Of a stretch of DNA of 64,000 nucleotides, positions 1 to 64,000 are shown piece by piece. Below the pieces are notes generated by a model, which was not told the origin of the DNA, did no database searches, and saw only the letters and a program-made list of their open reading frames with translations. Position 1 is the first letter of the stretch. Each line of letters starts with the position of its first letter. The position numbers and the translations under genes are program-made. Origin of the DNA: Agaricus subrufescens (lineage: Eukaryota > Basidiomycota > Agaricomycetes > Agaricales > Agaricaceae); assembly GCA_029945375.1 (NCBI GenBank), contig CM057057.1:1178001-1242000 (forward strand), read 5' to 3'.

Positions 1-12
1 ACAACAACCGCT

Positions 13-374
13 ATGGCATTCAAAGATATCATCGTAAGTGTATTACTGACATGTCTTGTCAATCATTGTCTCACCGTGGCATAGCGCAAGTCTCGTAGCT
101 CTTCTGAGGGTTCGAAGCCAGTTGCACACTACAAACAATTATCCTCAACCCATGAACCTGCAACAGTAAGCATTATCCAGTCCCGGTCATAAACCATCTC
201 AACGGCATCAAAACGCGACTAGGAATCCACGAAGGACAATACGTCATCAAAGAAGAGGCTGTCAGGGAAGGCGCATCAGTCATTCGTGAGTGGCTGGATT
301 CCTCCCCCAGTCGATCGCGTTCTCATAATGCACTACAGGCCGAAATGCTAGAAGAAGATAACATGTCGTGGTGA
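13..374 (+). CDS. Small spliced gene, 66-aa hypothetical protein
   Basis: Four exons join in phase: 13-33, 85-165, 223-285 and 339-374. The introns are 51, 57 and 53 nt, all GT-AG. The product is 66 residues, begins MAFKDIIRKS, is rich in Ser, Lys and Glu in the middle, and ends in a short acidic stretch before EEDNMSW. There is no signal peptide or membrane segment. I do not recognise the family. The case for a real gene is that three independent canonical introns restore one frame ending in a stop. A start further upstream, outside the window, cannot be excluded, although the ATG follows a favourable CAACAACCGCT context. It could be a small intrinsically disordered protein. Confidence 0.5.
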
Positions 375-838
375 ACACCAAACTACGCCAAGTTGAAGAG
401 CGAAATCACAGTGACTCATCTCTTTCGTAAATCTCTTGGCACGGATATATGCACCGAGACGACATCTTGAGATCGAGGGTCAGTATCTCAGATGAAGTAA
501 TTGAATGAGGTCCATCATCTATTTCACCACGTTCTGAAGAACTTTATGTACTATTAGCTGCCACTGTATTGTATGTTGTGTAGCATCTGTTCACCACTCC
601 CAGCACAATCAAGCACCAAGTCTCATTTATTTGCACTCGCCCCGAGGATTAGGGATATTCCGGCTCTGACCATGTAAGTTTCGAGGCCATATCTGTCTCG
701 TTTCTCTCCTAAATACAACAGAACCATAAACTTATATGAGATAATTCCCTCTCAAAATTCCCAGATCGAAAGTACGGAATCTACGGATGAGATAACATTA
801 AAACAAGTGTTATGCAAAAAATATAAAGCTGTATCTGT
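375..838. other. Intergenic, 3' ends of two convergent genes
   Basis: About 460 bp between the stop of the small plus-strand gene and the stop of the minus-strand pyruvate dehydrogenase gene. It is AT-rich towards 720-840. I see no open frame, RNA gene or repeat in it. It probably holds both 3' untranslated regions. Confidence 0.5.
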
Positions 839-2410
839 CTAGTAATGATGAACTTCCTCTCGTTCACGACCCCTCATGAAGGGTGGCTCAGTGCCCTTAT
901 AGTAGATATCGGTCCAAAGGTCCTTAGCTTGGGGTTCAGGGGAGCCCTTGGCTTCTTCTACAGCAGCATCAACTTCTGCCTTAGCAGCCTTGTCAAGAGC
1001 CTATCGAAGTCGAATTAGTCTCATCATAAAAGAACGTGAACGTAAACGTTACCTTAAGTTCTTGTTCGGTGGCGATACCCCACTCTTCAATGTAACGCTG
1101 GAGACCACGAATAGGGTCTTGAGTGCTACGCATACGTTGAACCTCTTCACGGGTACGGTACGTAGTTCCAGGGTCAGACATACTGCAAGTGAAGAATACA
1201 ATCAGTAACCGACCCGCGTCACAAGAAAGAACACATACGAGTGACCACCATAACGATATGTCACAAATTCAAGAATCAGGGGTCCATTCTCTTTCTCAAC
1301 AGCCCATTGACGAGCGAACTCAACAGCTTGCTTCGCTGCAATGATGTCCATTCCATTCACCTAACCAAGTAGCCATCAAGTCAGCCGAAGCGCCAGAAAG
1401 ACAAAAATAATAACCCACTTGGAGTCCAGGAATCTTATCACCACGAGTGAAGTATTGGGTATTTGAAGAGCTTCGCTCAGCGGATGTACCCATACCGTAC
1501 TTGTTGTTTTCACAGACGAAGACGGTAGGGAGGTTCCAAAGTTTAGCCTTTTTAAAATTATCAGCAATTCATAAAGTTCACTTAAAATACGACTCCATAC
1601 CATGTTAAAAGATTCAAAGACTTGACCTTGGTTACTAGCACCATCACCGTAGAGAGCAAAGGTACAGTGCTTCTCGCCGAGATACTTCTGAGCAAAGGCA
1701 ATACCGGTACCAACAGGGACCTGGGCACCGACAATACCATTCCCTCCAAAGAACGTCGGGGTAAAGATGTGCATGGAACCACCCTTGCCATGTGACATGC
1801 CGCTCTGACGTCCAAGAAGTTCACCAAGAACACCAGTGATCGTACCACCCCGCATCACAGCAAAGGGGTGACACCGGTATGCAGTGATGACCCTGTCATT
1901 TTTTTCAATACCATGTTCAAGACCAACCGACACAGCTTCCTAAAGAGTCAAGTTCAAACGCGACACTAGTAGCAAACGAAGAAAGAAACACACCTGACCA
2001 ATGGCCAAATGACAAAAGCCACGGACGAGCTTGGCTTTGTAAAGCGCATCCGCGGCCATCTCCATGCGACGCATAGTCTGCATCTGTCGGTACATTTGGA
2101 GGAGCTCGTCGCGGGTTACTTGAACCTCGAGGTCAGGCTTGTCGCATTGGTGAGAATGAAACGAATCCTCGTGAAGTTTGACTGTCAGAGGCTGCGAAGG
2201 GTCCGAAGGCGTGTGTTTGAGTGATGTGGTGTCAGCGGACGTCTGAATCGCGCGACGACCAAGCTGGGGCTGGTCGAGGTCAGAGCAGTGGCCGTAAGTA
2301 AAATGCGCGTGTAAGACGTACGGCGAGGCGGCGGGGAAGACAGGTCCGTGCGAGTGAAGCCATTTGCGAGCTGGAGCGGTCAAGGAGGCAAACGGAGCCC
2401 ATAGCACCAT
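839..2410 (-). CDS. PDA1: Pyruvate dehydrogenase E1 component subunit alpha, mitochondrial
   Basis: E1-alpha of the pyruvate dehydrogenase complex uses thiamine diphosphate to decarboxylate pyruvate and passes the acetyl group to E2 in the mitochondrial matrix. Six exons (1994-2410, 1601-1939, 1419-1547, 1239-1360, 1053-1182, 839-1000) give 432 residues, the usual length for the family. Visible landmarks are an Arg/Ser-rich N-terminal presequence, the [20 protein letters not shown] helix, the AYRCHPF loop, and the thiamine-diphosphate/Mg motif [17 protein letters not shown] followed by [10 protein letters not shown]. The regulatory loop [19 protein letters not shown] carries the serines phosphorylated in animals and yeast. 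All joints are phase-consistent. The ATG at 2410 is the only one that gives a targeting peptide. The gene runs in the same direction as the upstream importin gene, 287 bp away. Confidence 0.95.
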
Positions 2411-2697
2411 GCGGAACTTGCCGTCGTAAACAACAACAAACCGAATTCTGGTGTGATTTGACAGTCCCTGAAATTACATCATCTGAGAATATAAACCCGC
2501 CTCGCGGAGTCGCATGAGTAGCTTAAACGAATCTATTCATTCGATGCCCAATGGTCTCAAACCAACAATACACAGAACGAAATTTAAGCATTAAGAAAAA
2601 GAAAAAAACACATGGGGTATATATACTACATATGTTCCGTCTCCTAACAATATTTTCCTTCGTTACTTTTGTTTTACAAAATCACAAACTGCCTTTA

Positions 2698-5600
2698 CTA
2701 CATCGTCACAGACGCATACCCAAAATTCGATCCCTCCAGCCCCCTCGCAACCAACGTAAACTGATTCGCTGCATCCCTCGTCCTTCTAAGTGATCGCGAC
2801 CTACAAACCAAAATCAGTATATGACACAAAAAAACTTCTCTACATAAATTAACGTACCCAATAATGCCTTTAACAAATTTCTCCTTATCTTCCACCGACG
2901 CTTTACTCTGTATAAAGTCCGGCTTAATAGAAAAAAATTGTCAGCGGAATTTTTGACAAAAGAACAAGAACTCACAGAAAATAAGACCTCCTTCATCCAT
3001 TCACTAGCCGTACCCGAATCATTAGTCTCAACCGTCGTCCCGGCACGACTCATCAATGTTCCCAAAACCTCAATCAAATTCGGCACAACACTCCTAGGTG
3101 CCACACCCGCAAATCCTTGTAACACAGCGCGCATAAGTGACCGGCCATGATGCGCTACAAGGGCACATTTATGTGGCATCAGTTCATCAGTAAGTGCGCT
3201 TCTATGGATGAGTGTTGACTGAGAAAACAAATATATTTAATTAGAAATATCGTATCAAGATTGGAACGAAAACATACAAGGAAATTACTCGCAGCCACTA
3301 ATGAATATCGTTCTTGTAGACTTAATGCCGTGATTGCACACTGCATAAGGGTGTCTAAGCCACCCTCAGGCAGTAAATAAAACTGCCCAGTGAAATCCTG
3401 CGCCACCTGGATCTTAAAGCTCAACCAAACAAACTTAAACTAGAAACGAAGATACGACTTACTCTATCCATACAACCAAAAAATTCCTGAACGATGTCCG
3501 GATTCTAATAACAAAAAATCAACTACGGGAAAAAAGAAGAAGACATCCACTTACACGTTCCATAGCACCAGCCACCCCCATAACACTCAACCCAGCCCCC
3601 AACAAAACCGGTAGAGCACTCCTCACGACACCTTCCGCTTCAGGTTTAGGGCCAGGTTTCAAACTCAAGGCGAACACCGGTGGATTCAATTGCGCAATCA
3701 AGATCGTGGCCAAAGTAATCCAAGCAGCGGTTACTTGTCTTTGGATTGCCATACAGACTAATTCAAGAAGTGGACCGGCGGGCAGAGATATTACCGTTAT
3801 ATCGGTTGGGAGAGACGTTATTGATTTAAACAAGTCGCTGAGGGCCTATTGTCATAGATCAGTGATTCAGTAAGATTTCGATTGCAAACAAGGAGGCAGG
3901 AACGAGAGACTTACCAGTCCTACGCCAACATCCGTACTCCAGATCTCAACTACATTCCTCACCACACCAAAAATATCCCCTCTCAACTTAACCATCCTCC
4001 CATCCTGTCTCGCGACATTAATCCTTTCGAGTTCGGCAGGCTCAAGTTCTCCTTCAAGCAACCCTTCCGATGTATGCGTTAAACCTTTAGCTACACCGGA
4101 TAAAATCTCAAGTTGCAGAATTGCCGCTGCCCTAGCATCATCAGGTAACTGACGGCCGGATATTTGGATCAGCCACAATAGTTTAAGGTATATGAAGCGC
4201 GTACCGAAGCAGATGATTGTAAAGCTTCGGATAACTTCTGTACAATCGGGTTCACAATAACCTGCGATAGAAAATGGTGAACAACAACCACCAAACCCCT
4301 GCATAATCCTCTCACCTCAAGGGGTGGTATCGCCTGTTCAGGTGGCAACGCTTGTACAACGCTCGCAATCGATTGCAACACCTTTCCTTTTTCCGAATCC
4401 TAGAACAATAAACACCCGCAGGTATCAATAAAACCTTCCATCCGACCCTCTCAATAAACCAAAAAAAACAACTCACAGGAATACTCCCTAATCCACTATG
4501 TAATTCTCCAAAAGCAGCAATATGGGGCGCCAGAGCCTTCCTATTCGAATCACATAGATTTCTCAATGCAACACCAGCTTGAAGACATAACGCTTGGTTG
4601 GGTAAAGCGCTAGCGACATATGAAAGAGCCGCTAACAGAAGTGCTTGGGTTTGAGACGCCCGCTGCTGTGATGGTTGTGACGAAGGTATTTGTAATGAGT
4701 CGCCGAAGAAAGGTGATACGGCTGGTGTAGTAATTGGCGTCCTTACAGGTGTTGCGGCGCCAGATACCGGAGCAGACGGATTTGGATTACTCGCAAACCA
4801 AGATGAATAAGCACCTAAGAAACGCCCCATCCGCTGAGTGATCACTACGGCGAAACGGTGCACATGACGCACCAATAACACCTAACATCGTCCTCCTCAC
4901 TCTTGGCTGGTCACTTTGCGGTAATCTACCAAGTACTTCCGGGCCGAATAAGCGAGGAAGATGTGGTGTACTCTCCGACAAATCGATAGCTTCTTGAATA
5001 GACATTATGCAATGTAACGATGCTTCTATATCCTGACAAATAGGTACTTAAGCTATAGGCAATGTGCGAGGGGCGAACATGAACTATAAATATCTGGGAT
5101 TAGGCTCACCTGCCAACCATCTTCTTCTCGTTTGTTGTTTAGTCTTTGGACGAGATCATTCACATAGTATCCGAGCATGTCCTCGCGCAGAACGTAATAT
5201 CTAGAGACCGGGTATCAAGGACAGTTGGAAGGGAGCAGAGTGCAAAAACATACGCATTAATTAGAGTATCACCTACATCCCTCCGATACCTGCAAGGAAC
5301 GCACAGATGCAGTACAGGCATTCCGAACGGAAAGATACGACTTACACTTGGAACTTGTCCACCTGATCTGAAAAAGGCTTTTAGTTCATTCAACGAAAGG
5401 AAAACGAAGAGTCATACGCTGAAACTTACCTTTGTTCCATCCTGCACTAGGTGGGGGGAACGTTACTTTCCTCCTCAAAACTTGAACGAGTTCGATATAG
5501 ACTTCTTTTGCAACTCTAACCTGTTCCTTCTCTCTTGTATCCATAGCAGCACCATTATTGCCCCCAGCCGAACGATCATGATCATCAATTTCATTAACGC

Positions 5601-7112
5601 TATCCCCTACCAAGTCCTTCGCATCATGATACTCTGTCCCCCATAGAGCTTCTTGGAACAGATACCAGAATCCTAACGTCATCTCACTCTCTTCTTCATC
5701 AATCCCGAAATACCCTGGTAGTCCAGTAAACGCCAATATTAATCTCAGAAACGTATGTACGAGATGAGATTTTGCGATCTGGGCTCGTTGACCGACTTGA
5801 GGTTGTTGACTGCCATTGGTCTGCGGTAATTCAACCTGAAGCGCGGGTGGAACGATAATCGAAGTAGCCACTCGCGACGCCACATTGGTCGCCAAGTAAA
5901 AGGTTGAGTGATCGCCTAATGCAACGATTAATTTGCATGTTGACCGAGCGACGGGTGAAATATCCCCTGATGCGACTACGTCTCTGACTATGGATGTTCC
6001 TACACGATCTAGCCAGAATAATAGAGGTTCTGTTAAAGACCGAGTACCGGAACCGTCAGAAAGTGCGGATTTCGACAGGATTTCTTGGAGAGTGTCAGAT
6101 GCTGGGATGAATACGTCTTCTTGAGAAGGATTGAGGAGAGATATGAGCATAGGTATGAGGGGTGTGAGATCGCTGTAAGAGTTGGGTTTGAGAGTAGCGA
6201 TTGTATTGAAAAAAGCGCATATACCTGGTCGGTAGAATAGTCATCCATGCTTGAAGGCAATGAAGTGCAGATTGTGTTTGATTAGCAGGTACAGTGGGCT
6301 GAATTGAAGACGTCACGGCTTGGACTACCATTGGGATAGCATCTGATAATGACTGTGACATTTGGGCTCTGTTTTGGACATCAGACACTCGAAATCGAAT
6401 GGAATTGCCGAGAACTCACTTGCTTGCTGGCAAGAGGTCGGCGCTGGGTATTTCCTCAGCTACGATGGCTAGAAAATCATGGATTTGCCCAGTCGAAGCA
6501 CCGCGTCCTGAGAACATCGTAACACAGGCCATTATCCAGTCTGGCCATAGAGTGGGATGTCCAGGTACTAGCTTGAGAGCTAGAGATGTGAGCTAAAGGT
6601 TAATACAATTCAGTAGTCGCCAGATTGAATAGCCGCACCACATACCGCGACAAAAAGTTTGCGTAGAACAACTTTGCTACGACCCGCAGCCACAGAATGA
6701 GCAACTAGCTGCATAAACATGTCCCTGAAGTCTTCGACGTGTTCTCTCGGAAAATAGTCCCTAAGAATCAAGACGTTGAGCACGACGCGCCAAAGTGGAT
6801 CACCAAGGGACTTCACCAATCTCTGACGATCTTGACCTGGGCCGTATGAGCACCAAAGAACTGTACATTTTGATCCGGATGTTCTAGTAAGGGAATAATG
6901 AGCCCCCAGGCCTCGGGTCTCTTCTGGATTTCGAAGAGTTCTTGCTGGAGGAGTTTGAGCTGGTGGGGGTCGGCGATTTGGGGCGAGGGGTTGTAGGCTT
7001 GGACAATGAGCTGGGGTGGGACTCAGAACACGGGAGGGGACGGAGGGCAGTGTCGACTGACTTGGATGGCCTGGAGGATGTCGGACTGCTGCAGCTGGGG
7101 CAGAACACTCAT
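2698..7112 (-). CDS. Importin-13/Kap122 (Pdr6)-like karyopherin beta
   Basis: A long HEAT-repeat nuclear transport receptor of the importin-beta superfamily, expected to carry cargo through the nuclear pore under RanGTP control. It is assembled from many exons. Exon 1 (7062-7112) encodes MSVLPQLQQSDILQAIQ. The next exons give an N-terminal importin-beta segment with QFFGAHTAQVKIVRDW, then LTSLALKLVPGHP and the SADLLPASK stretch, which resemble importin-13/Pdr6. The middle contains KFQVYRRDVGDTLINAYYVL, and a Pro/Ser/Thr-rich loop lies near 4690-4790. The frame ends with GSNFGYASVTM at 2698. I estimate roughly 1,000 residues, typical of karyopherins. Most introns are about 50 nt. Some joints between 3200 and 4500 are approximate. 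An exportin or transportin-3 relative is the main alternative. Confidence 0.82.
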
Positions 7113-10100
7113 CGAGGAAGGTGATAAAGCGAAATCTTCCCACGCCTCTCTTTCCTCCTCCCTCTGCCCTTTTTTGCCATTCCTCGCAATCATCCATCCC
7201 CCGTTCCCAGATCCCTGTATATGCTGAATCGCTCTTTTTTGTGTCCTGGCGCCCAACGTTCGCTCAGACACCACTGTAACAGGTCCTCCATTTTATCTCA
7301 AACAATTCGTCAACTATTAATGGAATCGAGCACCTGCCGATACTCCGAATGGTATAGTGAACATCTAAAAATACAAGTGCTCCTCAACGCACGCAAGGAT
7401 AGCCTTTATGATGCTTCCGGTTGCTTGAAAATGCTAGCAGGCCGCTCGCCACCTTGTAAAATCTACCCTGACCATTGTGTAAATTCCCCGACACGCCAAG
7501 GACTCGAGGGATCAACAAACCACCGACTTCGAAAGTATACAAGCATGATATCCGGCCGGTAATCTGAAGACGACCGCTCCAGATGCCGTTCTTAACATTG
7601 AGAAGTAATTAAGCCAAACATCCGACTTTGGTGGTTCTGCTGAGGAAACCCTCACAAAACTCCGATTCTTATGTCACCGATGACTTCACATGTTCACAGT
7701 GATTGGTGGAACCAGTCCATAGTCCTCTCACGACCATCTAAATTTGAGAATTAAAAAAAGCAGATTTTCCTACAATTTTTATCAGTAGAGGCTGTATTCT
7801 ATGCTGATCCTCCACCCCCCAGTGGCAAAACTCGGACATCAAATACTAGCATTACGTCTTTCCTGAATGGATGGGGGAAAAAACCTGGAACGTCTCTATA
7901 AATAAGAACAGTAAGTAGATTGCCGCCAACTTTTGTTTTAGATTTCGGTCAAGCAACACCGCCGCGATCTTCTGTTTCCTACTCACCTTAGAGATCGCAA
8001 CTTATACTAATGATTTGGGCGGTAGAGTACGTTGCCTCCGATGACGACGAGAGTTGCAGTAGTCCCTTTAGGAAAAAGGGTCCTAGACCACCAAAGCTGT
8101 GCAGAAGAAGATATACAACCGTCACGCAAAGTCTGCTTACAACTACAGAAGACCTTAGCCAGGAATCAACCTTAATATGAACCAAACCTTGATGCAAAGA
8201 TATCTTTAAACAACGAAGATATTTTCAGCCGCGGTGTTTACTAAGGAGTTGACAGTCGACTCCTCTTTTTGTCCTCTTGCTTTCAAATCCTCTCCTTGTT
8301 TCATTATCCTTATCGCACCGCGATGAAGAATCCGTTGGACCCTTGATAACCATATAAAACACCTTTCCCCGCAGCCAACCTTCTTAATCATAGGGGCTAG
8401 AGGTGCCTCGCCCTGACTAAACTTTTGATCACGACTTCACCATACGCGGTAATTGCACAGTTTCTTGAGTTTATATATATATATATATATTAATTTTTTC
8501 ACATTAAATGATTATCAGAGATAGCTCGGCTTTAATCAAGCACTCGTGCGACTGCGGGGCTTTGCATTCTCTAGGATGCTATACCCTCCTCATTAAAAAC
8601 GTCACCATTTCACCCATCCTCAACTTCACATAAGCTATGCGTTATCGACACCGAAACATGCGCCCAGAGTGTAAAAGCACCAAGCAAAAAAACAAAAAAA
8701 ATCCAAATCCATCACTCCGTGTTCATTCCGTGTAGATACTGTGGCCATGAATCCGGCAACTAAGAGTTAAAATATCACCGACAAACACAGCGCACAACAC
8801 CTTTCCCATACATCTCCACCCTTTTCACTCACTAATAGCCCTCAAGAAGCAGCACATACAAATCGAAGCAACTGTACAACGGACCGATGGGAACGTCAGA
8901 AGTCTGTCATCTCTCGGTAAGTATTCCCTTCCGGTCCTAATTCTATTGCGGCGACATCGGATCGAATTCCAAGAAGCACACCCCCAACATAGCTAGCTTT
9001 GTCGGCAAATCCTTTTTTCACCCCCCTCTTCACCTCACCGTATCATGTATGCAACCCGAAAGACTTCGGCCCTGAGTGCCCATAACGATGTAGAGCGCGT
9101 GGTTTAATTATCATCATGGCAGCTCATTGTTTAAACCGCAAATGTAACAAAGAAGCTGTCAAAAAGCTCATAGCTACATCTCACGTTTTCTAGTCAAGAA
9201 CCCCTCCGCAGCCGGCTGTTTGAGATAGCTCATGCGCACAGGACAGATCGTTTTCCTGGATTGTCGCCCTCAATGCCGTGTTCGGTAGCAGATAATACTA
9301 TAGCATAATACTTTTTAATTAATGCCAGAAACGACTCCCGTGTGTGCCCGCAACGCACAACCGACACTCGCCAAGTTCTTAGTTGATACTCGAGTCTGCC
9401 AGTGTTGGTTCCTTCAAAAATGGAGGACTGATTGGCGAGAAATTCTTCTCAATCCACAATCCCACAAAAAAAAAGGACCCCATTAACAAACGAGTTACGA
9501 CATACACAGCAGAAGCAACAATCGAAATGCCGACACAACGCACACATTTCAAAAAAACTCAATTCTTCTATCAACCACGTTTCCTTCAAGAACACCAAAA
9601 AAGCTGTCCAAGGGGGAGCAAGTGCGGCAGACAGCTGGAAGAGAAGCAAACCCAAAAAAAAACAAAAAAGAAAAACGAAAAAAAGAAGTAATTCCGAAAA
9701 TAGTCTAGTCGCTCGTCAAATAACAATTTAAGAACCTTGCTCCCAACACGTTGGCGCGTCAGTGGAGACATAAACCCCCGGCAATCACTCACCCCGGTGG
9801 TCCATGGCCTGCCTCATGACACTCCCGCTTCTCCTTTCCTTCTGGTTTAGAAAAAAAAGCGGCCGGAGACTATAGTATGAAAATCGCTTATAGTTTCCGA
9901 TCACGGGTAAAACACCACCATATACCATATTCACCTATGATCTGCATTAAACGACCGCGCCTATCAACCTAGTATAAAGAATTTGCAAACGATAACCAAA
10001 CCATCGGTTGGTGCCGCCAAGAATATCGGTCCGACAAGGTTTGATTATGTGTGATCAAGGATGAAGAATAACCCAAACGATTTGATAGTGACCTTTGTCT

Positions 10101-11487
10101 CTGAACCACCCAAATTGATTAAATTCCCTAAAACCGCACACGAACCCACTTAGCCATTGTTTTCTCTGACATCTATTGACTCATGAGAACACTTAATTAA
10201 GGGGGGGAGGGGCCATTGCTATCATTTGATATCGGGCGACATTGGATCAATGACAGCCAGCCAGTCACCGACTCATCATAGTCTGATTATTCGGAACACA
10301 AAACAGGCAACCTGAACCGCGTAGCGTGAGATCAAAAAGAAGCTAAGAAAAGAACAAGGTACGTCAACCAAGTTTTTTTAATTTTATCTTCCATTTCCTC
10401 ATGAAGGTTGACCTGAGTTAGCCTACGCGACTTTTCGAAGTACTACTTTCACCTCCACCACCAGTGTCATTGTTCTTCCCGTGCCGTCACCAGGCCTCAC
10501 CTCTTTAATGTTATCACATAACAAAAAAAAAAAAATTTTTTTTTTTTACTTCTATACATCGACGCTAAACCGTCGTCGATGGAGCTTCGCCACCGAGGGC
10601 CGTGACGCAACAGTTTCGAAAAATCCCAACAGACGCCCGGCCAAGTTGGCCGTACCCATCATAGTAGAACAAATGATCATCATAGTATTGTTCGGGCTTA
10701 AGCAAACTGTAAGAGGGTAGAGTTTTAAACTACAACACATCCCTTGTTTCACAGGACACCAACTCTATATGTATACGCATCGCATCACATTGTAAAAAAA
10801 AATCTGTTTGAACGGTCATCATCGCTTGCCAAGCCAGCCCTGAGCAGAAACAGCCCAAAAGGCATTTTGCGGTATGCGAACTCCGGGCTCTTGAAACATC
10901 GCGGTCACACGGCCGCACCTAGAGTCTGGACACACAACAGATGGGCTCCCACACGAGCTAGAACACACGTCTAGAACTTTAATTACATAGCCGTCCACAC
11001 AATATCAACTCGTCACCATAGACTACTACAGTCCATTCAATACCCCATTAAGTCACAGCAATGAACCTGATATCCTATTTGTCCAAGCGGAGAAACGTGT
11101 GTCCAGACTCCTGGTGACTGAGGCCGACAAATATCATGTTACATCGTGACAGGTTACCGCACAGGCGTTTAATTTAATGTTCCTTGATTATACTCTTATT
11201 TCCTGAACATGACACCTGAATTTGAAGGGTCCAAGCGTCAAATTTCTGCCCGCGGTACACTCTTTCGGACAAATGACAACATCTAAACCGATCACGTACC
11301 TGATTTGTTCCCCACGAGCAACGGATCGCAGAAATGGAATGGGAAAACGTGAATACCGTTACACCTATCTTCCATGTATCATTCGTAACTATGTACATAA
11401 ATACAACATCAAGTGTGCGCAGCACGTGCATTACACAGTAGTCAAAAGCCATGAGTTATACGCACAACTTAATACCCGAAGTGCCGT
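7113..11487. other. Gene-poor 4.4-kb gap
   Basis: No frame here is convincingly coding. The frames present are short and of skewed composition, such as a Lys/Gln-rich frame over 9383-9731 that reflects A-rich DNA. Simple-sequence features are a TA run near 8471-8491, A-rich tracts at 9460-9480 and 9650-9690, and a 13-A/12-T tract at 10523-10547. The first few hundred bases probably contain the importin promoter. The remainder could hold an unrecognised multi-exon gene or non-coding RNA, which cannot be resolved without transcripts. Confidence 0.4.
10523..10547. repeat. Oligo(A)-oligo(T) perfect palindromic tract
   Basis: Thirteen A residues are followed directly by twelve T residues. Such a rigid dA:dT tract is typically nucleosome-disfavouring and self-complementary. 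It lies in the gene-poor gap with no recognised gene beside it. Confidence 0.8.
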
Positions 11488-13687
11488 TTATCCGGATACC
11501 GAATCCTTAAGCTTCTTCGCTTTCCTCCTCCGATCCCTAAGTGCCTCTTTAAGCACAGAACCTGTCTCCATCACATCATCGGTACCGGAAACAATGGATA
11601 CAGCTGATGTCGTAGACAAAATAGACGCCATAGAGGTAGTACGAGAATAAACCGGTGAGGACCGCCTATCGATGGTAACCATCCGCTTGACACTGCCACC
11701 ATAACTTGATGCTTTCTTATGGCGCTTTGAAGGTGAGACCGAACTCGGACTTGGAGAAATGACGACTCGAGATCTTGAATCCTTACACAAACTGGGCGAT
11801 CGTCGCTTTGAAAGGGGTGTCAAAGACAGCTTCTTCTTGATTTGCAGGGGTTCATGATTCCGTAAAGCAACATCCCTCGTGTCAACGGCAGCCTGTCGGT
11901 CAGAGGTTCCATGACTTGAAATTGAGTCCGTGTCCGAAGAGGGTATGTGTATGTTTACTATGCCGGTATTACTGCCAGTCTCGACCAAGCTCCACGGGTT
12001 CGATGCCAGAGAATTGATGGTATCCTTGCGATCTAGAGACGAAGATGACCTGTGCTGGCGTAGTAACTCCTTGTCTTTGATAGACCGTCTTAACCGCACA
12101 GGTGTTAAATTGTCAGAATGACCCATATCGTCGCTCTTGGACGCAGCAGTAGCAATGGGCAAATTAGCAGCAACGGCATTAAGAGCATTGACAAAATTAG
12201 ATCGTAGAGAGCTGGCCCATCCCTCTCCATCAGGTCCTTGGTTTCTTGATTTATTCGTCGTATTACCAGGACGGTCATTAGAAATCGACCAAGTGCGGTC
12301 CCATGTCTTCCGAATATGTTCGGCAGACATAATCCGTGATCTCGTTTTACTCTGCAGGAGTTCATCGGTGATGGTGGCAAACGTGGAATAAGGTTTCTCT
12401 TCCCGTGGTATATTCAGTCCCCCGCCATCTAGCGCAAGAAACCTTGGTGCCGGAACAATTTCCCGTGGCGTCCCAATTGAAGAATGCGGCGACCCGGAAC
12501 CACGTGCCTGGAATGGAAAGCCAGCTTCTTGACTAGAGCATACCGAAATGTCGCCTGGGACCTGGTTCGTAATGAGTAGAGTAGAGCCTTTGCCAAGTGT
12601 ATCGACGTGTAGCTGTGGATCAATGCTGCCCGCGGATATTCGTGTCTCCCTCATAAAGTCGCCAGCAGAAGACCGAGAAAAGAGCTGAAAAGATGGAATT
12701 TGCTGAGCAAGAAAAGGAGGTCGTGTCTTTCTATCAGTAGAATGTTCGGATCGTTTTGGTTCACCAACATCCCGATCACCTCTTGGCTCCCAGGCTTGAA
12801 CGTATGCCATGTCCTCCTTCGTGATCCCCAGCTGTGTATCAGTGTTTCGCATCCCATACTCAACGTCGGGAGTGACGGTTGAGGCTGCCGATCTGCCGTC
12901 GTCATCAGTTCCACCAGAATAGACCCAAGGCAGCTGACTCGCAGATTCGGCCAGCCGACGGCGTTTTGCGCGCGCGTGTCTCCGAAAGGCCCAGGCTATC
13001 AACGCGGTGAGGGTAGCAACACCTGCAATGGATCCCAGTACGATGGCGATGTAATACGGTGGGGAGTGGGAAAGATAATCAGACGGGGTGGGAGGGGCAA
13101 CACTGATTGTGGGTTCAGCCGACGTTACCGCCGAGCTCGAGGGACTGGTGGGCACTAACGGAGTTGTCGCTGGCAGGGACTGTGATGACAACGATGGAGC
13201 GATCAAGTTCGACAATGTAGAGCGCGGAGTTTCGGAGGATGGCCACGAAATACGAGTGCTCCGTGCCTGAGTTTCGGATATAAAAGTTGGAAGCCCTGGT
13301 GGTGGATTGATGGTCAACTGTGATAGCGTAGGAGGTATTGATATGGAGATCAATGGGATGATAGTCGGGAAGCCATCAGCGTCCTCTCTGGTGACAGCGG
13401 GTACGTCTATCTACCGTCAGGACCGAAGTAGTCATACGGTCAGCGGCTGGATATCACAACAAAAGAGAGGCAATACACACTACTGTTGCATCCGGAGCTG
13501 ATGCCTCTGCGGGAATGTGGGGGTCACCCAAACTCGAGCCCAAACCAGGAGTACTGCCCGCAGTGCCCTGCACCACAATGATAGTACCGCCATCATAGGC
13601 CACCCAAACGTCGAGATCCGCGGCGGGGAACACGTCGTAGTCCCCCGAGGCCTGATTGCTGAGGACAGAGGTGCGTGTCTGGGGCAT
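11488..13687 (-). CDS. Single-pass membrane protein with long Ser-rich cytoplasmic tail, hypothetical
   Basis: Two exons are visible. The 5' one contains DYDVFPAADLDVWVAYDGG and ends at 13481. A 70-nt GT-AG intron (13411-13480) follows. The second exon continues in phase as IDVPAVTREDADGF and runs about 640 codons to the stop at 11488. Domain order: a short ectodomain, a Ser/Thr/Pro-rich stalk, one transmembrane helix (YYIAIVLGSIAGVATLTALIAWAF), a basic stop-transfer RRHARAKRRR, and a long disordered tail with many Ser/Arg-Ser-Ser sites and a Lys-rich end. This layout resembles fungal wall-sensor or Mid2/Wsc-type proteins but has no WSC domain. The 5' end is uncertain: the ATG at 13687 is the first in frame, but the frame is open upstream to about 13775 and a signal-peptide exon is probably missing. 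I do not recognise the family. Confidence 0.65.
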
Positions 13688-14922
13688 GAGCGAGGGGCAG
13701 AGGCAAGGGGCATGATAAATTCGCAGAGGGCTCTCGACAGCGTCAGCCGCAGAAGAGACAGGCCGGTGTCACCCGTCACGGCCGCGATCCGGGGCGAGGT
13801 GTCGGGCCGCCGCGCTGATCCGTCGCGCAAAGGCTGCCCTCGTCGCATCTGGGGAGATCATTCCTGTGGCGCGCGTGATGCAGCAGATCACCGGAGAGGC
13901 AGTGAAGGAAAATTTCCGAAACAGATTGTGCGAGCACACCCAATCCGTCCACGGTCCCAGAGGAGATAGCCCACAAGGTTTGCGAAACGAGTCATCGAAT
14001 CCTCCGAATCGCATATCATTATTATGCCAACACTTATGTGAATTAGTAAGTTGCAGACGTTCCTGTCATGGACCGTGTCCATATTGGGCCTGGTCCATGG
14101 GGCAGTCGCCTGCGAGCTATCCGCATCAAGGGAAGGCAAGGGACCCCATGATGGTCACATAGATACTCTGCGAACACACATTGCGAGCCAATAAAGCCTA
14201 GTACCCGTGTGGAACGCCTCTCGAGGGGTCGCGTCACAAGGCCGTGCACCAACAGCCTCTGACAACAATCATGCAGCCAAGAATGCTAATAGGGATGCGC
14301 GCATCAGCCCAATATGAACTGCGCCCGCTATCCCCCCAAGGAAACGAGCGGACTGCCTGGCAACGATCCTGCAAGAATTAAGCAGTCCCGCCACGGTGTG
14401 ACACGCATGTTCGCGGACTTCCGAATACAAAGCGGACTACGTGGGAAGGCAGCGACATAGCGAGCCAGCAGCTAGGCACACCTCCATCATGCTGCCCAAT
14501 TGGAGGCTGTGGCCGTCGACTGGCGCCCGTCACTCCGTGGCTGTAACCTTGGTGGACTGTCATCCAAGAATCCTCTAGCCCCTTGCGGCCTCGTTTGCTG
14601 CTCCTTCTTCTTCTGGCAATACCTTCCAATCTCGAATCACCATGTGTAGCCAGCGGACACGGAGGTTGCTGACTCAACGCCCACCATCATCGATCTTCGG
14701 TGCGCCTTGGAACACCATCCTGATACTGAGTCAGAATCCATGCCCAATTCATCTACGGGCGCGTCCGTCGCGTTTCATCATCCGTATTGGAGTGCTATTT
14801 CCGTCCGAATCTTGACATCAACTCAGATTACAAACTGAGATCTATCCTCTATTGCCTGCAGTCCGGATTTGACTCGGGTACCAATAAGCGTCTAGATTGC
14901 GACTATTAAAGGCCGTGCTACT
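13688..14922. other. Intergenic, GC-rich, probably hides a 5' exon
   Basis: About 1.2 kb between the 5' region of the membrane-protein gene and the adenylate-forming ligase. Many short overlapping frames exist on both strands, as expected for GC-rich DNA. A plus-strand stretch near 14055-14190 reads like a signal peptide (TFLSWTVSILGLVHGAVAC) but has no clear ATG exon. The minus strand at 13775-14010 may hold the missing first exon of the membrane-protein gene. None of these is firm enough to annotate as coding. Confidence 0.4.
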
Positions 14923-16824
14923 GTGGACTGTGATGCCCAAACCCTTCGCCCCCCCCTCTCCGATCCCTATCTCAGGTCGATGATAAAGACACACCTTACC
15001 GTTCTCGAGGATACCGCCTCCAAGTTCGCCCACTCCCCCGCCTTCAGACTCCCCGTCCTCGACCCCTCCACCAGCCGTATCAAGTCCTGGAGCACAATCA
15101 CATACCAGCAGTTCCACCGTGACGTAGAGACATTCGCAAAGTATTGGACACAGATCCTAGCAGGGAATGGCATCCCCCAACGCTCAGTCGTTGGTCTATG
15201 GTAAGCCCCAGTTCAAATTACTCGTCGTCTCGCTTCTTCTAAACTCGGCTCCAGGCTAAGCGGTTTCCTCTATACCGATGTACTTCACATATACGGCCTA
15301 TCGCGAGCCGGTTACGTCCCGCAACTATGTAGCATACGCCTACCTAACCCCGTTGTAATCTATGAACTCATGCGCAAAGCGGGCGCTAGAGCTCTCATCC
15401 ACGACCCCTCCTTCACAAGCATCCTAGGAGACAGTCCAGTGTTCACACATGTGGCCCAGGATGTTCGCCATCTGAACCTCCAAAATATGCCACTACCACC
15501 CCTCCTTGATGTCACCCCTGAAGATTTGGTCTTCGTTTTCCACACCAGTGGTTCGACATCAGGATGCCCCAAGCTAGTACCAGCAAGACATCGATGGCTA
15601 TCATCTGCCTTGGAGAAGTCGTATCATCTTGGCTATCCTTGTACCTCGCACAGACAAGATGTGACAGTCTTCATGTGCGTAATTCATCTATTCCTGTCCA
15701 CGTCCGACTTAATTGAATTCTCTTCAACAGGGGTAGCATGTGTCATATCGGCCAAAACTTCAGTAAGCACAGGTTCTAGAATCTTTTCTTGGAACAAAGT
15801 TCCTGACGCGAGTCAATAGTGTTCCTTGGCATGCTTCAGCATGGGGCTTGTACTGTCCAACCCACCATCCTCAACTACTCCTCCGAAGAACTGATGGACA
15901 TGATCGTTCGTTGCGGTCTGAATCGCCTCAACCAGTTCGCCAGTTTCCTCGGAAACCATCTTCGAGCATCACGTCAAGACTCGAGGCTATTATCCTTACT
16001 CGTTTCTCTCGACGACATCGTATATTCCGGACTCCCACTCCCGCGCGAAGAAGAGCAATATGCTTACAAGCACGGGATCAAGATCAGAGTACGTTTCTAT
16101 TCAACCTTTCAAACATGATTTACGGCCTGGTACTAAAGTAATGTGCTTCATCCTCTAGAACCTGTTCGGTAGCACAGAAGTCGGCGCAATGCTCCTATCA
16201 GGCGGGTGTGAACGCAATCCGGCCTTGGTGGCGCCTCTTCTGCCTGGCACTTCATACCGATTCGTACCTACCACCCCAAAATCCGAACAACACCAATCCG
16301 CCCACCGCTCCAATGCCGAACTCTTCGAGCTTGTTATCCTTTCTGAATCCCCCGATTGTCCCGACGTATCCCTACGGCATCCAGATGGACATTTCCACAC
16401 AGGAGACCTCTTCCAGGAAGTCGTCCCCGGCTTCTATCTCTACCGCGGACGAGACGACGATTGGATAAAGTCAGAGAACAGTTTACGTTGTGACACAAAG
16501 GCAATCGAGGATAACGCCAGAGCAATGTGCGGAACCCTTATTGCTGAATGTGTAGTCGTCGGCACGGGCCGTCCTTCGCCCGTGATGTTTATAGAACCTG
16601 GTGTCGAGATGAACCAAGACAAGTTAAAGAAGGATATCTTCCGCAAAATCCGGCTCTTCCACTCCCGACGATACCTGCACGAACAGATCGTATCGCCAGA
16701 TATGATCGTTGTCGTGGACAAATCAACTCTGCCCCGTACAGCTACCAAGGGTAATATTCGTCGTCAGGCCGTCGAGGAGGCTTTTAAATCACAAATTGAC
16801 GAGATCTTTGCTCGGGTAAGGTAA
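14923..16824 (+). CDS. Adenylate-forming enzyme (AMP-dependent synthetase/ligase family)
   Basis: An ANL-superfamily enzyme that activates a carboxylic acid with ATP to an acyl-adenylate. The exons join in phase through about five short introns. The core motifs are present in order: the P-loop VFHTSGSTSGCPK (A3), NLFGSTEVGAM (A5), HTGDLF (A7), YLYRGRDDDWIK (A8) and LPRTATKGNIRR with the catalytic lysine (A10). The length is roughly 550-560 residues, that of a stand-alone adenylation enzyme; no carrier-protein, thioesterase or reductase domain follows before the stop. The sequence resembles the adenylation domains of fungal NRPS-like enzymes. The start could be 14923 or the in-frame ATG at 14980. 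Substrate cannot be told from sequence. A small exon at about 15731-15762 sits between two introns. No other biosynthetic gene is adjacent. Confidence 0.82.
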
Positions 16825-17617
16825 TAACTCCTTTGTTAATAGGAATTTCTTTTCTTTCTTTTTTTTTTGGTGGACTCTTTTTCTTCTCGATCTTTAAATG
16901 CTATTTATTTATTGGCAATCCTTGTTTACCTTAGTATATCACATACCATCTTATCCTTCGCATTCTATAATTTGCTTGAATTATTAGTACATATTTCTAG
17001 TATCACCTCGACATCGGATTCACTATGTTTTTGTTGTAGCACTACGCTGTTTCCATCCTCTCTCACACAATTGCATCCCACTAGATAGCATTGCAATAAT
17101 ACCTAGATGGTATCAAACCGTTAGTCATGTAATACAATCAAACAAAAACGTCAATATGCAGTTGTCAAAGTAGCTCCGTATATATGAAAGGGCACTTTGT
17201 CCCTGGATTGAATTGAACACACACACACACCCCCCACCCCTTCGAAAAACATCTGTAACAGAATCGGAAATCGGGATCAAACGGTGATGAATCGGTGAAT
17301 GTTCAAAATGCATCAAAAGGCACTAATTATACCCAAAACAGGTGTTACACTTTGTATGTATCAAAAAACTTCGTCGTTGTGTCCAACAATCCTAATACTT
17401 GGAGCGAAGAAGAAAACGTTTCAGCTCACTCTTTGAAGTGACCATCATGCTTTAGAAGGTGTTATGTGGGTAAATAGTTGCCTGTCGTCGTCAGCGCTCG
17501 ACGGATCGATGTGGATATAGATCGGTCATGATGAAATGGAGTAATTGGGTACGAATTACTGGATATACATTGTACTGCGGATGTGTTGAATTACGGTATC
17601 AAGAGACACTCGCAGCA
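16825..17617. other. Intergenic between convergent genes, CA microsatellite
   Basis: 3' flank of the ligase and of the minus-strand TDP1 gene. It contains a pyrimidine-rich tract at 16850-16870 and an (AC)n run followed by C-rich bases at about 17216-17240. I see no coding frame. Confidence 0.5.
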
Positions 17618-20177
17618 TCATTCAACTGGGATCGCATCAGGTTGATGATAAATAGACTCCTCCTGGATCTATAAGGTAACACACAAAAAGGACAGCAGTC
17701 AGTTATAGATACATGTCCCACGCAAACCTTCCTTACCCACGGCTCATCGACATTCGGGGAATATTTCCGAGGAGGCCGTTCAAAACATGCAACTCGGGTA
17801 GCTTCAACTTCATCTCTGAGAGGGAAAACAATCCCAATTTCGTAGTTCGTGATCTAGACCAATATTAAAGTGTGAATGGAACCACGGTCTTACGTCCAAA
17901 TTGACGGCTCTCTCACATTTAGAATCGGGTTGAACGCGCTTCCAGACAAAGTGCCCCACGCGGAGGGAGTAAAGTTGTGAGAACCCACATAACCCCACCC
18001 AACAGCTGGCTCAATGATCTTAACCTCCGACTCTTCCTCCGTATCGGATTCCTCTCCATTAGCCGATGCGGAAACTGTGCGTTGCATAGTCGCTATTATC
18101 ATCTTGATAATGGGTGAGGGTGGAGATATAAATTTAGATTGACGTAAACGCATACTTTGGAATGCATCAGCACGGGACCAGCTTTGCTCTTGGAGACATA
18201 GAATTTATCCCTAGGGAAATTTTTCGCTGCCCACTGCTTCCTTCGACAGAAGATCGTACCTCCTCCCTGCATTGATGAGCAATGACACAACTTAGATGAT
18301 CAGTGCAACAGGCAATACTCACAGGTTCTCCAGGGGTACTCTCCTGGACAACTCTTTTCGTCGGGAAGATGATCTTTACTGGTGGATAAGGCAGTTTCTC
18401 GCGACGCCGTTTGGGCTGATCGAGCCAATCTTCAGCAGACTCACCCCTTGCAGACCAATGAAATTCATTTAACCATTGAGTTGTAAAGTTACCGAGACTG
18501 GAACCCTGTATCGAGGGAGAAAACGATTATTGAATATGAACAATCTTTCAGTGGAAAGTGTCCACGCTAACCTGACATTCAATCGTGAGATTACCTTTCC
18601 CGAGTTTTCTGCCTGTCCGGAGTCCCATAGTTCGAACCGCCATCATTAATCGCGGATGCCCAGTTCTAGTTTCCGCTTTATCAATATATTTTTTTGGGGA
18701 AACAGTCGAACATACTTCACTACATTCGGCCATCCTTCATGCTTTCCCGCGATAGAAGAGACAAGGTGCACCTTAACTTTGGACCAATCCCATCGTATGC
18801 GGAGATCTTCGATGGTCTTGAGAGGGATATTGGGCTACCGAAATGCATTCATTTCAATATACATAGACGTTCATAAGAAAGAATTCACATGATCTGGAAG
18901 CATCGTCTTCAAAGCGGGAGCAACATTGACGGCATGCAGCACCTGTTGCATCATAGACGGGAAGTCTCCTGCTTTGGGGTCATGGGGTATGGGTTGCGGG
19001 CGTAAGGGCAAATCTTGTACCCAGACAGACTGATTGCGGCGTTAAGTTATGTTCAACTTGAATAAACCATACTCACATTTTCCATATCTCGCCAATCATA
19101 TGCGATCAAATTAGCAGTGGAAATAACGACGCGCAGACTACCATTTTTGTAAAAGAGCTACGGGAATAAATTTAGACATCATCGGGGGCTCGGATCCGCA
19201 TCACGTACGAGCATAAACTGATGCCAAGGTCAATTAGTGTTAGGCCGACGAGAAACGGTGTTGGGGCTTAACCGACCTTCATGTGCTGGCATCCAAAGCC
19301 TCCGCGGAGTACAGGGGTGGTTTTGATCCATGTAGGAAAAGTATACTTGATTGCAGCCTTTCCCGTCGGGTCTGGTTGAGCAACCATGATGACGGGGACA
19401 GTGCGGTCAAAGAAATCGTAAATCCAGGGAAAATCTAAAGAATATGAAGACAATATGGCAAAGGCTAACTCTGATTTCTGAAATGATAAGATTAGCAATA
19501 ATGGTTCTGATGACCGACCGGAACGTACGCCTCCTAGAATTTGTGTCAGACGAAATGTCCGCTGACCATCCTTTCGAGGTTCGGCGAACCTAGTCGCAGT
19601 TTGACGAAGTTCACCATCCCAGAACATCTCTCTATCAGAAGTACTAGAAGCACCAGCTGAAACTGAAGGGACTGACTTGCCCTTAAGCGGATAGGAAAGA
19701 TGCGCTTTCTTTGTCGGCCGCTCGTCCATACTCACATCACTGCCACTATCAGACTGGCTGTCGTGTCTATGTTTATCGTCACCTAAGCTTGCTTCGCCTC
19801 TAAGCCTCTTCTGCCTTTCAAGGCGTTCTTTTTCCAGCTTGGCACGTTCTGCCAGAAAGGACGAGGGTCCTGGTCTTTGTTGTCCAGTACTTGGTCCATC
19901 GACGTGTTGCGAAGGAAGTGATTGGGAATCCTGGTTGGTAGCTCGAGAAGCCTCGAGGGCCGTCCGCAAATCAGCTTGGTATCGCGCCTGCTCATCGTTT
20001 CCGCTGAGATCGTCATCATCGTCATCGTCGATGGTGATGATTTCTCGCTTTTGTGAGCGCTGACTCTCTTCGAGGCTCAAGGCAATCGCCCTTATTCGTT
20101 GGTAGGTCGTCTCCCCATAGGTTCAATACGTGCATAGTAGCGACATACCTCGCCAGATCCTCGTCTTCGCTGTCCAT
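17618..20177 (-). CDS. TDP1: Tyrosyl-DNA phosphodiesterase 1 with N-terminal UIM-like motifs
   Basis: Tdp1 hydrolyses 3'-phosphotyrosyl DNA left by trapped topoisomerase I and other 3' blocks; it acts in the nucleus. The start is set by splicing: exon 1 (ATG at 20177) encodes MDSEDEDLAR and joins to AIALSLEESQRSQK, giving a textbook ubiquitin-interacting motif, followed by a second UIM-like stretch (DLRTALEASR). A disordered linker with a DDDDDDD run follows. The catalytic region shows FGCQHMKV (first HxK), RVVISTANLIAYDWRDMEN, then LMHSKV (second HxK) and GYVGSHNFTPSAWG. About ten introns. The C-terminus is modelled with a final intron after DEPW, ending at 17618; retention of that intron would give a different short tail. 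The second HKD block is split by an intron and a linker with acidic residues. Confidence 0.85.
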
Positions 20178-20356
20178 TCTGGATGCTCAGACACATTTCG
20201 GTCATTGGATTCCTATATATCCGTCACGACGCACGTGAGTTTCGTGACATGTTCTGATTGTTCTCATCACGGAGATCATTAATGATTCCAGGCCTGTTCC
20301 AGGCTGCTTCAATTGGCTTTAGATAATCAACAATTGTCGATTCTCTGCCATCTATC
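20178..20356. promoter_or_regulatory. Shared bidirectional promoter region
   Basis: Only 179 bp separate the start codons of TDP1 (minus) and the acylaminoacyl-peptidase-like gene (plus). Both genes must take 5' untranslated and promoter sequence from this stretch. No clear TATA box is visible. The element cttTAGATAATCAACAATTG at about 20319 is AT-rich. Confidence 0.6.
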
Positions 20357-22891
20357 ATGTATACCCAGCTGGCCGAGATTCCTGCTCCAGTAGCAGCAAC
20401 ATTTCTACCCGACGATGGTAATATTTACGCTCTTATCTGAGGAATGAAAATTCACCATCATCTACCTAGCTGCCCAGATCACCTACACAGCGCGACATTT
20501 TGCGTCCAACTCCAAGAAAACGCTGACTAAGGTTGTGGCGCTCAACGCTAATACCCCGACAAATTTCCCTCTTCAAGAGGTTGGCGAAACAGTAGCATCT
20601 GTCATATCTCCATCGTACGAACTCAGTGCCGTCCTTCGCGAGAGCAAGCAGGGCACCTCAACCAGGCGGTTCGTGGAAATTTGGCGTAAGAATAGGATTG
20701 AGGTGTCTTTTGAAGTATCAGATTTCCACCAAGCATTCTATCTTGACGGCAAGTACCGCAATTCGCAAGGCGCCTATGAATATCTCATGATATAAACAGA
20801 AAATTTGTCGACACTCGCTTTTTCTCCCTCTGAGACGGCCTTACTCTACACGGCCGAGGCAAACGCGCCAACGAATACATCTGATGATCCATATGCTAAA
20901 TTTCGTTACAAACCCTCCTTTGGAGAAGGTTTCGGCGGCAAAAAACAGCCTCGTTTCTTTCTCTTACGCTGGAAAGGGCTCAAAGATTCACATGATGCAC
21001 CATCAAAGCCACAACTTTTCGAAGTTAAACCCGAAGCGGACGACGTTCTCTTTGGTCAGGGTGTATTCCTTCCCTGTGCCGAAGAAAATATAATCTACGC
21101 GACGGGTTACGAATATACTCCGAATGGAAGACTACTAGGAATCAAGGGATGTTACAATCGACCCTCTGGTATATGGGAGTTATGTTTCCGCGAACCTGAC
21201 GCCACCTCCAATGATACCGAAAAGGAAAAGAAACTGGATGTTATTATCTACTCGGCGCGTAAGCTAAGCGGCCAAAATTCAGGACGGTCCCCGCGTCTTC
21301 TCGTAGAAGGGTCCAAGACCACTCTCTACTGGCTATCATCTGATGCTGGAGGGCCTCACTTGTCGACAACTGCGATCGAATTCTTAGAAGTAACTCATCC
21401 CAAGGACTCCCCTACAGAAGCTGGCCCTCAAAGTGCTGTACTCGTCCCTGTGACTCGATCAGGAGACTTCCCTGGGATTTATACTGCCTTTAACATGTCT
21501 TCTCGTCCCTTTCTCCAATCGGGGGCTAGTCCTTCAAAGATTATCATTTCATCCCAATGGGGTTCTCGAACCACTCTCTTGTCTGTTTCAGCTGTTAACG
21601 GTTCAATTAAAGATCTCGCTCCACCAGACCCAGGTTAGTTCTTTTCTCATCTCATGCCAATGATATGCCTCGCGCTGATGCACTCCCAGCCCTATTCAGC
21701 TGGGCACTGTTAGCGACAGATGGAAAGAACCGTATCATATGCTCAAGGAGTTCACTAGCGGTTCCATATGAAATTCTTCTGGGAGTAGTTTCCGACAACG
21801 GTATTAAATGGTCAATCTTGGATAAACCAGACCTGGCAGCAGATGGTACGTTGATTGTCAAATCAGTAACCGCCTCGACCAATTGAGATATGTGTCGCTA
21901 GTATCTTCCGCTCTACAAACTATACAAATCAGCATCCATCAGATACCTGATCGTTCGCCTTTGGAAACTATTGTCGTCAGATCCACGCGTGACGAAGCTC
22001 AGGGGCCATCTCCACTCATTACAGACGCGCATGGTGGCCCTCATGGAGGCTATACGACTTCTTTTACTGCGGGCACCACCGCGTTAGTTCTAGAAGGATG
22101 TAAGTGGTTCTTCGTCCTCCCGTTGTATTAAATTTCCTGGACTTCTGCTCTCAGATACTCTCTCACTGCCAAATTATACGGGATCGCCCGGATATGGACA
22201 AGACAATATTTATAAACTTTTGGGCAAGTGTGGGACTCTAGACGTTGAAGACGTCCACGCCTCTACTTTATATGTAATAAACGACCTTCAGTTGGCCCGC
22301 TTGGGAGAAGGAGAAGTGTTCGTTACGGGAGGAAGTCATGGTGGCTTCATATCGGGACATCTGGTCAGTCGTTACCCAGACATCTACAGTGCCGCGGTTC
22401 TTCGCAATCCTGTTATCACCTGTGGTGAAATTGCTGGGACCGACATTCCGGATTGGTACTTTGGAGAATTTGGTTTCCAGGATGAATATCCCATCAAGTC
22501 GTCTCCACCATCCACCGCTTTATCAACGATATCCAATTCTTCGAAATTACGTGACCATTTCCAGGCGCCGCATGTCACACCTCGTATTTTTGAAACGCTT
22601 TATGCTTCCTCACCATCGACAGCTCTAGTCAAGTACTTAGAGAACCGACGCCAGAAGAAAGAAGATTCTAAACGAATTCCACCAGTCTTGCTTACCTTAG
22701 GCGCTTCAGACCAACGTGTTTCGCCGACGCAAGGTATCGGATTCTATTACCTACTGAAAGGTGCGGGGGAAACTGTAGACATTCTCATCTTTGATGGAGA
22801 AGGTCACCCGATTGATGGGGTAGAAGCGGCGAAGGCTACGTGGGAAGCTACAAGGGACTGGCTAAAGAGATTTGGCAGGAAAGGAACGTAG
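20357..22891 (+). CDS. Acylaminoacyl-peptidase-like prolyl oligopeptidase (S9 family)
   Basis: A cytosolic serine peptidase of the S9C/APEH type, expected to remove N-acylated amino acids from short peptides. Start MYTQLAEIPAPVAATFLPDD. The N-terminal half is a beta-propeller-like region (for example FYLDENLSTLAFSPSETALLY). The C-terminal alpha/beta-hydrolase domain carries DAHGGPHGGY, the nucleophile elbow TGGSHGGF (Ser), SDQRVSP (Asp) and GEGHPI (His). Introns were placed by phase: a GC-AG intron at 20749-20799, a GTACGT intron joining AAD to VSSALQ near 21845-21900, and a GTAAGT intron inside EGY-TLSLPNY. The sum is about 700 residues, normal for APEH. It is divergently transcribed with TDP1. 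Confidence 0.85.
20749..20799 (+). other. GC-AG intron in the S9 peptidase gene
   Basis: The donor reads GACG|GCAAGTACC, the strong form expected of rare GC-AG introns, and the acceptor is AAACAG. Removing 51 nt restores the frame (FYLD-ENLSTLAF). Without splicing the frame hits a TAA at 20793-20795. No GT donor nearby gives the right phase. Confidence 0.75.
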
Positions 22892-23514
22892 TTGAATTTT
22901 GTACCATGAAAGTGAGAATTTGAATATGAGTTTCTGGGACTGGATCGCCCCCTTTTTTTTCACGAGTACGAGGTTATGATGTGTAAGAATCGCCGGATTT
23001 TCGGCAGGTATTTCAAATAGGTTGTCAAAGTCAATAGATATCCACGTGCGATCAACAAAAGATCAAAGATATCCCCATGACTCATGCATGCGGCATTACG
23101 GTATATAATATAGTCGTGGGCTCAGCTGACAGGCGAAAATTAGGCGAAAACCCAACCACACTTGCCGCTTCTTTTACTCCTGAGGAACGCTGGCTGTATT
23201 TGAAAATTTGTTTCTCTATGTTGTTATTTTAGCCTTGCCAGACAACCATCCAAAAGAATTGTTTTTTTACGTTGAATAACTCTCGCAGGGACGAATGAAT
23301 CAGACCATTCGGACTGTCGTTAACAGGATCACATTGATCTCTCGTCACGATAACCCGCTGGGAATTCTCACACCGGTATGGAAACAACATGCCCATTCTC
23401 GGCAGACATCCCTGTGAAATTCGAGGAAGCATTGGACGTGCCGATGCATTCAGTCTGTTTCTCAGCGTTCGCCCCTACTCTCAGTGCCACTCGACATTCC
23501 TTACTGCTTGAACA
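22892..23514. other. Intergenic, start of hydrolase tandem repeat unit
   Basis: Contains the 3' flank of the peptidase gene and, from about 23235, a segment that reappears in diverged form at about 24915-25020 upstream of the next hydrolase copy (both share a ...CAACCA...TTTTTACGTT-AATA-CTC... pattern). It therefore marks the 5' part of the duplicated unit. No independent coding frame is seen. Confidence 0.5.
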
Positions 23515-24801
23515 ATGTCCGAAAGGTCACCATTGATATCTGCAAACCTATACGGTCGACCGTCTTTTATCGAGAAGATTGGAGTATTTTCCAAACTTCT
23601 TACCCTTCGTCAGTGGGCAATGTCAGTCATACTTTTTGGGAGACTAATTTTACTTTTTTTCTGGGCGGTAGCCGTCGTGATAATTTGGAGGTTTATCTTC
23701 AAATGGAGCGGCAGGACCAGAAAGCGTAGCGTGATTGACGGAGTTATTCGATCGCTGACCACCGGGCTCAACATACCCCAACTCCAATATGCGTTAGGAA
23801 CAACCGCAGGAACATATCGCACTTGGTGTGGCCATGTCAAGCAGGCACCCAATGTTGAAGAAATCGGTGAGGGCGCGAACTTGCTGTGGATCGGTGAGCG
23901 GGGACTAGAGAAGGTTATTTTGTTCTTCCATGGTGAGTCCACGATTCAGTGTGTTTAGACGACTTATTCAAGTATCGCGGTGCCGTATTGAACGTATACT
24001 ATGGAAACAGGTGGTGGTTTCCTTCTGCCTCCCACTGAGCCTGCTCTTAAATTCTGGGCCCATGTTCGTACTAAACTTGGAGAGCGCGGTGTAAATGTAT
24101 CCGTGGCTATGCTTGAATACAGTGAGTATTTCGGCACGTCATACAGTATAGAAGCACTGATTCAGTCCTTTTTGATAGCACTTTCTCCCGTCGCCCATTT
24201 CCCCACCCCACTCAAGCAAGCGGTGGCAGCCATCAAACACCTCGTCAACCTTGGTGTCAAACCAGAGAATATCCAACTCGTGGGGGATTCTGCTGGTGGA
24301 AATCTGATACTTCAAGTCCTCGCCCACCTCTTGCATCCTCTCCAGTACGAAAACGTACCGCCCCTGTCGCTTTCTTCCCCGCTTAAAGGTGCCTGTTTGG
24401 TGTCCCCATGGGTAGACCTCTCGGATATTCGTGGAACATTCAAAAGCGGTGATTCCACTGACATGCTCACGACTAGCATTGTTATATATTGGGGTTCAAA
24501 GATCCTCGGACCTGTGCCACAGGAGCATCGCCCATATATTGAAGCCAATAGTGCAAAAGATGATTGGTGGAAAGGTGTTGACGCACTCGTTGACCGCGTT
24601 CTCATTACAGCAGGTCAGGAGGAATGTCTGAAGGATGAGATTATTCGTTTCAATTCCGTATTTGAGAAGTCCCATTCTCATGTCACGATGCTGGAACACC
24701 CCGGTATACACGAAGATCCTTACTTTGCAGTGGACGCTGGGGAGTCAGGTGGAGGTGCTGCAGATAGGATTGTCGACTGGTGTCGGGACAGTCTCCATTA
24801 A
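23515..24801 (+). CDS. Alpha/beta hydrolase, HSL/Say1-like, tandem copy 1
   Basis: A hormone-sensitive-lipase family (Abhydrolase_3) esterase related to steryl acetyl hydrolases. Residues 1-30 read MSERSPLISANLYGRPSFIEK. A 63-nt phase-1 intron with donor GTCAGT (from about 23613) then joins to a short hydrophobic anchor and basic stretch (VVIIWRFIFKWSGRTRKR). That intron is conserved in the two paralogues. A second intron splits the oxyanion motif, giving HGGGFLLPP; a third lies after AMLEY. Catalytic signatures are GDSAGGN (Ser), the ITAGQEECLKDE region (Asp) and EHPGIHEDPYFAV (His). The first exon could instead be read through the intron as a longer membrane helix in this copy only, but paralogues argue for splicing. 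Substrate is unknown; a membrane-anchored ester or sterol-ester hydrolase is likely. Confidence 0.85.
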
Positions 24802-25626
24802 TAAAAGATTGCGATATGTTTGTTTGTCCAACTTTGGCAGTGTCGTCTATGTTTTGATAGGCTACTTGACAATTCACTCCCGAGCACTACTGGATGTTTC
24901 CGAATTTTCAACTCTGCTAGACATCCAACCAACAAAAACTGTACTTTTTACGTTTAATACCTCTTGTTGGGATGAAAGAGTCACACCATTTGGGCTTTCG
25001 CCAACAGTGTACTGAACTTTGATCGATGAGCTAATATGCATTAACCATGATCTTAGATTTGAGTGATTTCACGGGTTGCTCACGCACGGTGGACAATTAC
25101 CTGTCAAATGGAGATAAGGGGTTTGATGTCAAGCGGTTTGTCAGATCGTCGGCAACCGTTGATGCACCAACACAAATCCAAAAAACTCAAAAATTTTCTA
25201 AGTCCCTCAGCCACCGCTATGCGCCATCGACGCTGCCCTCGTATAACGTTAGGTTCATATACCATTTAATTTTAATGTTGGAGTCATACTTGTAATCCCA
25301 CATCAAAGATTGAAGCATTCTGCGAAAAGAATGTAATCCTAAACAAATAAAATGTACCATGATTGTATTCCTTTATTTAGATTGTAAGGTTTTAAAAAGC
25401 TTGTATTGTCCATTCGTTTCACTTTACCACAATGTAAGCGTTCACATTTTCTTTATTTGTAATACAATGATTGTTTATGATGTAAGGTCTACAATATTTG
25501 AGCCGATTTGCTGATGTATGCACATTCTAAGTGGAAACTCCTGTGAACTTCAATGGAGCATAGGACGTTCTGTTTCTCAGCGTTCCCCCCCAGCTACTGC
25601 GCCATCCAAGTTCCCTCCCTTGAATA
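24802..25626. other. Intergenic between hydrolase copies 1 and 2
   Basis: Begins with the 3' flank of copy 1. From about 24915 it holds a diverged repeat of the copy-1 upstream region. The stretch 25270-25500 is AT-rich. I see nothing coding. Confidence 0.5.
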
Positions 25627-26901
25627 ATGTCGCAAAGCTCTCCGTTGTTCTCAGAAAACCTATATGGTCGACCATCTTTTATCGAGAAGATTGGAGTACA
25701 TCTCAAACTCTTGACCCTGCGTCAGTGCGGCAATACTAGGAGTATTATTCGAGGAATTAATCTCACTTTTGGGATTTAGCTGTCGTGATGGTTTGGAGCT
25801 ATATCTTCAAATGGAGGGGCAGAACCAGAAAGCGCAGTGCAGCCGACGGAGTTACTCGATCGCTGCTCACCGGGCTCAATACGCACCAAATTCAATACGT
25901 GTTGGGAACAACCGCGGAACTCTACCGTACTTGGTGTGGTCGTGTCAAGCAGGATCCTATTGTCGAAATGATCGGTGAAGGGGCGAATCTGCTTTGGATA
26001 GGTGAGCGAAAACTGGACAAGGTTATACTATACTTTCACGGTGAGCTTGTGCCTCAATGTTATGAATGACCCATTCATGTGCTGTTGGTTGCCCTATCGA
26101 ATGGACATAGGCGGTGCATTTCTTTTACCTCCTACTGAACCTGCAATTAAATTCTGGGCCCATGTTCGCACCAAGCTTGAAGAGCGCGGTGTGAACGTAT
26201 CCGTGGCTATGCTTGAGTACAGTGAGTATTTCGGTACATCATATGGTATGGAAGCACTGATTCAATTCTTTGTAATAGCACTTTCTCCAGTCGCTCATTT
26301 CCCCACCCCACTCAAACAAGCGGTGGCCGCCATCAAACACCTTGTCAACCTTGGTGTCACACCCGAGAATATTCAACTAGTGGGTGATTCTGCGGGTGCT
26401 GGTCTGGTACTTCAGGTCCTTGCCCACCTCTTGCACCCTCTCCAGTACGAAAATGTACCGTCCCTGTCGCTTTCTTCGCCGTTTAAGGGTGCCTGCTTGG
26501 TATCTCCATGGGTTGACCTTACAGACATACATGGAACAGCCAGGAAACATGATTCTACTGATTTGCTCACTACGAGCATTGGCATAGGATGGGGTTCAAA
26601 GATCCTCGGACCTGTGCCACAAGAATATCGCCACTATATCGAAGCAAATAGTGCAAAAGACGATTGGTGGAAAGGCGTTGAAGCGCTAGTTGATCGCGTT
26701 TTTATTACAGCAGGTCAGGAAGAATGTCTGAACGATGAGATTATTCGTTTCGACTCTGTATTTGAGAAGTTCCATTCTCATGTTACTATGTTGGAACACC
26801 CAGGCGTACATGATGACCCTTACTTTGCGGTAGAGGCCGGAGAGTCAGGTGGAGGTGCACCGGATAGGATCATCGACTGGTGCCGAGATGGTTTCTATTA
26901 A
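25627..26901 (+). CDS. Alpha/beta hydrolase, HSL/Say1-like, tandem copy 2
   Basis: Close paralogue of the gene at 23515. The start MSQSSPLFSENLYGRPSF precedes the same phase-1 intron (donor GTCAGT after ACC CTG C, acceptor ATTTAG), giving LTLPVVMVWSYIFKWRGRTRKR. A stop inside that intron means read-through is not possible here, which supports splicing. After the second intron the oxyanion motif is HGGAFLLPP, with Ala where copy 1 has Gly. The nucleophile elbow is GDSAGAG, the acid region ITAGQEECLNDE, and the histidine is in EHPGVHDDPYF. The coding frame is intact to the stop at 26901. The gene arose by tandem duplication together with its promoter. Confidence 0.85.
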
Positions 26902-28599
26902 GAGATTGGGGTGTGTACAAACTACTTTTGACAGTGTTATATATGTATGTTTTTACTTGCCACTATGTATTTGAGTTGGTGTAGCACATCGCTAGAGGTG
27001 ACCATACACGTAGTTTCGGTTATCAACCGAAAGACATCTACCGTCCGATCAATAATAAAGATTTTGATAAGCTGAGATACCAAACATCTGATACCTTCAA
27101 GCAACCTTCAAGTTTTAACACGAACAAGAGTGGCTGAGTTGGATTGATGATAGATGTCTCGGCTGGGTCGGTCACCCTTTCGGGGAGCACTGACGTGTGA
27201 ACTGCTCCGAGTCACCTTTTATACAATGGAAATCTTGTGGCAATCTTTCTTTCTGTCACGAGTGAAACTCAGGTTCATCTGCTGATATGTTTTGCGGCCC
27301 TGTGTTCCGCCACTCGTTTCGTTGAAGACTTTTGACGATGTCAAGAACCCTTTCGCATTGGTATCGAGATCCATCCTCATCTGTCTTATCTCGCTAATGT
27401 CTTGATGATCCTTGAACTGTCGTTTCATAAGTATAATAATACAATCTCCGATGTAACTTTCTCGGTTGCCGTTTAGCCATCGCCTAATTTTGGCTTTTTA
27501 CCTCCAGTGGCACTGTGGCAGGACCGGCAAGCATCAACGGGACTCCGTGACGACATATTCAACTCTTGCCCCCAGCTTTAACCCCTGTCAAATCAAATAC
27601 GGTTTCGGATATTAACCGGAGGGACCTGCGGTACTGGGAGCAATAGGTTGGACAAATGCCTCACTTTTCGGAGCCTCAGTGCGCGGTGTATTGGTGTGAC
27701 CGAGGTTCGGCCTCCTAAAGACAGAAGAGGACGGTCTTAAGAATACAGAGGAAATCTTAGTTACTTGGTTATCTAGCATGGTACAGAAGTATGGATTTCT
27801 TCGCTGCCTTTCCAACTCCGTGAACCTGACCCATATGGCTCTCGATACCGCCGTTGTGCTGAGTTGACCGCACTGGCCGAAAACCTTCTCCACCCTTACG
27901 GGTGAAGGTGAAGACGAGGGTTTGAAGGTTACGGGTATAGGTCCTCCCTTGGTCTACCCGAGAGTACCTGGGCCGATCCCTCCTTTGAGTTGCCATACCC
28001 TAAACTCATGTTCATTAATAGCTAATGATATGTTATGAGTTCATTATTTAAGGATCATCATAGCCATTTTAGGAAGGAGGTGAGTGGTTTATGTTGCAAC
28101 GATACCGTATTCGCTTATGCTATGACTTCAGTATTTTCGGGAGCGCGACATCAACCTATCAGTCACAGTTGAACGTTCAGGGACAGCATCAGCCATCTGC
28201 CTTGTGAACCCGGCTTGTCACCGGTCTAACCCCTTTTCGGGCTCGCCGCTTTTGCTACCCCGATCTGGATAAGCGGTGTGGCTCACTTGTTGAACCTCGG
28301 TGTTAATGATGCGTGAATTAATTATCTGAGCGCCGGACTGCAAATTATCCGGTGTCAGCAGTTTGACAGTTCGAGTCCTCGGCTCCCTTTTTCATACTCT
28401 GAGTGCAAAAATACTGCATTCGCGCTTGTCGAAGGAAAAGAAAAACGAGTATGATTGAGTTGAGGTTAAAAGTACACGTAACACAGTGGATCTTATGGGG
28501 TATCATATACTCCAAGCGAGGGTTGTATATTCCCAACGAACGGCATGGCATCGACGCGGCGGTACGAGCGCGGCTGGCCATCTTTTTAATTACTTAATC
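26902..28599. other. Intergenic, probably decayed sequence
   Basis: About 1.7 kb between hydrolase copy 2 and the hydrolase pseudogene. On the minus strand, 27612-27996 holds two overlapping open frames in different registers (one ends in VQPIAPSTAGPSG), which may be a decayed or spliced small gene. A B-box-like motif followed by a T run lies at 28368-28392. Nothing here can be named. Confidence 0.4.
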
Positions 28600-29025
28600 T
28601 GGCATCACTCCCAACCCTTGAGTTCCTTCCACTCTTAAAGGCCGCGGCATCATTCTTAGGGTTACATTTAATGGACTCTTGAATATGACGCGAGTACTCA
28701 AAAACGGCGGTTTCGCTGATACGCTCAGCTATTCTTTACCGCAATCGAGGACTCAAGCTCCTCGGACCCACACCAAAGGAATACTGCGACGATATTGGAG
28801 TAAAAGGGGAAATGCGTTGACGGAAAGGTGATAACGCCGATTGCGAGTTCACTGATCATGTTCATGCCAGGGAACTGCCTCAAGGATGAATTTGTTTCTT
28901 TTATAAACAACTTAAAATTTTTCGTTCTCATGTCCATGCGCAATGGGACAAAGATATACACAATGATCCTCCCTAAACCCGAGGACGGGGACCGTCGAGC
29001 GGAGGTGTGCCAGGTATAAACATTC
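28600..29025 (+). pseudogene. Decayed 3' fragment of a fourth HSL-like hydrolase
   Basis: The DNA follows the second half of the neighbouring hydrolases in order but with many changes and broken frames. CTCTTAAAGG near 28634 matches the PLKGAC region; ctcaaaaacggcggtttcgctgatacgctc matches the GDSTDML region; ctcctcggacc matches the ILGPVPQ region; gggaactgcctcaaggatgaa matches the ECLKDE region; and the end resembles GESGGGAPD. The 5' half with HGGG and GDSAG is absent. It lies between copies 2 and 3, so the array once had at least four members. Confidence 0.7.
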
Positions 29026-29531
29026 CCGCTCCAAGAGTTAGGGTTCACCGTATGTTTGGGACACGGTCGTCCCGGCAGACTCGCTCTGTTTCATGAGTAG
29101 CAAAGTCCCATGGACATGCACAGGCATCAGGCACAAGGTCGACAATCTGATTAACGTCAAGTTACCATCCCCTTTAAAGAGCTATGACCTCAGCATGATT
29201 ATGTCTTCAAGGTAACGACAAGCCTCCCGCTATGCTCGTGGTCTTGATTTGACTTATTATTAGTCAATGTGTTCTTCAAGTTGGCACTAGAAGGATCAAA
29301 GAATACCTCATCCAAACTAGTATTGTTGGATGCTATATAAAGGATGATTAATATTGATGACGACTTCGACCCTTTTAGAGGCATGTGAACAGCTCCGACT
29401 CGGTTCCCACTGCAAAAAAGATTTTCCCTAACGCATCGACACCGCTGCTCTCTTTCTGTCTGTGGTAGCCGCTAACTTGCTACTCGTGGCTCGCGTGACT
29501 CTACCTGCTACCAATATCTGAAGAATTCGCA
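29026..29531. other. Intergenic, upstream region of hydrolase copy 3
   Basis: About 500 bp holding the presumed promoter of copy 3. No coding frame, TATA box or repeat stands out. Confidence 0.4.
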
Positions 29532-30827
29532 ATGTCGGATAGCTCCTCATTGGTACCGAGAGCAAATCAATACGGTCGCCCATCCTTCTTTGAAAGGGCT
29601 TCCATATTCTTCAAACTTCTCGCACTTCGTCAGTCCAACAACTAAACACCCGAAGTTGATCTCATTCTTTCTGTCTAGCTGTCGTTATTGGTTGGACTTT
29701 TATCTTCCCGTGGAAAGGAAGGTCCAGGAAGCGTAGCGTGTTTGATGGTTTTATCCGATACACGGCTACAAAGTTCAGTATCCGTCAACTTCAACATTTT
29801 ACAGGTACAACCAAGGATGCCTACTACGCTTGGTGCGCCCAGGTCAAACAGGAGCCTTATGTCGAGGCGATCGGTGAAAGTGCGAATCTGCTCTGGATAG
29901 GTGAACGGAAACTGGATAAGGTTATTTTATACTTTCATGGTGAGTTTGCGTCTCTCACTGTACTGCTGGTGGCTGACTCTTGGGTCGTTGACCCTGTGTT
30001 AAACGCGTATTATCGTAAAAGGTGGTGCATTCTTGTTCCCTCCCGGTGAACACTATATGAAATTCTGGGACCGCGTTCGGACTACACTGGGAGAGGGTAA
30101 CTCCAACCTCAATGTATCTGTGGCTCTACTTGAGTATAGTGAGCATCTCGGCCGTTGTGCTTGCGTTTTAAGCACCTAATCTTACTGCTCTTCCTTAGCT
30201 CTCGTCCCTGTAGCCGCTTTCCCCACACCACTCAAACAAGCGGTTACTGCGATTAATCACCTGTTGAGTCTTGGTGTTGAACCACACAATATTCAGTTGG
30301 CGGGCGACTCGGCTGGCGCCAATCTGATACTTCAAGTTTTCTCACACCTCGTGCGCCCTCTCGAGTACGAAAATGTGCCGCCTTTGTCCCTTCCTGCTCC
30401 TTTGAAAGGTGCATGCATGATCTCTCCTTGGGTAGACCTCTCGGACAAATTCGGAACGCTCAGAGACGGAGACTCCACCGATATTATCACTCGCAACAGC
30501 ATATGTTACTGGGGCGCTCACGTTCTTGGACCTGTGCCACAGGTATATCGCGACTATGTTGAGGCAAATAGCGCCGAAGAGGAGTGGTGGAAAGGTATTG
30601 ATGCGTTTGTTGATCGTGTTCTTATCACCGCTGGTCGGGGTGAATGCTTGAGGAGTGAAATCACCCGTTTCAAGTCCGTTTTTGAGATCTTCCACTCCGA
30701 TGTGAAGTTGCTAGAACATGAGGGTGTACATGATGATCCATTCTATGCCGTGGCCACCGGGGAGTCAGGAGGAGGCGCGCCAGATATGATCACTGATTGG
30801 TTCCGAGTTGGTTTCCAAGAGATGTAG
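29532..30827 (+). CDS. Alpha/beta hydrolase, HSL/Say1-like, copy 3
   Basis: The most diverged of the three intact paralogues. The first exon encodes MSDSSSLVPRANQYGRPSFF and is followed by the same GTCAGT phase-1 intron (shorter here, acceptor GTCTAG), giving ALPVVIGWTFIFPWKGRSRKRS. The oxyanion motif is split by an intron and reads HGGAFLFPP. The elbow is GDSAGAN; the acid region ITAGRGECLRSE has lost the DE pair seen in copies 1 and 2; the histidine is in EHEGVHDDPFYAV. The frame ends at 30827 with VGFQEM. Whether the changed acid region still supplies the catalytic Asp (from a neighbouring position) is uncertain. Confidence 0.83.
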
Positions 30828-31694
30828 AATAATTTGATGTATGATACGACTCGGCTTTAAAAACTGTCCGTCCTTGTTGCGGTTATATCTTGGAGCTGAC
30901 AACGAATCTACTAGCACCACTCTAATTTGCACTTTGCGCCCGTACAGATTGCCTTTCAAGGTGAGAGCTAATTTTATATCGTTCAATCTATAACGTTTTT
31001 AAGCCCTGTTATAAAGCTATTGACTTGTGATACTGACTTGCAGGAGAGTCGTACACAAAAAGCGCGCTGAAAGAACAAATATAAATGCAAGAATGACGTA
31101 ACCAAATCATTCCCGCGCTCGTGTGACGTCATCGGTATCCCGAGAGAGAAACCGTCCATTTGGCTAACTCGTCCAGAATCCATATTGCTTACTGGCATGG
31201 AAGAGAGCCTCAATCAAAAGCCTGTAAGTCAAACCCCAATGATACCAGCTTAAAACGATCTCCAACAAAAACATGCATATGATTGTACATGCCGAAGAAA
31301 CAAAATGGTTGAATGTCTGTACTTAGAACGATAGAAAAGTTGATTTAGTCTCGCATCCACGATATGTGACCCCGCAGTCTACCATTGGGGTGCTGGTCCC
31401 TCGCTGGGTCCCAGAGGCTAGGATGGTAGCGGCTCGGATTCATGTGATCACATGTGAACTCGTGTGGTGTTTTGTGACACTGCTTCGAAAATCGAAATGG
31501 AGCTTGCGACACAAGCGATGAGATAAAAGCGCTGGTGAAAGAAAGGGCAACCATCGATACGACAATGAATAAATGCCGGGACGCTCTTTCGTAAATGAGC
31601 TATTATTCAAGAAAAATCAAAAGAAATAAACAACCGAGACGGGCCGGAGAATCCTGGGAGCCCAGCGTGATGTCACCTAGTGTTAATTTAAAGA
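30828..31694. other. Intergenic
   Basis: 3' flank of hydrolase copy 3 and promoter of the NmrA-like gene. No supported gene, RNA or repeat seen. Confidence 0.4.
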
Positions 31695-32655
31695 ATGTTC
31701 CGGACCATCAATCACAACATCCCCTCATTATCACGTCTGCGAACTAGAGCTTTAAGCATGAAAGTTACGATTGTCGGTGGGCACGGTAATGTACGGCAGA
31801 GACCCGGTTTCAAATGTATCGCTTTCTCACTATTGACATCAGGTTTCGCTCCGTCTCGCCCGTCTTCTCTCCCCCAAGAACACAGTCACATCCATAATCC
31901 GAACCATGGACCACGCAAATGACATACGATCCACTGGTTCTACGCCATTTGTACTTTCGCTTGAAGACTCTTCTGTGTCTGATTTCGCAGTCGCATTCGA
32001 GAACCAGGATGTGGTGTACTTTTCGGCCGGAGCTGGTGGGAAAGGTGGACCTGAACGAACCAAGAAGGTCGACTATGAAGGCGCTGTAAAGGTTTTTGAT
32101 GCGATTGAACAAGTGGACGGGAAGAAAAGGCCTAGGTTGATCTTAGTTTCTGCCATTGACTCTAGAAACCGGGACAAAATTCCTTCACACTACGTGAGTC
32201 TCTACATTACTGTTAGAAGAAGAATTGCTGCTGATCATATTTTACTATAGAACGAACAAGATATCGAACGTTCCAATCGCACGTGGAGTGCCATCGGCGC
32301 ATATATGAACTACAAATATGAAGCGGACAAAAATCTCGCTCAGAGAACCGCATTCAAGTGGACAATACTGAGACCCGGATCATTGAGTGATGAAAATGGA
32401 ACAGGTAAAGCATCAATCGGTCGGACTCATTTGACCCCTCCCATTTCGGTAAGCAATCCCTAGATACCGAAGAAGCTAGTGGTCGCTGATGCGCCTTTGT
32501 TGTGCCAGAGGGACGATGTTGCGAAGGCTCTTGCACTCCTTGTTGACAGGGAGGATGCTGCCGGACTGGGCATTGATATGGTCGGAGGGGAAGTCCCTAT
32601 TGAAGAAGGCCTCGAAACTTTTATCAAAGCGGGCCAAACCGACTTCCTTGGTTGA
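31695..32655 (+). CDS. NAD(P)-binding, NmrA-like/SDR-like epimerase family protein
   Basis: An atypical short-chain dehydrogenase-like protein (NAD_binding_10 type, resembling yeast YMR090W). The Rossmann motif VTIVGGHGN is split from VSLRLARLL by a phase-0 intron. Further features are DVVYFSAGAGGKGGPERTKKVDYEGA, LILVSAID, YKYEADKNL and TILRPGSLSDENGTG, then a phase-0 joint ISRDDVAKAL. Four exons. Two starts are possible: the ATG at 31695 adds FRTINHNIPSLSRLRTRALS, a basic, hydroxylated, mitochondrial-presequence-like extension; the ATG at 31758 gives the bare Rossmann fold. The usual Tyr-x-x-x-Lys pair is present as YKYEADK, though catalysis is unproven. Confidence 0.78.
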
Positions 32656-33798
32656 TTCCTACCATTAAGTATGCTGGGTTGTCAATTGAGACTCTTTTTG
32701 TATGCATTGGGTAGCCTTACGCCGAACAAACGAACATTGCACATCATTTTTACCGGACAGAAAAGGACCTACCTACCATGAAGATTAAATCGTATCTTGA
32801 AAGCTCTTATTGTATGTAAAGTAACTTGTTATTTGAATCAAAATGAAAGTTGTTGTGTGTACTGATAAGGAGTGCCACCACCGGCTATATCCAACAGCGG
32901 GGGCGCCTATTAGGACACTGCTTTTATCAGGGAGCATCAAAGTAAGCTGACCGAAATTGAGAAGGGTGTGTTTAGTGAACTATACCTACGACCGGATCGG
33001 AAAGCCCTCGAATTCTAGAACCCCCGCATTGGTTCGTTGTCAAGGGCATCGCTGCTAGTCGTAAGTTGTTAGCACTTACAGTGGCGTGCCACTCATGAAA
33101 TGTTCATTTCCGATGAACGTGAGTATGCGTACCGTGTATCAGGGTGAGAAACCCCACATCTGGACATGCGCACCATAGTGCACCGCTGTGCAAGTGCCCA
33201 TTTGACAGATACGTCAGAACTTTGTGGTGCTGACGCTATGCATCTTTTCTCGTCTTGCTTTGGGAAGTGGGGCAAGTCAAATATTGATATCCTCGGTATC
33301 TATAGTCTCCCACCAGCTCCGCCTGCAGCCTGCTGCTTTATTATGAAACAACTCTTTCTCGTCATGGATTAAGGGCTGTGTAAATTTGGTTGGCTTTCGA
33401 TCTCCCTACCCTCTCGGCTTAGCCGGTAAAGTGAAGCTTCTATACTTTTCAGGACACGTGCCACCATCCCATCCTTTTTCATTGGGAAATACTATGGTAT
33501 CCCCGACGATATCCGTTTCCATCAAGTGCCCGGTCGTCGATAAGCAGCTGCATCTAAACCTCTTGATCGTTTGAACCACCGTCCCTGAAGACGATGAGAT
33601 AACATCATCAACTCATGTTCATTAGCCTTCATCTGGTGACCTAGGCTCCGCCAGAAGCGGATCCAAGAGAACCATTGCCTTCATTATTTTTTGCCGCAGA
33701 TCGGGTGCCTCGGGGCATACAATATAAATACTCGAAGCGAGGCAGATGCCTATCTTTCCCCGTTTCTGTCCTCTGTTCACCAGTCATATTGGTATTAC
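32656..33798. other. Intergenic, promoter of a DUF6534-like gene
   Basis: About 1.1 kb with no supported gene. A TATA box (TATAAATA at 33723-33730) lies 69-76 bp before the next start codon. Confidence 0.5.
33723..33730 (+). promoter_or_regulatory. TATA box of DUF6534-like gene A
   Basis: TATAAATA, about 70 bp upstream of the ATG at 33799. The paralogue at 45896 has a TATAAAT at a similar distance. Confidence 0.6.
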
Positions 33799-35951
33799 AT
33801 GGATTCCCAGGCCTACGACGAAGGTGCATTGATTGGGCCATATATTGGCTTTGTCTTAGGCACAATGTACGAGTGACTTGGAGGACACTGAGAAATCTCG
33901 TGACTGATAGACCCTAGGCTTTTTGGTTTAACCGTTCTTCAAGCATCCCAATATTATTATCGATTTTCAAGCGATTCGCTGTTTTGCAAACTCAAGGTAA
34001 GTATGTCGCTACAATATTGGTGAAAGACGAGCGACTGAAAGTTGTAGGTGGGCACAGTTTGGTACGCGCCGAAAATCCCGTGGTTGCGAATTGTCAATGC
34101 AGACTCACAGTATCAACATTTTTCAGTGCCCTTGACATCGCGCATTTTGTCTTCTCTGTCTGTCTATTTTACGCCAATTACATTTCCATCAACCCAACAG
34201 TATCGGATCCGGCGAGCTCGATAAGAATGGATTGGTGCGTATCATCAGCTTAATCCAATTATTGATACCGACAATAAATGCAGGCGTCTCAAGGTGACTC
34301 CGCAACTTTACGTTAAATAATTACGGGTTGAGGCTAATCGGTATCAACGTGTCTCAGGGCATCTCCACAACACAAGTGAGTAGCTAACACTACATTGACG
34401 ATTGTTCTTTGTCACAACCCTGAGTAGACCCTTCTTATTGTTCTGGTTCAAATGTCAGTGTTAATATACAGCAATACGATTTCAAACTGAGAGGTATTTT
34501 CCAAATCAATAGCATCTACCTTCAAAGAATATATACACGTGCGTATGAGTTCGGATTCTTTAAATCATAGCGGATCGTTCTCATTTCCTTTGGGTAGTTT
34601 GTAGCATACCTGCACTGAACACAAAGAGTTTCATGAGAACTATGAACGTATGTTGGCACAAGATTAGTAATTTTGCCTTACTGACTCTTGGTCACATCTC
34701 GTAGCTTGTGATATGCTTGATTGGTGCATGCGCTATCAGTCAGTTATCCCTAGTTGTTTTAACATCAGAGAATTCACCTCATGATTCATTAAAATAAATC
34801 TTTTTTGTAGGTATTGGGACCGGTAAGCATAAACGACCTCTTACTCTTCCGGTGCTGGTATTCTTACGCCAAAACTAGTATTTATCTACACAGCGTAAGC
34901 ACTTCGATACTTCGACTTTGAGTCCTGGAACAACCAGTAACCAGCCAATAATTCAGGCTAAATGTTAAGGAAGCGTTAATGGCGGCATCCAATAGTGATC
35001 TTTCTGTAAAGTCTCTCAGCTTCATAACTTCAGAGTAGATTAACCAATGACTTTTCAACAGTGGTTGATATATCTCGGGTTTGGCGCTGCCGCTGGTCTC
35101 GATCCAATCATTGCGGTATTAACCTGCTTTATCTTGCACAAGAATCGCCGTGAGATTGGGTTAGGATACATCAGTAGGCGGAGCAACAGATTGTTGCTCA
35201 GTCTCTTTACCTATTCACTTGCCACGGGAATTTTGACAGCGTGAGTTCGTAGTAATAAGTATCTTTCCCTATAGAACTGATATATTTTACGATATGTAGC
35301 CTTGCTGCTACTTTAGTCATTATCCTCGTGAGCTTAAAACAGATATTCAATACTGATAGAACGCCTAACAGCTCGTACAGTATTTGGAAAGGCCAAATAC
35401 GGCTGATTATCTCTCTATAACTTTCATTACGACCAGGCGTAAGGGGTTTACAACGACACTTTCTGGAGGATAAGTCTTCACTGATAAATTCAACAGTGTA
35501 CACCAACTCGCTTTTATCTCTGTAGGCCAACTTTTCGCTCAACTAACTTGCAATGTCTCCCCCTAAACTAAGTTTCATTAGTGTGCAAAACGTTCGTCGG
35601 CAGCTCAACAATCAATTCAGTGCAGAAAGCTCAGTATTCAAGATGCCGACCGAGATCGCTTTCAAAGGACTATCAGAGTCAATACACCTTCCTCCGGATG
35701 TCGAAGCATCAATCCCTCAAACGACGAAAAAGTGGGATGGAACGCCCCTCGTGTTGATCCCAGATTCAGATTCCGAATCGGACATCAAGTCTCATCATTC
35801 CAATGTGTATTCTCCATATTACAGTCCTCTACAGGCTAGGAAACGACAAATTCAGGAGCTAGAGGATATGAGAAGTACTTATCACTTTCGTTTACCTTCT
35901 TCTTTCAACGCGTGGCTCAAAGGGCCTATGGATCGGCGTTCGTCACTGTGA
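33799..35951 (+). CDS. DUF6534-like multi-pass membrane protein, copy A
   Basis: A fungal seven-helix-type membrane protein of unknown function, common in Agaricomycetes. The gene is cut into about 17 exons, several of them 10-18 nt. They assemble in phase as MDSQAYDEGALIGPYIGFVL, FGLTVLQASQYYYRF, a micro-exon KVGTV-C, ALDIAHFVFSVCLFY, RLK, GISTTQ, TLLIVLVQMS, STFKEYIH, LVICLIGACAI, IGTVFIYTA, WLIYLGFGAAAGLDPIIAV, NRLLLSLFTYSLATGILTA, ADYLSITFITTR, LYTNSLLSL and VQNVRRQLNNQF. A soluble Ser/Pro-rich tail runs to RRSSL at 35951. The exon structure matches paralogue B nearly joint for joint, which is the best support. The one doubtful joint is the 36-nt intron after VQMS. An F-box gene follows 1.3 kb downstream. 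Confidence 0.75.
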
Positions 35952-36755
35952 ACGTCAAAGGGCACACATGATACAGATATGCTTGTCCCCACTTTATAAC
36001 GATGTAACAACGCTTCTTTTGAGACCTTAGTTTGATTTATATAACAAAATTATCATCGAATAGATACTGCGCTATATATATAACGAAACATTGCGCAGGA
36101 GACTGTATGAGCTCATTGTGGGCTTCTTGCCGAAACTATCGTATAAGCTTCATATAAGTTTACCTACAGTGATGTCAGCGGTATCAAAACGTCACTTTGA
36201 GAAAAGAGAAGTCCTGTGCCAGAATGGCACGAGGAAGAGAAGTTCGAAGAAGAAATAGAGCTGTGTAGCCACAGCCGAGGCAATTCATCCTATGTCATTG
36301 ACGTTACCCTACCCCGGCAGGTTTGCTAGCTCATGCTAAGTTTCATCTTCAATTGCGAAGGCCACGAAAGACTGTCGTTTGGCATGAGCTACAAAACTGA
36401 CTGAGGTAGGAGCCCGAAAAGACATGAATGATGCCGAGGTGCAATCGACGAGGGCCTGCACAATCAGATATAGGATCATACCAGCAGTCTCATGCAAAAG
36501 ATATCGATGGACCTCTGGTGTGGGCTTGTGGTTTCATGACTCCAACGTCCGAGATTGCCGTGCCGTATCTTGGCATCTCCTCCTGTGGTATAAACTGTGG
36601 TGGCACGTCAGTTTAGTGAACCATGCATTTGTTTGGAAGAAATTGGTGCACCTGAAAGGTTGTTGAGGGCGTCTTCGTAGCCAGAGGTTGAGCACCTGGG
36701 TAGAGGCCAAGTTTTGAGGGGATCAAAAGGAAAGCAAAATGTCAATCTTTGCATC

Positions 36756-36975
36756 ATTATCATTACTATATATGGTATCCTGCCATACCGTGACTGCCCC
36801 AAAGAATCTAAAAATATCTTCCAATCGCACACCCGGCGGAACAGAATTTCAATGCTGAGCTCTGTTCTATCAAGCGAGAACACGAAAGCAATACCTGATG
36901 CGTCCTCAACGGTGATGGGGACGAACTGGGCTCGAATTGTGGCCTTGTGTACGATAACCCTAATGGTGTTCAAAT
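36756..36975 (-). repeat. Dispersed repeat family, copy 1
   Basis: The block around TACTATATATGGTATCCTGC, then gccccaaagaatctaaaaatatcttcc, then gagctctgttctatcaagcgagaa, recurs at 45325-45545. The first part recurs at 61085-61190. On the minus strand it reads as protein (QFVPITVEDASGIAFVFSLD), so the repeat may be fragments of a small protein-coding gene family rather than non-coding DNA. Confidence 0.65.
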
Positions 36976-37004
36976 GAGTGTTACGTCTCTTTGAACAGTG
37001 GAGT

Positions 37005-37175
37005 TCAACGCAGCTTAGGCACAGGCACAGGAATGGACACAGCCCACTGCTTGGCTGAGTGGCTGTCGTCAGATGAATACCAAAGATTAAAACTTGGAAG
37101 TATATACCCTCGTCACAGCGGGACCTTCGTCTAGTTTGTGCTGGCATCGTAAATTATCATTTGACGACGCGTCAA
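37005..37175 (+). pseudogene. Remnant of a DUF6534-like gene 5' region
   Basis: The stretch acaggaatggacacagcccac, the GAATACCAAAGATTAAAACTTGGAAGTATATA block and gtttgtgctggcatcgtaaattatcatttgac match the promoter/5' part and an internal intron of DUF6534-like copy B (45747-45870 and 46166-46190), with the coding exons between lost. It indicates a third, largely deleted copy. Confidence 0.5.
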
Positions 37176-37276
37176 CAATGATTAAATGAATCATTTTGGG
37201 TGACGCGTGATCACCTTGCAACGTAAAAATCACGGACTGAGGTTGATGCTGGGCATATTCCGAAGCCTTCCCCGCT

Positions 37277-38787
37277 ATGCTGGCACAACGACTGAACCTT
37301 ATATGTCTGCCTGTCGAGATCCTTGCTGAAGCATTTGCATACCTAGATATCTCGGGTGTGTTTACTGTAAAGCTGGTGCGTCATAGTCTGCTCTTCCACT
37401 GTCACTCACTCAATCTGCCCGTTATGTAGACGTGCAAGACGTTCTACTTAGTGACAAAAACTCGACAGTTCTGGTATAACCACATTAAAATATTCATTCG
37501 AGCACACCACGTATGTCCTCCGGAAGACGAACTCGATAACTACACTGTGAATGAACTAGAGCAATGGATGCTTCGCCGAGCTCATGCGCTTGATGTCTGG
37601 ACCAGCTCCCGAGAGCCACATTTTCGCAAGCGGACAGTGGGACTACCATCTCAAGGGCTGTATACAGCAGACTCATCGGATTTCATACTGATTCCTGGTG
37701 GTCGATGGCTTCTCATACGTCACTACTCTGCCGTCGTGTATTATATCGACCTTGAGTGCCCCGAGCCTACCCCGCAGACCTTATTTGATCTCCACGAATT
37801 TGACGATCAAGTTCAAGACCCGCAGCCTGAGTTCTTTGCTTTTACTATAAGGATAAACAAGGCATCACCACGACTGTCATTTTGGCTTGCATGCTTTGTA
37901 ATGACCACAAGTGCGTTTACTTGGCCACAATTCCGAGCCAACTCAAACATGCCATAGATATATCCAGAACATACACAAGTCAAATCAATATGGTTGGCCA
38001 TGGTGCGGACGCGACGCTGGTAGCCTCAAATACCTCTGTGTTTCGAAATTTCGACTTGAAATTGTGTAGTGGGGGAATGACACTCAACGACCGTTACTTG
38101 GTGCAAGTCTGGTGTAATAAATTCTATGTGGGTCAGATTGGGATCTATGAGCATGGTCCGGCTCTCGGGTGCCTCGATTATCCCGTGAATCATGATGGTG
38201 ACCACCACACCTTTGATGTTGCTGGCACCGGGGTCCGTTTTATCTTGCATCATGCAATACTTGATATTGACGGTGCTCCTCATTAGATTATGGAATTCAT
38301 CCACGATGACATAATTGCAATTCAATCCAAGAAGACATCCTTTCTCTATATCTTTGAAGTCGAGTCTTCGTCTTCTATCAAACTATTACATCGCGTTGCC
38401 ATGTGCACTTATTTATGCTCGACACCCCGCCGGACTGCAGATGCTACGGTCATCGCTATGATGAATTACCAGAGGCGAGGAGATATACAAGGACTTGTTA
38501 TTCCTCATGACACTAGTCATCCTCCTGTCATTGTTGAGCTCGGAACTCATACAGTGGAGCCACTTGAGTGCATACTCGGTACTCGACTTTTGGTCGCTAA
38601 GGAATGGCCGCAGCAGAAGGTCTTCAGGTATGGTTGGGACTTTGCCGCACCAGCCAATCAGCCTTCTGCACTTGTATGCATTTTTGAGACGAAGTTATCA
38701 CGAAACTTCTTTGCATGTGATGAAGATATAGGACGCTTCTTAACCTTACCGGCTCTATACAAGGTAGACATTTTTGATATCATTTAG
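37277..38787 (+). CDS. F-box protein, copy A
   Basis: An F-box protein expected to act as a substrate adaptor of an SCF ubiquitin ligase. Four exons (37277-37375, 37430-37810, 37852-38232, 38287-38787) join in phase 0 throughout and give 453 residues. The F-box near the N-terminus reads LPVEILAEAFAYLDISGVFTVKLTCKTFYLVT. The rest is a beta-rich region with repeats of the kind IPGGRWLLIRH...VVYYIDL, VYLATIPSQLKHAI, LNDRYLVQVW, KTSFLYIFEVESSSS and ILGTRLLVAKEWPQQKVF, consistent with a beta-propeller-like substrate module. The third exon is entered through a 41-nt intron with acceptor TATAAG. Compared with copy B the N-terminus is about 24 residues shorter, so a longer start cannot be ruled out. 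Confidence 0.8.
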
Positions 38788-39274
38788 TGTTACTAGTATC
38801 TCGTTTGATTTCAATTATTGTGTCATTGTTGGGGAGCGGGCAGGTAACATAAAATCGTTATAATCCACCCTACGCGTAATAACAAAACTTGAATCTTGAT
38901 AGACAGTTCTTGTTCTGCGAAGGAGTGGAAACGATAATGCAAATTACAAGGTGTTGACTGTACACTGTGGACCACTCTTTTTAGGGGGAGTAGGTTACAT
39001 TCTGTCCACGGTAGACCAAACCTTAATTAGACGTACAATAAAAGGTAGTCCGCCTTGCGCCGCTGTCCCTTTCCCCATAATGTCCTTAGTGTGTCGGAAT
39101 ACCCGCCTCGGTTTGTTTCTCAATCCGTGAGTTGCCTCATGTCTTTCTGCACTTAGACCTTTCAAGTCTCAGTGCCATGCGACCTCCTCGTTTTGCTTTA
39201 GACATGTGCCACTCACAGGGTTAGGATTTCTTGTTGGCTTACAAAATTTTCTGCTCAGTCCGGAAAGCTAGACA
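38788..39274. other. Intergenic downstream of F-box A
   Basis: Its distal part (gtccacggtagaccaaaccttaattag near 39003) is shared with the region after F-box B at about 45287, and with a copy near 39630. This shows that 3' flanks were duplicated together with the F-box genes. No gene is seen. Confidence 0.5.
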
Positions 39275-39632
39275 GCGCTGACACAAGTACGTCGAAGAAT
39301 CTGCAAAATCGCACGATGTATCCTTCCCGGAAAATGAATTCGACAGCTACCCTGTTGAATAACTAGACAACTGGACTGTTCACCATTCTCTCGCGTTTCA
39401 TGTATTCCTTGGTTTTTTTGCTGCGACCTTTCGCGCCCACTACGAACTCTATCCCTGAATTTCCGACACAATCACGGTTTCGTCTCTAAGCCATTTTCAC
39501 GCTCAATGACCGTTACTTTGTGCAAGTGTGGTGTACTGAATCAATGGTCGCTCAAATTGGGATCTATGAACATGGTCTGGCTCTCCAGTGTCTTGATTAT
39601 GGGCCAATGAACCATGATAGCCACCACGGAGC
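39275..39632 (+). pseudogene. F-box gene fragment D, decayed
   Basis: Two pieces align with F-box A/B in order: gaaaatgaattcgacagctaccctgttgaa (compare CPPEDELDNYTVNE) and acgctcaatgaccgttactttgtgcaagtgtgg ... gggatctatgaacatggt (compare LNDRYLVQVW and GIYEHG). Frames are broken and the sequence between is replaced. It carries the same 3' flank motif as the intact genes. Confidence 0.7.
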
Positions 39633-39787
39633 CCAACCTTAATTAGGTGTACGATAAAAGGGAGTCAGATAAAGCGGTCAGAGCTGAACTCACTTGATGC
39701 CAGCAACTTGGTTGGACCAATAACACAATTCATCAATAATTCATGGCATTTTTACCTGGCTTGGGCAGAAGGGTAATTTATAGCGAG

Positions 39788-40015
39788 GCTGATGCTGGAC
39801 ATGTTCCGAAGCTACTCATTGCAATACCTTCATTCCCTTCCCCCTGTATACTGGCGCCCGAAAGCACGACAAGTGGAATCTTGTTTCTCTACCTGTCGAG
39901 ACCCTTGCTAAGGTGATTGTATACCTAGATTTTTCGGGTGTGTTTACTGTAAAGCTGGAGCCTTATGTCCTACTCTTTCTCTGTCACTCACTTAATCTGC
40001 CCATTATGCAGACAC
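39788..40015 (+). pseudogene. F-box gene fragment C, decayed 5' end
   Basis: Starts like copy B (ATG CTG GAC ATG TTC CGA AGC ...; compare MLDTCRKLL), then ctacctgtcgagacccttgctaaggtgattgtatacctagatttttcgggtgtgtttactgtaaagctgg, which is the F-box exon with a frameshift and stops, plus the first intron. Similarity ends shortly after the intron acceptor. Confidence 0.7.
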
Positions 40016-40300
40016 GCAAGAATAATTTTCCCGCGGAGACCGCGTCCCTAATCACTGCCTTCTATTGCGCTGTCGATACCATTCTGAACATCTTGAGTAA
40101 GATGTCATCTAGAAAGAGTATGAATGCCGGTGGAGAGATCGGCCAGTCGGTACAGTGAGGTGGTGAAAGACAAATGCCTCGTCTCAAACGCATATCAACC
40201 CCAAAATGGTGTCCTGAAATTTTGGAAGAGAATATTCCTTGCTTCCGTTCAAGTACACGTATTTAGTCATACAAACGCTACCATATTGAAACAGGTACTA

Positions 40301-43119
40301 CTACGGTTTAACATGTTTTTCCATGTGTGGGAGAATCTCCTCAGCAGGAATACACATCTGCAATCGAGTAATAATTGAGGAGTTTTCTAAGATATAAACT
40401 AAATAAAATGCTTACCCAGGTGGTAAGTAAGGTAACAATGTCGTTGAATTTCGTTGCATCAGCACCACCATCAAACTTGTATGTCAAGGTATCTGTGATA
40501 TAGCAAGGTCGACCGTTACCATCTCTACAATCAATAACTCCAAAGAGCCAATCTTCGCTACTAGAAATGCAAAATTTCAAGACATCTTCTTGAAACTTTT
40601 GGGGTTTTGGGGCCAAGTGCCTGGGTTTTAGTCAAAGACGAGTATTTGTATGTGAGAAGGTGAACCTTACACTGCTAGACACTCGGCAATAGCTTGGCTA
40701 ACATATTTCTTTAACGATCTCGGTTTTCGTGGATGTCGAGGAGTGATGGACTGACACACCAAGAGGTCAATAAATAAACATCTAGCTATACAAAATCAAA
40801 ATCTGCTCACCGTTTTCGACGAGACCAAGATATCCGGTCCACGAGCTCGGTCAACCGCGGAGTGAGCAGATGGGCCACGAGTAGAGGGTTTTGAAATACC
40901 CTCGACTTCTTGTGTCTCATGCTCATCATCATCGTCGTCGTCGTCGTCATGGTCTTCATGGTCGTCATGGTCGTCATGGTCGTCATGGTCGTCATCATCG
41001 TCATGGTCGGCGCCTAGATCTTTACAAGCAAATGCAATAGTGCAATGTGTACATTTGGCTGTACTCTCCACCAGTTTCTTTGAGGTAGGTACAAACCCAG
41101 ACTGCGAGTCAGGATCATCAACATCCGCCCAAAACTTTTCCAAACGTTCCTGGACTTGCTCGAAGTTTTCATGAAAGCGTCCTAAATGTCGTATAGCAGA
41201 TGTGTGAACAGTATTCATAATATCGAAACAGATGCTGTGGGTGCACCGGTACGTCGGAATATCCCTCTTGATAGAAAAGCCATTTTTGAAGATGCTTCTC
41301 ACTACTTCGCATGCGATTTGACCACATCTTCCGGGGCTTTCATTCCAACCAATATGATAGACGTTATAATTCTCCATATTCCAGCCGTGATAATAGCCGA
41401 TATTCAGCAATTTCTTCCAAGCCCCCTTCCCAAGAGGGTGCGTCTCACTGTATCGGTCAAAGCTTGTTGTTTCCCCTAGAACACAGATCCACTTCTCCTT
41501 CCCCTCTTCTTCAAGTACATGGGGAACAACAACGACAAAGTACCGTTCCTCGTGCCATATAACGCCGACAACTGGCTCAAGAGGGCAACGGTCTGGTGAG
41601 GTGGGCAGGCCCGAAATTTGACGGAAATACTCTATCCTACTTTGATCAGGCTGGGAGTCTTCGAGAAAAACGAAAGGTATATATCTTGCGTGACAACCTT
41701 TATTCTTCAACGAGTGCCAGACAACGAAAAGGTAGCGGTCGAGGACTTCTTGATCCAGTGGGACGCAGGGTCCATTCTTATCAGAAGGGAGAAGAGATTT
41801 CAATTCCGTGTGGGCACGAAGCCACCGATCCTGATCGAGCAAGAATGATTCTGAGAATGAGTTTTGAGCAACGTTTCTTATTGTCGTTGTTAATACTTGG
41901 GATACTCACTCCGAACCTCCAATCCCAGGTCTGTTGCAGAGTTTTTGATTTGGGGGCATGAATTATCTGCGAGAAGGGAATCCTATCATTAGAATTGTGG
42001 GGCAGTTAGGGGGCTTGATGGCCGGTGTTACTTTACCTGGCTGGTTGATGGACGACGTATCCCTGGCCTTGGCCTCGATAACAAGCAGCTGCCACCGAGG
42101 CTTCGAAGTTTGGAAAGTTTCTGTTTTACTTTCGACGTAGCGCAAGAACGCATCGATGCTTTTCCACGTTGCATTAGGAGGCACCGCAGCTAACAAAGAC
42201 ATAATTTATCAGTCTGAATCTGGGTACGAATAAGTTGCCACGTACAGCCATTCTCCCATGCTATGAAATTACTGGCTAACTGATATCGGGAGGCGGAGTT
42301 TGGATTAACGATGGATGAACAGCAGAGGAAATCCAAAACTCCAGTCAAAAAGTAAGTGTTTATGGTACTTCCGCACTTGTGTTGGACTTCCACAGGTGGG
42401 ATCTTGCTTCTCAATTGAGCAACCGTGACATGGTCTTCGACCAGAAACATCTGACGCCCTCGGAGACCATTGATGATCCTGGACATGATTTGTTGTATTC
42501 CAACACGTGCACGGCTCTCAGCCTAGCGTTGCGATTATCAATAGTGCTTTGCTAAAATGGAAGAACAACGTACGCGAGACCCGAATGCTCTATCTCCTGT
42601 ACTGCTAAAAAAAGTCGTTGGGCTTATCATTTCAGGAATGTCTTTCAGTTGGTGTTGGTAAAGTAGTCCCCGAATACTATGCTCTAAAGGCTGAAATGCT
42701 ACATATTGGATTGTCACGCCCATTTTCTGAATGTCGTTGGCTTTGACCCTTGAAAAACTTCTGAGCTAGATTGAACAGAGTTAAATTGAATCGATAATCG
42801 TACAATAAGAGAGATATACTGTAACCCGATGCTCGTTTGTAGGGTCCGCTGCATACTTTACAAAGCGGGAGAATATCTCGGGAGATTGGGCTAGAATCGA
42901 AAGATTATTACTGGCCTGGGTAGAGTCTTTCTCCTCAGGATTTTGCAAACAGGCGAGAACGTGTTTCACTGTATCAGAAGTGGTCGGAAGATCTACTAGA
43001 TCTGAGTCAATAGCAACGCGATGACAGTTTTTTCGATACAATAAGTATTTTTCTCGGCGAAACTGGAGGGGATAGTGATCCCTACCTTTTTCTGGGATAC
43101 GATCTTGAGGATTGCTCAT
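40301..43119 (-). CDS. PD-(D/E)xK nuclease-like protein with ULP1-like insert
   Basis: Multi-exon minus-strand gene starting MSNPQDRIPEKGRDHYPLQF and ending PAEEILPHMEKHVKP. The first part shows TGVLDFLCC and LLVIEAKAR, the Asp and Glu-x-Lys of a PD-(D/E)xK nuclease fold. The 3' exons show YVSQAIAECLA and a following sheet-like region (FCISSSEDWLFGVID), which fit the end of the same fold. Between them is one 1,020-bp exon (40811-41830, phase 0 at both ends, 340 codons). It reads like a cysteine protease of the ULP1 type (WHEERYFVVVVP, ESPGRCGQIACEVV) with an Asp/His repeat tail. I do not know the function. The alternative is a nested or chimeric model in which that exon is a separate gene. 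Intron placement at 41831-41895 and 42198-42240 is inferred. Confidence 0.55.
40920..41010. repeat. GTC/ATG trinucleotide-type microsatellite inside coding exon
   Basis: Runs of gtcgtcatg and gtcgtcgtc encode the Asp/His-rich stretch (DHDDHDDHDDHEDHDDD) at the end of the ULP1-like region. Likely length-variable. Confidence 0.8.
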
Positions 43120-43478
43120 TGCGGTAACTGCGATAGGAAATCAAGAAATGTACATCAGTTGGACGTATTCAAGTGCTTCACATACCACGGATGCTCTTGA
43201 TGTCAAGTAACTCAATGGGGTTGTGAAAAAATGAAGTCGATGAAGGGTTGCAATATTCCAATGGCTAACAGTCGATGTTGTTGGAAGTGGACGGATAGTG
43301 TGATCTCAATAATACACCATAGAAACACGCGACTGATTCATTGATTACAGCCAAGCCTAGGTAAGAAATCTGATAATGCAAGGCACAGATGTGGACTTGT
43401 TAATTTGTGCGACAGTGGCGGGTCAAGTATCACGTGTTCTAGCAGTTGTGACGAGGCGCGACAGAAAATGACTGGACA
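43120..43478. other. Divergent promoter region, nuclease-like gene and F-box B
   Basis: About 360 bp between two start codons on opposite strands. No clear TATA box; no coding frame. Confidence 0.4.
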
Positions 43479-45055
43479 ATGATGTTGGACACATGCCGGA
43501 AGCTTCTATTGAACTACCTTTATTCCCTTCTCCCTCTGTTCTGGCGCCCTACTGCACGACGACTCGGACTTGTTTCTCTACCCGTCGAAATCCTCGCTGA
43601 GGCCTTCACTTACCTAGATTTCTCAAGTGTGCTTGCTATAAAGCTAGTGCGTTATAGTCTGCCCTATTCATATCACTTGCGCAGTCTTGACAATGTGTAG
43701 ACATGCAAGACTTTCTATTCGGTGACAAAAACCCGGCAGTTCTGGCACAACCGTATCAACACACTCACACAAGCCCACTACGTATGTCCTCCGGAAGACA
43801 AACTCGAGAATTACACCGTCTACGAGCTAGAGCAATGGACACGTCGCCGAGCTCGGGCGCTCAATGCCTGGACCAGCTCCACAAAGCCGCATTTTCGCAA
43901 ACGGACGGTGCAACTACCACCTGAAGAGCAGGTGTCTAGGCTACACTCATCGGAATTCAAACTGATTCCGGGTGGTCGATGGCTTCTCATACATCATCCT
44001 TCTGCTGTCGTGTATCATGTCGACCTTGACTGCCCAGAGCCTACACCACAAGTCTTATTTGATCCCCACAAACTTGACGGCCAGGTCCAAAACCCGCGGT
44101 TTGTCGCTTTTACTATATGGATAAACAAAGCATCACCACGACTGTCATTTTGGCTCGCATGCTATGTGACGACCGAAAGTGCGTTTACCTTGCCACGATT
44201 CCGAGCCAACTTAAACATGTCATAGACGTATTCAGAACATACACCAGTCGAATCGATATCGTCGGCCATGATGCAGACGCGACGCTGGTAGCATCAAATA
44301 CCGCTGTATTTCGAAATTTTGACTTGCACTTGTGGGTTGCAGGGATCGCACTCAATGACCGTTACTTGGTGCAGCTCTGGTGTAATGAACCGACTGTGAG
44401 TCAAATTGGGATCTATGAGCATGGTCCAGCTCTTGGGTGCCTCGATTATCCCGTGAATCATGATGGTGACCGTCATGCCTATGATGTTACCAACATTGGG
44501 GTTCGTTTTATCTGACATCATACAATACTTGATATTAACACTGTTTTTCATTAGATTATGGAATTCATCTATGATAACATACTTGCAATGCAATGCATGA
44601 AGACATCTTTTCTCTATATCTTGGAAGTTGAGTCTTCGTCTTCTCTCAAACTATTACATCGTGTTGCCATGTCCACTTATTTGGGCTCAACGCCCCGCTG
44701 GACTCCAGATGCTACCGTCTTCGCTATGATGAATGATGAAAGGCCGGGAGATATTCAAGGACTCGTCATTCCGCGTGACACTGGGCATCCTCCTTTCTTT
44801 GTCGAGCTTGGAAGTCACAAAGTGAATCCAGCAAGATGCATACTCGGTACTCGACTTTTGGTCACCAATGAATGGCCGCAGCAGAAGGTCTTCAGGTATG
44901 GTTGGGACTTGGCTGCACCAGCCAAGCAACCTTCCGGACTTACATGCATTTTTGAACTGCCATTCTCACCGACTTTCTTTCAATTTGACGAAGATACAGG
45001 ACGCTTCTTAACCCATCCGACTCTATGCGAGGTAGACGTTTTTGATATTATTTAG
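43479..45055 (+). pseudogene. F-box protein, copy B, with a lost splice acceptor
   Basis: Paralogue of copy A with the same four-exon plan: 43479-43646, 43701-44084, 44120-44500 and 44555-45055. Every exon is open and in phase, and would give 477 residues with the F-box LPVEILAEAFTYLDFSSVLAIKL. However the acceptor of the second intron, AG in copy A (TATAAG|GATAAACAA), is TG here at 44118-44119 (ATATG|GATAAACAA). No other AG nearby gives the right phase, and reading through the intron meets a stop at about 44223. Either the gene is freshly disabled, or it uses a GT-TG intron, or a truncated 240-residue F-box protein is made. An ATG created by the same change (44117) opens a frame for the C-terminal part alone. 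Confidence 0.7.
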
Positions 45056-45324
45056 CGCTTTTAGCGTTTTCCGTTTACTCTAATTATACTATTTGAGGGG
45101 TGGGCAGGTGAAATGACATGATAGCGTTATGATTCAGGCTACGCACAATGATAGAGCTTGAATGTTGATCAGGCAATTTTCCTTTGGTGAAGGAGCGGAA
45201 GCTGATAATGTAGATTGTAAGGTGGACTAGTGACTGTACATGGATTCTGCATGGATTGTTCTTTTTCAGAGGAGTGGACTACATTCTGTCCACGGTAGAC
45301 CAAACCTTAATTAGAGGTACGGCC

Positions 45325-45545
45325 ACATCATTGCTACTATATATGGTATCCTACCATACCATGACTCCCCCAAAAAATCTAAACGATCTTCCGATTTTAC
45401 CATCAATCTTTACCCCCATTTCAAGGTGATGCTGAGCTCAGTGCTTTATTAGGTGAGAATACGGAAGCAATACCTAACGCGTTCTCAGCGGTGATGAAGA
45501 CGAAGTTACCTCAAACTGTGGCCTCGATTACGATCGCTCTAACGT
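45325..45545 (-). repeat. Dispersed repeat family, copy 2
   Basis: Matches 36756-36975 over tactatatatggtatcctacc, ccccaaaaaatctaaacgatcttcc and gaatacggaagcaatacctaacgcgttctcagcggtgatgaagacgaag. The minus-strand reading (FVFITAENALGIASVFS) is similar to that of copy 1 but interrupted. Confidence 0.65.
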
Positions 45546-45841
45546 TTGAGCGTCATATCCAGGGCACAGGCAACCGAGCAATTCGCTGTATATTGGCGCA
45601 ACCCTGTTGATTGAGACTAAGCTATTCCACTTTTGGGGGTCCTGGGTACCCCCCAAAACGGTATACCTTACTATGGATTGTGCTCGGTTGCCTGCCCCCT
45701 GGTCATATCCCTTTGAACAGTGGCGTTCAGCGCTCGGAGCTTAAGCACAGGAACAATAATGGACACAGCCCACTACGTAGTTGACAGGCCCTCTCCTGCC
45801 AGCTATTTCCAGATGACTACCAAAAGTTTGAAACTGGGAAG

Positions 45842-45848
45842 TATAAAT
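45842..45848 (+). promoter_or_regulatory. TATA box of DUF6534-like gene B
   Basis: TATAAAT, 48 bp before the start codon at 45896. Confidence 0.6.
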
Positions 45849-45895
45849 GGTGCGTACAGCATCACTCCTTGCTGCTTGTCTTCATTTCTGACAAC

Positions 45896-47908
45896 ATGCA
45901 AGCCCCTACCAATGTCCGCGTCGCCTTGACTGGACCGTTTGCAGGCTTGGTCTTAACAGCAGTGTGAGCCAGGGGCTTGATGAAACACGACTGGGCTGCC
46001 GCGTTGACTCGGCGCATAGACTTTTCGGATTCGCGATCGTTCAAGCATTGCAATACTATACGCGGTTTCCCAAAGACTCGTTCATCATCAAAACCAAGGT
46101 AAGCGTACTCGCTTTCGTTGCCCCGAACCCTGCCAAGTTAACAATACCACTAGGTGGCCTTTGTCTGGTTTGTGCCGGCATTGTCATTTGATTTCAATCC
46201 TGATGGCTACTAGTATACTGGACGTCTTGCACTTTGTGTTCGCCATAAGCTTAGTGCACACTATCTTCATTTCGAGTTTTGATCTGGAGGTCTCGGCCAA
46301 AAGTTTTTGGTACGTCATCAAATTGATTGAAGGACAGAATATTTTTATTGATTGTTATCCCGTAGGAGCTTAAAGGTGACTCATCAGCAGTCGCCTGTCT
46401 TGTAATATCCTGATATATGTCTGGCATCCTTCAGGCTATGATAACGATACAGGTGCCTAAGGAGACATCCTACTATTATTCTCTCTCACCATTCTGGATT
46501 AGACTATCTCAACAGTTTCAGTCCATTTCATATACCTTCAACGAATACATACACGTAAGTATGCTCTCCTGGACAATGTTAGATTGGATAATGTTCAGGT
46601 ATCACTTGATAGTTTCCAGGACGCCTCGGCTGATTAAGGCAACTTCTTCAAAGATTATTGATGCGAGTAAAAATGATTGATCATGAGTGTCCATTTATTT
46701 ATTTATTTTAACCTAGGCTCTCATATTATTCATCGCATTGTGTGCCACCGGTCAGTCGATTTGCTAATCCGGTTCATGAAAAACTATCTAACCCGTATTC
46801 AGGTGTTGCGGCAGGTCCGTATGAACCATATATCCTAGCAGCAGAACACTAAATTATTGATCCGGAAACCAGTATTCATCTATGCTGTGTACGTATATCT
46901 GATTCTCTGAATGGAACTTACGTTTGCTAACATTTGGCAATAGGCAAAAAACTCAAGGTGTTTTGGCCTCAGAGATTACTCAAGGCCCCCGAGTAGGTCT
47001 AAATGCATGGTATCAGAAAAAAACTAAAAGAACTGGAATAGCGGGCCGTCGTTATTGCCCTGTGGGCAACTGTTGCCATTGATGTCTGTATTACTGCCTT
47101 GACATGCTTTGTGTTGCACAAAAACCGCATAGAGATTGGATTAGACTATATCAGCAAGTGGAGTAATAGATTGTTGCTCAGTCTTTTCACATATTCACTC
47201 GCGACTGGGTTACTTACCAGGTAAGCTTCTGTTTTCTTTGTTTCACCATAGTGAGGAGAGGGTCGCTAATTATAGTGATCCTAGTATTGCCGCTACTCTG
47301 GTAGTCGTTATGGTAAGCTTTACTTGCCTCTAATTCAAAAAGCGCCTACTCTTAGCTACTTTATGCAGTACTCTACACGTTCAAACACATTGGACTATCT
47401 GTCTATAGGTTTGATTATGACAAAACGTAAGTTTAATCTTGACTTTAAAACATTATTGTTGATTAAACATGTTGATGTCCAGTCTACACAAATTCACTCT
47501 TATCCTTGTATGTTAATGAATTGCTTTTCTTTTTTCCTACGTAAATTGATCTTAAACAGAGTACAATATGTCCGTCGGCAAATCAGTAGAAACCCAATGG
47601 ACACCCAAAAAACAAATATGCGGAGTGTGATCATGTTCGGAGGAGTGTCGCGGCGCAGTGGGTGGGCTGTTACGAATGCTAGTGTATCAAGGGACGAAAA
47701 AGCTTGCCCGTCAGTGGCCGGTTTTGATGTGGAGCTCAATGCTGAACCCCAGGATATGGAGAATAATAAGCGGCTGGAGGTCTCTGATGTGTTCTCGCCT
47801 TATCACGGGTTTTATCACGCCAGAGAAGAAGTCCGACAAAATTTATGGAGACAGGAACCTGAGATTATAGATGCGGAAAGTTGGATAAGCTTTCGGAGAA
47901 GTGCGTGA
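45896..47908 (+). CDS. DUF6534-like multi-pass membrane protein, copy B
   Basis: Paralogue of the gene at 33799 with the same finely divided exon structure. In phase it reads MQAPTNVRVALTGPFAGLVL, FGFAIVQALQYYTRFPKDSF, KVAFV-C, ILDVLHFVFAISLVHTIFI, AMITIQVPKETSYYYSLSPF, QSISYTFNEYIH, ALILFIALCAT, GVAA, VFIYAV, RAVVIALWATVAIDVCITAL, NRLLLSLFTYSLATGLLT, DPSIAATLVVVM, TLDYLSIGLIMTK, LYTNSLLSL and VQYVRRQISR. A hydrophilic tail ends at SFRRSA (47908). At least six hydrophobic helices are visible. All joints are canonical GT-AG and I see no disabling change. Function unknown; the family is often proposed to sit in the plasma membrane. It lies 624 bp from the transposon's left end. Confidence 0.75.
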
Positions 47909-48522
47909 TAACATTCTTTCCGATGAACAGGACTCGTTAAACAAAAGAACTACATTGTTTAGCTCCTGTACGATCTTGGCTCAACCGGCCGATTGAGAGG
48001 CGGTCATCATTATAAACCATGTAACAGTCGCACTTGGTCAAAAAGCTCTACATGGAAATGAGACACAAAAACGCCTCACAATGGCTCCTTTCACTTAGAA
48101 TATTTTTCGTCACTTCTTTTCTTGTTCTCAATATTCGAGGGCTTGTTTGTATAGTTGCTCAGCGAGGTTATACTTCATTCTATACTTACCGCCGCGCTAT
48201 ATCATGACTAACCTCTTTGTGCATGCTCATTATGTCGGGCTCTTAGCTGTAAGCGCCATCCCTTTCAACTTGGATATGCGAGAAAGTGAATAACGAAGCA
48301 TTATGGAGTAAGTTATAAGGGGGCCCGAATACGGTGAGGCTGATGGTACAGCCTTACGACTATCCGTCTTAATACGGTATTTCAAACCAGTAACATAGCA
48401 CATGTCAAGTTATATCTTCATCGAAAACAGCCAAGAAGAGATATCACTTGGCAGGAGTCGGTCTTGGTGGGAATAGAAAGACGTAGATGACACTGAGGGG
48501 AACTTGTGCCAAGGAGAGCTTA
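47909..48522. other. Intergenic, left flank of the transposon
   Basis: No gene seen. It ends at the target-site duplication at 48523. Confidence 0.5.
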
Positions 48523-48531
48523 TTCTGTACT
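48523..48531 (+). repeat. Target-site duplication, left copy (9 bp)
   Basis: TTCTGTACT lies directly outside the left terminal inverted repeat. The identical nine bases lie directly outside the right one at 60792-60800. Confidence 0.92.
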
Positions 48532-48571
48532 GGGCTACCAGAAATACGAGGGGCCCGCGCGCGGACGCGGG
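48532..48571 (+). repeat. Left terminal inverted repeat
   Basis: Pairs with 60752-60791. Core of 30 bp with three mismatches (positions 8-10), then a CpG-rich extension. Confidence 0.9.
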
Positions 48572-48700
48572 CGGCCTATTCTACGCGTGTTTGTCCGCGT
48601 TGGTTTATTTCACGCGTGATTGTACGCGTTAAACAATATTGTCCGCGTGAGGCAAGGAGTACGCGGCCAGTCCGCGGGCCGCCCGCGTTTGGAAGAGAGA
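48555..48700. repeat. Left outer CpG-rich subterminal repeats
   Basis: Short CCGCG/CGCGG-containing words such as GTCCGCGT and TACGCGTT recur every 15-25 bp just inside the left inverted repeat. Confidence 0.7.
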
Positions 48701-48905
48701 CCCTGGCCCAGTCTGCGTTGGTCCCTGGCCCATGTCCCGCCCACGAACGAAATTTTTAGTCAATATATCGATGAAATTCGAGTGACTGCTATAGCCTAGA
48801 AGGACGCCTAGTCTGACAGAAGTAGAAACAGCGGCCAGTAATGTAATTAAACTATGAAAACACATATTGTATAGCCCAAGATAAAAGAAATTCAACGCAA
48901 AGGTC

Positions 48906-49469
48906 CTACGGACCGACCAGCACTGTGAAAGCCAAGTTCTCGGCTACCTTACACTGTCCGTGATACGACTGCTTGTTGATACCACCGCGAAAACTTGGTG
49001 GTATCCCGCGATCTTTCGGGGCATGGATACCTCCTACATGCCTACCGATGTCGTCAAAAAGGCGGATTGTCGCGTGCAATGCCCTCGATGACGAGCCCGG
49101 TGCGCCAGAAGAGTGGAAGTTAGATCTATGCACCCCCATTAAAACCGGGGATCATAATAAATCCAACAGGGCGTACCTTATTTGTGCCCAAAGCGGCCCG
49201 GTAATTTGTTTTTTCGCCGCATATCTAATAACCTTCGGCCAAACGGTAACAATGGCTCGCTCAACTGCATCATCCACTTCTTTCATACGAATAGAAGCGG
49301 CAGTCCGGCTAGCAGTCGCATTGGTGAGGCGATAGATCGGGACATGGATTTGAGTGGAGCTAGCTCTATGGGACAGGTTGAGACAGGGTGGGCGCGTGAT
49401 AAGATTAAGGTGGGGGAGCGAGCAGAGAGGCGGTCCAATAGCGGACAAAAAACGCTGTAGCGATCTCAT
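48906..49469 (-). CDS. Small transposon-borne gene, 170-aa hypothetical protein
   Basis: Two exons (49177-49469 and 48906-49125) with a canonical 51-nt intron (GTACGC...GCATAG) join in phase to 170 residues, starting MRSLQRFLSAIGPPL. The N-terminal 40 residues are basic, Ser/Pro/Leu-rich and could be a mitochondrial targeting peptide. The middle (KEVDDAVERAIVTVWPKVI) is a predicted amphipathic helix; the C-terminal part (RLFDDIGRHVGGIHAPKDRG) is hydrophilic. I do not recognise it. It lies inside the element, transcribed outward towards the left end, and could be cargo or a captured host fragment. Confidence 0.5.
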
Positions 49470-49774
49470 GGGTGGTATAGAACGATGGTTAGTGAGGAAA
49501 GAGCAAGAAAGAGACAAACAAGTACGCACCTTGAGATATATTAAATGGACAAATAGCTGCGTACAAGAACTTGGATAATCGGGTAAATATCAGTGTACAA
49601 TTGGATTAACAAGGCATCGGAAGCTTTGGACTGCAGATACGGCCTACGCCTATGTGCACATACGACAATTGCGCTCACAAACTATGACCACCCTAAAAAA
49701 AGCAAGCTAGTTACCAAATTCAACGAAGATCACATACCTATAAATATATTGATTGACCGGATAACAAGAGCTAT

Positions 49775-50095
49775 TGAGTCTTGTCCGCGTCGAACCCGCG
49801 CCTTCAGTGTGAGTCCGCGTCGAGCCCGCGCGAGGGCATCATACGACTGTTAGCCCGCGTGAGGTCCTCGTCATGTCCGCGTCGATCCTCATTGGTCCGC
49901 GTTGGTCCGCGTCTGCCCGCGCGCACTCCTCGTTGTGTCCGCGCCTATCCGCGTGAGTCCTCGTGAGTCCTCGTGAGGACAAGTGAGTCCGCGCACTGCC
50001 CGCGTGAAACCCTCGTTGACTCCGCGTAAAAACAGGGAACGTCCGCGTCTGTCCGCGTCTGTCCGCGTCCTGCCCGCGCATAACCCTCGCAAACA
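49775..50095 (+). repeat. Left inner GTCCGCG repeat array
   Basis: About ten exact GTCCGCG words, plus near matches such as CCCGCG, ATCCGCG and ACTCCGCG, in 320 bp, mostly in the same orientation and interleaved with gtcctcgt. They sit directly upstream of the transposase promoter. Confidence 0.85.
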
Positions 50096-50226
50096 TAACT
50101 TCTTATTTATTAATGTGTCCATTGCAGAGCCAGGATTTCGGCGCGACGGCCGAATCTACGTCCCAAAAAGGGATGTGAGCAATGGAGAGACATAATCAAA
50201 TAATTTGATACCTACACACACAGGGG

Positions 50227-50234
50227 TTTATAAA
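50227..50234 (+). promoter_or_regulatory. TATA box of the giant transposase gene
   Basis: TTTATAAA, about 66 bp upstream of the proposed ATG at 50300. Confidence 0.55.
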
Positions 50235-50299
50235 ATTTTTTCAAGACACCGCCGCAGTATCAACCGTAAGGGTCTTGATAGATCTGTGCCACCGGCTAA

Positions 50300-53200
50300 A
50301 TGGTATTAGACACTCATCATTAACAAGAGCGATAACTCACACTGCACCACCGCACAGGATTTCATCCGCCATGTTGTCAAATACTTTAGAACACAATCCG
50401 AGTCTCGCGAGCCGCCTGACGGACAAACCCAGCAGAACGCAGCGACAGGACCTGCAATATTAGCCCAGCATATTGCAGCGACAGGACCTCCGGCATTGAC
50501 TCAGCCGAACAATGCGACAGGACCACCAGCATTAACCCACCAGAACGATGCGAGCGCTCCCCAGCACAACCAGGCGACACGACCTCCAGCAATAACTCAG
50601 GAGAATAGTGCGACCGCACCTCCAGTCTTAGCCCTGCAGAACACCGCACCTCCAGTCTTAGCCCTGCAGAACAGCGCGACAGCCCATCCAGTCTTAGCCC
50701 AACCTCCAGCAATAACTCAGGAGAATAGTGCGACCGCACCTCCAGTCTTAGCCCTGCAGAACAGCGCGACAGCCCATCCAGTCTTAGCCCAACCTCTGGC
50801 AATAACTCAGCAGAATAGTGCGACCGCACCTCCTGTCTTAGCCCAGCAGAACCATGCGACACCACTGCAGCAGAACCATGCGACAGTACCTCCAGCATTA
50901 ACCCTGCCGAACAAAGCGACAGCACCGCCAGCAATGGGGGCACTGGTTCCAATATGGTCAACTACGGGACAAATTGTTGGATATAAAGTTCTTCCCGACG
51001 ACAAGGGCATGGAAGTAGTTCTTCAGACCCCGGAACCTGCCCCTCCTGTGGCCAACACCCAAGCAAGTAGCGCCTTGTCTCTGACCATACCTGAGGCTGA
51101 GAAGGAAAACCGACCTTCTGTAATTGATGGCCAGCATTCCCCCACTGCTGAGGACTTTCCTATCGACTTAAAAACTCGACCGCCACCACCCAATTGGGAT
51201 GGGTGGCCCGACAAAACATGGACTCACCTGTTCACATGGGAAGAATATGTCAAGACTGGGCGGCTGAGGTCGCAATGGGCCAACAAGCCAGGCACTTCCA
51301 GGCGAGGCTCTCGAACGGCTGAACTACCGAGGGAGGGCGTGACCACTAAACGCACATGCCGGGGCGTATTTGTTTGTTCCACCAAAGGTTGCACCAATCG
51401 TCTTCGTCCTCATGTTGATACCAAAGTCATTGAAGAGCAAAAGACAAAAGTGGCCTGTGAAATGTGCAGTCAGCCATTTGTCTACATCGAATGCAAAACA
51501 TATGACAAATTGACCCGATATCACGCTGGGTGCTTGTACCAACATTTCGGCACCCACAGTCATGACCGTCCCCCCATCAACAAACCCCTCCCATGGGATG
51601 CTGACCGTTTCAAGGAGCACGTCCTTGCACATCCAGAGGCGACTCCGGCCCAGCTCCGTGTGGGCGTCTCAACTTTGACAGGACGAACACCACCTGTCTC
51701 CGACATCTCTGATGCATATATAAACACGGATAGGGTGGCCGTTCAGCGGAAGAAGATTATTGACGAGTTTAAGCAACCTTCGGGAGGCGATGATTTCATC
51801 CAACTACTCCAGCAATTTGACAGCCAATACCCCGGGTTCATCTTGTATGATTCTATCCAACTCCTTCCCAAATGTGTCATTGTTCTTCAAACTCCGTGGA
51901 TGAAGGAGCACAGTGTTCACAACTCGACACAGGACGAATCTCTCAATGGGATCGTCACCGACGGCGCCCATGGTTTCTGGAAGAGCCGAGCTGCCGTTCT
52001 CCAAGTCTCTTCTGTCTACTCCATGGCACTTGATCGTTGGATACCAGTGCTTATGGCGTACATGAATGGTCACAGCGCGAACGAATTCAAAGTTTATTTC
52101 TTGAGTTTGTTTCGAGGTATCGCTGACGTTGTTCAGTCGCGAGGAGGGGGCGAGGTGGAAACACATCTGGCCTCAGTGAGTCGTGGTTTAAAGGATTAAC
52201 GGGATTACACTCACTTTAGGGATAAGGTGATGGACTTTAGTCAAGCCCAGCGTGAGGGTTTCATACTCGCTTACGTCGAGTTCTTCTCCAACCCTGGGGT
52301 TGAAGATCGCGATCGTATAACGCTTCGGATGCGTGCGGAATCTCTACTCAAAGGCTGTGCTGAACATTTCCGACAGGCGATATCTCGAGTTGCTGTTAAA
52401 CATGCCGTGGTGGATCCGACGAAGCACGACGACTTCATGACACGTGCACTCAAGCTCGCGCAAGTTTCCTCATATGATGAATACGAAGACATTGCGAGAC
52501 GGTTAATCATTGAGTTTCCCCGTACCGGCAAGTTCCTCGAGTGGTGGTTAAGACCGTCGATAGCTAGTATGATCATGAAGAGTCAGCGGGCAATGGAAGA
52601 ACAACTCTGGCACTCCTTACCGGACACCACAAACGCGCAAGAAGCCAACCACTGGGCCATGTATCAAGCGGTCGGTACTGATCATTCTCTGTTGTCGGGC
52701 TTGGAGGCACTGTATGCTGTCGTGAACAACTTCCAAAGCTCCGAGACCGCGGCCAAAAGTATGTGTTATTTGCCAGCGGCGGATTGGTCACTAATAACCA
52801 TTCGAAGACGGTCAAAAAAGTCATTATGGGTCTGTCACCCGCGAAAAGCGTATGGCCCTGGAACACGGGCGCTCACATCCTCGTCGCGATCCTAATACTG
52901 AACGTCCCTACGTCAATGACGGCCGCGCCCCAGACACCATGAAGAAGTTGGTAGGGAAGACGCCTCTGGCCAAACAACAAAAGCAGGCTAGGATTTTACT
53001 CAGCGACACCTTCGGATCGATTTACTTCCAGTGGAAGGAGAACTCTTGTTGGCTTGATGTTAGCTTGACGTTACTGGACCAAGCCCTCTCTAGAGGTTGG
53101 GAAGAGTACGTGGACGTTTGTGGGTCTCTTACATACGACGAAACCAAGGGAAGGACTTTTGCTGCCATAGAACGTATTAGGGCCCAGAAAACCAGCCCGG

Positions 53201-56200
53201 AGCAAGACTCCAGTATCACCGAACCTTTGAATCTCCAGCGCGACCTCATTCGCCAATACTTGTTGCAAGAGAAAATCATCACGAGCCTGAAATCGCCTGA
53301 CATGGTGTTTGTGAGAGCCCAGTATCTTATACAAACTACAATATCTCTTACCTTGGCATTCAGGGTTGGTTGCCATCGCTTCTTCGTCGAGTTCTCGCAG
53401 CGAAGTCTGACAGTGACCATGGGCGCTCGGTTCCGTATTTTCTGCCCCTCTACTGCGATATTCATGACTGCACCGGCGGCACAAGTACGGATGGGCCCCA
53501 TCTGGAATTATCGCCTTCTCTTCAGCCACTATACACAATTCAACTGGGGCCAGGAGAACATGAAAAGTACAAGGGCCGCCTAACCGCGTGGTTTAAGGAA
53601 TTTTTGGATCTTCGAGCGCAAGCCGGTCTGGACTGTTGGAGAAGGACTGAGCAAGACGGGCTACTGTGTACGGGGAAGCGGACCGATTATCCACGCTATA
53701 TTGTTTCACTACCAGTGGTTTTTGTAGTGGAATTCGTCCAAGATGATCTCCCGAAACCCTGGGAGTGGTACATACCACCGAAATTGAACCCTCCTCCGGC
53801 GGCTCACAACAAGACGCACAATCTGGTTTACGATCTTGTGGGGGTGAGCATCGTCGCAAACAATGTAACGAGTAATCATTTCACAGCTCGCTTCTATGAC
53901 TCCGAGGATAAATCAGTCTACGTCTACAACGACATGGACTTCAGTGGCCGGGCACAGTCCCTCCGTGATGGTGTCTTGTCCAAACATGTTGCGGGCTATC
54001 CTGTCGTTCTTCCCTCCCAGCAGGCCGTTCACCACGCTGTTTATTACCTCAGAGGCGGCTTGGCGGCACAGCATGCTTTTTATCAAACGCGTCTGGCCAC
54101 TCTCAGGAAAAAGTTTAAGATATCAGTGGTACCAGACTTCCCTTGCAATGTGGCATCAGTGTCGTATACTGGCAAGTTGGTCTTACTACCATCCGTCTGT
54201 CGTTATTGGATCAAGACCCCCAGGAATCGCAGCCACTTAAACGAGTACGCTGAAGTGACGCAGGAGGCGAAATTACTACGTGATGCCGCCGCCACTCCCC
54301 CCCCACCTGAATCAGAGGATACAACTGCTGGGCCGGATGACTCAGTAAACGATCAAAGCAAACTGCGTTCGATAGATGAGCTGTACGCTCGTGTTCAGTC
54401 TCCCCAACACGATGAGGATGACCTTCCATCTAACCCTGCCGATTGGACTCCACGTGAAAGATCTCAAGTTCCCGAGAAACCAGCATCCAAGAAATCTAAG
54501 GGTCGTACCAAAAAAAGCAAGAACGGCAAGGGACGGAAAGTTCGCTCTCAGCGCAAGCCACCTCGCAAAATTCGCAAACCTCGCCCTCCGCCTTTTCCCA
54601 GCCCCTCTCCCCAGCAGCCTGAGCCTGACCAAAGGACCCTCGAACGGAGAGAAATACTTGAACTGATAAAAGAGGTGGACGCCCTGGCAGACGCTGATGC
54701 GATGTCCGACGGCGAGATGTCCGAAGCGCTGAACTCGGGACCCCCTCGGTTGCGGTGTCGTTGTGGATTGACTGGAGACCCCGTGGATATTCTGGCGTTC
54801 GCCCCTGCCGAGGGTGAGCTACAGCAGTGCTCTGGTTGCAAGCAGTTAAGCCATCGTGCTTGTCAACCTGATGGGCTGCCGATGGGCCGCAACTGGTTAT
54901 GTTTCCGATGCTCAGGTCCTGACATCGCGACACCCAAGATGGAGGTCACTCACCGAAGGTTCGTTTTACCAACTCCTCCACAGTTCACTCATGCTCAACG
55001 CTGAGGGTCGGTATAGGATGTTGAGCAATGTTTGGCTAGTCTCACACCCGTTGCGAGAACGTCTTCGTCCTGGCCTGGGGGCGCTTTGTCGATTAGGCGA
55101 CTTCCATTACCCTGTGCGCTTGCTGGGGTACGATCCTTCCAATCGTAGTTGGACCGTCCAGTGGTGGCGCGGTTGTGACTTCTTCAAACAAGGACCAACC
55201 CGGCTGCGGGATGATATAACCTCCGAGCCAGAAGCCAATATCACCGATGCCCTGTGGGGGCAGACCATGTCGCGCCGTAATATTCGGGTGAGTGGACGGC
55301 GTCTGACCCAGCATCCGTATTGAATTTCGACAGCTAGGACGTTGGGCACTGGCCTCGCTATTGGAAGAAGATACTTTGGATTATCTATCGGAGGTGGACT
55401 ACATGGAATACACCGCAGCAATAGACGATGCTTTGTACCCGCATATTCAAACCCTTCAACTTCTGGTGGCACCAGCCGACTCGATGGACGCAACCGAGAT
55501 TCCTGTACTTCAAAGGGCGCGTGGTATACGAGTGAATACCTTTAACCACGTAGTCAAGGACGCGGCTCGGGGGGCGATACCTCTACACGAACAAGCGGGT
55601 ATTACAAACTGGCTGCACCTGCATCTCGTCGACGCTCAACGGAACCAGTGGCAGACGGGACCGACTATGTGCCACGCTTGCACTCTTTGGATTGCATATA
55701 AGCTGGAGAGAACAGGTTGGCAGAAGGAGGAGGGCGTTACATGGATAGAAGAAGCGTGGCGACTACAGACGAACACGGGGCGGGTCAATCGGGAAGACGT
55801 CAACCGCCTGTGTATAAGCAAATTGGAACGGTTGATGTTTGAGTTTTCGAATAATGCAGGGACAGCTGGTGATTATATGTGGGGATTGAACTTGGGTGAT
55901 CATCAAGGGAGTTGGAATCCGTATCCTCTGGTGCCCTCCTCTTGGATCATCCGGGACCATGAGCCTGATTCTCTCAATGACACGGTATGTGTCGTTCACT
56001 TTCTTATGTCCGTATCACGTACGCAGTGCTGCCTATTGACCATGACCATCGTAGCTCGGATGGGACTATGTTCAGGTTGAAAATGGTCATGAAAAGGGTA
56101 AGATTAAGGAAGAGGAAGTACAGATTAAGATAGAAGCAGACGCAGTGAAGGAGGTGTTTACTAAAGAAGTCTCTTCGGTTAAAGATGAGGAAGGAATTAA

Positions 56201-56396
56201 ACGCGAGGACATGTATAACGAAACAATCGAGGTTAAGGAGGAAAGGGATAGCGAAGATAGCGAAGACAAGAAAGAGATTACGGAGGCCCAGGTGGAGGGG
56301 AAAAAGCGCAAGAGGTCGTCCGATCCAGAGGATTGGGCCGCGGCGGCTGGCCGCGGAAAAACACGCGGACGTGCACGCGGGCGAGGGCAAGGGTAA
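50300..56396 (+). CDS. Giant transposase fusion: GCM-type Zn finger, MULE-like DDE core, USP-like protease, PHD finger
   Basis: Proposed start is an ATG-only first coding exon (50300-50302) followed by an intron to 50359 and DFIRHVVKYF. Exons then join in phase to 56396, roughly 1,870 residues. Order: repeats of QNSATAPPVLA type; a zinc finger (GVFVCSTKGCTNRLRPH, CEMCSQPF, ending FGTHSHDRPP); a transposase core with VTDGAHGFWK, VMDFSQAQREGFILAYVEFF and TTNAQEANHWAMY; a 49-nt intron near 52760 leading into a ubiquitin-protease-like domain with ENSCWLDVSLTLL (Cys box) and VYDLVGVSIVANN...NHFTARFYD (His box); a Lys/Arg-rich linker; a PHD finger (CRCG...CSGCKQLSHRAC...WLCFRC); and, after two more introns, a Lys/Glu-rich tail ending in GRARGRGQG. 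It could also be two genes if the 52760 joint is wrong. The catalytic triad is not certain. Confidence 0.7.
50580..50870 (+). repeat. Coding tandem repeat in the N-terminus of the transposase
   Basis: Units starting acctccagcaataactcagg at 50582 and 50702, and acctctggcaataactcagc at 50792, each encode PPAITQENSATAPPVLALQN-like text. The spacing is 120 and 90 bp; the first unit carries an extra 30-bp subrepeat. Shorter 30-bp-class repeats extend from about 50430 to 50930. Confidence 0.85.
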
Positions 56397-57552
56397 CATG
56401 GAAAGCGTAACTGGAATGCGAATGCGACAGACTTAGAGTAGCTGTAAGTAGATGAGAGAGGTGATCAGAAGTGCACCCTTGTTTGACATAACAGTATGCA
56501 TACCTAAGTAAATACTCTGTGAGTGTTATTGAGAGGGGCCCCGACCCCGCGCGCCCAAGCATGACGACGAGGGCGCGGACGAGGGCGCGGAGTTGTCTGT
56601 TAGTGCGCGGAGTTGTCTGTAGTGCCCGCAAACACCGCCAAGATCAGGCCTGTGAGGAACTATTACGTGCACGCGGGCTGCCTACAACATCTTCGTCAGC
56701 CGTGTACAACAGGCCCATTCCCTAGCCAACTTACGGTAGGTATTATAGTCCGCATAACCAATCATGGTGTGTTTCCAAGAATGCGGATGAGCACGCGGAC
56801 GAGGACGCGGACGAGGACGCGGACGAAGACGCGGACGAAGACGCGGACGAAGACGCGGAGATTTTGCAGGAGGCCAGTGTAAGTCTGTCGAGTAACCCCG
56901 ACGAGGACGAGGACGCGGACAAGAACGCGGAGGCCCATGAGGCCAATCGCTGTTGAAGGGTAAAGACGTATACAGCTTGACAAAGGACATAGCGGGAGGG
57001 TAGACTCTAGAGAGGGCCCAGTAGTCCAGGAGGGTAATGGCTCTAGAGAAAACCTAGTGGCCAACAACGATCGCCCGAATGCAAGCGGGCACTACGACTC
57101 TAGAGAAGCCTAGAAATCGTGGTGGATGGTAAGCATTAGAGATAGAAAGGATCGGTTAAGCGGTTGCGCGCTCACATGACTTAAACGTAATAGAACGCGT
57201 AACCAAATATAGGTTACCAGCCCCCTGCCTTTATCTTCATCACCCACATCCTCTGACCAGACCGTACAAGACGGTTTCCAAGTGCACGTGTATCTCGAGG
57301 GTATCGTATCAAGTTAGAATTTTCCGGTTGATATATTAATGCGCAATACTCACTTTGGTTCTCACATAGGCCCGCCCTCGCCCTCCTCGGACTCCTAGCA
57401 TTCCTGCGCATCCACCACACTGTTGTCTACTGGTCTTCATCCAGAGGCTTACTGTTCTGGAGACTACTGGAACCTTACAGAGTCTCCACATTAACCCAAT
57501 TTGGTTCACTGCACAGTCCATCGACCCCCTCATTGCTCGGCCCGTTCGAAAA
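56397..57552. other. Spacer between transposase and unknown gene
   Basis: 56535-56930 is rich in GCGCGGAC and ACGCGGACGAGG repeats, in the opposite orientation to the left array. From about 57360 the frame leading into the next gene is open (RLTVLETTGTLQSLHINPIWF), so its 5' exon probably lies here. Confidence 0.55.
56535..56930 (-). repeat. Right inner CGCGGAC repeat array
   Basis: Includes five 12-bp units, acgcggacgagg (2) and acgcggacgaag (3), at 56793-56860, and looser gcgcggacgagg copies at 56550-56620. It is the reverse-complement form of the GTCCGCG word of the left arm. Confidence 0.85.
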
Positions 57553-60341
57553 ATGACGACATCGGGTTCTTCTAAGTGGATACAGAAGGCGCCCGAAGGC
57601 CTGGCCACCATTATCGATGGTGACATTTACTTTTCGCCGAACTGTACTCGGCCTTTGAAATCGGCTCCGAGGCCCAACACTCCGTGGAGATTCGTCGAAA
57701 GTGTCTCCACCGCTGCCGACTTTCAAGAGCCTCGGTGGTGGACTCCTGGTACTGAGTGGTTGGGGTTTGTACCGAAACAACCTGTGCCCTATACGGGTGT
57801 TTGGTTCGGGCCGTTAGGCATTATCCCGAATAAACTATTGTGCGATAATCACACCGAGTATAGCTTACCAGCTTTCTACAGTGATAAATGGCTCGAAATC
57901 GATTACATGTTATGGGAAACATGCGAGATCCTGCGTGAGTCCCATGGCTTGCAATATGCTCTTCCATTCCCGCCTCGCCGGTGGTACTATCATAAACCTT
58001 TTTCGTCATGGACCACGGCCATGGACCACATCACAAAAGGTCGAGACTGGTTTGCCATGTGGGTGGGCTTGTTATACTGGTCAACGCGAAAGATCCCAAA
58101 TGGTCCGGACTTCGCTGAAGGTCTAACCCCTCCAGAATGGTTTAAAACTGTCGTGTTTAAGAGATCCAACAAAGTAAATGGGTCCAATGTTGATGCCATT
58201 CGCACCTCGCAACTTCTCCAAAATTGGTGGCAGATCGATCGCGTTGGTTTGGTTTTGCATCATCCTTCGGATGCCCCAGGCCAACCGACAGCGCAGTGGT
58301 TCGTTCAACATAACGTACCCGTATGGTATCGCTGGGGAGAAAGAGAACGCCGCACCTGTAAAAAAGGTTCCTTTGACCTCATAGCTCCTTCTTCCGAGCA
58401 ACTTCAGAATGCCACCACATATATCTCATCATCCGTCTTATCTGACCATTCTCACAATATACAAACCTCATCCTTCTGCCACCAAAGCCTTAGTCCGGAA
58501 CCGCAGGATCACTTTGACTACCATCCCCCTTCTTCACCCCTTCCTGCCACGTCCTCAACCCCCGATCCTTCGACCCTGGCTCCACGCGCTGTAACATCCA
58601 ATGACAGTCATCCAAAGGAACGAGTATGGATCAATCATCTTGGAGACCCGGTTTGGGACTATGGATCCGGACGGTCGGTATGGGAACCCTTCTTCAAAAA
58701 GCAGGAAGAGAGGCACCAGAGATTGCTTCTGAAGGAGAGCGCTAAGACTAAACAAGCACGGGAGTCCCGGATGAGGCAGCCGCCAAGGACCTCATGCCCT
58801 GTATTTGTCTGGGATTGGGATGATGCAGAACCTCCAAAGTTTGTGAGGACACGCGTACGAAACGACGAACGAGAAGACACATTGAATGGCTATAGCGACA
58901 AACAGAAGAAATACAATGCCTTCGACAACGAGTGGGATTGTTGCCGAGAGTGGGGTGAAGATGCCGATGAAGAGGACTATGTAGAACCACTACCTCCGCA
59001 CCTTTTGCCTCAAAAAACTACCTCAGAGCTCTTGTCCGAACGCTTGAGCTCTGAGGTTGGTCGCTTGCTTTACGAATTCTATGGATGGGTGATGCCGCTA
59101 CCTCTTCCGGCTCCTGACAATCATATCTGTTGGATTCCCGAAGACGGTAGGAAATCCTTTAAGGCTATACTCGGGCTGCAGTCAGCACCAGTCGACAGTT
59201 CTTTCTTCTATTCTCCCTTGGCAAAGGCGGCGTTCCCATTCGTCCAGCTTCTGGCAGGAAAAGATACCATGAGGCCTTCCAGCGACCTTTGGGATTTGGT
59301 GAAAGAGAACCGTTTGGGTTTGGCGTACACCACCACACTGAAATGCATTCGAACTCTAAAGCGAAAGGGTGATACCTGGTATATGTTTGACTTTGATAGG
59401 CATCGAACAGTGCCGTGGAATATTGCTGTGCCCACTGCCACAAGTGCCCTATTGGTATGTCGTCTGAAAGAGAGGCTGGATGAAGCAGCAAAAGATAGGC
59501 TTGACGAATCAGCGGTGGCGCGGGAGTTATTGATGGAAGGGGTTCGCTTCCACACTGTCTCTCGTCGTGAGGACCTGGGGGTCGCCGATGCAGAGGAACC
59601 GTGGTCGACTTATGTGCCTATGCGATTATCGGACCACGCTTTTTCCATCGAGGATCTCAATTTATATCAACGACAATGCGGACAAATTATGTCTTCTCCC
59701 AGGGCTCGTGCTGCTCTGATGCGGGGAGGCTTCGTACGTCGTCGAGCACTGGAGTTCATGCACCCCTCTGAGGCTTTGCGAGGTCCCTGCGGTACTTACG
59801 AAGACTCACGCAAGATGTTCATCGCTCTTGACGTCAATGGCATCGAATATGTTGATGACGAGCTCACTGATGAAGAATATGATCTACTCTCTGGTGTGTA
59901 TCTTAAGTTTACTGGTAAGTCACCATTATACAATACATCATGTTGGCTGAGGCTGATATTTACGCAGGCGATAACTTACACACTGCCAAAGTGTCTTGGC
60001 TTCCGCAATGCTGGGTGTTCGAGGGCTGTGGTCTGGATCTAGGTCGCTGGACAGAACATGCAGAAAGGTTTTGGGAAAAGCGTACTGAGGCTGTGTTTCG
60101 CGATAAGGTGGGGAACTCAGAGGCGCCTCTCAACTGGCAAAAGCGTATAGAGGCCGCCAACTCCCAGCCGACGAACACTGTGGATCTTGGTAATATCCGC
60201 AGTGCTGGAAAGCTAGGCCGACCTCTCAATGTAACCGAATGGCGATCGAATCTTCGCGGTCTTGGGGATGCCAGACGAGCATGGTCCAAAGTGGAGTTGT
60301 GGTCGAAGGAGTTCATATCTCATCATGTCGTAAATATGTAA
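57553..60341 (+). CDS. Large transposon-borne protein of unknown function
   Basis: A long exon from the ATG at 57553 (MTTSGSSKWIQKAPEG) joins through a GT-AG intron (donor GTAAGT at about 59914, acceptor GCAG at 59968) to a final exon ending SHHVVNM at 60341. The total is about 910 residues. It is rich in Trp (PRWWTPGTEWLGFVP, QNWWQIDRVGLVLHHP, PVWYRWGERERR). The middle is charged and low in complexity (NEWDCCREWGEDADEEDYVEP), and the C-terminal part has WLPQCWVFEGCGLDLGRW. No catalytic motif is visible to me. Similar Trp-rich proteins are, from memory, frequent in Agaricomycete genomes, often near transposons. The frame is open upstream of the ATG with a hydrophobic stretch in another frame near 57370-57470, so a membrane-anchored 5' exon may be missing. 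Confidence 0.65.
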
Positions 60342-60751
60342 CTCACGTTTGTTCGTCTCTTGTACTTTATGTATGTCTTCTTGTTGTTATATATGGGGTT
60401 TATGAATCATTGTGAAGGTCCCGCGCCTTGCCCGCGCCAGGGTGGCTCATGTCCGCGTGATGTCCTCGCCTGTTCGCGTGCAGATAGAAAAAGTTTTGGC
60501 TGTCCGCGCCCTGTCCGCGCCTGTCCGCGTGACTTACTCGCCCTTCCGCGTCAAATTTTCATAATTTTCATATCTCTTTAAGGTGGGTGAATGGACTCTT
60601 CGAGCACTCTATAAATGCTTTAAAGTAATAGGCAACATGCATATGTACTGTATAGTATCGACCGAACCTAAGATTCGGTCCGTTATATTATCTTCATCCG
60701 CTTAGTGATCCCGCGCTTCCTCCGCGTCAAACCCGCGCGTGTACGCGGAAT
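60342..60751. repeat. Right arm of the transposon, GTCCGCG repeats
   Basis: 60420-60560 and 60710-60750 contain repeated GTCCGCG, CCCGCG and TCCGCGT words, mirroring the left outer array. No coding frame. Confidence 0.75.
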
Positions 60752-60791
60752 TCCTCGTCCTCGCGCGGGCCCCTCGTATTTGCTGTAGCCC
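60752..60791 (-). repeat. Right terminal inverted repeat
   Basis: Reverse complement matches 48532-48571 (34 of 40 positions; 27 of 30 in the outer core). Confidence 0.9.
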
Positions 60792-60800
60792 TTCTGTACT
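60792..60800 (+). repeat. Target-site duplication, right copy (9 bp)
   Basis: TTCTGTACT, identical to 48523-48531 and directly adjoining the right inverted repeat. Confidence 0.92.
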
Positions 60801-61548
60801 GATACCGACACAGTTTTGCAGAAAGATTCCGGATATTAATAGAGAAATGTCATGAGCCTAAGGCGTGATTTCTTCATCTAAGCGAATTGCGACTACCTTG
60901 TGGTGTCTTGGCATGATATCTGTAGTGAGGCATGGAAATAAATTGCGCTCCGTGTGAGTAAAATTATAAAAGAACCTTATTATATCGTAAAGAGTGTCCA
61001 GGGAGTTTTTTAAACAGGGAGTTTATACTTGAGCTTGAGGCTTGAGGGCTTGAGCGTTCGAACCGCGACCAGGTTTTGAAGAGGATAGATAATGTTGAGA
61101 TAATCATCATTACCATATATGGTAACTCATCACAATTGTGCCACTCCAAAGGAATAAAAATATCTGCCAATTGTATACGTTTGCCCATGACACGACAAAA
61201 TATGGTTGCTCCTCCACTCCTTTCTTCTTGGAATGATGCCCAGATGTCCCTCCTACTGGCTTAAACTCGCACCAGCAGTATAACTCCTTGATCGGCTTCG
61301 GTTTCCGGCTAATTGATGAGGAAAATCAACCTCGTAATCCATTACGAGATGTCGTACTTGTTTTTCCTTGTTTCCTGCAAAAAAATGCAGTGGTACATAA
61401 GCTAGTTTCTTGGCTTCAACTCGGCTGCGCATTGGCATCCATATAAGTAGCAGCCTTTCTCGTCTCTCTTTTAATCTCTTTTCGTGCTGTTGCCCTTTCG
61501 TCCTCTCGTGGACTTCCCTCGCTCTTTCATCTATCAACTGGGCCTCCT
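60801..61548. other. Intergenic, repeat copy 3 and GH79 promoter
   Basis: Contains a diverged copy of the dispersed repeat at 61085-61190 and a TATA box (TATAAG at 61442-61447) about 100 bp before the GH79 start codon. Confidence 0.5.
61085..61190 (-). repeat. Dispersed repeat family, copy 3 (partial)
   Basis: ataatcatcattaccatatatggtaa and cactccaaaggaataaaaatatctgccaattg resemble 36756-36840 and 45325-45400. The minus-strand reading (LPYMVMMIIS) parallels PYIVMIMMQ of copy 1. Confidence 0.55.
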
Positions 61549-64000
61549 ATGCGCCTCTCCTCATATAGTCTCGCTCTTGGCCTCCTCAGCCTTACTCGGA
61601 TTGGTGTCGATGCATCTGTGACGGTTTACGGTCAGACTCCTCTTGGGAAGACGTGGTCGGCAACGGGAGCAGCTGCCACGCCAACAACCTTAGCCGCCTA
61701 CAATGATACCGAACTGGTCCCCCCACCTTTGCCTACGAATGTCGTCAGGGAGTTCAAGGTCGAATTACAGAAAGATGCGGCGAATGTACCAAATCTCTCT
61801 ATACCACACAAAATAGCCTCGTTCTTTGGGTTTTCTATCGAAATGTCGGTGATAAATCAAGTTCGTAAGTGTTATGTTCTCTGTTGAAACGTTTTCTGCT
61901 AGCGCTGATCGGAGATCATTTTTTTTGTAATTCTAGTTGGGAAGAACTCGTGAGCGCTACTTCAAATTGACTATCGTGTAACGGAATAATGGTGTTTGAA
62001 AGGTCGCATCTTCAAGTACCTTTCCTCAATCTTATAGCCAATCTTGAAGAGCGAGCTGGCCATGTCCTTATCCGTTTGGGTGGCAACACTCAAGAGTACG
62101 CTGTTATGGTGGACGAACTCGACGAGGGTAAAGCCATCGCCAAGCAGAAAGCAAGTCTCACGCAAACCGTACGTGACATGCTTCTTTCCTTCTTCCTGTC
62201 TTCTTTGCTGTATTTTCTCTATGCCTTCCTAGATGGCTGATGTTCTATTGTTTATAGACGCTGACACCTGCAGTGTTGTATACCGCTGATATGCTTTACT
62301 TGGCGGCGAACATCTCGCAACTGGTCAACATCAACTGGTTCCTTGGTGAGACTCCTTGGCCCTTGGCTGGCTGTTTTGCCAACAAATACCGAGCATGAAA
62401 CTAATGATTGATTAGGTATCCCTTTTAACGACACAAATTGGCGCTTGGCGATCGCTGAATATGGCCAAGCTATACTTGGCGATAAGCTTATTGGCCTCCA
62501 AGTCGGAAACGAGCCTGATTTGTACTCAAGGTTCTGCCATGCTTTTTTCTTGGCTATGCTGCGGTTTTATTAATGCTTGGTTGATCTAGGCATGGTCACC
62601 GTCCGGAAAATTATTCGCCTCAAGATTACAATAGGGAATTCGGAGAACTCATTGGGGCTCTGCAATCGAATGGGAATATTCCTCGTACTACGGATATACT
62701 TTTAGGGCCTAGTCTTTCTGGCGCATGGGCTCCCGAAATGATGTGGGATACTGGATTTATTGAGAGCTATAAGGATAATCTCTGCATGTTGACAGTCGAA
62801 CAGTACGTCGACTGGTGCTTTCATCTAAAGAGTGGCTCTCATTGATGATAACTTTAGTTATCCCAATAACAATTGCAATGCTCAATTTGGTACCGGGACA
62901 TTCCAAGATCCTCAAGAAAACTTTCCGTCTTATCTTACTCATAATGCTGGTGTTCAACTCGTCAATCCTTATCTCAATTCGACGGCCCTCGCACAGCAGT
63001 ATGGAATACCTTTTACGATGTTTGAAACCAATAGCGCTTCGTGTGGTGGTTTCCCTGGTATTTCTGATAGCTACGGTGCTGCGCTTTGGGCTTTGGATTA
63101 TGGATTCCAAATGGCGTATTCTAACTTCTCCAACGCGCTGCTGCATATTGGTGGACAGAATGTCTATTATAACCCCTTCACTGGTAAGCCGTCATGTTTC
63201 ACTGATTAAGATGGTGACTAACGTAGCTTGTTTGTCGTAGCACCTCCTACTAATGAAACGAGATGGCACCAATGGACAGTTGGCGCCATTTATTACTCTG
63301 TTCTCGTCCTCGCCGAAGCTACGGGAAAAACCAATACGTCACAAATCGTCGACCTCACCGGGTCTATTGGTAACGAGTTTACTCCCGCGTATGCCGTTTA
63401 TGAAAATAGTCAGCTGAGCAAAGTCGCGTTGTTCAATTATAATGATGATCTGGCTGGGACGAGGGGTCCGAGCGATTTGAAGGTTACGTTGAATGTGCCC
63501 GGTGCTCCGGGAAGTGTCAAGGTCAAGTATCTCGATGCCAAGTCCGTTTCGAGCAAGTTCAATATCACTTGGGCAGGGCAGGTGAGTTTGTATCTGGGTT
63601 TTCCTGTATAGGGGTATATTGAGTTCGATCTGAATGTTTTGTTGTAGACTTTTGGTAATCAATTCGAAGTTGATGGACGTTTGAAGGGAGATCTGAACGT
63701 CGTTGAGATTCCTTGTGATACAGCCAACAATGCATGTATCATTCCCGTCAAGGCGCCTGGCTTCGCGCTTGTATTCTTTAACAGCGATGATGAGGCCGCC
63801 AACTTGGGTCAAGCCACGAGCACATATGCAACGTCAGCGCATGATAGGATGAGAAATACGGCTACTGTTGATCCTGCAGTACTCGCGACTTCCAATGGTC
63901 AATCGGGAAGGGAAAGGCAGAGGTTGGGGAGTACTAGTAAAGGAGTGGTGAGGAACGGAGGAGGAAGAAGGATTAGTGGTGGCGTGTTGAGTTTGAGTGT
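61549..64000 (+). CDS. Glycoside hydrolase family 79 protein, secreted (3' end beyond window)
   Basis: A retaining glycosidase of the GH79 (beta-glucuronidase/heparanase-like) family, secreted and probably acting on glucuronic-acid-bearing glycans. It starts with a signal peptide, MRLSSYSLALGLLSLTRIGV. Introns are short; one internal exon is only 13 nt (TTGGGAAGAACTC near 61937), giving NQVLGKNSSHLQVPFLNL. The TIM-barrel part shows RLGGNTQEYAV, VGNEPDLYSRHGH (acid/base Glu) and FTMFETNSASCGG (nucleophile Glu). The C-terminal beta-sandwich follows (YAVYENSQLSKVALFNY, APGFALVFF). Several N-glycosylation sequons are present. The frame is still open at 64000, with a low-complexity Gly/Arg/Ser tail, so the stop and any anchor signal lie outside. 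Confidence 0.85.

Follow-up and report, generated by a model that had tools for sequence, protein, structure and literature searches.

A complete 12,260-bp two-gene transposon with a predicted MULE-like transposase in Agaricus subrufescens

Mutator-like elements (MULEs) encode transposases with D-D-E catalytic residues and a C(2)H motif preceding the E, and zinc fingers of FLYWCH/WRKY-GCM1, SWIM, CCHC or C2H2 type occur in them. A fungal example is Mutyl of Yarrowia lipolytica, which is 7,413 bp long, with 22-bp terminal inverted repeats (TIRs) and open reading frames of 459 and 1,178 amino acids (PMC2725143, PMC6446971); an Eisen-type MULE signature, D-x(3)-G-...-C-x(2)-H, is printed in PMC2725143. 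MULEs that carry Ulp1 include plant KIU/Kaonashi elements and elements of hydra and lancelet, and Ginger1 transposases are found with Ulp1 and a PHD finger (PMC2836005, PMC13317346). More broadly, fusions of transposases from several lineages with ubiquitin/SUMO proteases and PHD fingers are reported in PMC2836005. Among large fungal transposons, Zisupton and Dileera make target duplications of 8 bp and Kyakuja of 7 bp (PMC12730594).

The case for the element described here is built on exact ends, a target-site duplication, related copies that are themselves flanked by duplications of 9-10 bp and, at other insertions of the family, empty sites with one target copy. Within the window, i.e., the whole 64,000-nucleotide stretch of DNA that was analysed, it occupies positions 48532-60791 (genome coordinates C1:1226532-1238791; Table 1). 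An earlier note made from the window's sequence had proposed a complete TIR transposon with a 9-bp duplication and an unusual size and coding content, and this description holds: TTCTGTACT lies on both sides of a 12,260-bp element whose 39-nt arms match at 87% and which contains gene models of 1,919 and 911 amino acids. When both strands of the window were scanned, the only two copies of TTCTGTACT were those flanking the element. In 100 shuffles the mean count was 0.43, with at least two copies in 8 of them.

Table 1. Features of the element and its flanks (window coordinates; functional labels within genes are predictions).
Feature	Position	Strand	Details
Target-site duplication, left copy, TTCTGTACT	48523-48531	.	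9 bp
Left terminal inverted repeat, L type, GGGCTACCAG...	48532-48570	+	39 nt; 87% vs right arm
Left subterminal TCCGCG-type repeat array	49732-50091	+	12 TCCGCG
Gene A model	50310-56396	+	1,919 aa, open; seven exons, six GT-AG introns
Gene A exons	50310-52175, 52227-52758, 52808-53310, 53364-54958, 55017-55287, 55334-55984, 56055-56396	+	
GCM1-like zinc-finger region, gene A aa 346-422	51345-51575	+	PF03615 E 0.004 and 0.002, below cut-off
Proposed catalytic core, gene A	51960-52643	+	D551, D625, C666-x2-H669, E761
Core residues	D551 51960-51962; D625 52233-52235; C666-x2-H669 52356-52367; E761 52641-52643	+	
Peptidase-like region, gene A, Cys box NSCWLD to His box NHFTARF	53047-53879	+	Cys 53047-53049; His 53877-53879
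PHD finger, gene A	54750-54920	+	PF00628 E 0.033 in window copy, below cut-off
GACGAGGACGCG-type minisatellite, gene A/gene B interval	56775-56935	.	repeat family D2
Gene B model	57553-60341	+	911 aa; exons 57553-59914, 59968-60341
Right subterminal TCCGCG-type repeats	60429-60551	+	6 TCCGCG in last 500 bp
Right terminal inverted repeat, R type, GGGCTACAGC... (inward reading)	60753-60791	-	39 nt; 87% vs left arm
Target-site duplication, right copy, TTCTGTACT	60792-60800	.	9 bp

A scan of the same genome with a 24-nt end pattern, allowing at most three mismatches, recovered 90 related ends (37 of L type and 53 of R type); the reversed-pattern control returned none. Thirteen of 30 facing end pairs are bounded by an exact duplication of their own, which measures 9 bp in six pairs and 10 bp in the other seven, compared with 0 of 720 mismatched end pairs used as a control. 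This is the search for further copies that the earlier note had suggested. The 13 pairs include every one of the eight elements measuring 7.8-15 kb, and the other 17 candidate pairs show no exact 9-10 bp duplication. Element-free paralogous sites were found for six of nine other insertions tested; four of them contain exactly one copy of the target and the remaining two differ from it at one and two positions. For the window copy, no empty site was found in its own genome, where the joined flanks match just its own two flanks.

The earlier claim of recent movement applies to the family with more force than to the window copy. Two siblings of 12,055 bp, which lie at distinct sites with distinct duplications, show zero differences across the 7,655 bp compared, and the family has therefore moved recently. 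Unlike these siblings, the window copy has no identical twin, and it stands at a dS of ~0.13-0.19 from the nearest relatives compared; here it is solely the intact duplication that suggests recent movement.

Gene A and gene B have reading frames that are conserved between relatives of the element. All six gene A introns are also GT-AG in the siblings C9, C5 (12,055 bp) and C11. An alternative intron 4 at 54916-54958 was rejected because two of the three siblings lack GT there, and the intron was placed at 54959-55016, the position used for the regional dN/dS values of gene A. The comparison with C9 gives 0.15-0.20 and that with the 12,055-bp C5 copy 0.10-0.15. At the N-terminus a relative aligns from QDFIRHV onward; no exon upstream of the model was established, and the placement of the start codon is provisional. 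Homologue searches returned one match with the Pro-rich first exon and four with gene A residues 285-1180.

Gene B is under purifying selection, with dN/dS of 0.088 against C9 and 0.131 against C5b, lower than gene A in the comparison with C9 but not in that with C5b. It is retained downstream of gene A at 12 of the 15 loci of the gene A core exon, nine times at a distance of 5.3-5.6 kb. Both observations argue against a reading that we regard as possible but the less probable one, namely that gene B is a passenger or independently mobile gene outside the element's own machinery. That reading draws on the number of exon-level genome matches, 82 for gene B (787-aa query) vs 15 for the gene A core exon (177-aa query), and on the distant gene B loci (at most 42% identity), none of whose 27 members has an element-family end within 12 kb, although the pattern used to find ends could be over-stringent, given that no end lies within that distance of 15 of the 23 closer gene B loci either. 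It draws further on a distant gene B unit on C4 and C11 (97.3% identical over 7.67 kb), which has other termini and from which gene A is absent. Gene B represents a large conserved protein family tied to mobile elements. Its fold model (mean pLDDT 64) gave a best Foldseek E value of 3.2, with no match at 0.001, and its profile found no usable match among solved structures (best E 2.9). TET/JBP dioxygenases have as their hallmark a conserved HxD metal-binding motif; this identity was rejected for gene B because an alignment of 12 sequences shows no conservation of its sole HxD (residue 320). We favor the reading of gene B as a likely accessory factor, by analogy with the second genes of other MULEs, e.g., the anti-silencing VANC.

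The predicted catalytic role in gene A falls to D551, D625, the C(2)H motif and E761, whose positions are unchanged in the relatives P0013 (Agaricus), P0015 and P0016 (both Lentinula); an intron separates D551 from D625. A fold model of the relative P0015, built from five sequences, was useless (pLDDT 29). The duplications of 9-10 bp fall within the MULE range of ~9 bp (8-11), and TIRs, a trait of most MULE groups, are present. Together with the D-D-C(2)H-E residues and a weak GCM1-like zinc finger, these duplications support describing the element as MULE-like. The Pfam MULE profile PF10551 has no match in the genome at E <= 10 and is not among the matches of the window's gene A protein, and the 25-aa signature D-x(3)-G-...-C-x(2)-H has no match in the 1,919 residues of gene A. 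Because this profile and the published core signature both fail, it is likeness to MULEs, short of formal membership, that is supported of the link raised in the earlier note. The same two failures, and a spacing of ~41 residues between the second D and the C(2)H motif, would also fit a divergent or undescribed non-MULE DDE superfamily whose resemblance to MULEs is limited to duplication length and residue order. We consider this unlikely in view of the GCM1-like zinc finger, the residue order itself and the duplication length, for which PMC2725143 has the same values in fungal MULEs, Mutyl among them. Similarly doubtful, and bolder, is the view that giant mushroom transposons of this kind form a clade, perhaps even a separate superfamily, that has yet to be described. 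Its transposase, a single protein of ~1,900 residues, would combine a deubiquitinase/deSUMOylase with a histone-reading PHD finger, and the accompanying gene B would serve in escape from silencing and would have spread to further mobile elements within the genome. A KDZ-type (Kyakuja-Dileera-Zisupton) identity, the other link put forward earlier, would suit the large size and a genome in which KDZ is common, but we reject it as highly improbable: none of the 94 PF18758 matches genome-wide lies inside the element, and KDZ duplications are given as 7-8 bp (PMC12730594) vs 9-10 bp in this family.

The middle of gene A is weakly supported as a UCH/USP-like peptidase region. Neither the window copy (E 0.037) nor the C11 sibling (E 0.0034) reaches the 23.9-bit cut-off of the UCH profile in this region, and the C98 profile reaches E 0.075 in Lentinula relative P0016; no UCH/USP (C19) or C98 profile rises above its cut-off, and a profile search found no solved peptidase structure matching the region. 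Segment residues C80 (NSCWLD) and H339 (NHFTARF), which are C880 and H1139 of gene A, are invariant in all six aligned sequences and are the putative catalytic Cys and His. The PHD finger is recognised more clearly in a relative, with PF00628 at E 0.00018 in P0015, and by the family profile, which matches Bye1 at E 1.4e-9. Three further sets of weak Pfam matches were judged to be due to chance: zf-HC5HC2H_2 (E 0.29), Virulence_fact (E 0.029, C11 sibling) and Zn_ribbon_CSL (E 0.0096-0.091, Lentinula relatives).

We conclude that the locus is a complete TIR transposon with two predicted genes, for which cut-and-paste movement is quite probable, driven by the product of gene A as a Mutator-like (MULE-like) DDE transposase. 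In this protein the GCM1-like zinc finger and the D-D-C(2)H-E core would bind and cut the ends, and the TCCGCG arrays inside both ends are possible protein-binding sites; in the left array there are 12 copies, whereas 1000 base shuffles gave 0.23 on average and never more than 3. We predict that the peptidase-like region cleaves off ubiquitin or SUMO and that the PHD finger recognises histone tails; both activities may help the transposase when it acts on chromatin or while repair takes place. Mobilisation in trans is likely for the 0.6-kb relatives.

The element can be compared with several known systems. Fungal DNA transposons carrying TET/JBP resemble the element in being from mushrooms and in having an additional gene that several lineages of transposon share; MULE is absent from the eleven lineages listed in PMC12730594, and gene B has no conserved HxD. 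Mutyl shares a fungal host, short imperfect TIRs, 9-10 bp duplications and two open reading frames, and differs in dimensions (7,413 vs 12,260 bp, 22-bp vs 39-nt TIRs, 459/1,178 vs 1,919/911 aa); its accounts in PMC2725143 and PMC6446971, as cited here, mention neither a peptidase nor a PHD finger, both of which are predicted in gene A. Rehavkus, likened by its description in PMC6446971, also has a 9-bp duplication, a PHD finger in the transposase protein and a minisatellite, but it is described there from arthropods and annelids and its minisatellite precedes the 3' TIR, whereas that of the present element lies between gene A and gene B. A Trichomonas protein joins Transposase_11 to Peptidase C19, and thus, like gene A, a DDE-type transposase to a C19-type peptidase; the transposase is of another type, and the entry in PMC2836005 mentions no PHD finger. 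The Ulp1-carrying MULEs and Ginger1 likewise combine a transposon protein with a ubiquitin/SUMO peptidase, and Ginger1-9_HM also has a PHD finger, although their peptidases are Ulp1 or OTU and the weak matches of gene A are to UCH and C98. A mushroom element that has such a predicted fusion, and whose ends are defined, whose genes are intact and whose family includes identical twins, would allow tests of why ubiquitin/SUMO proteases and PHD fingers are joined to transposases.

The element spans 12,260 bp between two copies of TTCTGTACT, a 9-bp duplication absent elsewhere in the window, and its 39-nt inverted arms are 87% complementary; these are the ends that the earlier note had given. Its limits, the duplication of its target, related copies elsewhere in the genome, element-free sites for other family members and the conservation of its genes are all seen in the sequence.

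Across the genome (44.65 Mb in 44 contigs, with the window at C1:1178001-1242000), 90 ends match a 24-nt end pattern with at most three mismatches, and the reversed pattern, used as a control, has no match. The ends are of two kinds, left-type (L, GGGCTACCAG, n = 37) and right-type (R, GGGCTACAGC, n = 53). Among all 30 facing L/R pairs at most 20 kb apart, 13 are flanked by an exact duplication of 9 bp (n = 6) or 10 bp (n = 7), compared with 0 of 720 mismatched end combinations. Because two pairs have identical flanks, the 13 represent 12 independent sites. The 17 pairs without an exact duplication include one on C4 that is off by one base, one with a 7-base match, and two 8.1-kb pairings whose ends are drawn from two adjacent short elements. 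All eight large elements (7.8, 7.8, 9.8, 12.06, 12.06, 12.26, 12.6 and 15.0 kb) carry their own 9- or 10-bp duplication; further copies of this kind were what the earlier note had named as confirmation. The remaining five duplicated pairs are 607-645 bp long and look non-autonomous. Separately, three 2,111-bp L-R units lack a target duplication and are bordered left and right by the same bases, which suggests a segmental duplication rather than three insertions.

The 12,055-bp copies on C5 and C3 show no differences over the 6,155 + 1,500 bp compared, and their duplications differ (GTATCTGGT and GGTAGTTCGC, respectively), so the family has moved recently. The window copy lacks a near-identical twin: over long matches it shares 85-91% identity with the C9 copy, 78-90% with the 9.8-kb C5 copy, 64-85% with the 12,055-bp C5 copy and 67-76% with the C11 copy. 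For nine other insertions, the two flanks were joined and looked up in the same genome. Six have a paralogous site that runs through the junction without a break; none was found there for the short elements on C11 and C3 or the 12.06-kb C3 element. The duplicated bases occur once at these six empty sites (unchanged at four, with one and two differences, respectively, at the remaining two), and the family therefore inserts precisely. The flanks of the window copy have no second copy in the genome and hence no paralogous empty site; its precise insertion follows from its own target duplication.

Coordinates of the element, its relatives and associated features, with paralogous empty sites (C1, C3, etc. 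are contigs; identity is that of the empty site)
Feature	Position	Empty site	Identity
Window copy	window 48532-60791		
Target duplication	window 48523-48531, 60792-60800		
TCCGCG array	window 49732-50091		
Gene A	window 50310-56396		
Pro/Gln-rich repeats	window 50426-50921		
Gene B	window 57553-60341		
15.0-kb element (L107/L108)	C9:2519651-2534603	C1	98%
9.8-kb element	C5	C9	83%
12.06-kb element	C5:1800461-1812515	two sites	81 and 79%
12.06-kb element	C3:3617489-3629543		
7.8-kb element	C11	C1	83%
Short element	C13	found	100%
Short element	C10	found	96%
2,111-bp unit (L050)	C1:952225		
2,111-bp unit (L060)	C5:2869808		
2,111-bp unit (L061)	C29:12564		
7.67-kb unit (L113/L114)	C4:3103327-3110995		
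7.67-kb unit (L115/L116)	C11		
Distant gene B homologue	C1:1160749-1163430		

Gene A, the predicted transposase gene, is modelled with seven exons and GT-AG introns of 46-70 nt, encoding 1,919 aa without a stop, and the same six introns are GT-AG in the C9, 12.06-kb C5 and C11 siblings. A nested insertion breaks exon 1 of the C9 copy. In the C11 copy the frame stays open through the compared middle (1,553 aa) but is broken upstream in exon 1 and in the last exon, and the 9.8-kb C5 copy is missing the central part of the gene. The nested insertion (2,759 bp, 38% GC) is another transposon; its inverted ends resemble each other, and TCTCTGA flanks it on each side. Apart from this insertion and the broken C11 copy, exon 1 length varies among siblings by multiples of three. 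The N-terminal part of the protein carries Pro/Gln-rich repeats, in frame and spaced 36-66 bp apart in the gene, followed by a GCM1-like zinc finger (E 0.002-0.004, under the Pfam cut-off) and the residues D551, D625, C666-x2-H669 and E761. Next come Cys and His boxes that weakly resemble UCH (E 0.037 in the window copy, 0.0034 in C11); one Lentinula relative also shows similarity to C98 there (E 0.075). A PHD finger matches Bye1 in a family-profile search (E 1.4e-9) that returned no solved peptidases, and the C-terminal tail is acidic and RG-rich. Over three regions, the comparison with C9 gives a dN/dS of 0.15-0.20 and that with the 12.06-kb C5 copy 0.10-0.15; relatives occur in Agaricus bisporus and Lentinula edodes.

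Gene B (two exons, 911 aa) is 96% identical to its C9 copy. Its dN/dS against C9 (0.088) is below that of the gene A regions, whereas the value against the 9.8-kb C5 copy (0.131) is not. Pfam searches assigned no family to its N-terminal 292 aa, its first exon or its protein relative P0005, and profile and fold searches returned no solved-structure relatives or fold matches. Relatives are found in Agaricus bisporus, Leucocoprinus, Leucoagaricus and one JGI protein, and weakly in Ephemerocybe. Together with those of gene A, they point to an Agaricales mushroom as the probable host. Gene B lies downstream at 12 of 15 gene A core-exon loci (spacing 5.3-5.6 kb in nine); it was not found at C36, C6:1557577 and C11. 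Exon-level matches in the genome number at least 82 for gene B versus at least 15 for the gene A core exon, a shorter query; a whole gene A relative gives at least 53. Merged by hand, the gene B exon matches form 23 loci at ≥57% identity and 27 at ≤42%. An R end lies within 3 kb downstream at six of the 23 closer loci and any family end within 12 kb at eight, compared with none within 12 kb at the 27 distant loci. Since no end can be recognised at most of the closer loci either, this absence is weak evidence, and the end pattern may be too strict. One distant homologue (36-38% identity) lies about 15 kb before the window. Another, an 822-aa frame, lies in a 7.67-kb repeated unit (97.3% identical between C4 and C11) that lacks gene A, starts with CATCAGTG and ends with TATACTCA; in C11 the unit is bordered by ATA left and right.

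Between the window copy and the 12.06-kb C5 copy, protein identity is 83% for gene A versus 63% for gene B, and DNA identity falls from 80-85% to 64-79% at roughly the end of gene A. Gene A dS is already 0.78 at aa 1400-1800, compared with 0.29-0.33 in the preceding parts. Judged from these sequences, right halves may have been swapped between lineages.

The motif TCCGCG occurs 12 times in its array, versus a shuffle mean of 0.23; in this orientation the first 2 kb of the element holds 15, its last 500 bp six and the interval none, and the middle has 13 in the opposite orientation, mostly within a minisatellite. We infer that the gene A protein would cut and join the element ends, with the arrays by both ends as putative protein-binding sites, and that the predicted peptidase and PHD parts would act on chromatin or protein modification. 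By analogy with VANC, gene B could help the element to transpose or to be expressed.

Among the open-access papers listed by literature searches, none describes the element in its title or abstract. The KDZ transposase domain PF18758 has 94 matches in the genome, many as near-identical sets and none within the element. As for the affiliations raised by the earlier note, a KDZ link is contradicted by the PF18758 profile and the duplication length. The duplications, the ends and the order of the putative catalytic residues fit a MULE; neither the MULE profile nor the signature matches, so we call the element MULE-like rather than filing it formally as a MULE. Complete arthropod MULEs span 1.4-10.0 kb (PMC13359780), and by that measure 12-15 kb is large. 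The fungal and animal systems for comparison are Mutyl and Rehavkus (PMC2725143, PMC6446971), and those carrying peptidases are Ulp1-carrying MULEs, Ginger1 (which has both Ulp1 and PHD) and the transposase-C19 protein of Trichomonas (PMC2836005, PMC13317346).
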